From Haloarcula sp. CBA1129 (lineage in GTDB: Archaea > Halobacteriota > Halobacteria > Halobacteriales > Haloarculaceae), in assembly GCF_008729015.1 (NCBI RefSeq), contig NZ_RKSM01000001.1, positions 186,001-250,000 on the forward strand: DNA of 64,000 nt. The letters are read 5' to 3'. Below the pieces are notes generated by a model, which saw nothing but the letters and a program-made list of their open reading frames with translations, ran no database searches and was not told the DNA's origin. Of the stretch, positions 1 through 64,000 are shown in pieces. Positions within the stretch are counted from its first letter, which is position 1. Every line of letters begins with the position of its first letter. The position numbers and the translations under genes were made by a program.

Positions 1-1084
1 TCATCTCGTCGGCGCTGTCGAGACCGGAGTCCTGCCCCTGCTTGATCTTCTGTGCCTCTTCTTCCATCGCCTCGACATCGACTTCGGCTTCCTCGTCGAT
101 CTGACCGAGGATTTCCTCGATGTCGTCGAGGCCGAGCATCTCGCGGGTCTCGTCATCGAAGTCGAGCGCTTCCAACGAGTGGCCGTTCTCCTTCACGTCG
201 GAGCCTTGGAGGTGCTTGCCGTAGCGGCCCACCAGCGAGGTGAGTTCCTGCGGGAGGATGAACTTCGTCGACTCGCCCTGCCCGATCTCGGCGAGCGTCT
301 CCATTCCCTTGTCGATGACGGCGCGTTCGCCCATCGACTCGGCGGATTTCGCACGCAGGACGGTCGAGATGGCGTCACCCTGCGCTTCCAGAATCTGGCT
401 CTGTTTCTCACCCTGAGCGCGGATGATGTTGGACTGCTTGTCACCTTCCGCCGTCTCGATGGCGGAGCGCCGTTCACCTTGGGCTTCCAGAATCATGGCA
501 CGGCGTTTCCGCTCGGCGGAGGTCTGTTGTTCCATGGCCTGCTGGACGTCCTTGGAGGGGTTGACCTCGCGGACCTCCACGCTCTCGACGCGGACACCCC
601 ACTCGTCGGTGGGTTCGTCGAGTTCCTTTCGGATGCGGGCGTTAATCTCGCCGCGTTTGTTCAGCGTGTCGTCCAGTTCCATGTCACCCAGCACGGCACG
701 GAGGGTCGTCTGGGCGAGGTTGGAGACGGCACGCTCGTAGTTGTCGACTTCGAGGAAGGCTTTCTTCGGGTCCATCACCTTGATGTAGACGACGGCGTCG
801 GCGGTCACCGGCGAGTTGTCGCGAGTGATCGCTTCCTGCCGTGGCACGTCGAGCGTCTGGGTACGCATATCGAACCGCGTCACGTCGGAGACGAAGGGAT
901 AGATGAAATGAATCCCCTGGTCGAGGACGCCGCGATAGGTACCGAGGACCGTGTAGGCACCTTTCTGGTACGGGCGGATGATCACGACGCTGGAATACAC
1001 CAGCGCGATAGCGATCAGGAGGAAGATTACGGTAACGAAGCCGATGAGTCCTCCAGGTTGTAGCGGTGCTGTCGCGGGGAACAT
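1..1084 (-). CDS. SPFH/Band-7 (stomatin-like) membrane protein, 3' end outside window
   Basis: A membrane-anchored scaffold protein of the stomatin/prohibitin/HflK (SPFH) family. The ATG at 1084 gives MFPATAPLQPGG, then one hydrophobic segment (about residues 13-32), then a Band-7 domain containing IIRPYQKGAYTVLG and VRVESVEVREVNPSK. A long Ala/Glu/Gln-rich helical part with repeated AQGEKQSQILEAQGDA-type motifs follows, as in prokaryotic stomatins, and the C-terminus is acidic. The reading frame stays open for 361 codons to the left edge, so the end is missing. It lies 71 nt downstream of an NfeD-type gene on the same strand; SPFH and NfeD proteins usually occur as pairs and are thought to organise membrane microdomains or membrane proteolysis. 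The family assignment is firm; the cellular role is inferred. Confidence 0.93.
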   Translation of the reverse strand, partial: MFPATAPLQPGGLIGFVTVIFLLIAIALVYSSVVIIRPYQKGAYTVLGTYRGVLDQGIHFIYPFVSDVTRFDMRTQTLDVPRQEAITRDNSPVTADAVVYIKVMDPKKAFLEVDNYERAVSNLAQTTLRAVLGDMELDDTLNKRGEINARIRKELDEPTDEWGVRVESVEVREVNPSKDVQQAMEQQTSAERKRRAMILEAQGERRSAIETAEGDKQSNIIRAQGEKQSQILEAQGDAISTVLRAKSAESMGERAVIDKGMETLAEIGQGESTKFILPQELTSLVGRYGKHLQGSDVKENGHSLEALDFDDETREMLGLDDIEEILGQIDEEAEVDVEAMEEEAQKIKQGQDSGLDSADEM

Positions 1085-1155
1085 GACAGTCAAACCTCCG
1101 GAGCGCTCAAGGAAAAGGCTTCGGTGTCCCTGTCACAAACTACCGAATTGCACAC

Positions 1156-1761
1156 CTACGCCCGCTCGGACTCTCGCTCCGGTTCGGCGTCCGCGTCGCT
1201 CTCGTTGCTCCGGTTCCGGTCCTGTTCGAGCGCGCGGTCGATTTCGTCGGCTCCTGACTCCACCGCTTCGACTTCCAGAACGTTCCCGCCGCCGGGGTCG
1301 ATGACGATGACTTCCGTCCCCTCCGCGATGGGGTCGCCGGAACTGCGAGCCTGATAGTACGGATTGAAACCGCCGTCTTCCAGTTTGACCTCGCCGTCGC
1401 TCCGGGTCACACGCTCGGTCACGGTCCCGAACTGTCCCGTAAGCGAGTCAGAACTGAGCGTCTGGCCGCGGCCGGGTGCGGCGAAATCGAGCTTCCGATA
1501 CCCCCAGAGCGTGACCGCTGTCGTTGCGAGGACGACGACGGTAAGGATAAACGGTGCGAGGATACCCAGACTCGCTGGGATGAACAGCCCGACCAGCCCT
1601 GCCGTCAGCAGGGCCACGCCGAGAACGAAAAAGTGAGTTCCGGGGGCCAGCGCTTCGCCCACGATGAGGCCTGCACCGGCCAGAAACAGCAGGATGGAGA
1701 GCGACATACCTAACAGTGGTTCGGCCTGCAGTAGGGCAACCGCCGCCAGCGGGTTCACCAT
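1156..1761 (-). CDS. NfeD-like membrane protein, partner of the SPFH protein
   Basis: 201 residues. Three or four hydrophobic segments fill residues 15-105, followed by a soluble C-terminal NfeD-type OB-fold: LTGQFGTVTERV, then a beta-rich stretch ending in EGTEVIVIDPGGGNVLEVEAV. The tail is acidic and charged. I chose the ATG at 1761 (MVNPLAAVALLQ) because the upstream in-frame extension is Pro/Thr-rich and unlike a membrane-protein N-terminus. It has no N-terminal ClpP-like serine protease domain, so it is the short NfeD class. It precedes the SPFH gene on the same strand and the two probably form an operon. It could assist SPFH oligomer assembly; that is family knowledge, not something visible here. 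Confidence 0.88.
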   Translation of the reverse strand: MVNPLAAVALLQAEPLLGMSLSILLFLAGAGLIVGEALAPGTHFFVLGVALLTAGLVGLFIPASLGILAPFILTVVVLATTAVTLWGYRKLDFAAPGRGQTLSSDSLTGQFGTVTERVTRSDGEVKLEDGGFNPYYQARSSGDPIAEGTEVIVIDPGGGNVLEVEAVESGADEIDRALEQDRNRSNESDADAEPERESERA

Positions 1762-1833
1762 GCCCTGACTTAGTGTCGGAGCAGGATTAAGTGTCGGGGT
1801 CGGAAGCGACACGACATAGACACCGGTACAGCC

Positions 1834-2202
1834 TCAGGTGTCGCTCGTCCGGACGAAGAACCCATACAGCACTGCGGTTCCGAGTGCAACGGACAGGACC
1901 ACGCCGCCAAGTATGGACGGCGCGTACATATTCGCCCCGAGGAACATCCGTCCAAGCGCGAGAATCGCGATGCAGACCCCCAGTGCGACGAAGACCACGT
2001 TCTCGGGCTTCGGAGCGTCGGGCGTCACCTCCAGATCCGGAGCAAAGGAGCCGGCAACCGCACCCTCCTCGTCGTCGACCGCGTCCCCGTCGGGGTCATC
2101 CTCGACCGGGATTACGTCGGCTTCGGTTGCCAGTTCGTACTCCTCGGTGAAGGTGTCACCCGTAGCGGCCGCGTCGTCTTGTGCGGCCCCGTCGTCATCC
2201 AT
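1834..2202 (-). CDS. Small acidic protein with two C-terminal membrane helices
   Basis: 122 residues. The first 70 are extremely acidic (clusters of Asp/Glu) and probably disordered; the rest form two hydrophobic helices, around ENVVFVALGVCIAILALGRM and PSILGGVVLSVALGTAVLYG. This layout, a cytoplasmic acidic tail plus two helices, is common among uncharacterised haloarchaeal membrane proteins. I do not recognise a named function. It sits between metG (46 nt downstream of the metG stop-to-start gap on the same strand) and the NfeD/SPFH pair, so it may be co-transcribed with either. Codon use and acidity match its neighbours, which supports it as a real gene. Confidence 0.72.
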   Translation of the reverse strand: MDDDGAAQDDAAATGDTFTEEYELATEADVIPVEDDPDGDAVDDEEGAVAGSFAPDLEVTPDAPKPENVVFVALGVCIAILALGRMFLGANMYAPSILGGVVLSVALGTAVLYGFFVRTSDT

Positions 2203-2247
2203 GGTCCGCGATACGTGCCGTGACTACAAAAGCGCTGGCGACTTGGA

Positions 2248-4386
2248 TTACTTGATCCGCGTCCCCAGTGGTGCGTCCTCGTGGGTCGTCAGCAGGTCCG
2301 CCTCGTCGCCGGCAGCCAGCACCATCCCGTTGGATTCGATGCCGAACAGCTCGGCTTTCTCCATGTTCGCCAGCAGGATGACACGCGTGCCGGGGAGGTC
2401 CTCGGCGTCGTGGAGCTGTCGGAGGCCGGCGACGACCTGCCGTACCTCGTGGCCGATATCGACCTCCAGACGCAGGAGCTTGTCCGCGCCCTCGACCGGC
2501 TCTGCGCTGCGGATTTCGCCGACGCGCATGTCGACGCCCTCGAAGTCCTCGAAGCTGATGCGGTCCTCGACGAGTGGCTGAAGGTCGGCGGCGTCTGCGT
2601 CCTCGCTGTCGCTCCCGTCGTCGCCGTCGCTCTCATCGTCTCCATCGTCGCTCGCTTCCTCGACACGCTCTTCGAGTTCCTCATTGAGCGCCTCGATGTG
2701 GTCGTCCTCGACCTGCTCGAACAGCTCAGCGGGCTCGCCGAACTCCGCCGGCGGCGCGTCGAGCGCGCTGTCGAGGGTCACGTCCGCGACGGAGCCCTGT
2801 TCGCCCAGTTGGCCCCACAGACGCTCGGCCTTGCCCGGGAGGACAGGCTGCATGAGCACGGCGACGGCCTTTGTCAGCTGAACGCAGTCGCGGATGACCT
2901 GCTCGGCTTCCTCGGGGTCATCGTCGACGAGGTTCCACGGCTCGTTGCGCTGGATGTATTCGTTGCCGTAGTTCGAGAGCTCGATAGCGATTTCAGCCAG
3001 TTCACGAACGTCGTACTCGCGAACGGCGGTCTCGAAGTCCTCGATGGCCGATTCGATTCGCTCCGTCACGTCGTCGCTGACCGCGGCGTCGGGCGTCCCG
3101 TCGTAGTTGCGCTCGGCGAACAGCAGCGAGCGGTAGATGAAGTTGCCGACGTTGCCGACGAGTTCGCCGTTGACCCGCTCCTGAAAGCGGTCCCAAGAGA
3201 AGTCCACGTCGGTGTCGATCTGTGCACCGGTGGCGATGTAGTACCGGAACAGGTCGGGGTGGAAGCCGGCATCGAGGTACTCGTCGGCCCAGACGGCGCG
3301 GTTGCGCGAGGTTGAGAGCGCCTTGCCGTCGATGCCGACGAAGCCAGTCGCCAGAATCGACCGGGGCTCGTTGTACCCTGCGCCGCGAAGCATCGACGGC
3401 CAGAACACGGCGTGGTGCTGGATGATGTCGCGGCCGATGACGTGGATAATCTCGCCGCTGTCATCGGACCACTCGTCGGACCACTCGGTGCCGTGGCGCT
3501 CCTCACCGTCGACTTTCCAGACTTGCTCCCAGTCGTACTCGTCGTCGCCGACCCGCTCGGAGTACTGCTTGGTCGAGGCGACGTACTCGATGGGCGCGTC
3601 GACCCAGACGTACAGCACGAGGTCCTCGCCGCCGTCGGCGTCGTCCGGATAATCGACCCCCCAGTCCATATCCCGCGTGATACAGAGGTCCTGCAGTTCG
3701 CCCTCGACCCACTCGCGGGGCTGGTTCTGGGCGTTGTCGGTGCCTTCGAGGCGGTCGAGGAAGCCCTGAAGATACTCTTGGAAGTCAGCGAGTCGGAGGA
3801 ACTTGTGTTCGCGGGTTCGGTACTCGGCGGGGTTCCCCGTCAGCGTTGACACCGGGTCCTCGATTTCGCCGGGTTCGAGGTGGCGCTGACAGCCCTCGTC
3901 ACACTCGTCGCCGCGGGCCTGCTCCCCGCAGTAGGGACAGGTCCCCTCGACGTAGCGGTCCGGGAGCGGCTGGTCCTCCTCGGTGTCCCAAGCGACTTCG
4001 ATCTCCTTCTCGTGGACGTGGTCGTTTTCGGTCCACGAGCGGACGAACTCCTGAGTGAGTTCGACGTTGGTCTCGTCGTCGGTGTGCCCGTAGTTGTCGA
4101 ACTCGATGTTGAACTGCGGGAACGTCTCGGCGTAGGTCTCGTGGAAGTCAAGCGCGAACTCCCGCGGTGCGACACCTTCTTCAGCGGCGTTGACCGCCAC
4201 CGGGGTCCCATGCATATCCGACCCCGAGACGAACGCCGTCTGCTGGCCGATGCGTCGCAACGCGCGCGAGAGCGCGTCGCCGTCAACGTACGTCCGGAGG
4301 TGACCGACGTGCAGGTCGCCGTTCGCGTATGGCAGCCCACAGGTCACGACCGCCGGCTGGTCCGTCGGAAACTCGTCGTTGCTCAT
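2248..4386 (-). CDS. metG: Methionyl-tRNA synthetase (class I) with C-terminal tRNA-binding domain
   Basis: Charges tRNA-Met with methionine using ATP in the cytoplasm. 712 residues. The class I signature is YANGDLHVGHLRTY (HIGH equivalent HVGH) near residue 20, and the KMSKS loop appears as the variant GKALSTSRNRAVW near residue 350. A zinc knuckle of the MetRS CP domain is visible at about residues 145-165 (CPYC, then C-x3-C). A very acidic linker (GDDESDGDDGSDSEDAD) joins the catalytic core to a C-terminal OB-fold domain, starting SFEDFEGVDMRVGEIRSAEP, homologous to the dimerising tRNA-binding domain of MetRS and Trbp111. The start MSNDEFPTDQPAVVTCGLPY fits family N-termini. Single-gene context. 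Confidence 0.97.
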   Translation of the reverse strand: MSNDEFPTDQPAVVTCGLPYANGDLHVGHLRTYVDGDALSRALRRIGQQTAFVSGSDMHGTPVAVNAAEEGVAPREFALDFHETYAETFPQFNIEFDNYGHTDDETNVELTQEFVRSWTENDHVHEKEIEVAWDTEEDQPLPDRYVEGTCPYCGEQARGDECDEGCQRHLEPGEIEDPVSTLTGNPAEYRTREHKFLRLADFQEYLQGFLDRLEGTDNAQNQPREWVEGELQDLCITRDMDWGVDYPDDADGGEDLVLYVWVDAPIEYVASTKQYSERVGDDEYDWEQVWKVDGEERHGTEWSDEWSDDSGEIIHVIGRDIIQHHAVFWPSMLRGAGYNEPRSILATGFVGIDGKALSTSRNRAVWADEYLDAGFHPDLFRYYIATGAQIDTDVDFSWDRFQERVNGELVGNVGNFIYRSLLFAERNYDGTPDAAVSDDVTERIESAIEDFETAVREYDVRELAEIAIELSNYGNEYIQRNEPWNLVDDDPEEAEQVIRDCVQLTKAVAVLMQPVLPGKAERLWGQLGEQGSVADVTLDSALDAPPAEFGEPAELFEQVEDDHIEALNEELEERVEEASDDGDDESDGDDGSDSEDADAADLQPLVEDRISFEDFEGVDMRVGEIRSAEPVEGADKLLRLEVDIGHEVRQVVAGLRQLHDAEDLPGTRVILLANMEKAELFGIESNGMVLAAGDEADLLTTHEDAPLGTRIK

Positions 4387-4451
4387 ACCTGTTCGTGTGC
4401 CACCGACGGGTCAAAAGGGGGTTGGTTTCGGCGTGGTGGCCGCGCTCCGGG

Positions 4452-5051
4452 TCACAGCAGCGCAAGCGTGCCGCCAGCGAGACCGAGCGTCACGACGAGT
4501 CGCCCGGCACTGCCGAAGAACGTCGCCGCTCCGAACCGGTAGTAATCGCGTTCGAGGACGGTGAACGCGTAGATAGAGAGCGTGTCGGGGAAGAACGGGA
4601 CGCAGAGCGCGAGCGCCAAGCCAACGTAGCCGTACTTCTGTGCAAGCTGGACCGTCTTTTTTTCAGACCACTCGATGATGTCGAACCGCGAGCGCTTGAT
4701 TCGGCGAATGAGCGGGCCGTACTCCTTGGCTTCCTGTCCGATGTGAAAGGCGACGAGACTACCGAAAGCCTTCCCGAGGCCACTGACGATGATAATCGCC
4801 ACCAGATTCCCGTTCGTGGAGAGCCCGAGTCGGAGCGTTTCGGCTGGAACCAGCACGACTTCGCTCGGGAGCGGGAGAATGAACGCGATCAGAAACGAGT
4901 ACACCGCGATGATTCCCAGTCCGGTCGGGCCGGTGGCCGTACAGACGGCCTCTTCCAGCGGCGAGAGTGGGGTGCCGGCGGTCGTACAGTCACCGATGAA
5001 GGCAATGAACGATGCGGTCGGTACTACCAAGTCCACGCCTCTCTGTAGCAA
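4452..5051 (-). CDS. VTT (DedA/SNARE-associated) family membrane protein
   Basis: 199 residues with about five hydrophobic segments. The signature of the VTT/DedA superfamily is recognisable: a re-entrant region with Pro-Leu-Pro and acidic residue (LIAFILPLPSEVVLVPAETL), a glycine-rich GLGKAFGSLVAFHIGQ, and a second half containing KYGYVGLALALCVPFFPDTLSIYAF. Members act in membrane-lipid scrambling or polyisoprenyl-phosphate transport; what this one moves is unknown. The gene is 60 nt downstream of metG's start region on the same strand but does not look functionally linked. The start MLQRGVDLVVPTAS is the first methionine in frame. Confidence 0.82.
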   Translation of the reverse strand: MLQRGVDLVVPTASFIAFIGDCTTAGTPLSPLEEAVCTATGPTGLGIIAVYSFLIAFILPLPSEVVLVPAETLRLGLSTNGNLVAIIIVSGLGKAFGSLVAFHIGQEAKEYGPLIRRIKRSRFDIIEWSEKKTVQLAQKYGYVGLALALCVPFFPDTLSIYAFTVLERDYYRFGAATFFGSAGRLVVTLGLAGGTLALL

Positions 5052-5128
5052 ACAGGCACTTCTAAACCTTCGTATGTCTTCTCGGGAGTGCTCAATACCA
5101 GTCTGTTCGAGACCGAAGACAGGGCGTC

Positions 5129-5190
5129 AGTACCAATCGAGGTCCGCAACGAACGAGCGCAGCATCGACCGCATGACCTGCGGCACCACC
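5129..5190 (-). pseudogene. Decayed duplicate of the mfnA 3' end
   Basis: Read on the minus strand this stretch encodes [20 protein letters not shown] followed by a TGA stop. The last 14 residues ([14 protein letters not shown]) are identical to the C-terminus of the intact mfnA 280 bp away. Over the 42 nt 5129-5170 versus 5410-5451 I count five mismatches; similarity fades to about 70% over the next 20 nt and then stops. No start codon or upstream gene body belongs to it. It is therefore a fossil tail, either the original end of mfnA displaced by an insertion or a duplicated copy. Confidence 0.8.
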
Positions 5191-5409
5191 TTTTTCCACG
5201 GGGGCATCGCGCTCGCCGATGGCGAGCGCTCAACCCCCGCGCAAAAACGCGGTCTTGCAGAGCGAAGCGAAGCAAGGCTCGAAAGACGAGTAGTGCGAGT
5301 CTTTCGGTGGTGAAAAAGGCCGACTGCTCGGCCGAAGCCTCGCAGTCGGTGAACGCCGCTCGCACTGCTCGCGGCGATATATTACACTCCTCACCGCCAC
5401 GGCTGACCT
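5191..5409. repeat. Hairpin-rich insert between the two mfnA tails
   Basis: No convincing gene. The stretch is a run of perfect short inverted repeats: GCGCTCGCC/GGCGAGCGC (5209-5229, loop GAT), CTTGC/GCAAG (5254-5276), CGAAAGAC/GTCTTTCG (5280-5306), CCGACTGC/GCAGTCGG (5320-5349) and CGCCGC/GCGGCG (5354-5376). Between them is the low-complexity, GAGCGAAGCGAAG-like sequence typical of haloarchaeal intergenic insertions. Flanked by the two copies of the mfnA 3' end, the whole looks like an inserted structured repeat. Together with 5129-5190 it accounts for the 356-nt gap between the VTT gene and mfnA. Confidence 0.7.
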
Positions 5410-6460
5410 AGTACCAGTCGAGGTCCGCGACGAACGACCGCAGCATTGACCTAGTGACGTGAGGCATACACACGACGCGCATCTCGCCGGCCCCGGTCTT
5501 CGAGACCCGCCAGCCGCGGTCCCGGAGCTCGTCGGTCATCGGCATCGAGAGGTCGGCCGCGACGAGCGGGAGTTCGGGGCCGACCACGTCGTGGCCCCGC
5601 GCCGACAGCTGGTCGGCCAGCCAGTCGGCGTTTGCCATCGACGTTTCGTACTGTTGTTCATAGCCTGCCGGCCACAGCGACTCCATCGCCGCAACGGCGG
5701 AGGCCACACCGGCACCCGACCGCGTGCCCGTCAGCGTTAGCTGGTCCGTCGACTCCAGATACGGCGTTTCGACGGCGAGTTCGTCAAGCAGCGAGCGGTC
5801 ACGAGCGAGCAGCCCGCCGGCGGGAACCGCCGCCTGCCCGACCTTGTGCGGGTCAATCGTCATCGTGTCCACGGCTGCATGGCCGAAATGCCAGTCGTGG
5901 TCGGTAAACGGGAGGTAGAAGCCGCCCCACGCGGCGTCGACGTGGCAGAGGGCATCGACCGACTCGGCGAGGTCGGCGATAGCCGGAATCGGGTCGACGT
6001 AGCCGTACTCGGTCGAGCCGGCGACGCCGACGACACACACCGTGTCCTCGTCGACGAGTTCCGCCATCGCCGCCATGTTGGCGCGGTAGTTTTTCGCCGG
6101 CGCGGTCCGCAGTTCCACGCCGAGCACGTCGGCGGCCTTTGTAAACGAGAAGTGTGCGTGGACGGGCGCGACCACGTTCGGGTCGTCCGTGTCAGCGCGG
6201 TTACGGGCGATACGTATCGCTTGGAGGTTGGCTTCTGTTCCACCCGAGGCGACATAGCCCGCAGGGTCCGAGAGCCCGGTAATCTCGCCGAGATAGTCGA
6301 CGGCCTCGTGTTCCAGATCGGCGACAGTTTCGTATGTCCCGGGGTCCCCGGGATTCGTCGCGAGGAAGCGTTCCGCTGCTTCGCGTGCCGATGGGTGTGG
6401 GACGGTACACATCGACGAGAGGACCCGCTCGAAGTCCTGTGGCGCTGCCCGCTGGAGCAT
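5408..6460 (-). CDS. mfnA: MfnA-type L-aspartate/L-tyrosine decarboxylase (PLP)
   Basis: 350-residue group II PLP-dependent decarboxylase. In archaea this family makes beta-alanine from aspartate for coenzyme A (haloarchaea lack methanofuran, for which tyrosine decarboxylation serves in methanogens). The PLP lysine lies in [18 protein letters not shown] and the substrate/PLP-binding aspartate in [31 protein letters not shown], a phosphate-binding loop of the fold, is near residue 92. Length and start ([17 protein letters not shown]) fit the family. Its product beta-alanine is the substrate of the ligase encoded at 11013. The 3' end is odd: a second, decayed copy of the last codons lies downstream beyond a structured insert. 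Confidence 0.94.
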
Positions 6461-6597
6461 CTATCGCGAGTATAGAGGGGGAGCGGTTTAGCCGTTGTGC
6501 TCGTGTGTGTCGTTGTCCGGCGTTTATTTTGTCGGTGGGGACGAGTCGGGCCAGTCCGGCTGCCGGAAATGGACGCTGGCGAACGCGTGAGACCGAC

Positions 6598-7500
6598 TTA
6601 CCAGTTCGACGGCCCGATCTTCTTCGTCGCCTTCGCGCGAAAGCCCGTGGGACCGATCAGTGACTCGAAGACGGTCTGGCGCTCGGTGTCGAGCGCGCCG
6701 CCGAAGGAGCCGACACGCATCGTCCGGTAGGTCTCGAACCCCTTGTCGTTGGAGTAGAAGTAGACGCTGCCGTGCAGGAGGCCGTGGATGAGTTCGTCTG
6801 ACCGCACGTCGCCCGCGGGCCGGTCGAGCTTGACGAAGGCCACGGTCCCCCAGTTGACGACCGCCTCCCGAAGTCCCAGCAGGAACGCGACCTCGTGGTT
6901 CTGGGGCAGGCCGAACTCCGTCGCCCGTTCGAGGTCGGTCAGTGAATCGATGACGATGAGCGTCCCCGCGGCGTCGGCCACGCGCTCGCTGATGTCGGAA
7001 AGCAGTTTCTCGAAGGTCTCCTCGGAGGGCTCTGACTTGGGTGGCTCCGCGTCGGGCTGTTCGATGTCGTCGGCGCTCCGCCGAGCGTCGAACAGTGGCT
7101 CGGGGACCGGCAACAGCTCCATGAACCGCTGAGAGAAGTCGGCGACGGTCATGTGCTCTGTGAGCGTCTCGAACTGGTACCCGTCGAGGACGGCGTCGAG
7201 TTCGCTGTAGACGTGTTCGCGGTCATGCGAGAGCGTGATGTAGGTCACCGAGTCAGGGATCGCCTCGCTGCGCCGGGCGATGCCGTTCGGGACCATCTCG
7301 GGGCGGTGTTTCGCGAGCATCAGCGTCGCGAGGCTGGTGTAGGTAAAGGCGTCGCCGCCCGCGTCTGACGCCCCGGCCAACAGGACCGTGCTCCCGGTCG
7401 GAATCCCGCGGACCTGTCCGTCCAGTCCGGGGATGCCGAAGGGGATGTAGGACACACCGGAGCTGATACTCTTGGCTTCCGGTGTCGATTCGGGTGCCAT
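6598..7500 (-). CDS. RecA/KaiC-fold protein with degenerate Walker A (HTR-like protein)
   Basis: 300 residues from the ATG at 7500 (MAPESTPEAKSISSG). The sequence follows the RadA/KaiC layout: a GIPGLD lead-in (residues 22-27), IPTGSTVLLAGASDAGGDAF where a P-loop should be, and TLIVIDSLTDLERA as Walker B. The P-loop lacks the conserved Lys-Thr/Ser (GASDAGGDAF instead of GxxxxGKT), so ATP binding is doubtful. The central part (about residues 145-175) is acidic and low-complexity. Haloarchaea have many such proteins, some called HTR-like, with suspected regulatory roles. The 54-nt gap to the upstream ppsA on the same strand suggests possible co-transcription. Function unknown. Confidence 0.75.
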   Translation of the reverse strand: MAPESTPEAKSISSGVSYIPFGIPGLDGQVRGIPTGSTVLLAGASDAGGDAFTYTSLATLMLAKHRPEMVPNGIARRSEAIPDSVTYITLSHDREHVYSELDAVLDGYQFETLTEHMTVADFSQRFMELLPVPEPLFDARRSADDIEQPDAEPPKSEPSEETFEKLLSDISERVADAAGTLIVIDSLTDLERATEFGLPQNHEVAFLLGLREAVVNWGTVAFVKLDRPAGDVRSDELIHGLLHGSVYFYSNDKGFETYRTMRVGSFGGALDTERQTVFESLIGPTGFRAKATKKIGPSNW

Positions 7501-7554
7501 ACCGCAACGAGGCGAACGGCGCAAAAAAACCTGCTGGCTACGTCAGACCGCGGC

Positions 7555-9864
7555 TCAGCGGACCGATTCCAGCAGCAGCCGCTGTTCGACGCGTTTGACC
7601 TCGTGTTGGACGTCACGCACGGCGTCGATGTTCGGCGAGATGGATGTGACCCCCTCGTCGACGAGGAAGTCCACCATCTGTGGCTTCGAGGCGGCCTGCC
7701 CGCAGATGCTCGTGGCGACGTCGTGCTCGCGGCAGGTCCCGATGACCTGACTCATGAGTTCGAGGACGGCCGGGTGGAGTTCGTCGAAGCGGTCGGCGAC
7801 GTTGCCGTTGTTCCGGTCGACGGCCAGCGTGTACTGTGTGAGGTCGTTCGTCCCGAAGGAGACGAAGTCGATACCGGCCTCACAGATGCCCTCGATGGAC
7901 AGCGCGCTCGCCGGTGTCTCGACCATGACGCCCCAGTCGCGCTTTTCGGGGTCGATGCCGACCTCTTGCATCAGCGCCTTCGCCCGCAGGATGTCCTCGG
8001 CGTCGGTGACAAGTGGAAGCATCAATTCGACGTTATCATAGCCTAAGTCGTACAGGCGCTCGAACGCGCGGAGTTCGAGCTTGAACTCGCCGGGCCGGTC
8101 GAGCGAGCGACGGATGCCTCGATAGCCCAGCATCGGGTTGTGCTCGCTCGGCTCGTCCTCGCCACCCTGGAGCTGTCGGAACTCGTCGGAGGGGGCATCG
8201 AGGGTCCGGACCCGTACCGGGCGCGGGTAGAACGCCTCGGCCACCGAGCGGACGCCCTCGACTATCTCGTCGACGTAGGCGCGCTCGCCGTGGTCCTCGA
8301 CGTAGCGCGAGGGGGTCTTGTCCGTCGAGAGAATCATGTGCTCGATGCGCAGCAGGCCGACGCCGTCGGCCCCTGTCGCGGCGGCCCGCTCAGCAGCCTC
8401 CGGGATGGAGACGTTGACCTTGACCTCCGTTCCGGTCATCGGTTTGACAGGCGAATGTGCCTCGACCGCCCCGGCGTCGCCTTCCTCGTCGGCCGTCTCG
8501 GGAACCTTGGCCCCTTTCTCGACGGTGCCCTTGTCTCCGTCGAGTGTGACCGTTTCGCCGTCTCGGAGCTTCTGTGTCGCGTCCTCGGCACCGACGACGG
8601 CCGGCACGCCGAGCTCTCGTGAGACGATGGCGGCGTGGCTGGTCATCCCGCCCTCGTCGGTGATGATGCCGTTGGCGCGTTTCATCGCCGGTACCATGTC
8701 CGGCGTGGTCATCTCGGCGACGATGATGTCGCCGTCCTCGACCTTGTCGAGGTTGTCGAGCTTGTCGACGATGCGGACGACGCCGGTGACCCGGCCCGGC
8801 GCGGAGCCGATTCCGGAGAGCCGGACCGACTCCGACTGGCTCTCCATCGCTCCGCCGTCCGCGACGCCCGATTTGGCCCCCGGTGGCTGGCTCTCGGCCT
8901 CGTTTGCCGAGCCGGCGCTCCCTTCGGGGTCGTCGATGGTGGTAATCGGACGGGACTGCAGCAGGTACACCTCGCCCTCGTAGACCGCCCACTCCACGTC
9001 CTGTGGCGTGTCGTAGTGGTCTTCGACTCGCTCGCCGATCTCGATGAGCCGGTGAATCTCCTCGTCATCGAGGACACGCTCGTTGCGCTTCTCCTCGGGG
9101 ACGGAGCGTTCGATGGTCTCCCCGTCCTCGCCCCGAACACACATCACCTTCTTGTCGGCGACGGTCACCTCGTCGATGGTGCCCGTCTCGCGGTCGACGA
9201 TGTAGTTGTCGGGCGAGACCGCACCGGAGACGACCGCTTCGCCCAGTCCCCACGCGGCCTCGATGATGGCCGTCGGGCCGCCCGTCGAGGGGTGGCTGGT
9301 GAACATGACGCCCGATTTCTCCGCGTCGACCATCTGCTGGACGACGACGGCGATGTCCACGGCGTCGTGCGCGAAGTCGTTCTCGTTGCGGTAGTAGATA
9401 GCACGCTGGGTAAACAGCGACGCCCAGCATTCCTTGACTCGTTGCAAAAGGTCCGTCCGCGAGACGTTCAGGTACGTGTCCTGCTGGCCGGCGAAGGAGG
9501 CGTCCGGGAGGTCCTCCGCGGTCGCCGAGGACCGGACCGCCACGTCCTCGTCGCCCATCTCGTCGTAGGCGGCCAGCAGGTCCTCACGGACCGACGGCGG
9601 GGTGTCCGTTTCCAGAATCAACTCCTGAGCGCGTTCGGCCGCCTCGGCCAGCGCCTGCGAGTCATCGCTGTCGACATCGACGGCCTCGAACAGCGGCTCG
9701 TCGATTCCAGTTGCTTCGATGAACGACCGATACGTGTCGGCGGTAACGACGAACGCCGACGGAACGGGCAGGCCCGCTCCGGTCAGTTCTCCGAGAGACG
9801 CCGCCTTGCCGCCGACCCGCGCTAGGTCGTCGGCACCGATTTCGTCGAGCCACAGTGTTGGCAT
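7555..9864 (-). CDS. ppsA: Phosphoenolpyruvate synthase
   Basis: 769 residues. Converts pyruvate + ATP + water to PEP + AMP + Pi, the entry step of gluconeogenesis. The N-terminal ATP-grasp-type domain starts WLDEIGADDLARVGGKAASLGEL; ATP-binding motifs such as VAVRSSATAEDLPDASFAGQ follow. The phosphohistidine domain has GGMTSHAAIVSRELGVPAVV near residue 410. The C-terminal TIM barrel has the substrate motifs VETPASALSIEGI, SFGTNDLTQYTLAVDRN and catalytic cysteine in TSICGQAAS. A Ser/Pro/Gly-rich acidic linker (about residues 315-345) separates the first two domains. A TATA-like box and a long palindrome lie upstream and suggest carbon-responsive control. Confidence 0.97.
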   Translation of the reverse strand: MPTLWLDEIGADDLARVGGKAASLGELTGAGLPVPSAFVVTADTYRSFIEATGIDEPLFEAVDVDSDDSQALAEAAERAQELILETDTPPSVREDLLAAYDEMGDEDVAVRSSATAEDLPDASFAGQQDTYLNVSRTDLLQRVKECWASLFTQRAIYYRNENDFAHDAVDIAVVVQQMVDAEKSGVMFTSHPSTGGPTAIIEAAWGLGEAVVSGAVSPDNYIVDRETGTIDEVTVADKKVMCVRGEDGETIERSVPEEKRNERVLDDEEIHRLIEIGERVEDHYDTPQDVEWAVYEGEVYLLQSRPITTIDDPEGSAGSANEAESQPPGAKSGVADGGAMESQSESVRLSGIGSAPGRVTGVVRIVDKLDNLDKVEDGDIIVAEMTTPDMVPAMKRANGIITDEGGMTSHAAIVSRELGVPAVVGAEDATQKLRDGETVTLDGDKGTVEKGAKVPETADEEGDAGAVEAHSPVKPMTGTEVKVNVSIPEAAERAAATGADGVGLLRIEHMILSTDKTPSRYVEDHGERAYVDEIVEGVRSVAEAFYPRPVRVRTLDAPSDEFRQLQGGEDEPSEHNPMLGYRGIRRSLDRPGEFKLELRAFERLYDLGYDNVELMLPLVTDAEDILRAKALMQEVGIDPEKRDWGVMVETPASALSIEGICEAGIDFVSFGTNDLTQYTLAVDRNNGNVADRFDELHPAVLELMSQVIGTCREHDVATSICGQAASKPQMVDFLVDEGVTSISPNIDAVRDVQHEVKRVEQRLLLESVR

Positions 9865-9891
9865 GGACTCACTCGTATCATCTCCAACGAC

Positions 9892-9898
9892 AATTAAG
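9892..9898 (-). promoter_or_regulatory. TATA-like box of ppsA
   Basis: On the minus strand the sequence TCCTTAATTG is centred about 31 nt before the ppsA ATG. With the usual 25-27 nt from TATA centre to start site the mRNA would have a leader of only a few nucleotides. Sequence-only prediction. Confidence 0.5.
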
Positions 9899-9932
9899 GA
9901 AGTTCCGGTTACGGCCGGTAGGAAAGCCGCTC

Positions 9933-9952
9933 TTCACTCGATATCGAGTGAA
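9933..9952. promoter_or_regulatory. 20-bp perfect palindrome upstream of ppsA, TrmB-like operator candidate
   Basis: TTCACTCGATATCGAGTGAA is its own reverse complement over all 20 bases. Its core CACT-N7-GAGTG has the same form as the site I recall for the Halobacterium sugar regulator TrmB (TACT-N7/8-GAGTA), which controls gluconeogenic genes including ppsA. It is centred about 47 bp upstream of the ppsA TATA-like box, an activator-like distance, and downstream of the phzF-like gene's stop. Confidence 0.6.
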
Positions 9953-9985
9953 TTAGACAGTCATGCCGCCGGTGCGGTCCCGCGG

Positions 9986-10897
9986 TCACGCCTCGATGAT
10001 GTCGTCGTCGTCGACGGCGGGGACGGTCACCGTCCCGTCAAGCGCGGTCACGCCGCGCCCGCCGACCCACACCTCGGCCCCATCGGTATCGACTGACACC
10101 GTCCCGGGTCTGTCACGGAAGTGCCCGCCCTCGGCGATGATCTGCTCGATGGTGTCATCGAGCGCTCCGTAGCGACGAACAAACGCCGCACAGGCCCCCG
10201 ACGCCGTGGCGCTTACCGGCTCTTCGGTCCGGCTCCCCGCCCGGAAGGCTCGCCCGTGGAACGTCGACCGCCGGGTCGCGTCGCCACCGACAGTGTCGAA
10301 GGTAAACGGGTACACGCCGACGGCGTCCACGCGGTCACAGAGCGAGGCGACAGCAGCCACATCAACGCTGAGACGACTCAGATGCTCGAAGTAGTTGACC
10401 GGAATCATGAGCCACGACTCACCCGTGTCAGCTGTCGCCAGCGGGAGGTCCGCACCCACGTCTTTGAGCGTGGCCGCGTCGAGTCCGAGCGCGGCCGCGA
10501 CATCGCTGTAGGGAATGTCGACTTCTGTGATGTCTGCCCGCCCCTGTTCGACCCAGACCATGCCGTTCTGTTTGGTCTCGACGGCGACCTCGCCCCCGGC
10601 GGTTGCGACCGTCCATTCGGCATCGTCGATCTCGCCACGTTCGTAGAGCGCAGCGTGTGCAGCGACCGTTGCCGTCTCCGCCTGTGTCAGTTCCTCGGTC
10701 GGCGAGAAACAGCGAAGCCGGCGGTCGGCGTCCGCCGCTGGGAACACGAACGCCGTCTCGGTGGCCCCCAGTTCGCTGGCGACGGCCTGCATCTGGTCGT
10801 CGGTCAGTCCGTCGGCCTCGGGCACGACGCCGGCCGGTGTGCCCGCCGTCGGCTCCGTGGCGAACGCGTCGACAAGCAACGCCTGTCGGGTATCCAT
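9986..10897 (-). CDS. PhzF family isomerase/epimerase-like protein
   Basis: 303 residues with the two-fold diaminopimelate-epimerase-like architecture of the PhzF family. The conserved N-terminal DAFATEPTAGTPAGVVPEAD and the catalytic-glutamate region LGATETAFVFPA (Glu near residue 47) are present, as is the second-half SATASGACAAFVRRYGAL motif. PhzF proteins act as isomerases on small acids in phenazine synthesis, but most homologs have unknown substrates, and there are no phenazine genes here. The start MDTRQALLVDAF is unambiguous. It is transcribed towards ppsA, 121 nt away, with a probable regulatory palindrome between. Confidence 0.85.
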   Translation of the reverse strand: MDTRQALLVDAFATEPTAGTPAGVVPEADGLTDDQMQAVASELGATETAFVFPAADADRRLRCFSPTEELTQAETATVAAHAALYERGEIDDAEWTVATAGGEVAVETKQNGMVWVEQGRADITEVDIPYSDVAAALGLDAATLKDVGADLPLATADTGESWLMIPVNYFEHLSRLSVDVAAVASLCDRVDAVGVYPFTFDTVGGDATRRSTFHGRAFRAGSRTEEPVSATASGACAAFVRRYGALDDTIEQIIAEGGHFRDRPGTVSVDTDGAEVWVGGRGVTALDGTVTVPAVDDDDIIEA

Positions 10898-10982
10898 GGC
10901 ACGGAGTTGTGCTGACCCGCAGATAACCTTTTCCGGAGCTAGCCGGGGGCAACCGACGGCAGGACACGATTCTGACGGACGA

Positions 10983-10990
10983 CTTTAGTA
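10983..10990 (+). promoter_or_regulatory. TATA-like box of the phosphopantoate ligase gene
   Basis: CTTTAGTA is centred about 27 nt before the ATG at 11013, the spacing expected for a leaderless haloarchaeal transcript. Confidence 0.45.
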
Positions 10991-11012
10991 CAGGGGGCTA
11001 TCACTGGAACGT

Positions 11013-11762
11013 ATGAGCGACGACGTCGACCTCCCTGAGAGCCACCCCCGCTACGAGTCGCTGCTGACCCGCCACCGGATCGAGGCGGGCGTCGACCGCG
11101 GTATCACCTCCCGACAGGGCCTCATCGCCCAAGGGCGCGGTGAAGCCTTCGACTACCTGCTGGGCGAGCGCACCATCGACAGCGCCGACGCCGCAGAGCG
11201 TGCCGCCGCGGCACACCTCCTCTCCGCCGACCACGCCGTCGTCTCGGTCAACGGCAACGCCGCCGCCCTCGTCCCCGGTGAACTCGTCGAACTGGCCGAG
11301 GTGACCGGCGCCGACCTCGAAGTAAACCTGTTCAACCGGACCGAGGAGCGCATCGAGGCCATCGCCGACTACCTCCGCGAGCACGGCGCGACCGACGTGA
11401 AGGGGCTGACCGCCGACGGGCGCATCCCCGGCCTCGACCACGAGCGCGCGAAGGTCGACGCCGACGGCATCGGCGCGGCGGACGTGGTTCTCGTCCCACT
11501 GGAGGACGGTGACCGCGCCGAGGCGCTGGGCGAGATGGGCAAGACGGAACTGGTCATCGACCTCAACCCACAGAGCCGCTCGGCCGAAGTGGCCACGGTG
11601 CCTATCATCGACAACATCATCCGGGCGATACCGAACATCACCGAGCACGCACGAGGCCTCCGTGGCGACTCCGATGCCCAGCAAGCGGCCATCGAAACGT
11701 TCGACGCCGACGATGCTCTGACTGCCGCCGAGCGGACGATTCGGGAGGGCGACCTCGAATGA
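11013..11762 (+). CDS. 4-phosphopantoate--beta-alanine ligase (archaeal CoA synthesis)
   Basis: 249 residues of the archaeal phosphopantothenate synthetase family (COG1701). It joins 4-phosphopantoate and beta-alanine using ATP, replacing the bacterial PanC/PanK order. Family landmarks are the N-terminal PESHPRYESLLTRHRIEAGV, VSVNGNAAALVPGELVELA (Gly/Asn nucleotide motif, around residue 75), NLFNRTEERIEAI, and the conserved IDLNPQSRSAEVATVPIIDN near residue 190. A TATA-like box 27 nt upstream indicates a leaderless message. The stop overlaps the next gene's ATG by 4 nt (ATGA), so the two are translationally coupled. The window also holds mfnA, a likely source of its beta-alanine. Confidence 0.92.
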   Translation: MSDDVDLPESHPRYESLLTRHRIEAGVDRGITSRQGLIAQGRGEAFDYLLGERTIDSADAAERAAAAHLLSADHAVVSVNGNAAALVPGELVELAEVTGADLEVNLFNRTEERIEAIADYLREHGATDVKGLTADGRIPGLDHERAKVDADGIGAADVVLVPLEDGDRAEALGEMGKTELVIDLNPQSRSAEVATVPIIDNIIRAIPNITEHARGLRGDSDAQQAAIETFDADDALTAAERTIREGDLE

Positions 11763-14329
11763 GCCTGCCGCCGTACATCTACGCCGACCGTCGGGTACCT
11801 GACGAGGAGACCGTCAGAGAAACCCTCGACCAGCGGACGATGACCGCCTTCGGCGACACCGAGAAACTGGAACGACTCCATCGGGTGTTCTATCCGGTGT
11901 TCAAGGTCGACTACGAGTACGAGACCGGCGAGGGCAAACTGTTCGGCACGACGACGAAGTCCGAGACAGCGTTTCTCGACGGCCTCTGGGCGGACAACGA
12001 CCGGGCGGTGTCCCAGTACGTCGATGACACCGACGCGGTGGTCCGCCGAGCGACGGGCGACTACGACTTCGGCCGCAGCGACCCGGCGCTTGGCCGCTCC
12101 GTCCTGTTGCAGTTTCAGGTCACCGACGACGACGCCCGGTCGCTGCTGCCCCAGCGTGTCGCGGAGTACCGCGAGCAGCGCCACGACTCCGCCGCGGGCG
12201 CGGCGAACGTGTTCCTCCGAAAGCTCAGAGAGTCTTACGGGCTCCCCGGGGATTTCGACCCCGACGGGTTCGACGGTGTGACCGCCGTCGAGCGCCTGTA
12301 TCTTCCCTTCTGGCTCGCTGAGTACCACTCGCCAGACAGCACGGACGTCAAGCTCGTCACCTTCCGGGACCCTGATGCCCCGACCGACGACTTGCAGCGC
12401 CACGGCTGGCTCGCAGAGTTCCTCAGCGCCGAGCCTCGGCGGCTGGCCGAGTACGGCTACGAGGTCAACCCTGACCGGCTCGAACGGAACATCCGCGAAC
12501 GGATCGACCAGCCCGACGAACCCGGCTCGGCTGGAACGAGCCGGAACTCTAATTCCAGCCGTGGCAGTTCCGGCGACAGCGACGACGGAGCGCCCTCGAT
12601 AAACCGCGAGCGACCCTCGGACGACGGGACAGTGGTCCAGCCCGACGGCGTCGACATGCAGGCCGACGGGCTGGTCGACCCCGACCCGACCCGGAGCTTC
12701 GCCGACGTGGGCGGAATGTCGGAGCTGTTGCAGACGCTGAACCACAAGGTTGTCCGGCCGCTACAGGACCCGACCGCCTTCGAGGAGTACGGTATCGGCG
12801 TGGTCAACGGTGTCCTCTTGCACGGGCCGCCCGGCTGTGGGAAGACACACGTCGCCGGCGCGCTCGCTGGCGAAGTCGACCACGCCTTCATCGAGGTCAC
12901 GCCCGCCGACGTGACGAGCAAGTACATGGGTGAACCCGCACAGAAGGTCGAGGAACTGTTCCAGATCGCCCGCGCGAACGCCCCCTGTATCCTCTTCATC
13001 GACGAGATTGACGGCATCGCCGGCGCACGCGACGGCGACAGCAACATGAACAGCAGCGAGCAGCAACTGGTGAATCAGCTCCTCACCGAACTCGAAGGGA
13101 TTGCCGACGAGGACGTGGTGGTGCTCGGCGCGACGAACCTCGTCGAGGACGTGGACGACGCGATTCGCCGCTCGGGCCGGTTCGACGAGCGGGTCGAGGT
13201 CCCGCCGCCGGACCCCGCGGCACGAACGCAGATTCTGGAGATACACCTCGCCGGTCGGCCGACGGCGGACGACATCGATTTGGCCCCCATCGTCGAGGAG
13301 ACGGCCGGCTTCGCGGCCAGCGACATCGAACTCCTCGCCGAGGACGCCGCCCGGAAGGCGTTGCGGGCCGACGCTCCCATCGGGACGGACCACCTCATGC
13401 AGGCTGCCACAGAGACCGACACCAGTATCCCGGACTGGGTCGACCCCGAGATGGTCGCCGAGAACGGCGTCGTCCAGCCCGACGGCGTCGACCTGCAGGC
13501 CAGTTCGCTCGTCGAGACCGACCCCGGACGCGACTTCGGCGATGTGGGCGGAATGGGTGAACTGAAGGCCCGACTGGAAGACACGGTCATCGACCCGCTT
13601 GAGAACACCGACACCTACGCCGAGTACGGCATCGACGTGCTCTCCGGGCTGTTGCTGTACGGTCCGCCCGGCTGCGGGAAGACCCACCTCGCCGGCGCGC
13701 TCGCGGGAGAACTCGACCATAGCTTCGTCGAAATAAGCCCCGCAGACGTGACCAGCAAATGGATGGGCGAGCCGGCCCGCAACGTCGCCGAGGTGTTCGA
13801 GGTGGCCCGCGCGAACGCCCCCTGCGTGCTGTTTATCGACGAAATCGACGGCATCGCGGGGTCGCGGCGCGGCTCGATGAACACGAGCGAGCAGCAGCTG
13901 GTCAATCAGCTGCTCACAGAACTCGAAGGCGCGGCGGCCGAGGACGTCGTCGTGGTCGCGGCGACGAACTTCGTCGAGGACATCGACGCGGCGCTCCGGC
14001 GCTCGGGCCGCTTCGACGAACGTGTCGAGGTCCCGCCGCCGGACGCCGAGGCCCGCAAGCAGATTCTGGATATCCACCTGCAGGAGCGTCCCGTCGCCGG
14101 TGACATCGACTGGGACGCCATCGTCGAGCCGACGGCCGGCTACGCCGCCAGTGACCTCGAACTCCTCGCCGAGGACGCCGCGCGGCACGCCTTGCGAGAC
14201 GGCTCGGACATAACCCAGGCGCACCTCGAAACTGCCGTCTGGGAGACGCATTCGAGCATCGCCGACTGGGACGACCGGGACCGCTATCAGGGAGCGGAGG
14301 GGACTGCTGACCTCGGACTTGGACCGTAG
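11759..14329 (+). CDS. Tandem AAA+ ATPase, Cdc48-related but without the Cdc48 N domain
   Basis: 856 residues. The N-terminal 280 or so show no recognised domain, end in a Ser/Asn-rich acidic linker, and replace the usual Cdc48 double-psi barrel. Two AAA modules follow. P-loops (GPPGCGKTH) lie near residues 355 and 634; each is followed by CxLFIDEIDGIAG (Walker B), a sensor-1 asparagine (LGATNLVED, VAATNFVED) and RRSGRFDERVEVPPPD (Arg fingers). Both modules start VVQPDGVDxQAxxLV, so they arose by internal duplication. Substrate-remodelling ATPase activity is expected; the target is unknown. Its 4-nt overlap with the CoA gene upstream is the only functional hint and may only reflect shared transcription. 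Confidence 0.9.
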   Translation: MSLPPYIYADRRVPDEETVRETLDQRTMTAFGDTEKLERLHRVFYPVFKVDYEYETGEGKLFGTTTKSETAFLDGLWADNDRAVSQYVDDTDAVVRRATGDYDFGRSDPALGRSVLLQFQVTDDDARSLLPQRVAEYREQRHDSAAGAANVFLRKLRESYGLPGDFDPDGFDGVTAVERLYLPFWLAEYHSPDSTDVKLVTFRDPDAPTDDLQRHGWLAEFLSAEPRRLAEYGYEVNPDRLERNIRERIDQPDEPGSAGTSRNSNSSRGSSGDSDDGAPSINRERPSDDGTVVQPDGVDMQADGLVDPDPTRSFADVGGMSELLQTLNHKVVRPLQDPTAFEEYGIGVVNGVLLHGPPGCGKTHVAGALAGEVDHAFIEVTPADVTSKYMGEPAQKVEELFQIARANAPCILFIDEIDGIAGARDGDSNMNSSEQQLVNQLLTELEGIADEDVVVLGATNLVEDVDDAIRRSGRFDERVEVPPPDPAARTQILEIHLAGRPTADDIDLAPIVEETAGFAASDIELLAEDAARKALRADAPIGTDHLMQAATETDTSIPDWVDPEMVAENGVVQPDGVDLQASSLVETDPGRDFGDVGGMGELKARLEDTVIDPLENTDTYAEYGIDVLSGLLLYGPPGCGKTHLAGALAGELDHSFVEISPADVTSKWMGEPARNVAEVFEVARANAPCVLFIDEIDGIAGSRRGSMNTSEQQLVNQLLTELEGAAAEDVVVVAATNFVEDIDAALRRSGRFDERVEVPPPDAEARKQILDIHLQERPVAGDIDWDAIVEPTAGYAASDLELLAEDAARHALRDGSDITQAHLETAVWETHSSIADWDDRDRYQGAEGTADLGLGP

Positions 14330-14357
14330 TCCGCCGCGCTGCGCGCTTTCCACTAAA

Positions 14358-16007
14358 TCACTCTAGTTCAGCGTCGAGCGCTCCGGCGACCCGCTCCAGA
14401 AACGCCGGTGACTCGACGAGTGCGCTCGCGGCCTCGATGTCCGCGTGTATCGGGCGGTCCTCGGTAAGCGCCGGCACCACCGAACGGACGGCATCGTAGG
14501 CCTCTGCCGACCCGACGCCCAGTTCGAGGTCGTCATCGACGAAGTCGGCGGCCTGTGCTCCACAGCACAGCTCGACGCCGAGAATCGAAGCGGCGTTTCG
14601 CGCTGCGTTTCGGGCCAGATAGGCCGACTGCGCGCTCATGCTGACGTGGTCCTCCTGATTGCCGCTGACGGGGGTGTTATCCATCGAGGGCCGGCCGAAG
14701 GACCGGCATTCGTTTAACAGCGCCGCAGCGGTGTACTGTGCAATCATGTAGCCCGAGCGGACCCCACTTCGCTCGGTGAGAAACGGCGGGAGGTGTGGCT
14801 CCTGTAGATTCGGATTGAGCATTCTGTCGGTCCGGCGCTCCGAGATGGCCGCGAGTTCGGTGAGCGCGTTCGTCAGATAGTCGAGGCGCATGGCGAGCAC
14901 CGCCCCGTGGAAGTTCCCACCGGAGAGCACGGCCGCGCTGTCGGAGCCGGTGGCCCGGTCGTCGACGCTCACAACCCCTGCCTCGCGGCTCGCCTCACGT
15001 CGCTCGCTCCCGCTCGCTCGGCCCGAGGACTCACTGCGCTCGCCCTCGCGGGGAAACACCAGCGGATTGTCCGTCGCGCTGTTAAGCTCGACCTCGACAG
15101 CCTCCCGGAGGTGGGCGACGGCGTCACGGACCGCGCCGTGGACCTGCGGCAGACAGCGCATCGCATAGGCGTCCTGCACGCGGTCGCAGTTCCGGTGGGA
15201 CGCAATCACGTCGGAGTCGGCCGTCAGCCGCCGGATGTTTCGCGCACTCGCGGCCTGTCCGGTGTGGGGCCGGACGGCGGTGATGGCTTCGTGGGATGGC
15301 ACCGTCGAGGAGAGGGTCACCTCCGTCGTGAGCGCGCCAGCGATGTCGGCGGCGGCGACCAGTCGTTCGGCGTCGGTGAGGAGGAGGGCGGCAACGCCGA
15401 CGCTCAGCTGCGTCCCGTTGATGAGCGCCAACCCCTCCTTGGCCCGGAGCGTCACCGGTTCGAGGCCGGCCGCGTCGAGCGCCTCGTCGCCGGGCAGTCG
15501 GTCCCCCTCGACCTCGGCTTCCCCCTCGCCGATGAGCACTAGCGACATATGGGCGAGTGGCGCGAGGTCGCCGCTCGCGCCGAGGCTGCCCCGCGATGGG
15601 ACAACCGGGTGAACACCTGCGTCGAGCATCGCCACCAGCAAATCGACGACCGACTCACGGATGCCCGAATACCCCTTCGCCAGCGTGTTCGCCCGCGTGA
15701 CCATCATCGCCCGGACTTCCTCTGTCGTCAACTCCCGGCCGACGGCGGCGGCGTGGCTCCGAAGGAGGTTCCGCTGGAGGGAATCGAGGTCCTCGTGTGG
15801 GATGCGCTCGTCGACGAGGTCGCCGAAGCCGGTGGTGACGCCGTACACCGCCTCGTCGCTGTCAAGCACGCTCTCGACGCGCTCGCGGGACTCACGAATT
15901 CGCTCACGGGCGGTCTCGGCAACCGTGACGGTCGCACCGTTCCGGGCGACGGCGACCACCTCGGCGGGTGTGAGCGACTCGCCGTCGAGGACAACGTCGG
16001 CGGTCAT
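14358..16007 (-). CDS. hutH: Histidine ammonia-lyase
   Basis: 549 residues. Deaminates L-histidine to urocanate, the first step of histidine degradation. The self-forming MIO cofactor triad Ala-Ser-Gly is in SRGSLGASGDLAPLAHMSLV near residue 150. Other family motifs: YGVTTGFGDLVDERI, GNFHGAVLAMRLDYL and NQEDHVSMSAQSAYLARN. An in-frame, low-complexity stretch of about 40 residues rich in Glu/Arg/Ser (DNA 14968-15053, GAGCGAGCG-like) is inserted between NPLVF and SGGNFHG, where most family members are continuous. It is last in hutUGIH; its ATG overlaps the hutI stop by 4 nt. Confidence 0.96.
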   Translation of the reverse strand: MTADVVLDGESLTPAEVVAVARNGATVTVAETARERIRESRERVESVLDSDEAVYGVTTGFGDLVDERIPHEDLDSLQRNLLRSHAAAVGRELTTEEVRAMMVTRANTLAKGYSGIRESVVDLLVAMLDAGVHPVVPSRGSLGASGDLAPLAHMSLVLIGEGEAEVEGDRLPGDEALDAAGLEPVTLRAKEGLALINGTQLSVGVAALLLTDAERLVAAADIAGALTTEVTLSSTVPSHEAITAVRPHTGQAASARNIRRLTADSDVIASHRNCDRVQDAYAMRCLPQVHGAVRDAVAHLREAVEVELNSATDNPLVFPREGERSESSGRASGSERREASREAGVVSVDDRATGSDSAAVLSGGNFHGAVLAMRLDYLTNALTELAAISERRTDRMLNPNLQEPHLPPFLTERSGVRSGYMIAQYTAAALLNECRSFGRPSMDNTPVSGNQEDHVSMSAQSAYLARNAARNAASILGVELCCGAQAADFVDDDLELGVGSAEAYDAVRSVVPALTEDRPIHADIEAASALVESPAFLERVAGALDAELE

Positions 16008-17266
16008 GGTTGCATATCCCGGTCGTATGACTCATGTGTTGGGGTGCTGACGACCGAGCCGTCTTTCAGGACGGTGTCGACGACGTTGGTCCCGTACTGG
16101 TAGGGAATGTGGACGTGACTCGGCGCGGCAAGGACGACAACGTCACCGGGCGCACCCTCCCGGAGCGTCCCCAGACCATCGGTCCTGTCCAGTGCGAGCG
16201 CGGCGTGTTTCGTTCCCGCAATCAGGGCTTCGGCCGGCGTCAGTCCCATCTCGACGCAGGCAAGCGACAGCGCAAAGCCCATGCTGTGGCTGTGGCAGTT
16301 CGGATTGAAATCCGTCGCGACGGCGACCGACGCGCCCGCGTCGAGGAATGCCTCGGCGTCGGCGTATTCCGCTCCGAGGCCGAACGCCGTCCCGGGCAGG
16401 AGGACCGGTGTCACGCCCGACTCGACAAGCGCATCGATGTCGTCGTCTGTGGCGTGCAAGAGGTGGTCGGCACTGGCCGCGCCCACGTCAGCCGCCAACT
16501 GGGTCCCGCCGATGTGGGCCAGTTCCTCGGCGTGAACCTTCGGCGTCAGCCCGGCGGCTGCGCCTGCTTCGAGGATACGCCGGGACTGCGAGACTGAGAA
16601 GACCCCCTCCTCGCAGAACACGTCGCAGAACTCGGCGATGTCCTGCGATTCGACGGCCGGTAGCTGTTCGTCAATGACTGCCGCGGTGTAGTCGTCGGCG
16701 TCCCAGCCCTCGGGAACAGCGTGTGCGCCCATGAACGTCGGGACCACGTCGACGGGATGGACGGTGTCGGCGCTGTCGATAACCCGGAGCATCCGTAGCT
16801 CCGTCTCCGTGTCGAGCCCGTAGCCGGACTTCACCTCGACCGTCGTCGTCCCGTGAGCGAGCATGGTGTCGAGATGGGCCAGCAGGTTCGACAGCAGCGT
16901 TTCCGCATCTGCGTCCCTGACCGCTCGGACCGTTCGGAGGATGCCGCCGCCGTCGGCGAGGATGTCCTGATAGGACTTCCCGCGCAGTTTGGCAGCGAAC
17001 TCGTCCGAGCGGTCGCCGGCGAACAGCGCGTGGGTGTGGGGGTCGACGAAGCCCGGAACGACGGCCTGCCCGTCGGCGTCGACAGCGTGGCTGGCGCTCT
17101 CCGGCGGGTATTCGGCGGTTACCTCCGGTGTCGGACCGACGGCGGCGACAGTGCCGTCCACGATGGCGACTGCGCCATCCTCGTAGGTCTCCAGACCGTG
17201 ACCGTCCGCCGCCGGCCCCGTGACGAGTTCGCCTGCACCGTAGACCACGGCATCGAGGCTTGTCAT
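16004..17266 (-). CDS. hutI: Imidazolonepropionase
   Basis: 420 residues from the ATG at 17266 ([17 protein letters not shown]). Hydrolyses 4-imidazolone-5-propanoate to N-formimidoyl-glutamate, third step of the pathway. It is an amidohydrolase: metal-binding [17 protein letters not shown] near residue 75, [37 protein letters not shown] with the next metal histidine, and [20 protein letters not shown] near residue 325. The start was chosen because it makes a 4-nt overlap with the hutG stop, the arrangement at every junction of this operon; the 30 in-frame upstream residues are Arg/Pro-rich antisense-like sequence. Confidence 0.96.
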
Positions 17267-18186
17267 CGGCCACCTCCCAGACCGCTGAGGAAGTGCGCGA
17301 CGGCACGGGCCCCGGCGCGGGCGGTCCGGTCCCCAGCATCCAGCGGCGGTGCGCACTCGACCACCTCGAACCCGGCGATACGGTCGTCGGATGCGATGCG
17401 GCCCAGCATCCGGAACAGTTCTCGCGTCGAGAGGCCGCCCGGTGTCGGCGCGCTCACGCCCGGTGCAGCCGCGGCGTCGAGTACGTCGAGGTCCAGACTC
17501 ACGTAGACAGCGTCTACGTCACCGAGCGCGGCGAGCGCGTCATCCACCGCGCCAGCGGGATCACCGGCCACCGACTCAGGCGGCAGGACTGTCCCACCCT
17601 GCTCGGCGAGGTAGTCGTGGTACGCTGTCGAGGTTTCGAAGTGTCGTGCACCGACAACGGCCAGCGTGTCGAGGCCCGCATCGTGGAGTTGCCGGTACGG
17701 TGTCCCACTGGTCGGTTCGTCCCGAACGGCGCGGCAATCGAGATGGGCATCGAAGCTGATCGCGCCGACGGTTTCGTGAGCCAACAGCGGCGCGGCGTTC
17801 GGGAACGTCAGTGAGTTATCGCCACCGAGAAACACCGGCACCGCGCTCGTTGCATGGATCTGGGCCGTCACCGAACGGACGGCACTCTGGACCCGTTCGA
17901 CGCCGCCAGCCGGAACCGCAATGTCACCGAGGTCGGCGACTGAGTGGACCGGTCCGCGTTCGATGTGCTGTGTCTTCGTACCGCCGAGTTCGCGCCGGAG
18001 AGCCGCTGGGCCGGCACGCGCGCCCGGCCGCCCGATGACTGCGCCGTCGTATGGCTCGCCCACCAGCACAGCGTCGTACTCGTCAGCGGTCGCGAGCGTG
18101 GCCGGCTCGACGATTTCACCGAACTGCTCGTCGTTCGGGTCGCCGGACGGGCCGGTCCACGGCGACGGGGCTGTCAGGTCAGTCAT
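17263..18186 (-). CDS. hutG: Formimidoylglutamase (ureohydrolase family)
   Basis: 307 residues. Hydrolyses N-formimidoyl-L-glutamate to glutamate and formamide, last step of the pathway. It belongs to the arginase/agmatinase fold. The Mn-binding motifs are all present: [23 protein letters not shown] (His-Asp), and [20 protein letters not shown] (Asp-x-Asp), with [13 protein letters not shown] after them. It overlaps both neighbours by 4 nt (hutU upstream, hutI downstream). The presence of this enzyme rather than HutF indicates the single-step formamide route. Confidence 0.94.
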
Positions 18187-19934
18187 CGGCCACGGTTGCG
18201 GTCGCGCATTGGGACCGCAACGTCGTTCTCGTCGGCGGCGTCCTGTGCGACCTCGTAGCCGGCGTCGACGTGGCGAATGACGCCCATCCCGGGGTCAGTC
18301 GTGAACACGCGGCGGGCCTTCTCGGCGGCGAGATCGGAGCCATCGAGGACAACGTGGTTGTTCGTGTGCAGCGAGTTACCGATGCCGACGCCGCCGCCGT
18401 CGTGGACGCTGACGATGTCCGCGCCGGCGGCGCAGTTCAGCAAGGCGTTCAGGATCGGCCAGTCGGCGACGGCGTCGGTCCCGTCTTTCATCGCCTCAGT
18501 TTCGCGGTGTGGCGAGGCGACGCTCCCGGCATCTAGGTGGTCTCGCGTGACGACAACGGGTGCCGAAATCGCCCCGTCAGCGACGAGTTCGTTGATACGG
18601 AGCGCGAGGCGGGCGCGTTCGGTCAGCCCGTCCTCGGTCGCATAGCCCAGCCAGCACACGCGCGAGGGGAGCCCTTGGAACGACACCTGCTCCTGAGCGA
18701 GGTCGATCCAGCGGTGCAGGTCGTCCTTCTCGGGGAACAGCTCTTTGATTGCGTCGTCAGTCCGATGGATGTCTGCAGGGTCGCCCGAGAGCGCGGCCCA
18801 GCGGAACGGCCCCTTGCCCTCACAGAACAGCGGGCGGATGTACGCGGGAACGAACCCCGGGAAGTCGAACGCGGTGTCGAGGTCGCGGTGGTCCTCGACC
18901 TGTCCACGGATGTTGTTGCCGTACTCGAAGGCGATAGCACCCCTATCCTGCAGTTCCAGAATGCCCTCGACATGGCGCTCCATCGTCTCAAGACTCTCCG
19001 CGACGTACGTTTCGGGGTCGCGTTCGCGGAGTCGGTCGGCTTCGTCGACGGTGTAGCCAGCAGGGTAGTACCCTTCGAGTTCGTCGTGCGCGCTTGTCTG
19101 GTCGGTGACTACGTCGGGGACGAAGTCCCGTTCGAGCATCGCCGCAAGCATCTCGGCAGCGTTCATGTGGACGCCGACGCTGTACGGCTCGTCGTTTTGG
19201 GCGGCCCTCTGCGCCCGCTCGATGGCCTCGTCCAGATCGTCGGTCTTCTCTTGGCAATACCCGGTTTCGATACGCCGGTCGATACGGTCTTCGTCGACCT
19301 CGGCCGCGATGCAGACGCCGTGGTTCATCGTCACCGCAAGCGGCTGTGCGCCGCCCATGCCGCCGAGGCCACCGGTGACGACGATTTTGCCGCGCAGACC
19401 GTCGTTGTCCGGGTAGTGCTCGCTCGCGAGGGCGGCCAGCGTCTCGTAGGTTCCCTGAATGATGCCCTGCGTACCGATATAGGCCCACGAACCGGCGGTC
19501 ATCTGGCCGTACATGATCTGCCCCTTCGCTTCGAGTTCGTGGAAGTGTTCCCAAGTGTCCCACTTGCCGACGAGGTTCGAGTTGGCGATGAGGACACGCG
19601 GGGCCTTCTCGTGGGTTTCGAAGCGACCCACCGGCTTGCCGCTCTGGACGAGCAGCGTTTCGGTGTCGCCGAGTTCACGGAGTTCGTCGACGATGGTGTC
19701 GTAGGCGTCCCATGACCGGGCCGCGCGCCCGGTCCCGCCGTAGACGACCAGTTCTTCCGGCTTCTCGGCCACTTCGGGGTCGAGATTGTTGTTCAGCATC
19801 CGCAGCGCGGCCTCCTGTCGCCACCCTTCACACTCGATGTCGGTGCCGGTGGGCGCACCCTGATATTCCTGCCACTGTTCGGAGGGCGGACCGATGCCGT
19901 CCGTGTCGCCGTCGGGTGCTGATTGATGTGCCAT
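18183..19934 (-). CDS. hutU: Urocanate hydratase (urocanase)
   Basis: 583 residues. Adds water to urocanate with tightly bound NAD+ to give imidazolonepropionate. Family hallmarks include [38 protein letters not shown], the NAD-binding [20 protein letters not shown] near residue 175, and [20 protein letters not shown] near the C-terminus. I chose the ATG at 19934 ([13 protein letters not shown]); the in-frame sequence further upstream runs into the divergent regulator. It is first in the hutUGIH operon. The promoter must lie in the 81-bp gap to the regulator at 20016. Confidence 0.96.
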
Positions 19935-19985
19935 ACCACAACAAAAGACTGCGAGCGTGATAGCGACCCCGCACCGTTCGGAACT

Positions 19986-19998
19986 GTTTTTAAATAGC
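19986..19998. promoter_or_regulatory. Shared AT-rich promoter element between hut operon and its regulator
   Basis: GTTTTTAAATAGC is the only TATA-like sequence in the 81-bp divergent spacer. Read rightward it is about 24 nt before the regulator's ATG at 20016 (leaderless). Read leftward (TATTTAAAAAC) it could serve hutU with a leader of roughly 30 nt. Whether one element serves both directions is inference. Confidence 0.5.
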
Positions 19999-20015
19999 CA
20001 TGAGTGGCGGTAGCT

Positions 20016-20660
20016 ATGTACGAGGCCGTGTTCCGCGTCTACGGCGATGGGGCCTACGAGGTGGCGACGGACGGGACGGGGACCATCATCGAACTGTGGT
20101 GCAACGACCACAGCGACCTGCTGCACGTCAGCGGCCGCGACGTGGACGACGTGCTTGCGGAGGTGCGGGAGACGGTCGGTATCGGCGAGCGCCTCGCGAA
20201 AGGCAACGAGCAGGTGCTGGTCACCGAGGACTGCCTGAAGTCCCATCTCGATAACAACGTGGAGCGGTATCTGGCGAGCGCAGGCTGTCTCCTCGTGCCG
20301 CCGCTGAAGTACGCGGAGGGCGGGAAGCTGGTCCGGGCGCTCGCACTCAGCGCCGACTCGCTGTCAGCGGTGTACCGGGCGCTGGCTGCCGAGTTCGACG
20401 TGACGGTCGAGTCCAAGCGCGAGGTGCAGTCGGTGACACCGGACGCGCCGCTGTTGACGGTTGACGCGGTGTTGCCGGACCTCTCGCCGCGCCAGCGCGA
20501 GGTGTTCCTGGCGGCATACGAGGGCGGTTACTACGAACTGCCCCGCGAGACGACGACCGAAGCCGTCGCGGCGCGCGTGGGCGTGGAGCGCCGAACCGCG
20601 GAGGACCACCTGCGGCGGGCGGAGAAAAAGCTAGCCGAGGCGCTGGTGGAGTACTTATAA
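20016..20660 (+). CDS. HTH_10 (Bat-type) transcription regulator, probable hut regulator
   Basis: 214 residues. The N-terminal 150 form a haloarchaeal sensor-like module ([16 protein letters not shown]...). The C-terminus is the HTH_10 domain: [20 protein letters not shown] then [20 protein letters not shown] as helix-turn-helix, then [16 protein letters not shown] preferred the ATG at 20016 over an in-frame GTG at 20004 because the TATA-like box at 19986-19998 predicts a start site near 20016. Divergent placement 81 bp from hutU strongly suggests it controls hutUGIH, perhaps sensing histidine or urocanate; that is inference. Its 3' end overlaps the convergent transporter gene by 6 nt. Confidence 0.86.
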
Positions 20661-22076
20661 CAGGCCGAGGGCGGCCAGCGCGTGCGTGATGCCGGCGATG
20701 AGCGGCACGAGGATGACCGTTCGCATGACGAACAGCGCGACGAGGTCACGGAAGCGGATGGGCACGTCGCTGAACATATCCATCGTCATCGGGCCGACAC
20801 TGGAGAAGAAGATGAGCTGAGAGACGGCGAGTACGCCGACGAAGAACTTCGCTTTCGTCGCCGTCTCGGTCACCAGCAGGACCGGGACGTACATCTCGGT
20901 AATGCCGACGATGGTCGCCGGCGCGATCACCTCGGCGTTGGGGATGCCCAGCGCGGCGATGACCGGCGTCAGCGGGCGACCGAGGATGTCGAACACCGGC
21001 GTGTGCGCCGACAGCAGCGTGGCGGCGAGGCCGACGGCGAGGATCGTTCCGAGGATGAGGCTGGTGAGCTTCAGACCGTCGACGAACCCACGCTTGGCAG
21101 CCTGTGCGAACGTCTCGCCCTCCTTCGCCTTCCCGACGGCTTCGCTGATTGCGAGCCGGACGTAGTCCGTTGGCGACCCCGAAAAGGCGACTTCGGGGTC
21201 CGGCTCTGCGATGTACTCCGCGGGCGTCGTCGAGATGGGCGGCAGTCGGACGAGGATGGCCCCGGTGATGACGACACAGAGGAAGTACGCGCCGAAGATG
21301 AGCGGGAACTGCGGGAGCATCTCGAGTGTCGCGGCGACGACGCCGACGAACCCGATGGAGACAGTCGAGAAGCACGTCGCGATGGTGAACACGTCGCGCT
21401 TGTGGTAACCGCCCTGCTCGAAGACGTTTCGCGTCACGTAGAGGCCGACGCTGTAGGAGCCGACCCAAGAGGCGAGGCTGTCGAGCGCCGCCCGACCGGG
21501 CACTTTGAACAGCGGGCGCATGACAGGGCGGGCGAGCGTCCCGACGAACTCCAGCCCGCCGAGTTCGACGAAGATAGTGATGAAGATGGCCCCGATGGGG
21601 ATGATGACTCCGACGCTGTACACGAGGGTCCCCCACATCAGGCCACCGGTGCTCGGCGTATGCAGCCACTCGGGACCGAGCTTGAAGAACATCACCGGCG
21701 CGAGCAGCAGGCCGGCGACCCGGAGCGCCCAGAACACGCCCGAGGTCTCGAAGTACGACAGGTCATAGCCCGCGATGTCCTCGTCACCGACCATCGCCAG
21801 CGTCGTCACCACCCCGCCTGCGACGATAATGGCGAACGAGTAGACGCCGACGGCGGTTGGGAACGTTCCGGTGATCGCGCTGACGACGATGTCGAACGGC
21901 ACCGTGACCTCCCCCTGATACGGAACGGGGAGAAGGAAGAACACACCGCCGACGATGAAGGCGACGAGGAACTTCAGTATCGGCCGCGCGTCGTACTCAT
22001 GGAGGTCGATGTCATCGATGTCTCTGGCGCTCGGTTCCGTGTCGACCGTGTACGTCCGGCTTGTCTCGGTAGACAT
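20655..22076 (-). CDS. YjiH/nucleoside-recognition (Gate) domain membrane transporter
   Basis: 473 residues from MSTETSRTYTVDT, with an acidic N-terminal tail and about ten membrane segments. It has two Gate-type repeats, recognisable by ELGGLEFVGTLARPVMRPLF...SWVGSYSVGLYVTRN and the second-half ITEMYVPVLLVTETATKAKF. This matches the YjiH group of the nucleoside-recognition superfamily, often encoded beside hut genes in archaea and bacteria. It is separate from hutUGIH and convergent with the hut regulator, so histidine or urocanate uptake is a reasonable but unproven guess. An upstream in-frame ATG two codons earlier (22082) is possible. Confidence 0.82.
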   Translation of the reverse strand: MSTETSRTYTVDTEPSARDIDDIDLHEYDARPILKFLVAFIVGGVFFLLPVPYQGEVTVPFDIVVSAITGTFPTAVGVYSFAIIVAGGVVTTLAMVGDEDIAGYDLSYFETSGVFWALRVAGLLLAPVMFFKLGPEWLHTPSTGGLMWGTLVYSVGVIIPIGAIFITIFVELGGLEFVGTLARPVMRPLFKVPGRAALDSLASWVGSYSVGLYVTRNVFEQGGYHKRDVFTIATCFSTVSIGFVGVVAATLEMLPQFPLIFGAYFLCVVITGAILVRLPPISTTPAEYIAEPDPEVAFSGSPTDYVRLAISEAVGKAKEGETFAQAAKRGFVDGLKLTSLILGTILAVGLAATLLSAHTPVFDILGRPLTPVIAALGIPNAEVIAPATIVGITEMYVPVLLVTETATKAKFFVGVLAVSQLIFFSSVGPMTMDMFSDVPIRFRDLVALFVMRTVILVPLIAGITHALAALGLL

Positions 22077-22132
22077 TAACATACGTTACCCATGTTCAAC
22101 TGATAGTCCTGAAACCGCCGTGTGGGGGTGGG

Positions 22133-22140
22133 TTTATAAG
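22133..22140 (+). promoter_or_regulatory. TATA box of thi4
   Basis: TTTATAAG after a G-rich stretch predicts a start site near 22160 and hence a leader of about 50 nt before the thi4 ATG at 22212, unusually long for this window where most genes look leaderless. Confidence 0.55.
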
Positions 22141-22184
22141 TAAGTCGGCGTATCCGAGCGACGTGCTGCATCAGAACGACTTTG

Positions 22185-22212
22185 TACCACCAAGAAATAT
22201 CACTAGGTGGTA
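22185..22212 (+). promoter_or_regulatory. Inverted repeat overlapping the thi4 start codon
   Basis: TACCACC (22185-22191) and GGTGGTA (22206-22212) are perfect 7-nt arms around a 14-nt loop; the right arm contains the A of the thi4 ATG and the Shine-Dalgarno-like AGGTGG. It could be a ThiR operator or an RNA hairpin hiding the start codon. Confidence 0.5.
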
Positions 22213-23147
22213 TGAGCGAATCAGATTCATTCGAACAGTTCAGCGACGTCGGCGAGGCGGAAGTCACACGCGCCATCGGGCAGGAGTGGACCGAGGAGTT
22301 CATGGACTTCTCGGACTCCGATGTCATCATCGTCGGCGGCGGCCCGTCGGGGCTGATGGCCGCGAAGGAACTCGCCGAGCGCGGCGTGCAGGTGATGGTC
22401 GTCGAGAAGAACAACTACCTCGGCGGCGGCTTCTGGCTCGGCGGCTTCCTGATGAACAAGGTCACGGTGCGGGACCCGGCCCAGCAGGTGCTGGACGAAC
22501 TCGACGTCGACCACAAGCAGTCCAAGGACAGCGAGGGCCTCTACGTCGCTAACGGGCCGGAGGCCTGTTCCGGCCTGATCAAGGCAGCCTGCGACGCCGG
22601 GGCGAAGATGCAGAACATGACGGAGTTCACCGACATCGTCATCCGCGAGGACCATCGCGTCGGCGGCATCGTGATGAACTGGACGCCGGTCCACGCGCTG
22701 CCCCGCGAAATCACCTGTGTCGACCCCATCGCCGTCGAGGCCGACCTCGTCATCGACGCGACGGGCCACGACGCGATGGCGGTCAAGAAGCTCGACGAGC
22801 GCGGCGTCCTCAACGCGCCGGGCCTCGAAGACGAAGCCAGCGGCATGGACCAGACCGACGACGACACCTACGGCGCGCCGGGCCACGACTCGCCGGGCCA
22901 CGACTCCATGTGGGTCGGGGAAAGCGAGGACGCTGTCGTCGAACACACCGGTCTCGCCCACGACGGCCTCGTCGTCACCGGCATGGCGACCGCAACAACC
23001 TACGGCCTCCCGCGCATGGGTCCGACGTTCGGTGCCATGCTCGTCTCCGGCAAGCGCGCCGCACAGGTCGCGCTAGACGAACTGGAGGTCGATGCGGACC
23101 CGGTCGACGTCACAAGCCGCGACGCCGCATCCCCCGCTGACGACTGA
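22212..23147 (+). CDS. thi4: Thi4 thiamin thiazole synthase (cysteine, suicide type)
   Basis: 311 residues. Makes the thiazole moiety of thiamin from NAD and glycine. The Rossmann motif is [20 protein letters not shown] near residue 40; [20 protein letters not shown] follows. [20 protein letters not shown] carries Cys169, corresponding to the essential cysteine (Cys165) reported in Haloferax volcanii, so this enzyme probably donates its own sulfur, unlike the His-type methanogen homologs. An acidic insert ([20 protein letters not shown]) precedes the C-terminal [20 protein letters not shown]. The ATG at 22212 was chosen; an upstream TTG is in frame but lies in the inverted repeat. A TATA box is about 75 nt upstream. 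Confidence 0.94.
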
Positions 23148-23277
23148 AATCCTCCCACGCCCCTCTGGTTTTAACCTACTTATTTTCCTCCATATAGTTG
23201 CCCATTCAGGCCGAAATATCGCGTTGAAACCAACAATTAAGCAATAGTAGCTCGAAGATGTTAGTGATTGACAACCA

Positions 23278-23766
23278 ATGTCAGAAGAGATGCAGCGGAG
23301 CGACAACCACAGGTCTGACGAGTCAGCCGGCGGTGAGATAGCGGTCCAGCTCTGGAGCCGGCGGCCGGTCTGTGGCCCTCGAACGACAGCTATCGACCAG
23401 TTCACGGAACTCGCTACGATGGGAGCTATCGATGATTTCGATGTCCAGACGTGGCCCGAGGAAATTCCGGTGTCGCAGGAGGGCGAGCACGGTGAGGTGT
23501 TGGCGACTATCGACCGATACGAGCAGTGGGCGACCGAACGTGGGCTGAGTCTCCGACCGCCGTTCGAGACGCGAACGTCGTCGCTACTGGTCGGCGGGAG
23601 CACGGAGGTGCTGCGGCTACCGATGCTGGCCGTCGCGGTGTACGCGAACGATGAGCTGGTCGGAGTGTATCCGTGTACAGACGGGGAGACGACGTGGTCC
23701 GTCACGGACTGCATCGACGCGCTCGCGGCCGAATCGACTCCACTCCCACACGAACCGGAACTGTGA
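23278..23766 (+). CDS. Conserved-looking haloarchaeal protein of unknown function
   Basis: 162 residues, soluble. A hydrophilic N-terminal 20 residues are followed by a compact domain containing IAVQLWSRRPVCGPRTTAID, then GAIDDFDVQTWPEEIPV, and a C-terminal LPMLAVAVYANDELVGVYPC. The pattern (beta-strand, RRP motif, helix, WP motif) recurs in small uncharacterised haloarchaeal proteins, but I cannot name the family or give a function. The ATG at 23278 is the first in frame; a second ATG four codons later is equally plausible. Spacers of 130 and 190 nt separate it from thi4 and the next gene, so it is probably monocistronic. Confidence 0.65.
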   Translation: MSEEMQRSDNHRSDESAGGEIAVQLWSRRPVCGPRTTAIDQFTELATMGAIDDFDVQTWPEEIPVSQEGEHGEVLATIDRYEQWATERGLSLRPPFETRTSSLLVGGSTEVLRLPMLAVAVYANDELVGVYPCTDGETTWSVTDCIDALAAESTPLPHEPEL

Positions 23767-23956
23767 CTCCCACTGGAACGGCTCAGTCTGTCCGGTGGCG
23801 GCGTCCCGTATAGCACTGAACTGAGGTTTACGTTTCCAACCGGGAGCACCACGGTAAGCAGTCCACTCTGGTTCTCCACTCGACGGCCCATCTCTCGATA
23901 CGGAAGAGTCCCCGAGACATAACTGGTATTACCTACCGATACCACTGGCCAATACA

Positions 23957-24718
23957 ATGGAGTCCGTCACGCTGTACCGCGCCCCGACGACAGTCGCCGA
24001 TGCCGACGCCATCGCCGACTGGCTCGATGCGCGGGTCGACGCCGAGGTTGCCGTCCGGGACCGGTTCCTCTCACTGCACGGCGACTCGGAACTGGCGTCG
24101 TCGTTCGCACGGGCGCGGGTGCTCTCACCGTACGACCGCGAGACCGGGAACACGATGCTGGGAATCGTCCGCTACGAAGAGCGAGCGCTGGAGTCGCCCG
24201 AGCGGGCCGGCGGTGTCATCTACGACGGGCAGGCCGTCCAGCGCGCGCTCCACGACCGAATCCCTGAGTCCGAGCGGTCACTCGCCCACCTTCACGTTCC
24301 GCTGCTGGACCGCGTCGTCGGGACCTGGGGCGACCACGACGGCCGCTGGCACAAGCGCGTGAACGTCCTCGGCCAGCCCGCGGTCGTCTCGGTACCGGGG
24401 CTGTACGAGGCCCCCGCAAAGCCCGAGCAGTACTACAAGGAACAGCAGAAACACGCCCTGCTCGGCGGCGGCGCACCGCCCCGAGAAGTGCTCGAAAACG
24501 AAGTCGAGGGCGAGTTCCTCGTCGAGGACGACCCGCGGACGACCGACGCCATCAAAGGATACGTCCTGCAGGCGTACCACTACCTCGACACGGGCGAGGC
24601 GTTCTGCGACGAGGAGACCTGCCGACTCCACAACCCGCACCGCCAGCCCGGCGTCGTCGCCGCGCAGTTACGGGGCACCGAGTTCTGCCCCCGCCACGCG
24701 GAGCGCTATCGGCGCTAG
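23957..24718 (+). CDS. Archaemetzincin-related protein lacking the catalytic zinc motif
   Basis: 253 residues. The C-terminal end resembles the archaemetzincin zinc-knuckle: FC-x4-C-x-L-x-N at residues 216-226 and FCPRH at 243-247, matching the HC-x4-C-x-M and FC-x2-C of archaemetzincins. The HExxHxxGxxH catalytic motif that should precede it is replaced by AYHYLDTGEAF, so peptidase activity is unlikely. The N-terminal 150 residues (TLYRAPTTVADADAIADWLD, MLGIVRYEERALE) are otherwise unassigned. This may be the family annotated as DUF6775 putative metallopeptidase; that label is from memory. It overlaps the convergent regulator by 4 nt. Confidence 0.75.
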   Translation: MESVTLYRAPTTVADADAIADWLDARVDAEVAVRDRFLSLHGDSELASSFARARVLSPYDRETGNTMLGIVRYEERALESPERAGGVIYDGQAVQRALHDRIPESERSLAHLHVPLLDRVVGTWGDHDGRWHKRVNVLGQPAVVSVPGLYEAPAKPEQYYKEQQKHALLGGGAPPREVLENEVEGEFLVEDDPRTTDAIKGYVLQAYHYLDTGEAFCDEETCRLHNPHRQPGVVAAQLRGTEFCPRHAERYRR

Positions 24719-25389
24719 ACCGTCGGACCGAAGTCGTCCATGACGGCGCGGACGAGTTTCGCCTCGGCGCGCTGGAGGTGGTCGCTGACCGTCGCGGGAG
24801 CACACCCCAGCTCGGCGGCCACGTCCTCGTGGGTCGCACCGCGAGGCCGGTCGTAATAACCCAGGGCGAGGGCCGTCCTCACGGCCTCGCGCTGACGCTC
24901 GCTGAGTCTGGACGCCGGCCGCGCCAGTCCGTCGCTGACGGCGCTGATGCTGTCCAGCCGTACGTCGATGGGCGCTGGCGCGTCGTCGAGGGCGTCCTGC
25001 AGCGGCCCCGCTTCGCCGACCACGCGACAGGAGACCGTGCCGTCGCGATAGATGAGCGGCTTGAGGACGACGATGCCGAGCCGAGTGCCGGCGTCGTGTA
25101 TTGCGTCGAACATCGGCATCGACAGCGGCCGATTCTCGACGAGTGCGTACGTCCGTCGCCGCTTGGCCCCCGAGAGCGTCACCGATTCGACGCCGGGCGT
25201 CGAGGGCGCGCGGTCGACGAACCGAGTCGCGTCGCCATCGATGGCGAACAGCACGGTATCACACCCTTCGGGGGTGCGGTTCCAGTCGACGATGCGCGAC
25301 TCCTCGATTTCGGGGTCGTTCGCCAGCAGGTCGAAGAACTCCGGCGCGTAGTCGGGCGGTATGCGAGCGGTGACCCGGAGATGTTTCAT
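24715..25389 (-). CDS. HTH_10 (Bat-type) transcription regulator
   Basis: 224 residues. The N-terminal 150 form a ligand- or signal-input region (MKHLRVTARIPPDYAPEFFD...), the C-terminal 60 an HTH_10 domain: LSERQREAVRTALALGYYDR, then THEDVAAELGCAPATVSDHLQRAEAKLVRAVM. It is divergent from an ABC exporter operon with 89 nt between starts, a typical arrangement for a local regulator, so control of those exporter genes is likely. The start MKHLRVTARIPP is the first in-frame ATG. It is a different subfamily from the hut regulator at 20016 in the input domain, although both share the same DNA-binding fold. Confidence 0.85.
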   Translation of the reverse strand: MKHLRVTARIPPDYAPEFFDLLANDPEIEESRIVDWNRTPEGCDTVLFAIDGDATRFVDRAPSTPGVESVTLSGAKRRRTYALVENRPLSMPMFDAIHDAGTRLGIVVLKPLIYRDGTVSCRVVGEAGPLQDALDDAPAPIDVRLDSISAVSDGLARPASRLSERQREAVRTALALGYYDRPRGATHEDVAAELGCAPATVSDHLQRAEAKLVRAVMDDFGPTV

Positions 25390-25478
25390 GCCCGAAGTGT
25401 GCCGGAACCGTCACATAAACCCACCTCTCATACGTCACAGAACGCTCTCGGTACCGGCGAACGACGACTCTGACGGCG

Positions 25479-26546
25479 ATGACGAAACCGAACCAGCGAC
25501 GTGTCGCGAACGATCCCGACCGGCCGGCCACCGCATCGACGGCGGCGATACGCGTTGACGGCCTGCGTGTCACCTACGCGGACGGAACGACTGCCGTCCG
25601 GGACGTGTCGCTCACCGTTCCTCGCGGCGAGTTCTTCGGGTTCCTCGGGCCGAACGGTGCTGGCAAGACGACCGCCGTCAAGGTGTTGGCGACGCTGCTG
25701 GAACCGACCGAGGGCGAAGTCGTCGTCAACGGTCACGACGCGACCGCGGCGCAGACGGCGGTCAGGGAGACCATCGGATACATGGCACAGGACGTGAGTG
25801 TCGACGCGGAACTGACCGCGCGGGAGAACGTCGCGTTCGCCTGCGAGGCCTACGGCGTCCCGCGCGGTCGGCGAGCGGAGCGAATCGCGGAACTGCTCGA
25901 ACTCGCGGACCTCGGTGACGTCGCCGACACGCCCGCCGAACGGTTTTCCGGCGGGATGAAGAAGCGACTCGACGCCGTGACGGCCCTCGTCCACGACCCG
26001 GACCTCGTCTTCCTCGACGAACCGACGACGGGGATGGACCCGAAGGCGCGAAACCGCCTGTGGGATCACTTCCGCCGACTCAACGAGAGGGGGACCACGA
26101 TATTCCTCACGACCCAGTATCTCGAAGAAGCCGACGCGCTCTGTGACCGCGTCGCCGTCCTCCGGGACGGCCGCATCGCCGCGACGGGGTCGCCCGCCGA
26201 ACTGAAGCGCCGCGTCGGCGGTCAGATCCTCGAAGTCGACGTGGACGGCGGCCGTGAGACCGCCGAAACGGCGGCCGACGTGGCCCGCGAGGGAACTCGC
26301 TTCGGTCCGGACGCGACGGTCGAAACCGTCGACGACACGGTTCGGGTGACGACGACGGACGCCGCCGAGCGCGGCACGGACTACCTGCTTGCGCTCCGCG
26401 AAGCGGGCGTCGCCGTGACCGGGTTCGACGTGGACGAACCGACGCTCGACGACGTTTTCTTCGCCATCGCAGACGGGCGAACCGACGGCTTCGACGCCGG
26501 GCTCGATGACGAGACGGGGCCGGGATCGTCCGGAGGGACACGATGA
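25479..26546 (+). CDS. ABC exporter ATP-binding protein (DrrA-like)
   Basis: 355 residues. Walker A GPNGAGKTT near residue 61, signature FSGGMKKRLDAVTAL near residue 155, Walker B DLVFLDEPTTGMDPKARN, and the switch histidine region FLTTQYLEEADALCDRVAVL, all diagnostic of the DrrA/ABC-2 exporter class. A C-terminal extension (VDGGRETAETAADVAREG... PTLDDVFFAIADGRTDGFD) is also typical of DrrA. The N-terminal 25 residues are Arg/Pro/Thr-rich; a later start is possible but no better methionine exists. It is coupled to the permease gene by a 4-nt overlap. The substrate, probably a drug, lipid or peptide, cannot be read from the sequence. Confidence 0.93.
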   Translation: MTKPNQRRVANDPDRPATASTAAIRVDGLRVTYADGTTAVRDVSLTVPRGEFFGFLGPNGAGKTTAVKVLATLLEPTEGEVVVNGHDATAAQTAVRETIGYMAQDVSVDAELTARENVAFACEAYGVPRGRRAERIAELLELADLGDVADTPAERFSGGMKKRLDAVTALVHDPDLVFLDEPTTGMDPKARNRLWDHFRRLNERGTTIFLTTQYLEEADALCDRVAVLRDGRIAATGSPAELKRRVGGQILEVDVDGGRETAETAADVAREGTRFGPDATVETVDDTVRVTTTDAAERGTDYLLALREAGVAVTGFDVDEPTLDDVFFAIADGRTDGFDAGLDDETGPGSSGGTR

Positions 26547-27415
26547 GTTCCACGGGCGTCGACACCGGTCAGTCGCGGTCGGCCGGAAACTCCCTCGTCG
26601 GAGACATCTGGGTCAATTTCAAGCGGTGGACCCGGAAGGCGATTCGGAATCCGACCGTCGTCTTTCTCGAACTCTTCATGGCGGTGTTCTCCCTGCTGAT
26701 GTTTACGGCCGTCTTCGGCGACGTCGGCACCCTCGCTATCGAACGGGCCGGATTCGAGGGCGTCGGGTACCTCCCCTTCGTCCTCCCCGCGGCCGTCGTC
26801 CAGGTGTCGATGTCGTCCTCGCTCTCCTCTGGCCTCGGACTGGTCGAGGACCTCCAGACGGGGATGTTCGAGAAGGTGACCGTCTCGCCGATGCGCTGGA
26901 CCGCCGTCTTCGCCGGCAAGGCCGCCGCCGAACTGTTCCGCCTCGTCTGTTACGTGTTCGTCATCTTCGGCCTCGGACTGGCGATGGGTGCCACCGTCGC
27001 GACCGGACTCGTGGGGCTGTTCGGCATCGCCCTTGTCTGTGTCCTCTTCGCGCTCTGGTACATGGCGCTCTCGAACGCCGTCGCGGTGGTGACCCGGGAC
27101 GAGGAGACGCTCGACGCCGTCGGGAACCTCCTCCTGTTCCCGCTTCTGTTTCTCTCCTCGGCGTTCCTCCCCGTGTCGTCGCTGCCAGCGGCGGTACAGG
27201 TGGTCGCCACGGTCAATCCGGTCACCTACGGCGTCGACGCGATTCGAGCGCTGGTCCTCGGCCGGGACGTGCTGACAGTCGTCGAGGTGACGGCGTTCGG
27301 CGGCGTCTCCGATACCCTCGTGCCGGCGCTCGCGGTTCTCTGTGCGCTCGATGTCGTCTTCGGTGCCGTCTCCGTCTGGCTCATGGGCCGTGCGACGGGA
27401 TCCGAGGTGGCGTGA
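26543..27415 (+). CDS. ABC-2 type exporter permease
   Basis: 290 residues with six predicted membrane segments: an N-terminal amphipathic stretch and helix (PTVVFLELFMAVFSLLMFTA), four central helices and a final VLCALDVVFGAVSVWLMG. The conserved ABC-2 pattern PLLFLSSAFLPVSSLPAAVQ followed by NPVTYGVDAIRALVLGRD near residue 230 is the classic signature of DrrB/NodJ permeases. It is the second gene of the exporter operon and starts in the stop of the ATPase gene. The pair should form a homodimeric permease with two ATPase subunits. Confidence 0.92.
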   Translation: MSSTGVDTGQSRSAGNSLVGDIWVNFKRWTRKAIRNPTVVFLELFMAVFSLLMFTAVFGDVGTLAIERAGFEGVGYLPFVLPAAVVQVSMSSSLSSGLGLVEDLQTGMFEKVTVSPMRWTAVFAGKAAAELFRLVCYVFVIFGLGLAMGATVATGLVGLFGIALVCVLFALWYMALSNAVAVVTRDEETLDAVGNLLLFPLLFLSSAFLPVSSLPAAVQVVATVNPVTYGVDAIRALVLGRDVLTVVEVTAFGGVSDTLVPALAVLCALDVVFGAVSVWLMGRATGSEVA

Positions 27416-27492
27416 CCGGGCCGCTCTGACCCGCCCGCCGAATCCGCTGGACGCGTTTCGGCCCTCCCAGTGCCCGCCGGAACCCGCGTGCG

Positions 27493-28143
27493 CTACGCGA
27501 CGGTCCCGCTGAGCAGGCCGACGAACCCGCCGCCCATCGTCTCGTAGCGCCGCGCGACCGTCCGCTCGGTGAGTCGCTCCCGGGCCGCGGCCACCCGCCG
27601 CTCGAACGCGCTGGCGTGTGACCGACGCGAGAGCCGCGCACCCGGTGCCGAGAGCCTGACGACCCCCTCGAACGCGACGTTCAGCGGCGCGGCGAGCGCG
27701 CTCGGACTCCGCTGGAAGTTCAGCAGCGCGACCCGCCCTCCCGGGCGGACGCTGTCGCACCACGCGTCGACGGCCGCCGCGGGGTCCTCGAAGATGCCGG
27801 CCACGAACGTCGCGAGCACGGCGTCGGCGTCCCTGATCGGCGGTCGCGCGGCGTCGGCCCGAACGTAGTGGACTGTCTCGCCGGTCCGGTCCGGGTGTTC
27901 GGCGGCCCGGTCCAGCATCTCGCGAGTCACGTCGACGCCGACCACTCGCCCCGTCGGGCCGACGCGCTCACGGAGCGCCGGGACGTTCGCGCCAGTGCCA
28001 CAGCCCATTTCGACGACGGTGTCGCCGGGGGCGAGCGCGAGCGCGTCAGCGGTTCGTTCGCGCCACGACGAGACGCCCGGCGCACTCGCTACCCAGTCGT
28101 ACAGCCGCGCCCACCGGCCGTAGAACGACTGCGCGTCGGTCAC
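27493..28143 (-). CDS. Class I SAM-dependent methyltransferase
   Basis: 216 residues. SAM-binding motif I is TVVEMGCGTGANVPALRERV near residue 41, motif II the acidic VVGVDVTREML, and motif III ADAVLATFVAGIFEDP; GRVALLNFQRSP follows. It resembles the UbiE/Methyltransf_11 group. The C-terminal 60 residues are Arg/Ala-rich and look variable. Start MTDAQSFYGRWARLYD has the YxxxAxxYD motif of this family and overlaps the upstream HTH-ThiN regulator's stop by 4 nt (ATGA), so the two are translationally coupled. Target molecule unknown. Confidence 0.88.
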   Translation of the reverse strand: MTDAQSFYGRWARLYDWVASAPGVSSWRERTADALALAPGDTVVEMGCGTGANVPALRERVGPTGRVVGVDVTREMLDRAAEHPDRTGETVHYVRADAARPPIRDADAVLATFVAGIFEDPAAAVDAWCDSVRPGGRVALLNFQRSPSALAAPLNVAFEGVVRLSAPGARLSRRSHASAFERRVAAARERLTERTVARRYETMGGGFVGLLSGTVA

Positions 28144-29036
28144 AGGATTTCGCGTGCCGTTTCGGCGACCGACACAGCGTCGTCCCCGAGCAGGTACACG
28201 ACCGGCTCGATACCCATCGCGCCGGTGTGATAGAGCACGTCGGCCGCCGGGTCGTCAGCCAGCGCGGCCGCGACGGCCGGCTCGACGCTCTCCTCGGCGT
28301 CGAACTCGACCACGGTCAGTCCCGCATCCCGCAGCGCGGTCACGACGGACTCGTCGTACCGGACGTTCAACACCGCGCGGGCGTCGCTCCCGGCGGTCCG
28401 TACCGCCAGCAACAGCGTCGCGACGTGCTCGCTGACGCCGAACTCCGGGTCCGCCGGAATGGTCGCTCGGCCTTTCACGTCGAGAATCCGTCCCGGGACG
28501 GCCGCCACGTCTTCGATGCTCTCGGCGTCTGGGAGACACTGGACGAGGTTCGATCCGACCGCCGGAATAAGCGTCGCGAATCCGCTGGTGTTTTCCAGCA
28601 CGCTGAGTCCGCGCCGCACCGACGCGAGCGTCCGCTCGGCGGACCGCAGCTGCGAGTCGGGGTCGTGGATGGCGAACTCGTCGTCGTAGTCGCCAAGCTC
28701 CGGGACCGCGTCCTCGTGTAACTGCGCGAGGACGCCGCCCTGTTCGAGTTCGCGGACGAACACCTCCGTTTCGACCAGCGCCTGCACCGGACTCATATCG
28801 CCGTCTGCCAGCCCGTCAGCCAGTCGCTCGACCAGCTCCTCAAGTCCGCGGTGGGCCAGCAGGTCGTCGTGGCGCGCCACGTCGCCGTGGACGTACTTCG
28901 AGACCGCGCTCTGGCTGATGCCGAGCAAGTCCGCGACTTCGGACTGTGTCAGCCCGCGCTCCCTGAGGGCGTCGGCCAGCAGCGAGCGAAACGTCGGCAG
29001 GAAGTCGTCGACGACGATCTCCTCGATGAACCGCAT
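28140..29036 (-). CDS. HTH regulator with C-terminal ThiN domain, ThiR paralog without the Cys cluster
   Basis: 298 residues. N-terminal Xre-type HTH (LTQSEVADLLGISQSAVSKYVHGD, residues 29-52), a middle helical region, then a ThiN-like domain: DVAAVPGRILDVKGRATIP, FGVSEHVATLLLAVR and LYHTGAMGIEPVVYL. It has the same domain order as the ThiR-like gene at 36168. In the middle region the equivalents of C106, C121 and C124 of that protein are Ala, Asp and Phe; only the histidine survives, so metal binding there is probably lost. Coupled to a methyltransferase gene and 65 nt downstream of dcd. What it regulates is unknown; thiamin phosphate, or another small ligand, is possible. Confidence 0.84.
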   Translation of the reverse strand: MRFIEEIVVDDFLPTFRSLLADALRERGLTQSEVADLLGISQSAVSKYVHGDVARHDDLLAHRGLEELVERLADGLADGDMSPVQALVETEVFVRELEQGGVLAQLHEDAVPELGDYDDEFAIHDPDSQLRSAERTLASVRRGLSVLENTSGFATLIPAVGSNLVQCLPDAESIEDVAAVPGRILDVKGRATIPADPEFGVSEHVATLLLAVRTAGSDARAVLNVRYDESVVTALRDAGLTVVEFDAEESVEPAVAAALADDPAADVLYHTGAMGIEPVVYLLGDDAVSVAETAREIL

Positions 29037-29101
29037 CTATTGGTCGCCCCCGAACTCAACTGAGTGCCTCACCGATATCGTGATGCCACGCATGGCGGGC
29101 A

Positions 29102-29689
29102 TCACTGATCGCCTCCGAACTCACGATCTCCCTGTATCTTGCTCGCCTGCGGCCCGGACTGGCCCTGATACTTCGAGCCGCGCTCGGCCCCGTACGGGCG
29201 GTCAGCGGGCGTCTTGAGTTCGGTGAAGGTGAGCTGCGAGATTCGCATCCCGGGTGTGAGTGCCACTGGAGCGGTGCCGAGGTTCGACAGTTCGAGCGTA
29301 ATCTGACCCTCGTACCCGGGGTCACACAGGCCAGCCGTCGCGTGGACGACAATTGCGAGCCGGCCCAGCGACGACCGGCCTTCGACGTGGGCGATGAGGT
29401 CATCAGGGATGGCGACGCGCTCGTGGGTCGTCCCCAGCACGAAATCGCCGGGATGGAGGATGAACTCGTCGTCCTCGGCGACCACAGTCTCGTCGACGTA
29501 GTCGGCGACTTCGTCCTCGGAGTTCGGGTGGATACAAGGGATGTTGGCGTGCTGGAACTCTAGGAACTCCCGTCCGAGACGGAGATCGACGCTGGCCGGC
29601 TGAATCTGGATGTCCGGGTCGTCGAGCGGTTCGACGACGAGGTCACCCTGTTCCAGCCGCCGGAGAATATCCGCATCTGAGAGTATCAT
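29102..29689 (-). CDS. dcd: dCTP deaminase
   Basis: 195 residues of the dCTP deaminase/dUTPase family. It converts dCTP to dUTP for thymidylate synthesis; some archaeal members also hydrolyse dUTP. Motifs: the N-terminal [20 protein letters not shown], nucleotide-binding [19 protein letters not shown] near residue 110, and [20 protein letters not shown] with the catalytic glutamate. Length fits the family. It is followed 65 nt downstream on the same strand by the HTH-ThiN/methyltransferase pair, perhaps one transcript. Confidence 0.95.
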
Positions 29690-29730
29690 GAGAGTGGCGT
29701 GTGCGGCCGGAAGCCTAAACTCCCCGATTC

Positions 29731-30453
29731 TCAGGAGAGGACCACGGGCAGCGTCGCAGCGATGACGGCGATGGCGACTGCCGCGTATCTGCTAATCTCG
29801 TGGACGACTCGGAGGCCGCTAGCCCAGACAGCTGCCTGCCAGACGGCAGTGCCGATCTGTATTGCAAGGAACACGAGTCCAGAAAGCCCGTTCTGTAGAC
29901 CTCGGACCTGTTCGAGTAGGACCGCCGGCGAGGACGCGGAGAGGTCGGTGTTTGCAGCAAAGAAGACGAGTGCAGCACCACCGGCGACGACGCCGACCAC
30001 GGACGGGAGTAGCCCCCAAGCGGTGATCTCTGCTGTCTCGCCGAACTTGCCGGAGCCGCCGGCTAGCTTTGCGCCGACATACAAACCGATCATCAGTCCG
30101 ATCCAGACAATAACGAAGCCGAAAAACAGCCCCGGAAGGGCCTCAGTCGCATAGTCCCAGATAATCGACCCGAGTTCAACAGTTTGTGTCGCCGGCTCGT
30201 CACAGCCGGAAACGGTTATTCCGCCGACACCGCCGTCTTCGCACATCTGCTCTGGCGGCCGTGCGGGGTTGTCTCTCTCCACGGTTCCGGTAAACTGGGC
30301 GGCGAACAGTCGGAGCGCGACTCCGAGAACGACTGTGACGGCGACGGCGATACCGAGAGCAAGGCCGCCGCCGCGGAATCCGTTCAGCCGGTCTCGTCGC
30401 TGTTCGAAGAACGCGCCCGGTCGCAGGAGGAACGCTCGGATAGAGGAGGGCAT
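29731..30453 (-). CDS. Yip1-family membrane protein
   Basis: 240 residues from the ATG at 30453 ([16 protein letters not shown]). The N-terminus is the family's pre-helix motif with [15 protein letters not shown], followed by five or so membrane segments: [19 protein letters not shown], an extracellular acidic loop with three cysteines ([17 protein letters not shown]), [39 protein letters not shown] and others. This matches archaeal Yip1-domain proteins, whose role is undefined. The upstream in-frame extension to 30501 is unlikely to be translated. Divergent from pth2. Confidence 0.75.
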
Positions 30454-30524
30454 CTCCGGGGTGTGCTCGGCCACGGCGTATGTACTCTGTGGTATGTGCA
30501 ACCGTGGAGGGAGTCCGACGGGCG

Positions 30525-30530
30525 TTTAAG
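30525..30530 (+). promoter_or_regulatory. TATA-like box of pth2
   Basis: TTTAAG lies about 25 nt before the pth2 ATG (30552), predicting a leaderless message. Confidence 0.45.
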
Positions 30531-30551
30531 TACGGGTGGCCATGTAATCGT

Positions 30552-30890
30552 ATGAAGCAGGCTATCGTCGCGCGGGCCGACCTCGGTATGGGCGAGGGCA
30601 AGCTCGCCGCCCAAGTTGCCCACGCCTCGCTGTCGGCCTACGAGGACGCCGGCCCGAAACCCCGCAAAGCCTGGAAGGGCGCGGGGCAGAAGAAAGTCGT
30701 CCTGAAGGCCACGAGCGAGTCCGAGCTGTTCGAACTCGCGGACGTGGCCGAGCGCGAAGGCCTGCCGCATGCGGTCGTCCGGGACGCCGGCCACACACAG
30801 CTCGATCCGGGGACCGTCACGGCGCTCGCCGTCGGCCCCGCCGAGGACGAGCTGGTGGACCGCGTCACCGGCGACCTGCCGCTGTTCTGA
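30552..30890 (+). CDS. pth2: Peptidyl-tRNA hydrolase, archaeal/eukaryotic type 2
   Basis: 112 residues. Frees tRNA from peptidyl-tRNAs dropped by the ribosome. Pth2 family landmarks: [20 protein letters not shown] with the conserved lysine, [34 protein letters not shown], and [20 protein letters not shown] containing the DAGHTQ motif. Full length for Pth2 (about 115). I start it at ATG 30552, 25 nt after a TATA-like box; upstream in-frame residues are not family-like. Confidence 0.96.
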
Positions 30891-30911
30891 GGGCAGCGGT
30901 CCGCGATACGG

Positions 30912-30919
30912 TTATATAA
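30912..30919 (+). promoter_or_regulatory. TATA box of the psmA-psmB operon
   Basis: TTATATAA is a near-ideal archaeal TATA box centred about 44 nt before the psmA ATG. The predicted leader of about 20 nt contains AGGTGA (30936-30941) as a possible ribosome binding site. Confidence 0.65.
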
Positions 30920-30959
30920 GAGCAACCCTAACCTCAGGTGAACAACAACACCACACATC

Positions 30960-31694
30960 ATGCAAGGAAACGAACAACAGGCCTACGACCGCGGGATTAC
31001 CATCTTCTCCCCGGACGGACGCCTCTATCAGGTCGAGTACGCACGAGAAGCTGTCAAGCGCGGGACCGCAAGCGTCGGGGTCCGCACCGCGGACGGTGTG
31101 GTCATCGCCGCCGACCGCCACGCCCGCTCGCCGCTCATCGAGCGCGACAGCATCGAGAAGATTCACGAGATCGATTCCCATGTCGGTGTCGCCAGCGCGG
31201 GCCACGTGGCCGACGCCCGCCAGCTCATCGACGTAGCGCGCCGGCAAGCGCAGGTCAACCGCCTGCGCTACGACGAGCCGGCCTCCGTCGAGTCGCTGAC
31301 CAAGGAGATCACGGACTACATCCAGCAGTACACCCAGACCGGCGGCGCACGCCCGTTCGGTGTGGCGCTGCTGGTTGCTGGTATCGAAAACGGCGAGCCG
31401 CGCCTGTTCGAGACAGATCCGTCCGGGACGCCCTACGAGTGGCAGGCCGTCGCCATCGGTGGCTCTCGCGAGGACATCCAGTCGTTCCTCGAAGACGAGT
31501 ACGCCGAGGAGATGGACCTCGAAGGCGGCATCGAGCTCGCGCTCCGGGCGCTGGCCTCGGTCAACGAGGACGGCCTCGACGCGACCGGCGTCGACATCGC
31601 CACCATCGACGTCGAGACCGAGCAGTTCGAAAAGCTCGCCGAGGACGATATCGCCGAGCGGCTCGATGAGTTCGAACTCGGAGGTGCGGAGTAA
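30960..31694 (+). CDS. psmA: Proteasome alpha subunit
   Basis: 244 residues. Forms the outer seven-membered gate rings of the 20S proteasome. The diagnostic alpha-type N-terminus is YDRGITIFSPDGRLYQVEYA (residues 9-28), followed by the KRGTASVGVRTADGVVIAAD strand pair and GGARPFGVALLVAGIENGEP. There is no propeptide or catalytic threonine, as expected. The C-terminal tail is strongly acidic. The stop codon TAA shares its last base with the beta-subunit ATG (TAATG), so expression of the two subunits is coupled. Confidence 0.97.
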   Translation: MQGNEQQAYDRGITIFSPDGRLYQVEYAREAVKRGTASVGVRTADGVVIAADRHARSPLIERDSIEKIHEIDSHVGVASAGHVADARQLIDVARRQAQVNRLRYDEPASVESLTKEITDYIQQYTQTGGARPFGVALLVAGIENGEPRLFETDPSGTPYEWQAVAIGGSREDIQSFLEDEYAEEMDLEGGIELALRALASVNEDGLDATGVDIATIDVETEQFEKLAEDDIAERLDEFELGGAE

Positions 31695-32386
31695 TGCACG
31701 ACCCCGAGAACCGACTGACCGACGCCTACGAACCCGAAGTCGGCAATCTGCCGAACGAGGACGGCGGCCGCGACGAGGAGAACGTCGTCAAGACCGGGAC
31801 GACGACGGTCGGCCTTTCGACGGAGAACGGCGTCATCATCGCGACGGATCGACGCGCCTCCCTCGGTGGCCGCTTCGTCTCGAACAAGCAGGTCCAGAAG
31901 GTCGAGCAGATTCACCCGACGGCCGCGATGACGCTGGTCGGCAGCGTCGGCGGGGCCCAGTCGTTCATCCGCTCGCTGCGCGCGGAGGCTGACCTCTATG
32001 AGGTCCGCCGCGACGAACCGCTCTCGATTCACGCACTGGCGACGCTCTCGGGCAATTTCGCCCGTGGCGGCCCGTACTTCGCCATCAACCCAATCGTGGG
32101 CGGCGTCGATGAGGAAGGTAGCCACGTCTACAGCGTCGACCCCGCTGGCGGCGTGCTCGAAGACGACTACACCGTCACCGGCTCCGGGACGATGGTCGCG
32201 ACGGGGACCATCGAAGGGCAGTACGACCCCGAAATGAGCCTCGACGAGGCCCGTGATCTGGCCATCCGCGCGGTCAACGCTGCGGCCGAGCGTGACACCG
32301 GGTCCGGCAACGGCGTCGTGCTCGCGGAAATCACCGACGAGGGCGTCGACATCGACGCCTTCGACGACTACGAGTCGGCCGAGTAA
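31694..32386 (+). CDS. psmB: Proteasome beta subunit
   Basis: 230 residues. The proteolytic subunit of the 20S core. An acidic 35-residue propeptide ends in VVKTG, after which TTTVGLSTENGVIIATDRRA exposes the catalytic Thr36 on self-cleavage. The Lys active-site partner lies in the SNKQVQKVEQIHPTAAMTLV region and the SGSGTMVATGTIEGQYDPEM segment holds the conserved Ser/Asp cluster. It overlaps psmA by one nucleotide, giving an equimolar alpha-beta operon. The gene is followed by a convergent universal stress protein. Confidence 0.97.
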   Translation: MHDPENRLTDAYEPEVGNLPNEDGGRDEENVVKTGTTTVGLSTENGVIIATDRRASLGGRFVSNKQVQKVEQIHPTAAMTLVGSVGGAQSFIRSLRAEADLYEVRRDEPLSIHALATLSGNFARGGPYFAINPIVGGVDEEGSHVYSVDPAGGVLEDDYTVTGSGTMVATGTIEGQYDPEMSLDEARDLAIRAVNAAAERDTGSGNGVVLAEITDEGVDIDAFDDYESAE

Positions 32387-32433
32387 CCCGGCCGTTCCGG
32401 TCTTCGCTTTCTCCAGTTGTCGCCGGGTAGTCC

Positions 32434-32829
32434 CTACTCACGCGGCACGACCCGCATCGGATAGTCCGACTGCCGCATGATGTCCTGCGCGACACTGCCG
32501 AAGATGAGCCGGTCGGTCTGGCTCCGCTTGCGGACGCCGATGACGAGTTCGTCGGCGTCGACCTCCGCCGCGATGTCGAAGATATCATTGGCTGGACTGT
32601 TGCCCCGGATTATCTGGTAGGTCTCCACCGACACCCGGTCGCCCAGCCGGTCCGAGACGACTTCGAGTGCGGCCTTCCCGTCGGCGACCGCTTCCGACGA
32701 CGTACTATCGCCGCCGCGCTGTGAATTGACTGCGTAGACGCTGTCGTCCGGGTCAAGGACGCCTTCGAGGTACGAACACAGCGTTTCGCTGACTGTCTCG
32801 GAGTTTGTCGCGAGCACGAAGGTCTGCAT
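32434..32829 (-). CDS. Universal stress protein (UspA) family
   Basis: 131 residues with the single-domain Usp alpha/beta fold: MQTFVLATNSETVSETLCSY at the first strand, and the nucleotide-binding loop near the C-terminus as ELVIGVRKRSQTDRLIFGSV, which departs from the usual GxxGxxxxxxxGS spacing at the second glycine. ADQDIMRQSDYPMRVVPRE-like ending (AQDIMRQSDYPMRVVPRE) is canonical. ATP binding is uncertain because of the altered loop. Convergent with psmB; role unknown beyond stress association of the family. Confidence 0.88.
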   Translation of the reverse strand: MQTFVLATNSETVSETLCSYLEGVLDPDDSVYAVNSQRGGDSTSSEAVADGKAALEVVSDRLGDRVSVETYQIIRGNSPANDIFDIAAEVDADELVIGVRKRSQTDRLIFGSVAQDIMRQSDYPMRVVPRE

Positions 32830-32912
32830 ATTCGATGTCCTTCACGCATCATGATAAGTATGTGTCTTGTTACCACGAAGTGCCGTCTCTTCAGGCCCTC
32901 GCGGTCGCCGGG

Positions 32913-33041
32913 CTATTCGGTCAGGACCAGCCAACCGACGGCGAGAAAGACGGCGAGCACGAGCAGAATCGACCCCCAAGCCAGCGCCGCGAACGCCGTC
33001 GACCCGAGTGCGGCGAGGGGGAGGACGGCTGCTGGAGTCAC
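32913..33041 (-). CDS. 42-residue single-helix membrane peptide, coupled to the symporter
   Basis: A GTG at 33041 overlaps the symporter's TGA stop (GTGA). It encodes 42 residues: MTPAAVLPLAALGSTAFAAL, then AWGSILLVLAVFLAVGWLVL and TE. That is one long hydrophobic helix preceded by an Ala/Leu-rich segment that may be a second. It is too short for standard gene finders. Small partner proteins of this kind accompany several SSS-family transporters, and the 4-nt translational coupling supports it being real. Function is inferred only from position: last gene of the thiamin-salvage operon. Confidence 0.65.
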   Translation of the reverse strand: MTPAAVLPLAALGSTAFAALAWGSILLVLAVFLAVGWLVLTE

Positions 33042-34546
33042 TCTTCGGACCCCCCGTCAGCCACTGGGTCGTCGAGTGCGCGGACCTCCCGCCCGAGGCT
33101 GTCGAGGTCAGCGTCAGCCCCGCCCAGCAGCGTCGCCGCGACGGTGAGGGCAGCCGAGACGAGCGTCGCGCCGGCAAAGGCAATCAGGAACGACGGGGCC
33201 GGCAGGACGCTCCCGACGCCCGGTATCGTGGCGACGAGGCCACGGAGTGACGGGAAGTAAGCGAACCCGACAAGCAGGCCCGCCACACCCGAGACTAGCG
33301 CGCCCGGCCCGGTGAGCCGCTCGGTGTAGAGGCCGGCGAGGAACGGAACGAAGACGCCGGCGGCCAGCAGGTCAGCTGTCAGAAATAACTGGAGCACGCT
33401 GTACCCCTGTGCGCCGATGAAGATTGCACCGAGTGCGACAGCGATGGTCAGCCCGCGGCCGCCCAGCCACAGAGTCCGCTGGTCGGGGTCGTCGAGCAGT
33501 CGAGCGAGGTCAGCCGTGACGACGCTGGCGATGGCGTTGAACATCGTGTCGGCGGAACTCATCACCAGCAAGACGGCGAGGACGACGACAGCGAGGGTCA
33601 CCCACGTCGGGAACGCCTCGGCCACCACGAGGAAGAAGGCGATGCTCGCAGAGCCGGATTCGGTGAGGCCCAGTCCCGTGGCGGCGATGCCGAACAGGCC
33701 GGCGAGCAGCAGCATCGGGACGACGACGACGGCGGCGATGCCCAGTCCGCGCCGCAAGGCACCCTCACCGTCGGCGGCGTACACCCGCTGCCAGACACCC
33801 TGATTCAGCATATTTGCACCGAGGAGGGCGAAGGCGACGTACAGCCCGAACTCCAGACCGGGACCGAATCCGGGGTCCAGAAGCGTCGGGTCAGCCGAGA
33901 CCACTGTCGCGTGGAGTTCGCTCGCGACCCCAAGCGAGAGGAGCGCGCCGCCGAAGCCAACGGCCAAGAGCGGCAGGATGACCAGTGTCTGGATAGTGTC
34001 GGTGACGATACTCGCCAGCAGACCGCCGTAAGTCGTGTAGACGAGGACGAACCCGCCGATGAGCAGCGAAGTCTGCCAGAGGGGCACGTCGGCGACGAGC
34101 GCGAGCGCACCGGCGATGCCGGTCATCTCCGCGGCGAGGAAGATGAACATATAGAACACCGAGACGAGCAGGACGAGCAGGTACATCCCGGACCCGAACC
34201 GAGCGTAGGCGAACTCCGTCAGCGAATGGCCCGCGGGCATCACCTCACGGATGCGAGCGCCCACCGGAATAAAGAGGAGGAGCGGAATCGCGCTCCCGAT
34301 GGCGTAGCCGAGCACGGCCGGTAATCCGCCGAAAGCGGCCCCCGCCTCGGCGGGGCTCAGCAGAATCCAGACGCCCATCATGGACGCGATGACTGTCGCG
34401 GCGAGCGTCCCGCTACCGGCCGATTCGCGGGCCGAGATGTACGTCTCCACCGAATCGATGCGGCCGCGAGCGGCGAAGAGACCGACGCCCGTAAACACGA
34501 CCACGGTCGCCGCGGTCAGGCCGAGAACGACTGCCGAGGAAACCAT
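33038..34546 (-). CDS. Sodium:solute symporter family transporter, probable thiamin-precursor uptake
   Basis: 502 residues, about 13 membrane helices. SSS-family features: an early ARESAGSGTLAATVIASMMG (Na-site region), FGGLPAVLGYAIGSAIPLLL, LVYTTYGGLLASIVTDTIQTL (the conserved GG-x-x-x-x-x-TD-x-x-Q motif), and ADTMFNAIASVVTADLARLL. Its ATG directly abuts the upstream tenA stop. Placement downstream of two TenA genes and divergent from a ThiR-like regulator suggests it imports a thiamin pyrimidine or thiazole precursor; a haloarchaeal transporter called ThiV has been proposed for this role. The N-terminal MVSSAVVLGLTAATVV is a normal first helix. Confidence 0.9.
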   Translation of the reverse strand: MVSSAVVLGLTAATVVVFTGVGLFAARGRIDSVETYISARESAGSGTLAATVIASMMGVWILLSPAEAGAAFGGLPAVLGYAIGSAIPLLLFIPVGARIREVMPAGHSLTEFAYARFGSGMYLLVLLVSVFYMFIFLAAEMTGIAGALALVADVPLWQTSLLIGGFVLVYTTYGGLLASIVTDTIQTLVILPLLAVGFGGALLSLGVASELHATVVSADPTLLDPGFGPGLEFGLYVAFALLGANMLNQGVWQRVYAADGEGALRRGLGIAAVVVVPMLLLAGLFGIAATGLGLTESGSASIAFFLVVAEAFPTWVTLAVVVLAVLLVMSSADTMFNAIASVVTADLARLLDDPDQRTLWLGGRGLTIAVALGAIFIGAQGYSVLQLFLTADLLAAGVFVPFLAGLYTERLTGPGALVSGVAGLLVGFAYFPSLRGLVATIPGVGSVLPAPSFLIAFAGATLVSAALTVAATLLGGADADLDSLGREVRALDDPVADGGSEE

Positions 34547-35311
34547 CTATGGGCTCACCTCGCTCTCGGCTGTCGCCGGCGTCTCTTCGTAGGCCGTCTC
34601 GAAGAACTGCCGTTCGAGCGTGACCGTGCGGTCGAACAGCGACGCGACGCGGGCCTCCCGGCGGGGCGAAAGCGTCGGCCCGACGGCATCGAGTTCGCCA
34701 CGGAGCCACTCGACGAACGCGACGAACGAGTCGACGGCGTGGAGGTCCACCCACTCGGCGAAGTAGAAGGGCAGTCCCATGCCGGCGCTGGGCAGGCCGT
34801 CGCCGTCTGGGTCGCCGTGCGTGTCCGCGGCCGCTGTCGCCCACGACTCGTATATCCACTCCGCCGGGACGAGGACGGCGAGCGTTTCGGCGTAGCCCCC
34901 CTCCCGGGCGGCGCGACCCAGCAGGTCGACGAACGCCGCAGTCGTCTCTGTCATGTCCGGGTTCTGCCAGCGCGATTCGTCAACGCCCAGCGCGTCAAAC
35001 GACCGCTCGAAGTAGTCGTCCTCCTCGTCAGTCACGGTATCGAGAAACTCGACGAAGCGACGCTTGGCGGCCATGTCCGGGGCCTGCCCGACCGCGTGAC
35101 CGAACGTGCCGACGAGCTCGTCGACGAACGCGTAGTCCTGTCTCAGATACGCCGCGAACGCGTCCTCATCGAGCGTACCGCCCCCAAGTTCCGTAACAAA
35201 CCGGTGTTCGACGGCGGCGTCCCAGTCCGGCTGACTCTGGTCGCGGAGCCAGTCGGTGAATCGGGGATCAGTGACGCGGTCGGCGTACGCCGAGTATGTC
35301 TCGGCCGTCAT
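34547..35311 (-). CDS. tenA: TenA-family protein, Ala-Glu (TenA_E-like) type
   Basis: 254 residues from MTAETYSAYADRVTDPRF (ATG at 35311). The all-helical TenA fold is recognisable: FVTELGGGTLDEDAFAAYLR and YAFVDELVGTFGHAVGQAPD. At the place of the catalytic Cys135 of classical TenA this protein has Ala150-Glu151 (LVPAEWIYESW), matching the TenA_E branch in which the cysteine is replaced. Such proteins act on a formylated or otherwise different aminopyrimidine. It overlaps the upstream Cys-type tenA by 4 nt, and its stop abuts the symporter start, so all are one operon. The pair suggests sequential steps of pyrimidine salvage. Confidence 0.88.
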   Translation of the reverse strand: MTAETYSAYADRVTDPRFTDWLRDQSQPDWDAAVEHRFVTELGGGTLDEDAFAAYLRQDYAFVDELVGTFGHAVGQAPDMAAKRRFVEFLDTVTDEEDDYFERSFDALGVDESRWQNPDMTETTAAFVDLLGRAAREGGYAETLAVLVPAEWIYESWATAAADTHGDPDGDGLPSAGMGLPFYFAEWVDLHAVDSFVAFVEWLRGELDAVGPTLSPRREARVASLFDRTVTLERQFFETAYEETPATAESEVSP

Positions 35312-35967
35312 AGCTCCCACCCCTCCTGCGTGTAGGCCATCTCCCAGAACCGGTGTTCGAGCTTCGCGCTCGTCAGAAACGCTTTTTCCATGGCATCGTG
35401 CTGCCCGGAATACCGCTCGCCACAGCGGTCGACGTACGCCCGACACCAGCCCGTCGCCTCGCGGAAGTCGTCGCTTGTGTACATCTCGATAAAGGGCGTG
35501 TACTGGTGCTCGTCGTCGGCCAGATCGGCCATGTGCTCGGCCACGTCAAGGTATCCCTGCATGCAGGGATACAGCGCAGCGGCGATCACCGCCTCGTGAC
35601 CCTCGTAGGCCGTCCGGACGAGGAAGTTCGTGTACGCCAGACAGGTCGGGGCTTTCTCGGTCGCTTCCAACTCACGCTTCGAGATGCCGTAGTCCGACGC
35701 GAACTCTCGGTGCAGGTCCATCTCGGTGTCGAGCACCTGATGGGCGACCCCGAGCAGGTGCGTCATCGTCGACTCGTCGTTTGCCGTCGCGCCGGCGAGC
35801 GCGAACAGTCGCGCATAGTCCTGTAGGTATCGGTAGTCCTGTTTCACCCAGTGTTTGAACGCCGCTTCGTCGAGCGTCCCGTCGGCCAGTTCGCGGACGA
35901 ACGGGTGGGTCTTCTGTGCGTCCCAGATATCCTCGCCGATGTCGAGCAGGTGGTCGCTAAACGCCAT
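35308..35967 (-). CDS. tenA: TenA-family aminopyrimidine aminohydrolase, Cys type
   Basis: 219 residues from MAFSDHLLDIGEDIWDAQ (ATG at 35967). It hydrolyses degraded thiamin pyrimidine (aminomethyl form) to HMP so thiamin can be rebuilt. The catalytic cysteine is at residue 135 in AAALYPCMQGYLDVAEHM, the same number as in the Bacillus enzyme; the conserved YRYLQDYARLFALAGATAND precedes and LEHRFWEMAYTQE closes the protein. First gene of the operon, divergent from the ThiR-like regulator across a 200-bp spacer with a TATA-like TATAAT (about 35990). Confidence 0.93.
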   Translation of the reverse strand: MAFSDHLLDIGEDIWDAQKTHPFVRELADGTLDEAAFKHWVKQDYRYLQDYARLFALAGATANDESTMTHLLGVAHQVLDTEMDLHREFASDYGISKRELEATEKAPTCLAYTNFLVRTAYEGHEAVIAAALYPCMQGYLDVAEHMADLADDEHQYTPFIEMYTSDDFREATGWCRAYVDRCGERYSGQHDAMEKAFLTSAKLEHRFWEMAYTQEGWEL

Positions 35968-36167
35968 TTGTGGCCAAGACAACAATCTCCGTCGTATTAT
36001 ATTCTGCTAATACAACCAAGTTATAGCTCCCGAGGAGAGTGACATACAGCGAATTTCGGGATCGGAGCGTCTCGGGGCTGTCTGGCTGCCTGCACCCACA
36101 ACGACGCGGTCGACCGGCGCTTTCGTAGTCCAAACTGCTAAACGAACCACGACCGTCACTCATAGCA

Positions 36168-37091
36168 ATGACACTGCAGTTGCCGAGCGAAATCGTGGTC
36201 GAGCGGTTCCTCCCGACCGCCCGGGCGATGCTTGCCACGGAACTCGACGAGAAGGGGTGGACCCAGCAGGAGATCGCCGCCCAGCTCGGAGTGACGCAGG
36301 CCGCAGTAAGCAAGTACGGCAGCGGCTCGGTCACCATCGAGGAACGGTTCCGGGAGGACGCTCGGATGCAACAGACAATCGAGCGGATCGCCGACGGACT
36401 GGCCGCGGGCGAGATGGATGAGTTCGCAGTGCTGGGCGAACTGCTCGCTCTGGTGCGGGAGTTCGAGGACCGGGGCCCCATCTGTGCGGTCCACGAGGAG
36501 GAGATGCCGGCGCTGCAGGGGATGGGCTGTGACCTCTGCGTTCGGGGGACGGATACCGCGGTGCAAGCGGAACGGGCCGTGTTGTCGTCGGTGCGGCGAG
36601 CGACGCGGCTCCTGTCGGACAGCGATATCGTCGTCGACGCCATCCCGAACGTGGGGATGAACGTCGGGATGGCGCTGCCCGATGCCGAGGACGCGCTGGA
36701 CGTGGCGGCCGTCCCCGGCCGGATTCACGATTTGCGTGGACGGGTCAACGTCCCGTCGAATCCCGAGTTCGGCGCATCGGAGCACGTCGCGCGGACGATA
36801 CTGGCCGCGGCGGCGGTCGACGCCTCGCGCCGAGCGGCGCTCAATCTGACGACTGACGAGGCAGTTCTCGATGCTGCCCACGAGCAGGGGATCGAGCCGC
36901 TAGAGTTCGACCCCGGCTATGAGGACCGGGACGACCGGCTCGAAGCGGCCTTCCGCGACCGCGGCGAGGTCCCCCGCGTCATCTACCATAACGGCGCGTT
37001 CGGTATCGAACCGATAACCTACGTCTTTGGCGAGTCGGCAGTTGAGGCCGCCGAACTCGCGGTCGAACTCCTCGATGCAGCTGACGCCTGA
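36168..37091 (+). CDS. thiR: ThiR-like thiamin regulator (HTH, Cys cluster, ThiN domain)
   Basis: 307 residues. Xre-type HTH (WTQQEIAAQLGVTQAAVSKY, residues 31-50), a middle helical region with a possible metal-binding cluster C106-x2-H109, C121-x2-C124, then a ThiN-type domain: DVAAVPGRIHDLRGRVNVPS, FGASEHVARTILAAAAV and YHNGAFGIEPITYVFGE. In haloarchaea ThiR senses thiamin phosphates through this domain and controls thi genes. Its position, divergent from tenA-tenA-symporter, fits that job. Start MTLQLPSEIVVERF. A paralog at 28140 lacks the cysteines. Confidence 0.86.
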   Translation: MTLQLPSEIVVERFLPTARAMLATELDEKGWTQQEIAAQLGVTQAAVSKYGSGSVTIEERFREDARMQQTIERIADGLAAGEMDEFAVLGELLALVREFEDRGPICAVHEEEMPALQGMGCDLCVRGTDTAVQAERAVLSSVRRATRLLSDSDIVVDAIPNVGMNVGMALPDAEDALDVAAVPGRIHDLRGRVNVPSNPEFGASEHVARTILAAAAVDASRRAALNLTTDEAVLDAAHEQGIEPLEFDPGYEDRDDRLEAAFRDRGEVPRVIYHNGAFGIEPITYVFGESAVEAAELAVELLDAADA

Positions 37092-37113
37092 CACCTCTCG
37101 GCCGTCGAGACTG

Positions 37114-38085
37114 TCAGAACCAACCGGTCTCGGGATCGACGGGATTTTCGGGCTCCTCGCCCCGCAGTACCCGGATAACATCCTCGGCCACGGTCTGTGT
37201 CAGTTCGACCCGGGATTCCTCGGAGTACCACGCGACGTGGGGGCTACAGACGACGCTGTCGAGGCCGTGGAGCGGCGACTCTCCCGGCGGCTCCGACTCG
37301 CGCACGTCTAACCCGGCCCCGCCGAGGTCACCGCTGACGAGCGCGTCGTACAGCGCCGTCTCATCGACGAGCCCGCCCCTGCCCGTATTGACGAGCAGGG
37401 CGTCGTCACGCATCCGGTCGAGCGCGTCAGCGTCTATCATCCCCCGCGTCTCGTCGGTCAGCGGAGCGTGCAGCGAGACGATATCGGAATCGGACAGCAG
37501 CGTTTCGAGCGTGACCGACTCGACGCCGAGGTCACCCATCCGATACTCGGGCGCGTACGGGTCGTAGGCGATGACATCGACATCGAAGCCACGGAGCTTC
37601 GCGGCGAACCGACTGGCGAGCTTGCCGAAGGCGACGAGGCCGACGGTGCTACCGGCGAGGCGATGCATCGGCTGCCCGACTGCCCACTCCCACTCGCCGC
37701 TCTTGACCGACCGGTCGAACGTGGGTATCTTCCGCAGGCAAGCAAGCATGAGTGCGAACGTGTGGGTCGACACCTCCTCGACAGAGTAGTCCGGGACGTT
37801 GACGACCGCCACGCCGGCCTCAACCGCCGCCCGCACGTCGATGTTGTCCACGCCGATGCCGGCTCGGCCCACCACTTTGAGCGAGTCGGCTGCCTCGATA
37901 ACTTCGGCCGTGACCTGTGTTCCGGCGTCGACGATTACCGCGTCAGCGTCTTTCACTGCGCGTGCGACGGTTGCCGGATCTTTCGCCTCTGTCGTTTCAA
38001 CAGTCGCATCAACCGCGTCCAGCACCGCCGCCCGTGTCTCCCCGTCCATCACTTTGCTGTCAGAGACAACGACTTTGTATGACAT
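37114..38085 (-). CDS. D-isomer-specific 2-hydroxyacid dehydrogenase (CtBP/SerA-like)
   Basis: 323 residues from MSYKVVVSDSKVMDGETR. Catalytic domain and Rossmann domain in the usual order: VVGRAGIGVDNIDVRAAVEA, STHTFALMLACLRKIPTFDR, then STVGLVAFGKLASRFAAKLR in place of the standard GxGxxG loop, with DVDVIAYDPY binding NAD. The catalytic triad is visible as ...NTGRGGLVDETAL (Arg), RESEPPGESPLHGL (Glu) and CSPHVAWYSEESRVEL (His). Full-length SerA has an ACT domain; this protein does not, so it is of the CtBP/phosphoglycerate-dehydrogenase-like group with unknown substrate. Convergent with thiR. Confidence 0.9.
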   Translation of the reverse strand: MSYKVVVSDSKVMDGETRAAVLDAVDATVETTEAKDPATVARAVKDADAVIVDAGTQVTAEVIEAADSLKVVGRAGIGVDNIDVRAAVEAGVAVVNVPDYSVEEVSTHTFALMLACLRKIPTFDRSVKSGEWEWAVGQPMHRLAGSTVGLVAFGKLASRFAAKLRGFDVDVIAYDPYAPEYRMGDLGVESVTLETLLSDSDIVSLHAPLTDETRGMIDADALDRMRDDALLVNTGRGGLVDETALYDALVSGDLGGAGLDVRESEPPGESPLHGLDSVVCSPHVAWYSEESRVELTQTVAEDVIRVLRGEEPENPVDPETGWF

Positions 38086-38225
38086 ACTCTGGCTTGCTTC
38101 GGCCACGGAATAAAATCATTGTCAGGACGGGTCCAGTCATCGGAACCACACCACGGACTGTGCCTGCGCAACGGTGACTGGTGGGGAACTGACAGAATAG
38201 TAGCAAACTTTTATGATACATTCGC

Positions 38226-38234
38226 GAGGAGGTG
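38226..38234 (+). promoter_or_regulatory. Ribosome binding site of the AtoE-like gene
   Basis: GAGGAGGTG is complementary to the 3' end of haloarchaeal 16S rRNA and lies 8 nt before the ATG at 38243, deciding that start over the in-frame ATG at 38213. Confidence 0.65.
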
Positions 38235-38242
38235 GCAACAGT

Positions 38243-39646
38243 ATGTCGGCTGGTAACACAAGTGAAACAGTGCTCGAACGTATCGGCTATCGACTCTCGG
38301 CATGGGTGGAACGGTGGATGCCAAGCCCGTTCCTGTTTGCGCTCATCCTGAGTTACGTGGTGTTCTTGGCCGGCGTCGGTCTCACCGGGTCCGGGCCCAT
38401 CGAGATGGTTGGATTCTGGTACGACGGCTTCTGGGCCTTCCTGACGTTCTCGATGCAGATGGTCCTCATCCTGATGACGGGCTTCGTCGTAGCGTACCAT
38501 CCGCGCGTCAACGCCGGTATCCGCCGGCTGACTGAGCTTCCCAACACCGGGAAACAGGCGGTCGTCCTCGTCGGACTGTTGACGATGCTGCTGGGGTGGG
38601 TCCACTGGGGACTGAGCCTCATTCTGGGCGCGATTTTCGCCCGAGAAATGGGCAAGACCGCCCACGAGAACGACATCGATGTCCACTATCCGGTCCTCTG
38701 CGTGGCCGGCTATCTCGGCCTCGGTCTTACGTGGCACTGGGGACTGTCCGGGTCCGCACCACTCCTGCTTGCGACGGAGGGCAACGAGTTCATCCAGCAG
38801 GGCGTCATCGACGTCGTCGTCTCAGCCTCCGAGACCATCTTCCACCCCTATGGCCTCATTCTGACTGGCCTCTCGATAGCCTACGCGCTCGTTGTCCTCT
38901 ATGTCATCACGCCGACCGGTGATCAGGCACGGGGCATCACGCACTACATCCCCGAAGACGACCTGTTCGAGTCCGCGAGCGACGGCGGCGTGGAAGCGAC
39001 TGCGACCACCCGGCAGGTCCCGGCCGAGCGAATCAATCACAGTCGCGTCCTCGGCGGGATTATCGGTCTGACCGGTATCGCGCTGGTCGTCTCACAGTTC
39101 GTCCAGTCCGGCATCGACGCGCTCGGACTGAACATCGTCAATTTCGGCTTCCTGACGATTGGCATCTTCATCTACATGGACCCCCAGACCTACCGGGAGA
39201 AGTTCGGTGAGGCGGCGACCGCCGCGTCGGGCATCGTGTTGCTGTTTCCCTTCTTCGCGGGTATTCAGGGGATGATGGCCACTTCCGGACTCGCGCAGTT
39301 GATGGCCAACGCGCTCATCTCGGTCTCGACGCCCCAGACGTTCCCGGTCATCGCTTGGCTCACCGGTGCGACAGTCAACATCTTCGCGCCCTCCGGCGGT
39401 GGCGAGTGGATCATCCTCGGCCCGCCGATTCTCGAAGCCGCCCAGAACCTCGGCGTCCCGGCCGGGCAGGCGACGATGGCCTACGCCGTCGGCGACGCCC
39501 ACACGAACCTCCTGAACCCCTTCTGGGCGCTGCCGCTGCTCGCCATCACCCGCATCAAGGCCCGAGAGATGTTCGGCTACGCCATCGCGATGCTGCTCGC
39601 GCTCACGCCGTTCCTAGCGGTCGTCCTGTTCGTCCTCCCGTACTGA
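38243..39646 (+). CDS. AtoE-like short-chain fatty acid transporter
   Basis: 467 residues with about twelve membrane segments, beginning MSAGNTSETVLERIGYRL. Signature stretches of the AtoE family: WMPSPFLFALILSYVVFLAG, GWVHWGLSLILGAIFAREMG, TWHWGLSGSAPLLLATEGNE and NIFAPSGGGEWIILGPPILE, plus GVPAGQATMAYAVGDAHTNL near residue 420. Family members carry acetoacetate or other short-chain fatty acids. A central hydrophilic loop (residues 230-260) is acidic. No catabolic genes flank it, so the substrate is open. A strong ribosome binding site supports this start. Confidence 0.9.
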   Translation: MSAGNTSETVLERIGYRLSAWVERWMPSPFLFALILSYVVFLAGVGLTGSGPIEMVGFWYDGFWAFLTFSMQMVLILMTGFVVAYHPRVNAGIRRLTELPNTGKQAVVLVGLLTMLLGWVHWGLSLILGAIFAREMGKTAHENDIDVHYPVLCVAGYLGLGLTWHWGLSGSAPLLLATEGNEFIQQGVIDVVVSASETIFHPYGLILTGLSIAYALVVLYVITPTGDQARGITHYIPEDDLFESASDGGVEATATTRQVPAERINHSRVLGGIIGLTGIALVVSQFVQSGIDALGLNIVNFGFLTIGIFIYMDPQTYREKFGEAATAASGIVLLFPFFAGIQGMMATSGLAQLMANALISVSTPQTFPVIAWLTGATVNIFAPSGGGEWIILGPPILEAAQNLGVPAGQATMAYAVGDAHTNLLNPFWALPLLAITRIKAREMFGYAIAMLLALTPFLAVVLFVLPY

Positions 39647-39693
39647 GCAGGGCTGTACTCCCGGCGAACCGACCGATTGCCCCTTTTTCCAGC

Positions 39694-39700
39694 ATTAATA
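39694..39700 (+). promoter_or_regulatory. Orphan TATA-like box, original promoter of the MFS gene
   Basis: ATTAATA lies 27 nt before the ATG in the left target-site copy (39724). After removal of the IS and one 8-bp duplication the ATG leads straight into the MFS gene at 40798, so this box appears to be the displaced promoter of a leaderless gene. Confidence 0.6.
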
Positions 39701-39718
39701 CCCCGGGGGAACTGTATC

Positions 39719-39726
39719 CGACAATG
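39719..39726. repeat. Left 8-bp target duplication of the IS (CGACAATG)
   Basis: CGACAATG, repeated exactly at 40793-40800 on the other side of the element. Confidence 0.9.
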
Positions 39727-40792
39727 AGGGTGTCATAGAACTCTTGTCACACCGTGATGATCGTGCTTCCCGGATTGTCTCCGCGTTCGTAGTTGGTGAT
39801 AGCGACGACGAGGCGAAGGCACAGAGCAAGAAACACCTGCGATCGTGCGTGGACGCGGCCTCGGGCGTGCGTTCGCCCGAGGCCGCAGTCCTTCACTGAT
39901 TCGTTGGTTCGTTCGACGCCAGTACGGCGGTTGTACGTCTCGTCTAGGATTGATTGCTTCAGCTGGACGCCCTCACTGTGTTCCTCGATGCGGTCTTCGA
40001 TCCTGTACTCGATGTCTTTCGGGTCATCAGTGTTTCGCGCGTTGTACGGAGCGACTGGCACGACCCCTGCGGTCAGCAGGTGGTCGTGCCAGTCGAGCGT
40101 GTCGTAGGCGCTGTCACCAACCATCCAGATTGGTTGCTCAACGGCGAGCGCGTCACGTGTGACGCGCATCGCCGTCTCTTCCGGTGCTTGTTTGCTCTCG
40201 GTGAACTCGGCTGCAATCGGGATCTTTTGCCCGGTCGAGACGATCGTGCAACCGTAGCCGTAGTAGTACTCGTCGTCGGTTGGATCGTAGCACTTCGACG
40301 CGTCTGGATCGGTGGGCATCGCCCTCACGTCGGTTGAATCGATACAGTAGGTCAAGTCGAGCAGGCCGCGTCGGGCGGCCTGCTCGACGAGTCGGTCAAA
40401 GACCTCGTTGACGACGTGTTCGAGGTCGGTGAGAAAGCGATCGACCGCGTCTCTCGACGGCGGTCGATCGAAGCCACAGCTCAGCCAAACAACCGTGTTC
40501 CGAAGCTCCCGCTCAACCGGACGAATGCCGTAAATGTCCTTGTAGTAGCAGTGGAGAAAGCCACGCATCAGCTCTGGTGGTTCGTGGTCTCGTGTTCGCC
40601 CCGTCTTTGCCGGGGCGAACACGTCGAACCCTTCGAGAAACTCGAAGGAGAGGTGCTCAAACAACGCTAACGTTTCCGTCTCCACGACATTGAAGAACGA
40701 CTCTACCGAAGGATCATCTTGCAGGGTCGCTGGACTCATCCACCTCAGCGTTCACCCTGCTCTTTGGTGTGCTACTCGTTCTATGACACCCT
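39727..40792 (-). mobile_element. Complete insertion sequence, 1066 bp, 15-bp inverted repeats
   Basis: AGGGTGTCATAGAAC (39727-39741) and GTTCTATGACACCCT (40778-40792) are perfect terminal inverted repeats. Exact 8-bp duplications (CGACAATG) flank it, so it transposed here intact and probably recently. It carries a single transposase gene on the minus strand. The length, IR and 8-bp duplication fit the IS5 family; the exact name would need an ISfinder search. It sits precisely at the start codon of the MFS gene. Confidence 0.92.
39747..40739 (-). CDS. DDE transposase (IS4/IS5 superfamily)
   Basis: 330 residues, intact. The DDE triad is readable: first Asp in LTYCIDSTDVRAMP, second in QPIWMVGDSAYDTLDWHDHL, and Glu in YNRRTGVERTNESVKDCGLG (YREK-like Y-x2-R-x3-E). 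The N-terminal 120 residues (ELMRGFLHCYYKDIYGIRPV) resemble the helical DNA-binding part of such enzymes. No frameshift or stop, so the element may be active. It fills nearly the whole element, leaving 20 bp on the left and 53 bp on the right. Confidence 0.9.
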   Translation of the reverse strand: MSPATLQDDPSVESFFNVVETETLALFEHLSFEFLEGFDVFAPAKTGRTRDHEPPELMRGFLHCYYKDIYGIRPVERELRNTVVWLSCGFDRPPSRDAVDRFLTDLEHVVNEVFDRLVEQAARRGLLDLTYCIDSTDVRAMPTDPDASKCYDPTDDEYYYGYGCTIVSTGQKIPIAAEFTESKQAPEETAMRVTRDALAVEQPIWMVGDSAYDTLDWHDHLLTAGVVPVAPYNARNTDDPKDIEYRIEDRIEEHSEGVQLKQSILDETYNRRTGVERTNESVKDCGLGRTHARGRVHARSQVFLALCLRLVVAITNYERGDNPGSTIITV

Positions 40793-40800
40793 CGACAATG
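40793..40800. repeat. Right 8-bp target duplication (CGACAATG), contains MFS start codon
   Basis: Exact copy of 39719-39726. Its last three bases are the ATG of the MFS gene. Confidence 0.9.
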
Positions 40801-42147
40801 GCAACTGAGACAGGGGCCGACGAGGACGTGGACCTGCTCGACTCCTTCCGGCAGTTCTTCGCGCTGGAGCGGGACGTGCTCGTGCTGTCGCTGTCGATGC
40901 TGGCGTTTAGCCTCGCGTTCCAGATGACGAGCCGGTACATCCCCCAGTACATGCGCGTTCTGGGTGCCAGTGCCGGCGTCATCGGTCTGTACGGTAGCGT
41001 CGGGAACTTCATCAGCGCGGTGTACCCATACCCCGGTGGGGCGGTATCAGACCGCATTGGCTCGCGGCTCGCGTTGACCGCCTTCGCGACGCTGGCGACG
41101 GTCGGGTTCGGCATCTGGTATCTCGCCTCGGTCATCGGCGACATCACGCTCGGTACGACGACGTTGCCGGCTTGGACGCTCGTGTTCGTCGGCCTCTTTC
41201 TCGCACAGGCGTGGAAGTCCTTCGGGCTGGGCGCGACCTTCGCCATCGTCAAACAGAGCGTCCCGCCGGGGCGGCTGGCGATGGGGTTTGCCAGCACGGA
41301 GATGTTCCGTCGCATCGGCTTCCTGCTCGGGCCGCTGGCCGCCGCCGCGCTGCTCGCGACGACCGCGACGTTCGTCGACGGCTTTCAGCGCGTGCTACTG
41401 GTCGCGTTGGCCTGTGGTATCGCTGCGACCGTCGCACAGCACTTCCTCTACGACGCGAGCGAGGACACGCTCGGGAAGTCCTTCGAAGGCATCGATCAGA
41501 TACTCGCCGACTTGCGGACGATGCCGGCGACGCTCCGACCGCTGCTGGTCGCTGATACGCTCGTCCGCTTCGCCAACGGCATGGTGTACGTCTTCTTCGT
41601 CATTGTCGTCACTGAGTTCCTCTCCGTGGGATTCACCGGCTTTGGCGTCCAGCTACGGCCCGACGCCTTCTTCGGTGTCTTGCTCGGCGTCGAGATGGTG
41701 ATTGCCATCCTCTCGATGGCCCCCGTCGCAAAGCTCACCGAATGGGCCGGGCTCAAGCCCGCCGTCGCGCTGGGCTTTCTCGTCTACGCGGTGTTCCCGC
41801 TCCTACTCATTTTCGCACCGGCAGACCAGTGGGTGCTGGTGTTGCTGTTTGCGTTCTCGGGGCTGCGATTTGCCGGCCTGCCCGCCCACAAGGCGCTCAT
41901 CGTCGGTCCGGCGGAGCAGGACACCGGCGGCCGCGTCACCGGGACGTACTACCTGCTTCGGAACACGCTGGTCATCCCCAGCGCTGCGCTCGGCGGCTGG
42001 CTCTACGGCAGTGAATGGGCGGTGCCCGTTGGCGACGTGGTAGTACAGGCCGGTCCAGAACTGGCCTTCGGCGTTGCAACTGTCATCGGTCTGGTCGGCG
42101 TTACCTACTTCATCGCCTTCGGCCGGGAGTTCGGGGCTTACGAGTGA
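40798..42147 (+). CDS. MFS transporter, 12 helices, promoter displaced by an IS
   Basis: 449 residues from MATETGADEDVDLLDSFRQF. Major facilitator features: SLAFQMTSRYIPQYMRVLGA and GAVSDRIGSRLALTAFATLA (the G-x3-DR-x-G-R-R/L motif A of loop 2-3, slightly altered), repeated less clearly in the second half (APVAKLTEWAGLKPAVALGF). Substrate unknown. The coding frame is intact, but the IS has been inserted at its first codon, leaving the promoter 1.1 kb away. An in-frame ATG in the IS repeat (40783) would add five residues. The gene may be silent unless the IS supplies a promoter; I see no TATA-like box at the expected distance. Confidence 0.88.
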   Translation: MATETGADEDVDLLDSFRQFFALERDVLVLSLSMLAFSLAFQMTSRYIPQYMRVLGASAGVIGLYGSVGNFISAVYPYPGGAVSDRIGSRLALTAFATLATVGFGIWYLASVIGDITLGTTTLPAWTLVFVGLFLAQAWKSFGLGATFAIVKQSVPPGRLAMGFASTEMFRRIGFLLGPLAAAALLATTATFVDGFQRVLLVALACGIAATVAQHFLYDASEDTLGKSFEGIDQILADLRTMPATLRPLLVADTLVRFANGMVYVFFVIVVTEFLSVGFTGFGVQLRPDAFFGVLLGVEMVIAILSMAPVAKLTEWAGLKPAVALGFLVYAVFPLLLIFAPADQWVLVLLFAFSGLRFAGLPAHKALIVGPAEQDTGGRVTGTYYLLRNTLVIPSAALGGWLYGSEWAVPVGDVVVQAGPELAFGVATVIGLVGVTYFIAFGREFGAYE

Positions 42148-42161
42148 ATTCGCCGTGGTGA

Positions 42162-42290
42162 CTACCACTCCTCGCGCGGGGGGAACTCGTCGCCACAGCG
42201 CGGACAGTACCGCATCGGTGCGCGGGACTCCTGACCGTCCCTATCGAACGTTATCTCTCGGCCACAGCTCTCACATGCTAGCTTTGGCAT
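42162..42290 (-). CDS. Small zinc-ribbon protein (42 residues)
   Basis: From the ATG at 42290: MPKLACESCGREITFDRDGQ followed by ESRAPMRYCPRCGDEFPPRE and EW. Two CxxC knuckles 22 residues apart form a single zinc ribbon, the whole protein being that ribbon. Such minimal ribbons are common in haloarchaea and mostly uncharacterised. A longer reading to 42422 would add basic, non-conserved residues and overlap the truD upstream region; rejected. Convergent with the MFS gene, 14 nt from its stop. Confidence 0.75.
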   Translation of the reverse strand: MPKLACESCGREITFDRDGQESRAPMRYCPRCGDEFPPREEW

Positions 42291-42429
42291 CGTGGTGCTC
42301 TCCGGTCGCCTGCATAGCCACGACCTACTCACGAATAAGACGTGTGCCATGATAACACTAGGTGCGACGTAGAACGATGGCGAGTCCGCAAACGCCAACC
42401 CTAAGCGCCGACCCGCAAACATCCAGTCA

Positions 42430-43824
42430 ATGCAAGCGGCCCACCCAATCGAGCGGGCGGTCGGGATGGAGTACTACGTCAGCGACGCCGACGGGGTGGG
42501 CGGCCACCTCCGCGCCTCGCCCGCGGACTTCCGCGTTCGAGAACTGGAGGCGTTCGATACCGAACCAGTCGACGCCGACACCGGCGCGTATCCGCATCTC
42601 GTCTTCCGGGCAGAGCTTCGGAACTGGGAGACCAACGACTTCGCCAGCAAACTCTCCGACCGACTGGGCATCTCCCGCGAGCGGGTGTCGTGGGCGGGCA
42701 CGAAAGACAAGCGCGCGGTCACGACGCAGTTGTTCTCGGTGAAGGGTATCGCGGCCGAGGACCTGCCGGAGATCGGCGGTACAGACATCGAGGTGGTCGG
42801 CCGCGCCGGTCGCCCCATCCTCTTCGGCGATCTGGCGGGCAACGCCTTCGAGATTGTCGTTCGTGACACCGAGAACACCGACAACGCCGAAAGCGTCGTG
42901 GCAGATCTGCGTGCGTTCGCCACTGGGGACGACCCGCCGGCTGGCGGCGACCGCTCCACGTCGCCGAGCGACGGGCTGACACTGCCGGATGGCGATACGA
43001 CGGTCGGGGTGCCCAACTACTTCGGCCAGCAGCGGTTCGGCTCGCGGCGACCGGTCACCCACGAAGTCGGGCTGGCAATCGCCCGCGGCGACTGGAAGGA
43101 CGCGGTCCTCGCCTACGTCGGGAACCCGCACGAACGCGAACCGGAGTCGACCCAAGAGGCGCGGGCGTACGTCGACGAGACCCACGACTGGGCCGGCGCG
43201 CTGGACAAACTCCCGGGTGCGCTGGGTTACGAGCGCTCCATCTGTCACCGACTGGTCGAGAACGGGGCCGACGAGCCGACGGACTTCCGCGAGGCGCTGG
43301 AGGCGTTGCCGTCGAACCTCCAGTCGCTGTTCGTCAACGCCGCCCAGTCCTACGTGTTCAACCGCATCCTCTCGGAACGGCTGGAGCGGGGGTTGCCCTT
43401 CGACCGACCCGTCGAGGGCGACGTGGTCTGTTTCCGGGACAGCGACGCACCGGAGGACTTCCCGATTCCGGACGCCGACCGGACCCAGCAGGTCACCGAA
43501 AAGCGGCTCTCGACTGTCGAACGCCACTGCGAGCGCGGGCGAGCCTTCGTCACCGCGCCGCTTGTCGGGACCGACACCGACCTCGGCGGCGGCGAGCCGG
43601 GCGACATCGCCCGCGAAGTCCTCGACGACGTTGGTCTCGAACAGGGCGATTTCGACCTCCCCGGCGCGTTCGACAGCGACGGGACGCGGCGCGCTATCCT
43701 GCTTCGGATGGCCCTCGGCGTCGAGCGCGATGGTTCCGACCTGACGTTCTCCTTCTCGCTGCCGAAGGGGAGCTACGCGACGGTCCTCCTCCGGGAGTTC
43801 CGGAAAGGCGACCCTGACGCATAG
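42430..43824 (+). CDS. truD: tRNA pseudouridine synthase D (TruD)
   Basis: 464 residues. Makes pseudouridine at tRNA position 13. The catalytic aspartate is in [17 protein letters not shown] near residue 85; [20 protein letters not shown] precedes it and [20 protein letters not shown] (near residue 195) is the family signature. The C-terminal half holds the TruD insertion domain ([20 protein letters not shown]). Archaeal TruD can also be Pus7-like with broader targets. An acidic insert (residues 170-190) separates two family blocks. The start [19 protein letters not shown] is typical. Confidence 0.95.
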
Positions 43825-43894
43825 CGATTCGCACTGTCTGGGCAAATGCAGCGGAATATACAACGGTTAAGTCCGGCCACACACGCCATCTCGT

Positions 43895-44590
43895 ATGGGC
43901 GAGCTACCGGACGAGTTTTCGTGTACCATCACTGACTGGGAATACATCTACGGCCTCTGTCGAGACGTGGCCGACGACGTGAAGGCCGCCGACTTCGAGC
44001 CCGACGTGGTCGTCGCGCTGGCTCGCGGTGGGTGGTTCGGCGGGCGCTGTCTCTGTGACTTCCTCGGGCTGGACGACCTGGCGAGCCTGAAGGTCGAACA
44101 CTACGTCGGGACCGCGGCGAAAGGCGAGGAGGCACAGATCAAATACCCACTGGCCGACGGCGCGGTCGAGGGGAAGGACGTACTGGTCGTCGACGACATC
44201 GCCGACACCGGCCAGTCCATCCAGACAGCCGCGGAGTGCGTCCGCGACCGAAACCCGAGCAGCGTCCGGACGGCGACACTCCAGTTACTCCAGACCAGCG
44301 ACCACCAGCCGGAGTTCGTCGGCGAGCGCCTCGACGAGTGGACTTGGGTCGTCTACCCATGGAACTTCGTCGAAGACATGGTCGAACTCGTCGCTGGCGT
44401 CATGGAAAAGAGCGATCAGGTGACCCACACCGAAGACGATATCCGTCAGCTACTGCGGGCGTACCATGGTGTCAGTCGCACGAACTTGGAGATCGCTCAG
44501 CCGAACCGACTGGGCGAGGTCACCACTGAGATGGAACGGCGCGGCGTCGTCGAATCGGTCGGCGACGGCTGGCAACTCACCGACGACTGA
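43895..44590 (+). CDS. Phosphoribosyltransferase with C-terminal winged-helix-like extension
   Basis: 231 residues. The PRPP loop VLVVDDIADTGQSIQTAAEC lies near residues 94-113 and ALARGGWFGGRCLCDFLGLD, an N-terminal PRT motif, near residue 50. The core resembles purine salvage PRTs (Gpt/Hpt-like). Beyond residue 165 a 60-residue tail (HTEDDIRQLLRAYHGVSRTN... GEVTTEMERRGVVESVGDGW) reads like a small winged helix, unusual for a metabolic PRT and perhaps regulatory. Start at 43895 with TATA-like GGTTAAGT about 27 nt before (leaderless). Confidence 0.86.
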   Translation: MGELPDEFSCTITDWEYIYGLCRDVADDVKAADFEPDVVVALARGGWFGGRCLCDFLGLDDLASLKVEHYVGTAAKGEEAQIKYPLADGAVEGKDVLVVDDIADTGQSIQTAAECVRDRNPSSVRTATLQLLQTSDHQPEFVGERLDEWTWVVYPWNFVEDMVELVAGVMEKSDQVTHTEDDIRQLLRAYHGVSRTNLEIAQPNRLGEVTTEMERRGVVESVGDGWQLTDD

Positions 44591-44673
44591 GTGGGTCAAC
44601 GAAGTGGCCCGACAGGTATCGCTTGCAGCGCTAGTCTCGCCGCTCGCTATCGCTAGCCACGATAAAAATACGG

Positions 44674-44787
44674 TTAGCGTCGGGTACGACCGTCGTCCCG
44701 AACGTACTCCAACGCACTGACGAACAGCTCTTTGTCGACCCGGTCCCCCGATTCTTCGAGTCGTTCGCGAATCTTCGTCGGTGTCAT
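44674..44787 (-). CDS. 37-residue small basic/acidic protein
   Basis: From ATG 44787: MTPTKIRERLEESGDRVDKE and LFVSALEYVRDDGRTRR. A short amphipathic, charged helix-rich protein with no named family. A TATA-like sequence GAATTATATC (about 44820) precedes it. An upstream in-frame ATG at 44802 would add five residues. It lies between the PRTase and RNase HI genes on the opposite strand. I call it on the promoter and on composition; function unknown. Confidence 0.5.
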   Translation of the reverse strand: MTPTKIRERLEESGDRVDKELFVSALEYVRDDGRTRR

Positions 44788-44972
44788 GTGTGTTGGTAAC
44801 ATGGTTCTCGGCGGATATAATTCTTTCTCACCAGCTAACAGCTCCGCTGCAGAGCGGTGGTACTGAAATGACACAGTCGAAACGACGCGGCAGAAGCAAC
44901 CCAAATCGCTGTACTGGGACGACACCCCCGTCGAGGGAATATATTTATTATCCTGCTTACCCAACGGAAACT

Positions 44973-45635
44973 ATGGCCGCTTACGGCCGGCCGTCACTTC
45001 GAGACCTGTTCGATGAATCACCGACGCCGCACATCGCGCATCCGCCGCGGAGTCACCATCGAGACTTCTACATCGCCACAGACGGGTCGTTCAGGCCCCA
45101 CAGTGGTACGACATCACCAGATAGCGAGTCGACCAGCCCGACAGGCGGGCTGGGTGTCGTCGTCGAGACTCTCGACGGTGAACGCGTCGTCAGATTGTCG
45201 GTCCCGGACACGTGTCCCGACAACAACGTCGCGGAGTATCGGGCGCTCCATCTCGGACTCGACGTGCTTGCGAGACGGGCCCCACCCAACGCCCGCGTCG
45301 GGCTACTCATCGACCACGACCAGCTCGCTGAGAACGTAAACGCGGAGGTGCTGGCCTCTCATGGCTCCGCCTACGACCCGCCACACTCCGTGTCGGTCCC
45401 GCCGGCGACGGGACTGCACTGGCGCGGGATTCAGGCACGCATCAACGGGTTCGGCGAGGTCCGTGCCGCGCGGATCTCCGGGGACCGCAACCCCGCCCAT
45501 CCGCTGGCGAACGCACCGGACCAGTACGCACACGTCAATGGCGAGCCGGACCGGTGTGTTCTCCCTGACGCGCCGACCGTAAACGAACGCGTCCCGCCGC
45601 CGTCACGCGCGGAGCGTGGCGGGGCGTCGGACTAA
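44973..45635 (+). CDS. rnhA: Ribonuclease HI (RnhA family)
   Basis: 220 residues from MAAYGRPSLRDLFDESPTPH. It degrades RNA in RNA-DNA hybrids. Catalytic acidic residues: Asp in FYIATDGSFRPHSG, Glu in NNVAEYRALHLGLDVLARRA and Asp in RVGLLIDHDQLAENVNAEVL; the fourth position lies in GDRNPAHPLANAPDQYAHVN, with Asn or His where many enzymes have Asp. The central segment (HSGTTSPDSESTSPTGGLGV) is Ser/Thr-rich. TATA-like ATTTATTA (44942-44949) is about 25-27 nt before the ATG (leaderless). Followed by a hairpin-T5 terminator. Confidence 0.9.
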   Translation: MAAYGRPSLRDLFDESPTPHIAHPPRSHHRDFYIATDGSFRPHSGTTSPDSESTSPTGGLGVVVETLDGERVVRLSVPDTCPDNNVAEYRALHLGLDVLARRAPPNARVGLLIDHDQLAENVNAEVLASHGSAYDPPHSVSVPPATGLHWRGIQARINGFGEVRAARISGDRNPAHPLANAPDQYAHVNGEPDRCVLPDAPTVNERVPPPSRAERGGASD

Positions 45636-45645
45636 CGAGACGGAC

Positions 45646-45667
45646 CGATACGGTATCGCACTTTTTC
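45646..45667 (+). terminator. Candidate terminator after rnhA
   Basis: CGATAC-G-GTATCG (45646-45658) is a perfect hairpin followed by CACTTTTTCA. Placed 11 nt after the rnhA stop. Confidence 0.5.
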
Positions 45668-45954
45668 ACATAGCCGTCGACAGTAGTACGTAGCTGCAGC
45701 ACTCCTCATTCAGCACACTGCCGTCGTGCTTGAAATATCACATACGACCGCGACTCTGAGAGAAAACCAGACAACAGGCAGAGATTATCGCAACTGAGTG
45801 CTACGGACCTCTCCTTCAGTCGCTGTCCGCACAAGATAAACCTCATAAGTTATGGAGATAGTCGTACCTATTACCACGTACGTTTGAGGAACGTCACACA
45901 GAGCAAATTTTATGTATTAGAAATGATACAGTATGCAGTAGGAGGTGAGTAACG
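45668..45954. other. 287-nt AT-enriched spacer with a promoter but no gene
   Basis: No reading frame of interest. The right end has a TATA-like AAATTTTATG (45905-45914) and a ribosome binding site GGAGGTGA (45941-45948) for the next gene. The remainder is AT-richer than the surrounding coding DNA and has no obvious repeats. Confidence 0.6.
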
Positions 45955-46215
45955 TTGAGTACCAGAACTAACGGACCGGACGGTTTCAGCGGACAGTACG
46001 TCGAGCAACTGTTGCCGCGTCAGTCACCGACGCGGCACGACCTCGTCCTCGCCGTCATCCCCGCGGTGTTCGTCCTCACGCTCGCCGCCGCGTTCGTTCT
46101 GGACCTCTCGCTTCAGGCGGCAATCGCTGGCGGATCACTTGTCGGCGCTGTGGCGGTCGTCGATGCACTCTTCCTCCACCCACCGACCCGCGGTCGACGG
46201 CGAGGCGATACGTGA
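45955..46215 (+). CDS. Small two-helix membrane protein, TTG start
   Basis: 86 residues. A hydrophilic N-terminal 30 residues (MSTRTNGPDGFSGQYVEQLL...) is followed by two helices, VLAVIPAVFVLTLAAAFVLD and ALQAAIAGGSLVGAVAVVDA-like sequence, and a basic tail. The TTG at 45955 is chosen because the perfect anti-16S complement GGAGGTGA lies 6 nt before it; no ATG occurs near. Membrane protein of unknown function. Confidence 0.75.
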   Translation: MSTRTNGPDGFSGQYVEQLLPRQSPTRHDLVLAVIPAVFVLTLAAAFVLDLSLQAAIAGGSLVGAVAVVDALFLHPPTRGRRRGDT

Positions 46216-46315
46216 CATCGCGTTCCGGCGACGGGCCTGAACGCCATGTTTTCTGACGGGTGACTCCGTCTCAGTTCGAAAAAAGCAGTTGTCGGTACGT
46301 TCAGGCCGAGCGGCG

Positions 46316-48568
46316 CTACTCCTGCTGTGCGTCGACGACAGCGACGCCGGCGAGGTTCACGATGTCTTTGACCTCGTCGCCGCGCTGGAGGACGTGGACC
46401 GGCTTGTCCATGCCGACGAGCATCGGCCCGATGGCTTCAGCGCCGCCCAGTCGCTGGAGAAGCTTGTAGCCGATGTTCCCGGCTTCGAGGTTGGGGAACA
46501 CGAGGACGTTTGCGGGGTCGTCGAGTTCGGAGAACTCGTAGGTGTCGGTGAGGATGTCCTCGACGACGGCGGTGTCGGCCTGCATCTCGCCGTCGACCGG
46601 GAAGTCAACGCGGTCATCGTCCTGCAGGCGGGAGACCGCCCGGCGGATCTTCTGTGTGCCGCTGGTGTCGACGCTGCCGAAGTTCGAGTACGACAGCATC
46701 GCCGCTCGCGGTTCGACGTTGAAGCGGCGGGCCAGTTCCCCGGTGTGGCGGGTGACTTCCTCCAGTACGTCCGTGTCGGGGTCCTGATTGACCGTGGTGT
46801 CCGCACAGAAGATGACGCGGTTCTTGAACGTCAGCATGTACACGCCGGCCGCGTAATCGGCGTCGTCGGCCGTGCCGATGACCTGTAGCGGCGGACGCAG
46901 GGCCGACGGGTAGTGATGGGTCAGCCCGGTCAGCATCGCGTCGGCGTCGCCCATCTCGACCATCACGCTGCCGAGGTAGTTCCCGTCCCGGATCAGTTCA
47001 TCAGCTTCGCGGCGCGTGATGCCTTTCCGCTGACGGAGTTCGTACAGCCGGTCGGCGTAGTCGGCCACATCAGCGGTCTCGGGGTCGACGACGACGGGGT
47101 CGAACTCCAGACCGAACTTCCGGCGCGTGGACTCGATGCGGTCGGCGTCGCCGATGAGAATCGGCTCGGCGATGCCTTGCTCGACCAGCTGGTAGGCCGC
47201 GCGGATCATCTTCTCGTCGTGGCCCTCCGCGAGCACGACCCGCTGTGGGTCGCTCTTAGCCTTATTGAGGACGACGCGCATCATCTCGCGGGACTTGCCC
47301 AGCCGCGCTTCGAGCTCCTCGACGTAGGCCTCCGTGTCGATTTCCGTCCGTGCCGCACCGCTCTCGATAGCCGCCTCGGCGACTGCGGGAGTCACCTCGA
47401 ACAGGACCCGCGGGTCCAGTGGTTTCGGGATGATGTAGTCGGGGCCGAACTGCAGCGGCTGGTCACCGTAGGCCTTGACGACCTCGTCGGGCACGTCCTG
47501 CCTTGCCAAGTCGGCCAGCGCGCGGGCCGCCGCGACCTTCATCTCCTCGTTGATTTCGGTCGCCCGCACGTCGAGCGCGCCACGGAAAATGAACGGGAAC
47601 CCGAGGACGTTGTTGACCTGATTCGGGTAATCCGAACGACCGGTCGCCATAATCACCGTGTCGTCGCGGGCGGATTTGGCGTCCTCGTAGGCGATCTCTG
47701 GGTCCGGGTTCGCCATCGCGAAGATGATGGGGTCACTCGCCATCGACCGCACCATCTCCTGATCGACGATACCGCCGACGGAGAGGCCGACGAACACGTC
47801 GGCCCCGTCCATCGCGTCGGCGAGGTCGCCCTCCGGAATGTCCCGGGCGAACTCCTGTTTGAACCGGTTGAGTTCCTCGTGGGTCGCTCGCTCCTCAGTG
47901 ATGATGCCCGAGGAGTCACACATCGTGATGTTGTCCTTCGAAACGCCCAGCGAGACGTAGAACTTCGCCGACGCGATAGCGGAGGCCCCGGCACCCGAGA
48001 AGACGACCTCCAGTTCGTCCAGTTCCTTGTCAGCGATGTCGGCCGCGTTGACCATCGCCGCGCCGGAGATGATCGCGGTCCCGTGTTGGTCATCGTGGAA
48101 CACCGGAATGTCGAGTTTCTCGCTGAGTCGGCGCTCGACCTCGAAACACTCGGGAGCGGCGATATCTTCGAGGTTGATGCCCCCGAAAGTCGGCTCCATC
48201 GCCTCCACCGTCTGTATCATCGCCTCGGCGTTGTCCGTGTCGAGTTCCACGTCGAACACATCGATGTCGGCGAAGCGCTTGAACAGCACCCCCTTTCCTT
48301 CCATGACCGGCTTCCCGGCCTCCGGGCCGATGTCACCGAGGCCGAGCACGGCGGACCCGTCAGAGACGACGCCCACGAGGTTCCCTTTCGCGGTGTACTC
48401 GAAGGCTTTCTCGGGGTCTTTATCGATCTCCTCGCACGGCGCGGCCACGCCGGGCGAGTACGCCAGCGAGAGGTCACGCTGTGTGTTCGTCGGCTTCGTC
48501 GTCGCAATCTCTATCTTCCCCGGCGGCTTGCTCCGGTGATACTCCAGTGCATCCTCGTCAAGTCCCAT
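46316..48568 (-). CDS. maeB: Hybrid malic enzyme with phosphotransacetylase-like C-terminal domain
   Basis: 750 residues. Residues 1-425 are NAD(P)-dependent malic enzyme: [60 protein letters not shown], and [20 protein letters not shown] binding the cofactor. Residues 430-750 match phosphotransacetylase ([40 protein letters not shown]), which in this hybrid family is regulatory and not usually catalytic. It decarboxylates malate to pyruvate and NAD(P)H. Gene lies alone, with 100-170 bp spacers. Confidence 0.96.
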
Positions 48569-48740
48569 ACCCAGACGTCGAACCCAACTGTAAAAAAGAC
48601 AAGTTTACCGTCAACGGACGAGCGGTACAACGACGGTTGTCGAATACCAGCTGATTGCAGCTGATTTTGCTCAGGTCGTGTCCCGCCAATTGGAAAACAG
48701 CCGTCGCCGGGCACACATCGCGATGAACCGACTGCGGGCC

Positions 48741-50654
48741 TCAGTTCGTGTCGGTGAGTTCACCGACTCGGTCAGTCAGTTCTGTGACCGCGTCCTCCTG
48801 CCGATCAGTGGCTTTGACGATCTCCTTCGTTGCCGCTTCGGCCTCCTGCGCGTGATTCTGCGCGTCTTCGACCATCGAAGTCACGTTCTCGATAGCGCTC
48901 GCCTGATCGTCGTTGGCGTCGGCGACCTCCTGAATGCCTCTGGTCGCCTCCTCGACGGCATCGGAGATCTCGTCTAGCGAATCCAGTGCTTCCGTGATCT
49001 CGGACTCCGCGTGCTCGACTTGCTCGTGGGTAGTCTCGACCATGCTCGCGGTTTCGTCCGCTTGGTCCTGAATCGTCGTGATACTCGTCGATATCTCGGA
49101 GGCGTACTCGCTCGTCTCGTTTGCGAGCGTCTTCACTTCGTCGGCCACGACAGCGAACCCGCTCCCGCTCTCGCCGGCCCGGGCGGCCTCGATGTTGGCG
49201 TTCAGCGCGAGCATATTCGTCTGCTCAGCCACGTCGGCGATTATCTCGACGATCTCGCTCACCTCGTCCATCTGGTCGTCGAGGGCGGTAACGGTGTCCA
49301 CGAGATCTTCGCTCGTCTCGGCAAGCCCGTCGGTAACGTCCATGACTGCTTCACCGGCGTCCGACCCGTCTTCCGCGGCCGCTTTCGCACGCTGTGCTGC
49401 CGACGCCACTTCGCTCGATGTCGCGGCGACTTCCTCCATCCCGGCCCCGATATCTTGGATGTTGTCGGCCGCTTGGGTGAGGGAGTCGGTCTGTTCGGCA
49501 ACTCGGCTTTCGACGGCCTCTGCGGAGGAATTCGCTTGCTCGATAGTGACTGCGAGTTGCTGAGCCTGCTCGTCCACTTGGTCCGCAAGCTGTTCGACCT
49601 GTTCGGCCATATCGTTGAGCGAGCCGACGACTTCGTACAGTTGGTCGTCGACGTACTCGCCGCCGTCGGTCCGGTCGAACGACGCCCGGGCGTCGAGGCG
49701 GCCGCTCTTGAGTGCAGCCATAGTCGATTTAACCTCATCGACCAGACTCGTCACGGCCTCATGGCGATTGGCCTCGTCAGTTCGGTCCTGAACCATTTCG
49801 ACGACCGCGATGAGTTCGCCGTCGTCATCGTAAATCGGGGCGGCGCTGAACGAGATGCTACGCTCGTCCCCGTACTGGTCAGCCATCACGCTTGTATCGC
49901 GGTACAGCGTGAAGTCCTCGTCTTCGACCTTCGGCACGTCGTACTTGGTGTGTGTTGTCTCCGGTGCATCGAGAACTTTGTCGGCGAGCGTCTTTCCGCG
50001 CCGACCGTCCGGATAGAACGCCATGCTCGCCATCTCCATCTCCTTTGCGTCGGCCTCGGAGACGCCGGTGAGTCTTTCAATCGAACTGTTCCAACTGCGG
50101 ATATCGCCGTTCGTATCCAGAACAAAGAGCGGCGTCCCGATGTGCTGCAGTACGTCGTGGTAGTCGAGTCGTCCGTCAGAGCCGCTGTCAGCCGCAGATT
50201 CGGTGAACGCATCGATACCCGTCTGAGAGACAGACTGTGTCGTCTCCAGCCCCTCCCGGAGCTCCGCCTCGACAGAGTCAATAGCGGCCTGTGCGTCCGC
50301 CCCGAGTTCGTCCCGAAGCTGATCGAACGCACCTTCGACGAGCGATTCGGTGACGAGGCCTTGGGTCGCGATGAACTCGCTCTGGCTGATCCCGGCGGCT
50401 TCGTATTCGTCGATCAGCATTCGGAGCTCGTCGGAGCCGAGTTCGAACTGCCGCTCGACGTGCTGGGTCCCGATGGCGGCCTTATTCGGGTCGTCGAAGC
50501 AATCGCCGAGACGTGGCGACTCCGGGTCCATAGCGTCGACCAGAAAGCGGGCCTGCCGGTCACTCGCGACGAATCCGCCGTCCGCCCGTCGGGCCGTAGC
50601 GTCTGAGGAACGAGACCCCCGGCCGTAGATGTAGGTGCGGATCTGCTCGAACAT
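48741..50654 (-). CDS. Soluble methyl-accepting chemotaxis transducer (no membrane helices)
   Basis: 637 residues from MFEQIRTYIYGRGSRSSD. There are no hydrophobic segments, so this is a cytosolic transducer. The N-terminal 170 residues are acidic and unassigned; a PAS domain spans about 175-305 (VLDTNGDIRSWNSSIERLTG, SFSAAPIYDDDGELIAVVEM). The C-terminal MCP signalling domain has the CheA/CheW hairpin tip EQTNMLALNANIEAARAGES and then FAVVADEVKTLANETSEYAS. A TATA-like TTTATC (about 50693) predicts a start site near 50667, favouring the ATG at 50654 over one at 50672. Signal sensed by the N-terminus is unknown. Confidence 0.9.
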   Translation of the reverse strand: MFEQIRTYIYGRGSRSSDATARRADGGFVASDRQARFLVDAMDPESPRLGDCFDDPNKAAIGTQHVERQFELGSDELRMLIDEYEAAGISQSEFIATQGLVTESLVEGAFDQLRDELGADAQAAIDSVEAELREGLETTQSVSQTGIDAFTESAADSGSDGRLDYHDVLQHIGTPLFVLDTNGDIRSWNSSIERLTGVSEADAKEMEMASMAFYPDGRRGKTLADKVLDAPETTHTKYDVPKVEDEDFTLYRDTSVMADQYGDERSISFSAAPIYDDDGELIAVVEMVQDRTDEANRHEAVTSLVDEVKSTMAALKSGRLDARASFDRTDGGEYVDDQLYEVVGSLNDMAEQVEQLADQVDEQAQQLAVTIEQANSSAEAVESRVAEQTDSLTQAADNIQDIGAGMEEVAATSSEVASAAQRAKAAAEDGSDAGEAVMDVTDGLAETSEDLVDTVTALDDQMDEVSEIVEIIADVAEQTNMLALNANIEAARAGESGSGFAVVADEVKTLANETSEYASEISTSITTIQDQADETASMVETTHEQVEHAESEITEALDSLDEISDAVEEATRGIQEVADANDDQASAIENVTSMVEDAQNHAQEAEAATKEIVKATDRQEDAVTELTDRVGELTDTN

Positions 50655-50782
50655 AAGGTAGCTATGTTCCATTCCACCACACCTGTAGATAAAGATGACT
50701 CCAAGAGTATCAGTAAAGATAATCGTATCCGTCTGCGAGGCGCGAAAAGAGAGCATAAGTACGTGCAACCGAAGTTCTATGT

Positions 50783-51271
50783 ATGACCACCCGTTTCCGC
50801 CGACTGGTGGCGACAACGACGGTGCTGACGTTCGCACTCATCCTGCTCGGCGTGTACACCGGTGCCATCGGTGCCGGCCTGACCTGTGAGGCACGCTGGC
50901 CGTTCTGTGACGGCTGGATGGGACTATTCCCCGCAAACTGGGCGAGTTTCGTCGAGTGGTTCCACCGCTTAGTCGCAATGATTACCGGGTTCGGCATTCT
51001 CGGATCGACAATCGCCGCGTGGCGCGGTGAGTACAGCCGGCGGATCAAGCTCGCAACAGGCATCGCAACGGTCGTGCTCCCAGTGCAGGTTCTCCTCGGC
51101 GCAAACACCATCTTCAACTTCGGTGCTACGGCGCAGGTGCTCCACCACGGGGCCGCACAGCTCATCTTCGGCGCGATGGTCGCGGCGACGGCGTGGGCCT
51201 ACACCGAGGCGGCGGAGTCACCATCGGTACAATCGGCCGAGACCCAGCACACAGCACGCGCTGACGATTGA
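50783..51271 (+). CDS. ctaA: Half-size heme A synthase (CtaA/COX15-like)
   Basis: 162 residues with four membrane helices, i.e. one half of the eight-helix bacterial CtaA. Heme-ligand histidines: FVEWFHRLVAMITGFG and AQVLHHGAAQLIFGAM. A disulfide-type Cys pair (GLTCEARWPFCDGWMG) occurs in the first extracytoplasmic loop, as in half-size CtaA of other archaea; dimerisation is expected. It converts heme O to heme A for the terminal oxidase. A TATA-like ATAAGTA about 25 nt before the ATG predicts a leaderless mRNA. Divergent from the transducer. Confidence 0.93.
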   Translation: MTTRFRRLVATTTVLTFALILLGVYTGAIGAGLTCEARWPFCDGWMGLFPANWASFVEWFHRLVAMITGFGILGSTIAAWRGEYSRRIKLATGIATVVLPVQVLLGANTIFNFGATAQVLHHGAAQLIFGAMVAATAWAYTEAAESPSVQSAETQHTARADD

Positions 51272-51335
51272 ACACGAGTACCACCCCCGTGGTTAACACG
51301 TAAGATATATTCCGGTCTGTCGTGTGGTGGGGATT

Positions 51336-52127
51336 ATGTCAGACGACGGCCTTTCACGACGCCAGTATCTCTCCACGGTCGGTGGAACCGCAGTGACTGT
51401 CTCGCTTGCCGGCTGTTTCGGCGGCGGGGGTGGCGACGGCAGTACCGAAATCACTGCCGGCACCGCACCCGGGTTCCCTCCGTTCGAGATGAAGCAGGAC
51501 GGCGAACTCGTCGGGTTCGACATCGACCTGCTGGAAGCGGTCGTTGCAGAGACCGACTACACCCTGACCGGCTGGGAGGAGTACGAGTTCAAGTCCCTGA
51601 TTCCGGCGCTAACAAACGACAACATCGACGTGGTCGCCGCGGGGATGACGATCAACGACGAGCGCGACGAGACCATCGACTTCACCGATCCGTACTACAG
51701 TTCGAATCAGGCGATTGTCGTCCGCGAAGACGGCGACTTCTCGCCGTCGTCGCTTTCGGACCTCTCCGGACGCCCAATCGGTGCACAGAAGGGCACAACT
51801 GGCGAAACGACGGTACAGGACGAACTCATTTCGCCGGGGAACCTCGACGAGTCGAACTACAACTCCTACGGCAACTACGTGCTGGCGGTCGAGGACCTCC
51901 AGAACGGCAACATCGACGCGGTCGTCATCGACGAGCCGGTCGCTCAGACCTTCGCCGCCCAGCGCCCGGTCACTATCGCCTTCACGTACGAGACTGGCGA
52001 GAACTTCGGGTTCGGCGTCCGCGATGGTGACGACGAGTTCACGCAGGCTCTCAACGACGGACTGTCCACTGTCAGGGACGGAAGCACCTATCAGGACCTG
52101 ACGAACAAGTGGTTCGGCCAGCAGTAA
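51336..52127 (+). CDS. Polar amino-acid ABC transporter substrate-binding lipoprotein (Tat)
   Basis: 263 residues. Signal: MSDDGLSRRQYLSTVGGTAV with twin arginine, then VSLAGCFGGGG whose cysteine is the lipobox. A mature SBP family 3 domain follows: EITAGTAPGFPPFEMKQDGE, GFDIDLLEAVVAETDYTLTG, DVVAAGMTINDERDETIDFT. This is the glutamine/histidine/arginine-binding class. A TATA-like AGATATAT 27-30 nt upstream suggests a leaderless transcript. Heads a four-gene operon with two permeases and an ATPase, 3 nt before the first permease. Confidence 0.94.
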   Translation: MSDDGLSRRQYLSTVGGTAVTVSLAGCFGGGGGDGSTEITAGTAPGFPPFEMKQDGELVGFDIDLLEAVVAETDYTLTGWEEYEFKSLIPALTNDNIDVVAAGMTINDERDETIDFTDPYYSSNQAIVVREDGDFSPSSLSDLSGRPIGAQKGTTGETTVQDELISPGNLDESNYNSYGNYVLAVEDLQNGNIDAVVIDEPVAQTFAAQRPVTIAFTYETGENFGFGVRDGDDEFTQALNDGLSTVRDGSTYQDLTNKWFGQQ

Positions 52128-52130
52128 CCG

Positions 52131-52811
52131 ATGCCACCACTCCCGTTGCAGAGTGACTGGGCGTTCGTCATCGGGAACCTCGACCTGCTACTCGTCGGCA
52201 CGGGTGTCACGGTCGCCCTGACAGCGGCGAGCATCTTGCTTGGCTTTCTGCTCGGGTTCCCGGCGGGAGCCGTCGAAGTATACGGTCGCGGCCCGCTCAA
52301 GCGCGCCGTCGAGACAGCCGGCGTCGTACTCCGCGGAACGCCGCTGCTCGTCATCATCATCTTGCTGTTCTTCGGGCTCTCGGTGTCAAGCAGCGCCTTC
52401 GTGACCGCAACCATCGCGCTCGGCCTCCGGAGCGCTGCGTATCAGTCACAGATCTTCCGTGGCGCGCTCCAGAGCGTCGATGAGGGACAACTGGAAGCCG
52501 CTCGCGCCGTCGGCATGGGCCGACTACAGGCGATCCGCAGCGTGGTCGTCCCGCAGGCGCTCCGCCGGAGCGTCCCCGGCTTCCAAAACGAGTTCACCAT
52601 CGTCCTGAAGGACACGAGCATCGCTATCGTCATCGGTATCGGCGAACTACTGACCGTCGGCCAGAACCTCTATCAGGGCGGTCAGAGCACCGCCGCACTT
52701 GAGATTTTCCTGACTGTGAGCCTCATCTACTTCGTTCTCACGTTCGTGACGAACCGCTCGCTCGACTACGTCGACGACCACTTCAGCATCCCCGGAGGTG
52801 AGCGCGCGTGA
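52131..52811 (+). CDS. Amino-acid ABC permease 1 (HisM/GlnP type)
   Basis: 226 residues with five to six helices, beginning FVIGNLDLLLVGTGVTVALT. The EAA loop reads QLEAARAVGMGRLQAIRSVV followed by PQALRRSVPGFQNEF, where the ATPase docks. GTPLLVIIILLFFGLS is the conserved N-terminal GTPLLVQ-type motif. It overlaps the ATPase start by 4 nt (GTGA). Confidence 0.93.
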   Translation: MPPLPLQSDWAFVIGNLDLLLVGTGVTVALTAASILLGFLLGFPAGAVEVYGRGPLKRAVETAGVVLRGTPLLVIIILLFFGLSVSSSAFVTATIALGLRSAAYQSQIFRGALQSVDEGQLEAARAVGMGRLQAIRSVVVPQALRRSVPGFQNEFTIVLKDTSIAIVIGIGELLTVGQNLYQGGQSTAALEIFLTVSLIYFVLTFVTNRSLDYVDDHFSIPGGERA

Positions 52812-53560
52812 GCACTCCGCTGCTGGAACTCGACGACGTGTACAAGTCCTACGGCGAAGAACAGGTGCTCTCCGGCGTCAGTTTCGAGATGGACGCCGGT
52901 GACGTCGACGTGGTCATCGGCCCCAGCGGCAGCGGGAAGTCAACGATGCTCCGCTGTGTGAACCGCCTCACCGAGATCAACGGCGGGGACATCTACCTCG
53001 ACGGCGACTGCGTCACCGACGCCGACACCGACGTGAACGAACTCCGAAAACAGGTCGGGATGGTCTTTCAGGATTTCAATCTCTTCGCCCACCTCACAGC
53101 GCTTGGCAACGTCACGCTCGGCCTGCGGAAGGTCCGCGGGATGGACAAGCAAGCGGCCCAAGAGAGGGGCTACGAACACCTCGAACAGGTCGGCCTGCTG
53201 GATCAGGCTGACTCTTACCCCGCCGAACTATCAGGCGGCCAGAAACAGCGGGTCGGTATCGCCCGCGCGCTGGCGATGGACCCGAAGCTCTTGCTGTTCG
53301 ACGAGCCGACCAGCGCGCTCGACCCGGAACTCGTCGGCGAAGTCGTCGATGTGATGCGTGACCTCGCCGCCGAGGGCATCACGATGCTCGTGGTCAGCCA
53401 CGAGATGGGGTTCGCGCGGTCTGCGGCGTCGGACATCATCTTCCTCGACGACGGTGAAATCGTCGAACACGGCCCGCCGAAGCAATTGTTCGAGAACCCA
53501 CAAGCGGCCCGGACCGGTGAGTTCCTCAGCCGTCTAGAGACGACCCACGAGGGGGAGTGA
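52808..53560 (+). CDS. Amino-acid ABC transporter ATPase (GlnQ/HisP type)
   Basis: 250 residues with a GTG start overlapping the permease stop. Walker A VVIGPSGSGKSTMLRCVNRL, Q-loop VGMVFQDFNLFAHLTALGNV, signature YPAELSGGQKQRVGIARALA, Walker B KLLLFDEPTSALDPELVGEV and switch His MLVVSHEMGFARSAASDIIF. Full length for the polar amino-acid class. Lies between the two permease genes, so it serves both. Confidence 0.96.
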   Translation: MSTPLLELDDVYKSYGEEQVLSGVSFEMDAGDVDVVIGPSGSGKSTMLRCVNRLTEINGGDIYLDGDCVTDADTDVNELRKQVGMVFQDFNLFAHLTALGNVTLGLRKVRGMDKQAAQERGYEHLEQVGLLDQADSYPAELSGGQKQRVGIARALAMDPKLLLFDEPTSALDPELVGEVVDVMRDLAAEGITMLVVSHEMGFARSAASDIIFLDDGEIVEHGPPKQLFENPQAARTGEFLSRLETTHEGE

Positions 53561-53563
53561 CCG

Positions 53564-54544
53564 ATGGGGACGCCGGAGTCCACGACCGGTGGACGGACGA
53601 TTCGCGCCCGTGCCGCCGGGCTGACCGACCAGCCGCTGACGCTGCTTACTGTTGCGGTCTTCTGGACGTGGCTCGTCGTACGCTGGACGAACGACTTCCT
53701 GCTTGACGGCGCGCTTATCGAACGCAACACGTCGTTCTTCCCGACGGCACCGTTCGAGGCGGTCGCGGGGACGCTCGGTGATCTCGCGGCGAGTCTCGGT
53801 CCGGTCGGGTTCCCTGTCGGCTGGGTCGCCGGCTTCTTCGAGTTTCTGGCGGCGTCGATCCCCTACCTGCCACAACTGGCGACCGGCGTGTGGGCGACGA
53901 TACTGCTGACGGTGCTGGGTATCGCCTTCGGGTTCGTCATCGCCGTCCCGCTCAGCGTCGCCCGAGTGTACGGCGGGAGCGCCACCCGCTCGGTCGCACT
54001 GGGCTACACTGAGCTGTTCCGCGGGACACCACTGCTCGCCCAGCTGTTCGTCCTCTACTTCGCGACGCCGCTGACGACGGTCATCCGTGAGCTGCCCACC
54101 GTTGGGAGCGGATTCATCCCCGCACAGGCGTTCTGGGTGGCTGTCATCGCGTTTACCTTAAACAGCGCGGCCTACCAGTCAGAATACATCCGGTCGGCGC
54201 TGAACTCCGTCCCGGAGGGGCAACTCACCGCCGCTCGTTCAATCGGGCTCTCCAAGGTCGATGGGATACGCCACGTCGTCCTGCCGCAGGGCCTTCGCTA
54301 CGCGATTCCGGGCTGGTCGAACGAACTGGTGTACCTCATCAAGTACTCCTCGCTGGCGAGTTTCATCACCGTCCGCGAACTGTTCGAGCGGACTGATGCC
54401 ATCGCAAGCGAGACCTACCGGTACACGGAACTGTTCGTCCTCGCCGGCCTGCTGTACCTAGCGCTGGTCATCTCGGCGTCACTTGTGATGGACTACGTCG
54501 AAGACCGAGTCGCGATTCCCGGCCTCGGGACGACCGGTCGGTGA
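53564..54544 (+). CDS. Amino-acid ABC permease 2 (HisQ/GlnP type)
   Basis: 326 residues, longer than permease 1 because of a 100-residue N-terminal extension with one extra helix (TLLTVAVFWTWLVVRWTNDF) and a periplasmic stretch. The permease core begins LATGVWATILLTVLGIAFGF; EAA loop TAARSIGLSKVDGIRHVVLP. FRGTPLLAQLFVLYFATPLT carries the conserved GTPLL motif. Two unlike permeases imply a heterodimer. The stop codon abuts the convergent rfcL stop with no spacer. Confidence 0.93.
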   Translation: MGTPESTTGGRTIRARAAGLTDQPLTLLTVAVFWTWLVVRWTNDFLLDGALIERNTSFFPTAPFEAVAGTLGDLAASLGPVGFPVGWVAGFFEFLAASIPYLPQLATGVWATILLTVLGIAFGFVIAVPLSVARVYGGSATRSVALGYTELFRGTPLLAQLFVLYFATPLTTVIRELPTVGSGFIPAQAFWVAVIAFTLNSAAYQSEYIRSALNSVPEGQLTAARSIGLSKVDGIRHVVLPQGLRYAIPGWSNELVYLIKYSSLASFITVRELFERTDAIASETYRYTELFVLAGLLYLALVISASLVMDYVEDRVAIPGLGTTGR

Positions 54545-56074
54545 CTACATGAAATCAGAGAGGCCGGACTGCTGGTCGTCCTCCTCGGCCGCCTCGCTCG
54601 CTGCCTCCGTCTCGTCGTCGGTCGTGGTCTCGTCACTGACGGCGTCAGAGTCAACACTATCGTCGGCCGCAAGCGATACCTGCTGTTCGCTGCCTTCTTC
54701 GGAAGGGTCGGCATCGGTTTCACCAGCGCCACCTGCATCGCTTTCTCCGTCACCGCCTTCGACACTTGCACCCTCGAACGCCCCGCCGGAGTGTTCGACG
54801 GCGGCTTCCTCCTTGAGCGCCTCCGCGTCAGCGACGATGTCCTGCACCTTGTTCGTGTCCTTCCCCGACCCGGTGACGAAAGACACGTGTTCGGCCTCCA
54901 TATCGTAGGTCGCCGCCATCGCCACCGTTAGCTCTCGGTTCCGGCAGTGGTGGGTCATCGTCGCGAGGAACGGCATGATCTCCCGGCGAGCGGTCCGCAT
55001 CGAGACGCCATCGATAGTCGCGATTTGCTGGGCGACGTAGTCCCGGGTGTTACGGGTCCCCTTTGACCGCCCGAGTTTCGACCAGTAGCTCGGCGGGCCG
55101 TAGCGGGTCCAGCCGCCTTTCGTCCCGTCCCGCGCCGCGGCGACACCGGCGGTCATGTTATCGCCAGCGTACCGCCAGAAGGAGTAGTTCTGCGTCTCAC
55201 GCACCCGGCCGAGCCACTGGTCGGCGTTCGAGAGGAACTCGTAGGCCCGCACCAGTTCAGTGCCCTCGTAGTCCTTTGGCATATTGTCCTCGATCCAGTT
55301 GATGAGGTCGTCGAGTGTCTCGTCCACGTCGTAGCTGGCCTCCAAGGCCTCCTGTGCGCCGGCTTCCTTCAGCACCACGTCGAGGTACTCGAAGATGCCC
55401 TCTGTCGTGTCGCGCTCGCCAGTAATTACGTCGTCAGTAGTGAGTCGCTCCGTTGTCTCGGCGATGGCTTGGAGATCCTTGACCGCACCCCGCAGGTCGC
55501 CGCTGTTTTGCTCGGCGAGTTCCTGCAGCGCGTCGGACTCGTACTCGACGCCCTCTTGCCGACAGAGGTCACGGAGGACGGGAACGATAGAGCGGGGCGA
55601 GACGTCTCGGAACTCGATGTCCTGACAGTTGTTCCGCAGGCCGTTCGACATCTCGTAGTACTCGTTGGCGATGAGCACCATCGGCTGGCTGGCCTCCTTC
55701 ACGAGGGCGGTGATAGCCCGCGCACCGCCGCGGTCGGCGTTGCCGTGGATGTTGTCCGCCTCGTCCATGATGACGAGTCGGCGGCCGCCACCGCCGGCGG
55801 TCAGCGTGCCGGACTTGGCGGCTTCGCCGGCCACCCGATTGATAACGTCCTTCGTCCGGGAGTCGCTGGCGTTGAGTTCGATGGTCGGCCACCCCATGTC
55901 GTTTGCCAGCGCGTGGGCGGCCGAGGTCTTCCCGATGCCCGGGGACCCGTGGATGATGACCGCCTCGCGGTGGTCGTCCCACGTGTCCGCCCATTCTTTG
56001 AGTGCGTCGCGGGCCTTGTCGTTGCCCCGCACCTCTGATAGCGTCGTCGGGCGGTACTTCTCCGTCCAATCCAT
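54545..56074 (-). CDS. rfcL: Replication factor C large subunit
   Basis: 509 residues from MDWTEKYRPTTLSEVRGNDK. Loads the PCNA clamp on DNA with RfcS. AAA+ Walker A VIIHGSPGIGKTSAAHALAN, Walker B RRLVIMDEADNIHGNADRGG, and a C-terminal collar domain. The last 100 residues are a highly acidic tail; the end QQSGLSDFM matches the PCNA-interacting PIP box (Q-x-x-L-x-x-F-M). The TATA-like AAATATC (56102-56108) lies about 28-34 nt before the start and is shared with the divergent gene. Confidence 0.96.
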   Translation of the reverse strand: MDWTEKYRPTTLSEVRGNDKARDALKEWADTWDDHREAVIIHGSPGIGKTSAAHALANDMGWPTIELNASDSRTKDVINRVAGEAAKSGTLTAGGGGRRLVIMDEADNIHGNADRGGARAITALVKEASQPMVLIANEYYEMSNGLRNNCQDIEFRDVSPRSIVPVLRDLCRQEGVEYESDALQELAEQNSGDLRGAVKDLQAIAETTERLTTDDVITGERDTTEGIFEYLDVVLKEAGAQEALEASYDVDETLDDLINWIEDNMPKDYEGTELVRAYEFLSNADQWLGRVRETQNYSFWRYAGDNMTAGVAAARDGTKGGWTRYGPPSYWSKLGRSKGTRNTRDYVAQQIATIDGVSMRTARREIMPFLATMTHHCRNRELTVAMAATYDMEAEHVSFVTGSGKDTNKVQDIVADAEALKEEAAVEHSGGAFEGASVEGGDGESDAGGAGETDADPSEEGSEQQVSLAADDSVDSDAVSDETTTDDETEAASEAAEEDDQQSGLSDFM

Positions 56075-56089
56075 CAAATCATCCCCATA

Positions 56090-56101
56090 CTATGACCATA
56101 G
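56090..56101. promoter_or_regulatory. Inverted repeat in the rfcL/RHH divergent region
   Basis: CTATG-AC-CATAG: 5-nt arms around a 2-nt centre, between the rfcL start (56074) and the RHH protein start (56133). Ribbon-helix-helix repressors often bind such short repeats at their own promoter; this is a candidate operator and marks the left edge of the AT-rich island. Confidence 0.35.
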
Positions 56102-56132
56102 ATATTTGCGTGTCGAATCATTAAGATGGAGT

Positions 56133-56507
56133 ATGCCACGTGTTCGTGTAGTCGTTTCGGACGAGAAGAAACAACGCTGGCAAGATTACGTTGGCGAAAC
56201 CCCTGAATACGACAGTGTTAGCGATCTTGTCCGCAAATCCGTCGAACAGGAAATCAGCACTGAATCCAACTCCGAGATAGATCAATACGAAGAACTGTAC
56301 CAGATTATGGAGGCTGTCGAATCTTTAGAAAAGAAGAACTCTCGATTGCAAGACAGTCTTGACGCCCACAGACAGAATTCTATTACAAAATCAGACATGG
56401 ACGAATTAGAGAGTATGATAGGAGAAGCTATCTGGGAATATGCCAATATGATTCGAGATCTCGATGGCAACCAAGACTCTTCGACGGAGGACACTGATGA
56501 AAAATGA
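56133..56507 (+). CDS. Ribbon-helix-helix regulator with coiled-coil tail
   Basis: 124 residues. The N-terminal 45 form an RHH-type DNA-binding unit: MPRVRVVVSDEKKQRWQDYV (ribbon) and SVSDLVRKSVEQEI (helix). The rest is predicted helical and acidic (EELYQIMEAVESLEKKNSRL). It overlaps the integrase start by 11 nt. A likely regulator or excision factor for the integrase. ATG at 56133; TATA-like ATACTATG about 45 nt upstream. Low-GC codon use differs from rfcL next door. Confidence 0.75.
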   Translation: MPRVRVVVSDEKKQRWQDYVGETPEYDSVSDLVRKSVEQEISTESNSEIDQYEELYQIMEAVESLEKKNSRLQDSLDAHRQNSITKSDMDELESMIGEAIWEYANMIRDLDGNQDSSTEDTDEK

Positions 56508-57492
56508 ATTCATAGCAGATCTTGGCCTCAACGAAGAGTCGAAGGACCAGTTAGATAGAGTCTTTACCAAAATTGACGCCCGTTTCACAGAGAATACGTA
56601 TCGGAACCGGAAAGTGGTCATCAAACAGTTCACAGAATTTTCAATTGAAGACGATCTGAGAGATGTAGGAAGCGTAGAAGTAGATGACTGGGTGAGCCAC
56701 TTACTCACTGATGATTACGCCCCCCGTTCTGTTAGAGGGAAAGCCTACGCTCTATCTGGAGTATTCAATGAGCTGGTCACGAGAAATTTTGTTGAGTCGA
56801 ACCCAGTTGAAGACGTTTCCGTAGAAGACCTCGAACAGACGAGGCAAGACCAATACCACACAGAAAACAACAAAGGGCAGTACCTCTCCATCGAAGAATA
56901 CGAAAAGTTGGTCAAGGCAACAGATAATGTCCGTGACAAGGTGATGGTACGCCTTCTATGGCAAACGGGCTGTAGAGTGAGTGAAGCTGCTGATGTTCGT
57001 ATTTCAGATATAGATCGAGACAACCGAAGTATAACGATCAGGAACGCTAAGTCTGGAAAATACAAGGACACCGGAACACGCACAGTCTACTATGACCGAA
57101 AATTCAGTGTTCTACTCCGTCAATATATTGACGAAGGTTATCGAGAAGGCTTTGTCGGGTTGAGTGAAGACAAAGAAGATCACGGTCACTTGCTCGTATC
57201 GAACGAAAAATACAGCCTCAACAAAGAATACATCACTAAATTCATAGCAGAGATAGCTGAACGAGCAGGAATTCAAGACGTGATGTATGAGAATCGTGCA
57301 GGTAATGAGATGAAACGAGTCAATGCCCATTTACTGCGGAAATCCTACGGCGTCCATAGGACGAAAAACGGGATGCCCATAGCCTATCTGTCCGAACTCA
57401 TGGGTCACGCAGATGTGACCGTTACCAAAGAAAACTACCTCCACTTCCGAGAAGACGACATAGAAGAAGCAGAGCGTACCTACGCTCCTTAA
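56497..57492 (+). CDS. Tyrosine recombinase/integrase (complete)
   Basis: 331 residues from MKNEFIADLGLNEESKDQLD. GGAGG at 56486-56490 sits 6 nt before this ATG, favouring it over the ATG at 56464. The N-terminal SAM-like domain (residues 10-110) precedes the catalytic domain. Catalytic residues: Arg in WQTGCRVSEAADVRISDID, His-x2-Arg in NAHLLRKSYGVHRTKNGMPI, His in YLSELMGHADVTVTKENYLH and Tyr in the same ENYLHF. All active-site positions are present, so it may be functional. It resembles phage/XerC-type integrases of haloarchaeal genetic elements. Confidence 0.92.
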   Translation: MKNEFIADLGLNEESKDQLDRVFTKIDARFTENTYRNRKVVIKQFTEFSIEDDLRDVGSVEVDDWVSHLLTDDYAPRSVRGKAYALSGVFNELVTRNFVESNPVEDVSVEDLEQTRQDQYHTENNKGQYLSIEEYEKLVKATDNVRDKVMVRLLWQTGCRVSEAADVRISDIDRDNRSITIRNAKSGKYKDTGTRTVYYDRKFSVLLRQYIDEGYREGFVGLSEDKEDHGHLLVSNEKYSLNKEYITKFIAEIAERAGIQDVMYENRAGNEMKRVNAHLLRKSYGVHRTKNGMPIAYLSELMGHADVTVTKENYLHFREDDIEEAERTYAP

Positions 57493-57560
57493 TACGAGAT
57501 CTTACGGAGAAGACCTTACCAAAATACTGGTTAGGTTCTGAAACAGGTTTGTAGACACTC

Positions 57561-57842
57561 ATGGACGACGAAGAGATCCAGTCTCACTACCGGGAGATCA
57601 TTCAAGACCTTGCTGATGACGAGATCGAATACATCCGTGTAGATCTTGACGCAATCGGATTCCCTGAACAACGAGAGGAGGAATTCGGAGAGATGGCCAG
57701 AGTAGTCACCGTCGAAGACGTGGAAGAGAGCAAGATTCTCCGTCCACTCATAGCGAATATAGCCCAATCCGAGGACGAGATCGAGAACCAGTACGGAATC
57801 GAAGTCCTTGACGAAGAAGAAGCAGTCCTCTACGGAATCTAA
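57561..57842 (+). CDS. Small acidic protein of the AT-rich island
   Basis: 93 residues, strongly acidic: MDDEEIQSHYREIIQDLADD then IEYIRVDLDAIGFPEQREEE and ILRPLIANIAQSEDEIENQY. Mostly helical, no transmembrane segment, no named family. Same strand as the integrase, 68 nt downstream, in the same low-GC composition. Function unknown. Confidence 0.65.
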   Translation: MDDEEIQSHYREIIQDLADDEIEYIRVDLDAIGFPEQREEEFGEMARVVTVEDVEESKILRPLIANIAQSEDEIENQYGIEVLDEEEAVLYGI

Positions 57843-57926
57843 CTCTCATTCTAAACCAATATTACCGCAAGTAATTTAGGATAGGGCGTTTATTATGTAG
57901 ATAGACCAACAATATAGTGAGATATC

Positions 57927-58049
57927 ATGAGCGCACAACAACAGAAACCAGAATCAGAGGACAAGACCGTGAAGATCTGTTCTATCCACGAGATCTTCTA
58001 CGACCCAGCTAAGAGAGATCAGTGTCCACTCTGTGCTAAGACTCAGTGA
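57927..58049 (+). CDS. 40-residue zinc-finger-like protein
   Basis: From ATG 57927: MSAQQQKPESEDKTVKICSI then HEIFYDPAKRDQCPLCAKTQ. The C-x2-H and C-x2-C pairs are separated by 14 residues, compatible with one zinc ion. TATA-like TTTATTAT (57888-57895) precedes it by about 34 nt. A T-rich terminator follows. Easily missed for its size; function unknown. Confidence 0.6.
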   Translation: MSAQQQKPESEDKTVKICSIHEIFYDPAKRDQCPLCAKTQ

Positions 58050-58061
58050 AAACTCACTCAG

Positions 58062-58079
58062 TTCTATTTTTTATTTTTT
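58062..58079 (+). terminator. T-rich terminator after the small zinc-finger gene
   Basis: TTCTATTTTTTATTTTTT lies 13 nt after the stop, matching the U-rich signal of archaeal intrinsic terminators. Confidence 0.6.
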
Positions 58080-58203
58080 GAATCGCCTTTGCGAGTTATT
58101 CTGCGAGAGGAAGGGTACATCAGAGAACCATTCAGTTGAGAGAACGCTTCTAACGGCAGAATAGTGTTCAGCCACGACCACAGCACCAGCAGCACAGCAA
58201 TAC

Positions 58204-58224
58204 AATATAATATATAATATATTA
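58204..58224. other. 21-bp A/T-only tract upstream of the 394-residue gene
   Basis: A run of only A and T in the form AATATAATATATAATATATT plus one base. The 278-nt gap 58049-58327 also has a TATA-like AAATATAC (58303-58310) before the next start but no clear iterons. Such tracts occur at replication origins and unwinding elements; here it is a hint only. Confidence 0.4.
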
Positions 58225-58326
58225 CTACTAACACTTTACATACTGTTTACTAACAAGGGTGTTTTCCTATCCACGCTCTGGTGTGAATAGACCTTTAGGG
58301 AGAAATATACATACATCTAACCGGAA

Positions 58327-59511
58327 ATGGTAGAACAAACGATATATCAGAATGGCGAATCGGATAGAAAACAACTGAAGATGCCGAAATACGCATATCA
58401 GTGGCTCAAGAGTGACGATGGAGACTCTATGACTAAGGGTCTGAACGCATTTGAGGCTCTATTCTTTGCTAACGAGGAGTACACGGACTCTCTGACTGAA
58501 ACTGAGAATTTTGTTGATTCTCAGCTATCCTCCATAGCCTCAGTAAAAACCGTGAGGGCTCTTCAAAAAATAAAAAAGAGCGATCTGGTGGTAGACACAG
58601 AGAACGACGAAATGCAGGCTCATGTGAACGTACATCTGCCTCAGGACTTCGTGAATAACCAACTCAAGGTTCAACGAGGAATCGGAGAACACATCGCTGA
58701 TGCAGTGGTCAACCTTGCTGAGTCTGCCTACACGGATAGGCTTGACCGGATTAAGTGTAAGCGAGAGATCTACCAGTACATCGATGACGGCACGTACCCG
58801 TCACACCCAGTAGCGCAGGCGGTCGTTGAAGGAGATAACAGTAGGTTCGAGGGTGTGATGACGGCATATGACTTCGTATCTGCCTACAGTGACGAAGACG
58901 ATGGCCTACAGGTCCATGATGATCTCACTCTGGATGATCTGAGGAGTGTCGAGCATAGTAGCGATGGAGCTGGATTCTCACAAGGTGATGGAAAAGAAGA
59001 TCGAGTAGAAGCTATTCAGATTGCTTTGGAGAACGAGATTGAGAAGGACGGTATTGATCCAACTCACTATACATCTAACCAAGTAGCTGAGATAGTGAGT
59101 AATATCTACGGCATCAAGACGGATGCTACAGTTGAGTCCTACGTTGATGACCTCGATATTCACTGGGTCACGATGGTCGATTTCAACGCCCGTGAAGTGG
59201 TGTTACAGTACAAGAAGGACAAGATAGACGAAATCGAAAATGCCGATACGAGGAACAAGCAGACGAAGCTAAACAAACTCAAAAACACGTCTGCGAGCGA
59301 TCTTGTGCTGAAGGATGACGAGTACATCGAAGACACAGAACTACCTGCTGAGGTGGCTCTTGAGCAGTGGAACGCTATCCTCGATGCAACCAATAGTAGT
59401 CTCAGAAAGAGTGGCATCGGGAGTATTCAGTGGGACCTCCACGAGAAGTTTGAGACGTATGTACAGAATATGAAAATGGCTCCGTTAGAGAATATGGTAG
59501 AGCAGAATTGA
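58327..59511 (+). CDS. 394-residue protein with two RHH-like segments, possible replication/partition protein
   Basis: No named family recognised. Two stretches read like ribbon-helix-helix motifs: RKQLKMPKYAYQWLKSDDGD with SMTKGLNAFEALFF (residues 14-48) and AHVNVHLPQDFVNNQLKVQR with GIGEHIADAVVNLA (residues 99-132). The rest is helical and acidic with no transmembrane segment or catalytic motif I recognise. Largest gene of the island, preceded by an AT tract and its own TATA-like box (leaderless start at 58327). Candidate replication initiator or partition protein by position and motif; not proven. Low-GC codons. Confidence 0.7.
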   Translation: MVEQTIYQNGESDRKQLKMPKYAYQWLKSDDGDSMTKGLNAFEALFFANEEYTDSLTETENFVDSQLSSIASVKTVRALQKIKKSDLVVDTENDEMQAHVNVHLPQDFVNNQLKVQRGIGEHIADAVVNLAESAYTDRLDRIKCKREIYQYIDDGTYPSHPVAQAVVEGDNSRFEGVMTAYDFVSAYSDEDDGLQVHDDLTLDDLRSVEHSSDGAGFSQGDGKEDRVEAIQIALENEIEKDGIDPTHYTSNQVAEIVSNIYGIKTDATVESYVDDLDIHWVTMVDFNAREVVLQYKKDKIDEIENADTRNKQTKLNKLKNTSASDLVLKDDEYIEDTELPAEVALEQWNAILDATNSSLRKSGIGSIQWDLHEKFETYVQNMKMAPLENMVEQN

Positions 59512-59548
59512 TTAGAGCGTTTCAGATTCGAAATTCCTTTTGAGGACT

Positions 59549-59563
59549 ATAGTAGCGTACTAT
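59549..59563. repeat. Inverted repeat downstream of the 394-residue gene
   Basis: ATAGTA-GCG-TACTAT, perfect 6-nt arms, 38 nt after the stop. Possible terminator hairpin or protein-binding site. The remaining 59564-59778 spacer shows no gene. Confidence 0.35.
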
Positions 59564-59778
59564 TCTCCAGAATTCGTAGAGCAGATTAGCTCTCCTCAAT
59601 AGATCTGGTTCTGACTGGTGGTACAGCAATCACAATTTGACGTTAGTTAGGGGTTCGAGACGAAGGAGATCTTAGGTTGTCACAGCTGGTGTGGAGGCCT
59701 GTCACTGTCATCTGGTCTACGACACCTTCCCTATGGAAGCCAAAAATAACTGCACCACCAACGACAACAGACCAATAT

Positions 59779-60090
59779 TCATTCTCCGCTAAAATCAAAC
59801 ACAATCAGCTCTTCCGGATCAGACCGCTGAACCGAGTCTTCTGGCTGAGGAAATAAGGCGATATCTGGAACGTATAGAGTACTGTTAACCATTTCTTTCT
59901 TCTTAGCGAAGCCAACATCAACGAGATCATTCAGACACCTTCTAACCGTTCTTTTCTGGACTGGATTCTTCCCGTTCTGATTCTCCATGAATTCATATAG
60001 TTCTGCTACGCTGAATCCACAGTGATTCTTTCTGTAATATTTTGATACTGATAACTGTACAATCAATAACCTCTTCCGAGTTTTACTCAT
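59779..60090 (-). CDS. Winged-helix DNA-binding protein of the AT-rich island
   Basis: 103 residues, starting MSKTRKRLLIVQLSVSKYYR. A winged-helix pattern follows: FSVAELYEFMENQNGKNPVQ, recognition helix KRTVRRCLNDLVDVGFAKKK, wing NSTLYVPDIALF. The C-terminal tail is acidic. Divergent from the 73-residue acidic gene at 60178, with a palindrome (60127-60141) between, suggesting local transcription control. No named family. Confidence 0.72.
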   Translation of the reverse strand: MSKTRKRLLIVQLSVSKYYRKNHCGFSVAELYEFMENQNGKNPVQKRTVRRCLNDLVDVGFAKKKEMVNSTLYVPDIALFPQPEDSVQRSDPEELIVFDFSGE

Positions 60091-60126
60091 ACAAGAATGT
60101 AGAATCTCCTGTCCTAATACTATTTA

Positions 60127-60141
60127 CACTACTTCGTAGTG
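60127..60141. promoter_or_regulatory. Palindrome CACTAC-TTC-GTAGTG in the divergent spacer
   Basis: Perfect 6-nt arms centred between the winged-helix gene (starts 60090, minus) and the acidic gene (60178, plus). The plus-strand TATA-like ATATTATT (60144-60151) starts 3 nt after it. Good candidate operator for the winged-helix protein. Confidence 0.45.
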
Positions 60142-60177
60142 CGAATATTATTAGGGTGTTCTAACCACTATTTATGT

Positions 60178-60399
60178 ATGAATCTGATAGATTATTTAGA
60201 TGAAAGCGCAGAGTACGATGAACAGAAAGATCTCTACGAGGATTTCGCACGTAGAGCCTTAGAGCGAGATGATTTAGAGGAGTACTATGCTTCTGCATCA
60301 GAGGATGATATCTTATCCTCAATAACGATGTATGATTTTGTCGTTCAAGACCACGCTGAAGCGAATTCTGAGGACGAGGAAGGAGGTGATGACCTATGA
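60178..60399 (+). CDS. Small acidic protein of the AT-rich island
   Basis: 73 residues from ATG 60178: MNLIDYLDESAEYDEQKDLY, EDFARRALERDDLEEYYASA, SEDDILSSITMYDFVVQDHA and an acidic end. Helical and strongly acidic. Leaderless by its TATA-like box. Its last four bases (ATGA) overlap the next gene's start, so the two are translated together. No family recognised. Confidence 0.65.
   Translation: MNLIDYLDESAEYDEQKDLYEDFARRALERDDLEEYYASASEDDILSSITMYDFVVQDHAEANSEDEEGGDDL
60382..60389 (+). promoter_or_regulatory. Perfect ribosome binding site GGAGGTGA
   Basis: Six nucleotides before the ATG at 60396; sets the start of the zinc-finger gene, inside the coding end of the upstream gene. Confidence 0.65.
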
Positions 60400-60617
60400 G
60401 CGCAACTAATCAAAATCATACGTTAGACGACTTCATAGACCATTCTTCTGTATGCCCTTCGTGTGGCGTCGATAACTCACCGGAAGTGAGTGTTCCTGAA
60501 GATTCTCCCGTTGGAAGGTGTATGGATATTGATTCAGATGCAATGGTGTGTAGTGAGTGTTTCAGTAAGAAATCAGGCGTCTATAGGGCAGGTGATCGGG
60601 ATGTCTGGCTCTGGTGA
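60396..60617 (+). CDS. Zinc-finger protein, C-terminus cut by the ISH1-type element
   Basis: 73 residues as now read: MSATNQNHTLDDFIDHSSVC, then PSCGVDNSPEVSVPEDSPVG and MVCSECFSKKSGVYRAGDRD. Two CxxC pairs (CPSC, CSEC) 32 residues apart form a probable zinc finger. The final two bases before the stop and the stop itself (TGA 60615-60617) lie in the left inverted repeat of the IS at 60612, so the original C-terminus was probably longer. It is coupled to the acidic gene upstream. Confidence 0.7.
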   Translation: MSATNQNHTLDDFIDHSSVCPSCGVDNSPEVSVPEDSPVGRCMDIDSDAMVCSECFSKKSGVYRAGDRDVWLW

Positions 60618-61539
60618 ATCGCTGGAAAGCGTCGACTTCGACCGTTAGAACTAGTGGAATGAAGCGGGAAACCGCCGATGGTTCATGTCGAAAATTTCCC
60701 GCTTCACGAGCAATGTCGTTCAGTTAGCTAAAAATGCTGTTGGTGAGCGAGGCGAAGTCGCCGCCCCCGAAGGGGGTGGCGGCTTCGCCGAGTATGCGGT
60801 GGTGTCGCTGCACTGTCTGCGGGTTTACCTAGGAAAGTCCTACCGAGAAGCACTTGATTTGCTGAGCGAGATGCCACAAATACTTGGGAAGATCGGCCTT
60901 GACGCGGCCGATCTCCCCGATCACTCCACGCTAGTCAAGTGGTTTGACAGAATCAAAACCGAACTCTGGCGAGTGCTGCTGCGCCTGTCGGCGCAGCTGC
61001 ACGAGCCAAGCGATCACGCCGCTATCGATGCGACGTTTTTCGACCGCGAAAACGCTAGCAAACACTACTGTCGGCGGACGAATTACCGGGTTCAGACGCT
61101 CAAAGCGACAGCTCTCGTCGACACAGAAAGCCAAGCGATTCTAGACGTTCACTGTACGACTGAGAAACGCCACGACACACAGCTCGGCTGGCAGGTCGCC
61201 CGACGCAACGCGGGCGACCTCGCCAGCCTCGCTGCGGACAAAGGCTATGACTGGATGGATTTACGCGAAAAACTCCGCGAAGAGGGCGTAAGACCGTTGA
61301 TCAAACATCGTGAGTTCCAGCCCATCGATCACGCGCATAACGCGCGGATCGATGGACCTCAATACCGCCAACGAGCGATGTGTGAGACCGTTTTCTCCAC
61401 GATTAAGCGCACGCTCGGCGACACCGTGCGTGCGCGAACTTGGTACGGCGAATTTCGTGAACTCGTCTTGATGTGTGTCGTTCACAACATCAAGCAGTCT
61501 CTGAAACCGTGAAATCAAGCTACGTCTGCTGATTCACCA
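60612..61539 (+). mobile_element. ISH1-type insertion sequence (IS5 family), 928 bp, no target duplication
   Basis: Short terminal inverted repeats TGGTGAATC (60612-60620) and GATTCACCA (61531-61539). The 8 bp on either side (TCTGGCTC and CGGCCGGA) do not match, although the family makes 8-bp duplications. The element therefore was not simply inserted here: an adjacent deletion or inter-IS recombination must have joined two foreign flanks. Left flank is AT-rich island, right flank core DNA. Confidence 0.85.
60685..61512 (+). CDS. ISH1-type IS5 transposase
   Basis: 275 residues, intact. N-terminus MSKISRFTSNVVQLAKNAVG is typical of the ISH1 group. DDE residues: Asp in HAAIDATFFDRENASKHYCR, Asp in LASLAADKGYDWMDLREKLR, Glu in QRAMCETVFSTIKRTLGDTV. 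Codon use is haloarchaeal and GC-rich, unlike the island. Probably functional, though its flanks show the copy took part in a rearrangement. Confidence 0.94.
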   Translation: MSKISRFTSNVVQLAKNAVGERGEVAAPEGGGGFAEYAVVSLHCLRVYLGKSYREALDLLSEMPQILGKIGLDAADLPDHSTLVKWFDRIKTELWRVLLRLSAQLHEPSDHAAIDATFFDRENASKHYCRRTNYRVQTLKATALVDTESQAILDVHCTTEKRHDTQLGWQVARRNAGDLASLAADKGYDWMDLREKLREEGVRPLIKHREFQPIDHAHNARIDGPQYRQRAMCETVFSTIKRTLGDTVRARTWYGEFRELVLMCVVHNIKQSLKP

Positions 61540-62218
61540 CGGCCGGATGGAACAGTTCATCGGTGTCGTCTCACACGACCTCAGAAACCCGCTCCACGTT
61601 GTCGAGGGGCGGCTCGAACTCGCGCGTGAGACCGGCGACCTGTCTCATCTTGAAGATGCGGAGGAAGGCGTGGCTCGCATGGAAGCGCTCATCGATGATC
61701 TGCTGACACTCGCCAGAGAGGGGTACGCGGTCGAAGATCGAACCGCCATTTCGCTTGAGACCATTGTCGAACGGACATGGGAGATGGCCAGAACGGCTGA
61801 CGCGACGCTAACGGTCGAGGGGTCTGCCCCGGTGTTCGGTGACCAGAACCGCCTCAAACAGGTGTTCGAGAACCTCTTCCGGAACGCGGCGGACCACGCG
61901 GGCGATGACGTGACCGTCTGGGTGGGTCCGCTTCTCGACGACGAGGCAGCCGAGATAGATGGGGACGAGCGAACCGAGGGCCGCGTGACCGGCTTCTACG
62001 TCGCCGACGACGGACCGGGAATCCCATCCGAGAAACTGAACGATGTTCTCTCGGTTGACGGCCTCTCAGACAGTGACAACGGCCTCGGCCTGTCTATCGT
62101 TGCCCAGATCACCGACGCTCACGGCTGGGACATTTCGGTGACCGAGAGCAGGGCCGGCGGCGCACGATTCGAAGTAACCGACGGAACGAAACCGGTCTCA
62201 CCGTTTCACTCTTGGTAG
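61540..62218 (+). pseudogene. Truncated histidine kinase (HisKA-HATPase only)
   Basis: From the first methionine (61547) 223 residues remain: H-box QFIGVVSHDLRNPLHVVEGR with the phospho-accepting His, N-box LKQVFENLFRNAADHAGDDV, G1 YVADDGPGIPSEKLNDVLSV and G2 DNGLGLSIVAQITDAHGW. The usual N-terminal PAS/sensor part is missing: the reading frame runs directly into the IS right end. The kinase core looks intact, but without sensor and native promoter it is probably a relic. Confidence 0.85.
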
Positions 62219-62311
62219 CGCGGCGGCGACTGGCAGGGTCCGAACCGGGTGTCCGTGCTGTCCGTGGCGGGATTGACAGATTTATTTGCTCGCCCACTAT
62301 ATGATAGCTCA

Positions 62312-63328
62312 GTGCAGACTCCGGAACAGGACATCGAAGCCGTGCTAAAAGAGTCAGGCCCGGATTACGAGGGGTTCCAGTTCGAGGCACCGGGTGGGGG
62401 CCACCAGAGCGATGTCTACATGGTAACGCTACGCCACAACGGCGAGACGTACGAGGTGGTCGTGAAGTTCAAGCCACAGGGCGATGTCCCGTTCGCGGTC
62501 GAGCCCTGTCTCCACGACTTTGTCGCCGCCCGGACCGACGTTCCTGTTCCACGCATCCTCGTCTACGAGGACGACCCTGATGCCGACGTACCACCGTATT
62601 TCGTGACCGAACGCATCCACGGCGAGAATCTGGCTGAGGAATTTGCCGGGCTTTCGACCGAGGACCGACGGCGAGTGCTAGCCCAGTCCGGACGGATCCT
62701 CGGCGACATGCACTCCGAGATCGGATTCGAGGCGTTCGGCCGACTCACGCTCCACGACGACCGGATCATCGTGAGTGACTGGATGGGTAGCTGGCGGGAG
62801 TACTTCGAGCGCCTCACCAGATCTCACCTCTCTCACCTCGATGGGACGCCCTTCGAGGACATGACAGACCGAGCGTGGGACTGCATCGAACCGGCTCTGG
62901 ATATGGTGCCGGAAGACGGCGTCCCGCGTCTGGTACATGACGACTTCAGGCCGGCGAACCTGATGTTCGAGCGGACGGCGGACGCACCGATTACGGCCGT
63001 CCTCGACTGGCAGGACGTGCTCGCGGCACGGCCGGAGTACAACCTCGCACAGACCGAGTTCCTTTTCATCGACTCGTCGTTTCAGGACCCGGAACTGCGT
63101 GACTCGCTCCGAACGGCGTTCCACGAGGGGTATCAGGAGATGCGTCCGATGGAGTTCGGCGAAGGCTACGAGCAGCGACGACCACTCTATCAGCTCTCCA
63201 CGCTCCTGTGGCGGATGGCCGGCTTCGAGGCCGTCTTCGCCGACGAGTCCGGCCTCGCTGTGGCTCGTGCTGAAGCCCAGTACCGCCAGCAGTTCGAGCG
63301 ACTCGTCGAAGAGATACAGGCGGATTAG
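62312..63328 (+). CDS. Aminoglycoside-phosphotransferase-like kinase
   Basis: 338 residues from a GTG at 62312 (VQTPEQDIEAVLKESGPDYE). A TATA-like TTTATTT (62281-62287) 27 nt before it predicts a leaderless GTG start; in-frame upstream codons are poor. APH fold: ATP-site lysine in VVVKFKPQGDVPFAVEPCLH, catalytic Asp in RLVHDDFRPANLMFERTADA and Mg-binding Asp in TAVLDWQDVLAARPEYNLAQ. Phosphorylates a small molecule, probably not a drug. Overlaps the convergent PfkB gene by 4 nt. Confidence 0.88.
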   Translation: MQTPEQDIEAVLKESGPDYEGFQFEAPGGGHQSDVYMVTLRHNGETYEVVVKFKPQGDVPFAVEPCLHDFVAARTDVPVPRILVYEDDPDADVPPYFVTERIHGENLAEEFAGLSTEDRRRVLAQSGRILGDMHSEIGFEAFGRLTLHDDRIIVSDWMGSWREYFERLTRSHLSHLDGTPFEDMTDRAWDCIEPALDMVPEDGVPRLVHDDFRPANLMFERTADAPITAVLDWQDVLAARPEYNLAQTEFLFIDSSFQDPELRDSLRTAFHEGYQEMRPMEFGEGYEQRRPLYQLSTLLWRMAGFEAVFADESGLAVARAEAQYRQQFERLVEEIQAD

Positions 63329-64000
63329 GCCGTTTCGGGAGACTGGCCGCCGTCGACTAGTTCCCACACAGAGTCCCAGTCGAGTGTCGTCTGTGCGCCG
63401 GGTGACCGCGTTGCGAGCGCGCCACAGGCATTAGCGACCGCGAGCGCCCGCTCTGTATCGGTCTCCTGTGCACTGGCGAGAAGGTATCCCGCGGCGAACG
63501 CGTCTCCCGCGCCTGCAGTGTCCACAGATTCTATGGGATACCCGGCGTTCGTGACTGTCCGGTCGTCGGTATACGCTGTTGCGCCGCAGTCCCCGTGTTT
63601 GACCACAACTGTCGGCACTGTCTCGAAGAGCCCGCTGTCTCTGGCATGGTCGGCCTCCCGGTCGTTGCAAAACAGGATGTCCGCATGTGAGAGGACTGCC
63701 GAGTAATCGCGGTACGGGAGCCGCCGGCCGGGGTCGAAGCTCACTGGGATGTCCGCGGTCGCGGCGTCGCGTGCGAGCGTCGCAGCTGTTGCAGGATCTT
63801 GGCCAGTCAGGTGGAGGTGGTCCGCCTCGGCCAGAGTCTCAGCCGGGAGGTCCGACGCGCAGAACGCCTCGTTAGCCCCGTCGTTTCCAAGCACCGCCAC
63901 ATCGCCGTTCTCGTCTACGATGAGATACTTCACCGCCGTCGACTCGTCCGACTCGACCAGTAGCGTCTCGACGCCGGTTGCTTTCAGTTCGCGCCGGGCC
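63325..64000 (-). CDS. PfkB family sugar kinase, 5' end outside window
   Basis: About 225 residues to the right edge; the N-terminus is missing. Ribokinase-fold C-terminal signature SVDTAGAGDAFAAGYLLASA carries the catalytic Asp; ILFCNDREADHARDSGLFET and VVVKHGDCGATAYTDDRTVT precede it. The substrate (ribose, KDG, other sugar or nucleoside) cannot be assigned without the N-terminal lid. A methionine at 63933 is internal, because the frame remains open upstream with family-like sequence (TGVETLLVESDESTAVKYLI). Confidence 0.9.
   Translation of the reverse strand, partial: ARRELKATGVETLLVESDESTAVKYLIVDENGDVAVLGNDGANEAFCASDLPAETLAEADHLHLTGQDPATAATLARDAATADIPVSFDPGRRLPYRDYSAVLSHADILFCNDREADHARDSGLFETVPTVVVKHGDCGATAYTDDRTVTNAGYPIESVDTAGAGDAFAAGYLLASAQETDTERALAVANACGALATRSPGAQTTLDWDSVWELVDGGQSPETA

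Follow-up and report, generated by a model that had tools for sequence, protein, structure and literature searches.

In Haloarcula sp. CBA1129, the end of mfnA (a gene name taken over from an earlier, sequence-only reading of this DNA) is found twice, once in the gene itself and once beyond a non-coding insert. How did the second gene end arise, and why does it still resemble the first? The window is the whole stretch of DNA that was analysed, 64,000 nucleotides of contig NZ_RKSM01000001.1 (positions 186,001 to 250,000), and coordinates are counted from its first letter. The locus consists of the following parts.

4452..5051, minus strand: putative DedA-like membrane protein gene downstream of mfnA (open reading frame; named from its sequence)
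5052..5126, plus strand: downstream flank D, with homology to the sequence that directly follows mfnA in genomes without the element (aligned to genome G008)
5127..5185, minus strand: second mfnA tail copy, T', with a TGA stop at 5127-5129, adjoining the left end of the element (repeat search)
5186..5252, plus strand: element core H1, made of CCACCTTTTTC, a GGGGG-type hairpin and CAAAAACGCGG (dispersed homologues)
5253..5310, plus strand: optional module TCTTGCAGAGCG...TCTTTCGGTGG, at the same place in some other copies
5310..5348, plus strand: GTGAAAAAGG and hairpin H2; read on the minus strand, a terminator-like hairpin with TTTTTC behind it, shortly after the mfnA stop
5349..5376, plus strand: GTGAACGCC link and hairpin H3 (CGCTCGCACTGCTCGCGGCG), the right end of the recognisable element (from sequence)
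5377..5407, plus strand: spacer between the recognisable element and the mfnA stop codon (from sequence)
5408..6460, minus strand: mfnA coding sequence, tyrosine/aspartate decarboxylase family, 350 aa (open reading frame; homologues in 32/32 genomes searched)
5410..5466, minus strand: native mfnA tail, T, the right copy of the duplication (repeat search)

The two tails form a direct repeat of 57 nt (5129-5185 and 5410-5466, same strand) with 48/57 identical positions and 9 mismatches, while 60 shuffles of the region give at most 33 matches for a direct repeat of this length. The sequence-only reading had described 42 nt with five mismatches; the repeat and its strand stand, but this core (5129-5170 and 5410-5451) has four mismatches, all synonymous, and the similarity extends to the full 57 nt. 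As that reading also held, both copies encode the same 14-residue C-terminal ending and a stop on the minus strand (TAG in the native copy, TGA in the distal one). The right copy is the end of mfnA and the left one is an orphan tail. The approximately 224 nt between them contain no convincing gene; the overlapping frames in the open reading frame list cross the hairpins, and the description of the insert as non-coding is confirmed. The insert is rich in hairpins, begins exactly at CCACCTTTTTC (5186) and, treated as single-stranded DNA, folds better than its shuffles (z -4.4). A hairpin followed by a T-run, the signature of an intrinsic-type terminator 3' of a gene, is present at 5318-5335 on the minus strand; two terminator-type hairpins were found, against 0.7 expected by shuffling. 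The half of the insert that carries H2 and the T-run therefore reads as a predicted terminator for mfnA.

The mfnA insert belongs to a family of dispersed hairpins with the form CCACCTTTTTC-stem-GAAAAACGTGG. When the mfnA region was used as a query, matches appeared in 32/32 genomes of the genus, many of them at other loci. The strict pattern CCACCTTTTTC-N20-50-AAAAACGTGG occurs in 31/32 of these genomes, with up to 13 copies each and seven in CBA1129; the reversed control pattern gave no matches in the 32 genomes. The strict pattern misses variants, including the mfnA copy of CBA1129 itself, which carries CAAAAACGCGG, and degenerate copies are undercounted by such a search. In a class-wide sample it was found in 54/292 genomes, concentrated in Haloarculaceae, with more copies in related genera, and the named records include Haloarcula, Halorientalis, Halosimplex, Halomicrobium, Halovenus, Salinibaculum, Halapricum and Halorhabdus. 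It also matches a Kurthia contig and a contig of a Clostridia MAG (L283, L312), probably by chance or because the sequence was misbinned. The exact pattern was not found in viral contigs. Rfam gave no match above the gathering score and, for a long copy of the element, none at E<=0.1; its matches in the 64-kb window are weak and at chance level. A literature search, which subscription papers and preprints lay outside, returned no description of the element.

The core of the element is a hairpin with invariant ends and a covarying inner stem. Its stem positions pair in 97.8% of cells, compared to 91.4% in shuffled alignments, and 29 cells are changed on both sides, compared to 8.2. The terminal inverted repeats CCACCTTTTTC / GAAAAACGTGG (CCACcTTTTTC / GAAAAAcGTGG) are complementary at 10/11 positions, these ends having been fixed by the search pattern itself. 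Further hairpins and the optional module lie to the right of the core. At the mfnA junction, the inner hairpin is wholly different between species (L031, L037, L039, L044, L045, L060), and the GGGGG-type hairpin of CBA1129 matches a different locus of another genome (G014 C8:2379937) with 98% identity over 65 nt. From these sequences, the inner hairpin seems to be exchanged as a unit. At five other loci (L009, L010, L063, L067, L090), long versions of the element directly follow the stop codon (TAA or TAAA, then CCACC) of a gene that resembles, by sequence, the small subunit of DNA polymerase D; another conserved hairpin motif, CCTGCCCTTCCCCGGGTCGC, comes after the element, and no duplication was detected there.

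Duplicated gene ends accompany the family well beyond mfnA. The 150 nt to the left of CCACC were compared with the DNA to the right of the core in 141 distinct copies, at a score of at least 40. A direct duplication of 24-150 nt of the adjacent gene, usually its 3' end, was found in 82 copies (58%), with one copy of the repeat abutting CCACC. The controls gave 2.7% when the flank was paired with another locus and none in inverted orientation; no duplication is detectable in the remaining 42% of this first set. Copies at orthologous loci are often not independent, and the 45 distinct junctions to which the 82 duplications reduce are a better count, although some of these may share a history. 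In a second, taxon-named set, drawn partly from the same genomes and partly from other genera, 50/112 copies show the duplication (control 2.5%). By gene calls that are approximate, based on open frames and a GC3 rule and not on annotation, 68/82 repeats fall at the 3' end of the right-hand gene, and the start of the repeat tends to coincide with a stop codon. A minority lie at gene starts (ATG in L070, L079 and L109). The C-terminal sequences point to putative PheT (phenylalanyl-tRNA synthetase), Spt5, citrate synthase and GatA among the target genes. Two further genes of CBA1129, gltA and one other, show this arrangement too (L390, L387). A motif search at the gene-internal boundary of the duplication brought out only weak positions, the highest at 0.53 bit.

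Sites with and without the element can be compared at mfnA. About 18 of some 30 Haloarcula-genus genomes read, counted by eye, have no recognisable element there. When the flanks of CBA1129 are joined through T', they align without gaps over 228 nt with mfnA of genome G008 (90.8% identity); the joined flanks of gltA in G031 are 92.3% identical to G030 over 259 nt, with one 1-nt gap. T' at mfnA measures about 57, 43, 29 or 25 nt depending on the species, and always ends at CCACC or within a few nucleotides of it, the T'/element junction being kept outside CBA1129. Different lengths with one fixed end suggest separate events. Tandem tail scraps of about 25 nt without a hairpin follow the mfnA stop in G001, G003, G007, G030 and G014 (L032, L035, L036, L038, L041), and may be remains of lost elements. 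The sample holds one genome per species, which leaves closely related strain pairs with and without the element outside it.

The sequence-only reading had proposed an element whose insertion at the 3' end of a gene restores the C-terminus. The related elements at many duplicated gene ends and the empty mfnA and gltA sites support this proposal. The arrangement is neither universal nor coding, either of which would have spoken against it: among the 32 Haloarcula-genus genomes, mfnA occurs both with and without the element. We give about an even chance to the following version of it. A short non-coding hairpin element would have inserted at the 3' end of mfnA with a duplication of its target, later homogenised by recombination. 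The element would be non-autonomous, about 55-250 nt long, with a fixed left end (CCACCTTTTTC) and a right part consisting of a string of hairpins of variable length. Insertion, as the primary event, would produce a direct target duplication of 24 to about 150 nt, leaving an intact gene end T and the copy T' beyond the element. Insertions would be kept mainly where the duplication covers the gene end, since the gene is otherwise lost. In later steps, the coding part would be homogenised by T/T' gene conversion and by exchange with related strains, and the non-coding part would decay; recombination of T with T' would either excise the element cleanly or multiply it into tandem arrays.

The duplications at many distinct junctions in both sets, the species-dependent T' lengths with a fixed CCACC end, the concerted evolution of the tails and the covarying stem also count in favour of insertion, and so does the extent of the duplications. 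In a young-looking event (G013, L235), the coding end was duplicated together with about 20-25 nt of intergenic DNA. At least 10 nt of duplication past the stop codon is found in 16/30 pairs with at least 98% coding identity and in 13/50 pairs below 95%. Since well-matched pairs extend further past the stop, the original duplication often reached beyond the gene, and its non-coding part was lost first. This trend speaks against a mechanism that cuts at stop codons.

Several observations count against insertion. Known DNA transposons make short, fixed target duplications, and a variable duplication of 24-150 nt is unusual for a transposon. The copies without duplication, 42% of the first set, also count against it, as does the lack of a candidate helper enzyme. 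Finally, several well-matched duplications or long extensions take in a portion of the element, and six loci (L065, L113, L133, L154, L121, L107) carry [element + gene end] units in arrays of two to four; both observations fit a tandem duplication as easily. At L133 (G011 C1:1319199-1319778), four near-identical tandem units of element and gene start (ATGAGCGACCCGG...) follow each other with a period of 170 nt.

Tandem duplication of the gene end with its hairpin terminator is the main rival, and the arrays and the element parts in the extensions keep it a serious one, although we consider it doubtful. It supposes that the hairpin is the gene's own terminator, that replication slippage or unequal exchange doubles [gene end + hairpin], with breaks recurring at the CCACC end of the hairpin, and that the outer hairpin is then lost, which leaves T' - hairpin - T. 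The terminator-like reading of H2 and its T-run, the arrays, and the element-like sequence to the left of T' in some well-matched cases agree with it. On the other hand, element-free relatives of mfnA, gltA and other loci have a flank that continues straight into the gene end, the duplicated stretch in L235 contains no hairpin, and a terminator makes no sense at the gene starts (L070, L079, L109, L133). The left flank resembles the right end of the element in 14%, compared to 2.9% in the control, at a score of 40, which is only a modest excess.

Whichever way the duplication arose, the two tails have not simply diverged. Within a genome, T and T' share 93-98% identity in six gene families out of seven (orthologous loci) and 89% in the seventh, and tail copies of different species share 81-91%. 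T and T' differ by 8% in the 15 nt nearest the junction and by 3-5% over the following 45 nt. Away from the junction, the differences affect 73 codons synonymously and 23 non-synonymously, and most T' that map cleanly retain the stop codon. Because the copies co-evolve and their differences are mostly synonymous, the orphan tail behaves unlike decaying free non-coding DNA. We read this pattern as recombination with the functional gene, probably through conversion, through exchange with relatives and, now and then, through loss of the element. The earlier suggestion of a tail swapped by gene conversion is thus partly right, in that T and T' evolve in concert. The distal copy had also been taken for the older, untranslated end: its position supports this, being contiguous with the ancestral downstream flank, but its divergence is no evidence of decay, since mostly synonymous differences are not decay-like.

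Two cases fit recombination. The orphan tail of G017 differs at 1/36 positions from the single functional tail of G022 and at 6 from its own functional tail; in Spt5 of G007 (L118), the orphan tail is like the G001 allele and the native tail like the G014 allele. Import of the whole gene as a source of G017's differing tails was rejected, the body of its mfnA being closest to G022 throughout. G022 itself is equally compatible with having lost the element and with never having had it.

Selection for a useful T', as an antisense RNA, a 3'-UTR decoy or a translated mini-tail, could also preserve synonymous differences and the stop codon, and we judge it improbable. The transitions (79 vs 84) lack the G-U wobble asymmetry that an antisense RNA would predict, the frame that leads from the element into T' varies and is in many cases closed, and recombination between T' and the functional gene can yield the same pattern. 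Since gene 3' ends are known integrase targets that are restored on integration, T and T' could be attL/attR remnants of a tyrosine-recombinase element at the end of mfnA; this is very unlikely, considering that inserts of this one family are found beside dozens of unrelated genes, where T is unrelated in sequence and variable in length, that the pattern was not found in viral contigs, and that in place of a fixed core within an integrase-bearing element the inserts read are far too short for an integrase gene. A SINE-like retroposon, a structured RNA copied into DNA at the target, would explain why one end is fixed and the other variable, why the duplications are long and of variable length, and why the stems covary, and is equally unlikely: reverse transcriptase (PF00078) was found in 0/67 Haloarculaceae genomes (three control genomes were positive), which contradicts it unless an undetected polymerase acts. 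A diversity-generating retroelement was rejected on the same result.

The duplication of 24-150 nt is, to our knowledge, longer than that of any DNA transposon, so that either a new insertion chemistry or a hairpin-driven duplication is at work. We propose tentatively, with somewhat less than even confidence, that the family is a new class of archaeal mobile hairpin with a long and variable gene-end duplication, which would target essential genes without damaging them and whose duplicated arms would aid both clean loss and spread from strain to strain. In archaeal genomes, short non-coding repeats are mostly disregarded; this one leaves a regular, testable footprint throughout the family at the ends of housekeeping genes that are still intact. 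In polyploid archaea, its loci form a natural test system for gene conversion and repeat-mediated deletion; the frequent pseudo-tails can mislead annotation.

MITEs carry the ends of a parent transposon and produce a target duplication that is short and fixed. The hairpin element resembles them in being short, dispersed and non-coding with inverted terminal repeats, and differs by its variable duplication of 24-150 nt; the loci read contain no long version of it. Among described elements, the SMRs and PATEs of Haloquadratum come closest. SMR-A/B of Haloquadratum walsbyi are 80-110 bp long and multicopy, with inverted terminal repeats and no transposase; they reportedly make no target duplication, and SMR-A targets other mobile elements (PMC3119063). 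The hairpin element is likewise haloarchaeal, short, multicopy and transposase-free with inverted ends, but its typical long gene-end duplication sets it apart from the SMRs as described. PATEs are palindrome-associated derivatives of the IS200/IS605 type, without terminal inverted repeats or target duplication (PMC3119063). The hairpin element is similarly short, palindromic and without a transposase gene, but has both of these features.

For the later steps, haloarchaea are known to lose direct repeats together with the insert between them, without a trace (PMC3119063). Such repeat-mediated deletion fits the scattered absence of the element; it is a deletion process and not an element, and does not explain where the repeats come from. 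In polyploid Haloferax, an efficient intermolecular gene conversion is described that homogenises chromosome copies, and not two tails (PMC8223754, PMC11276520). Together, trace-free deletion and efficient conversion would supply plausible means for the loss of the element and for the concerted evolution of its two flanking tails.
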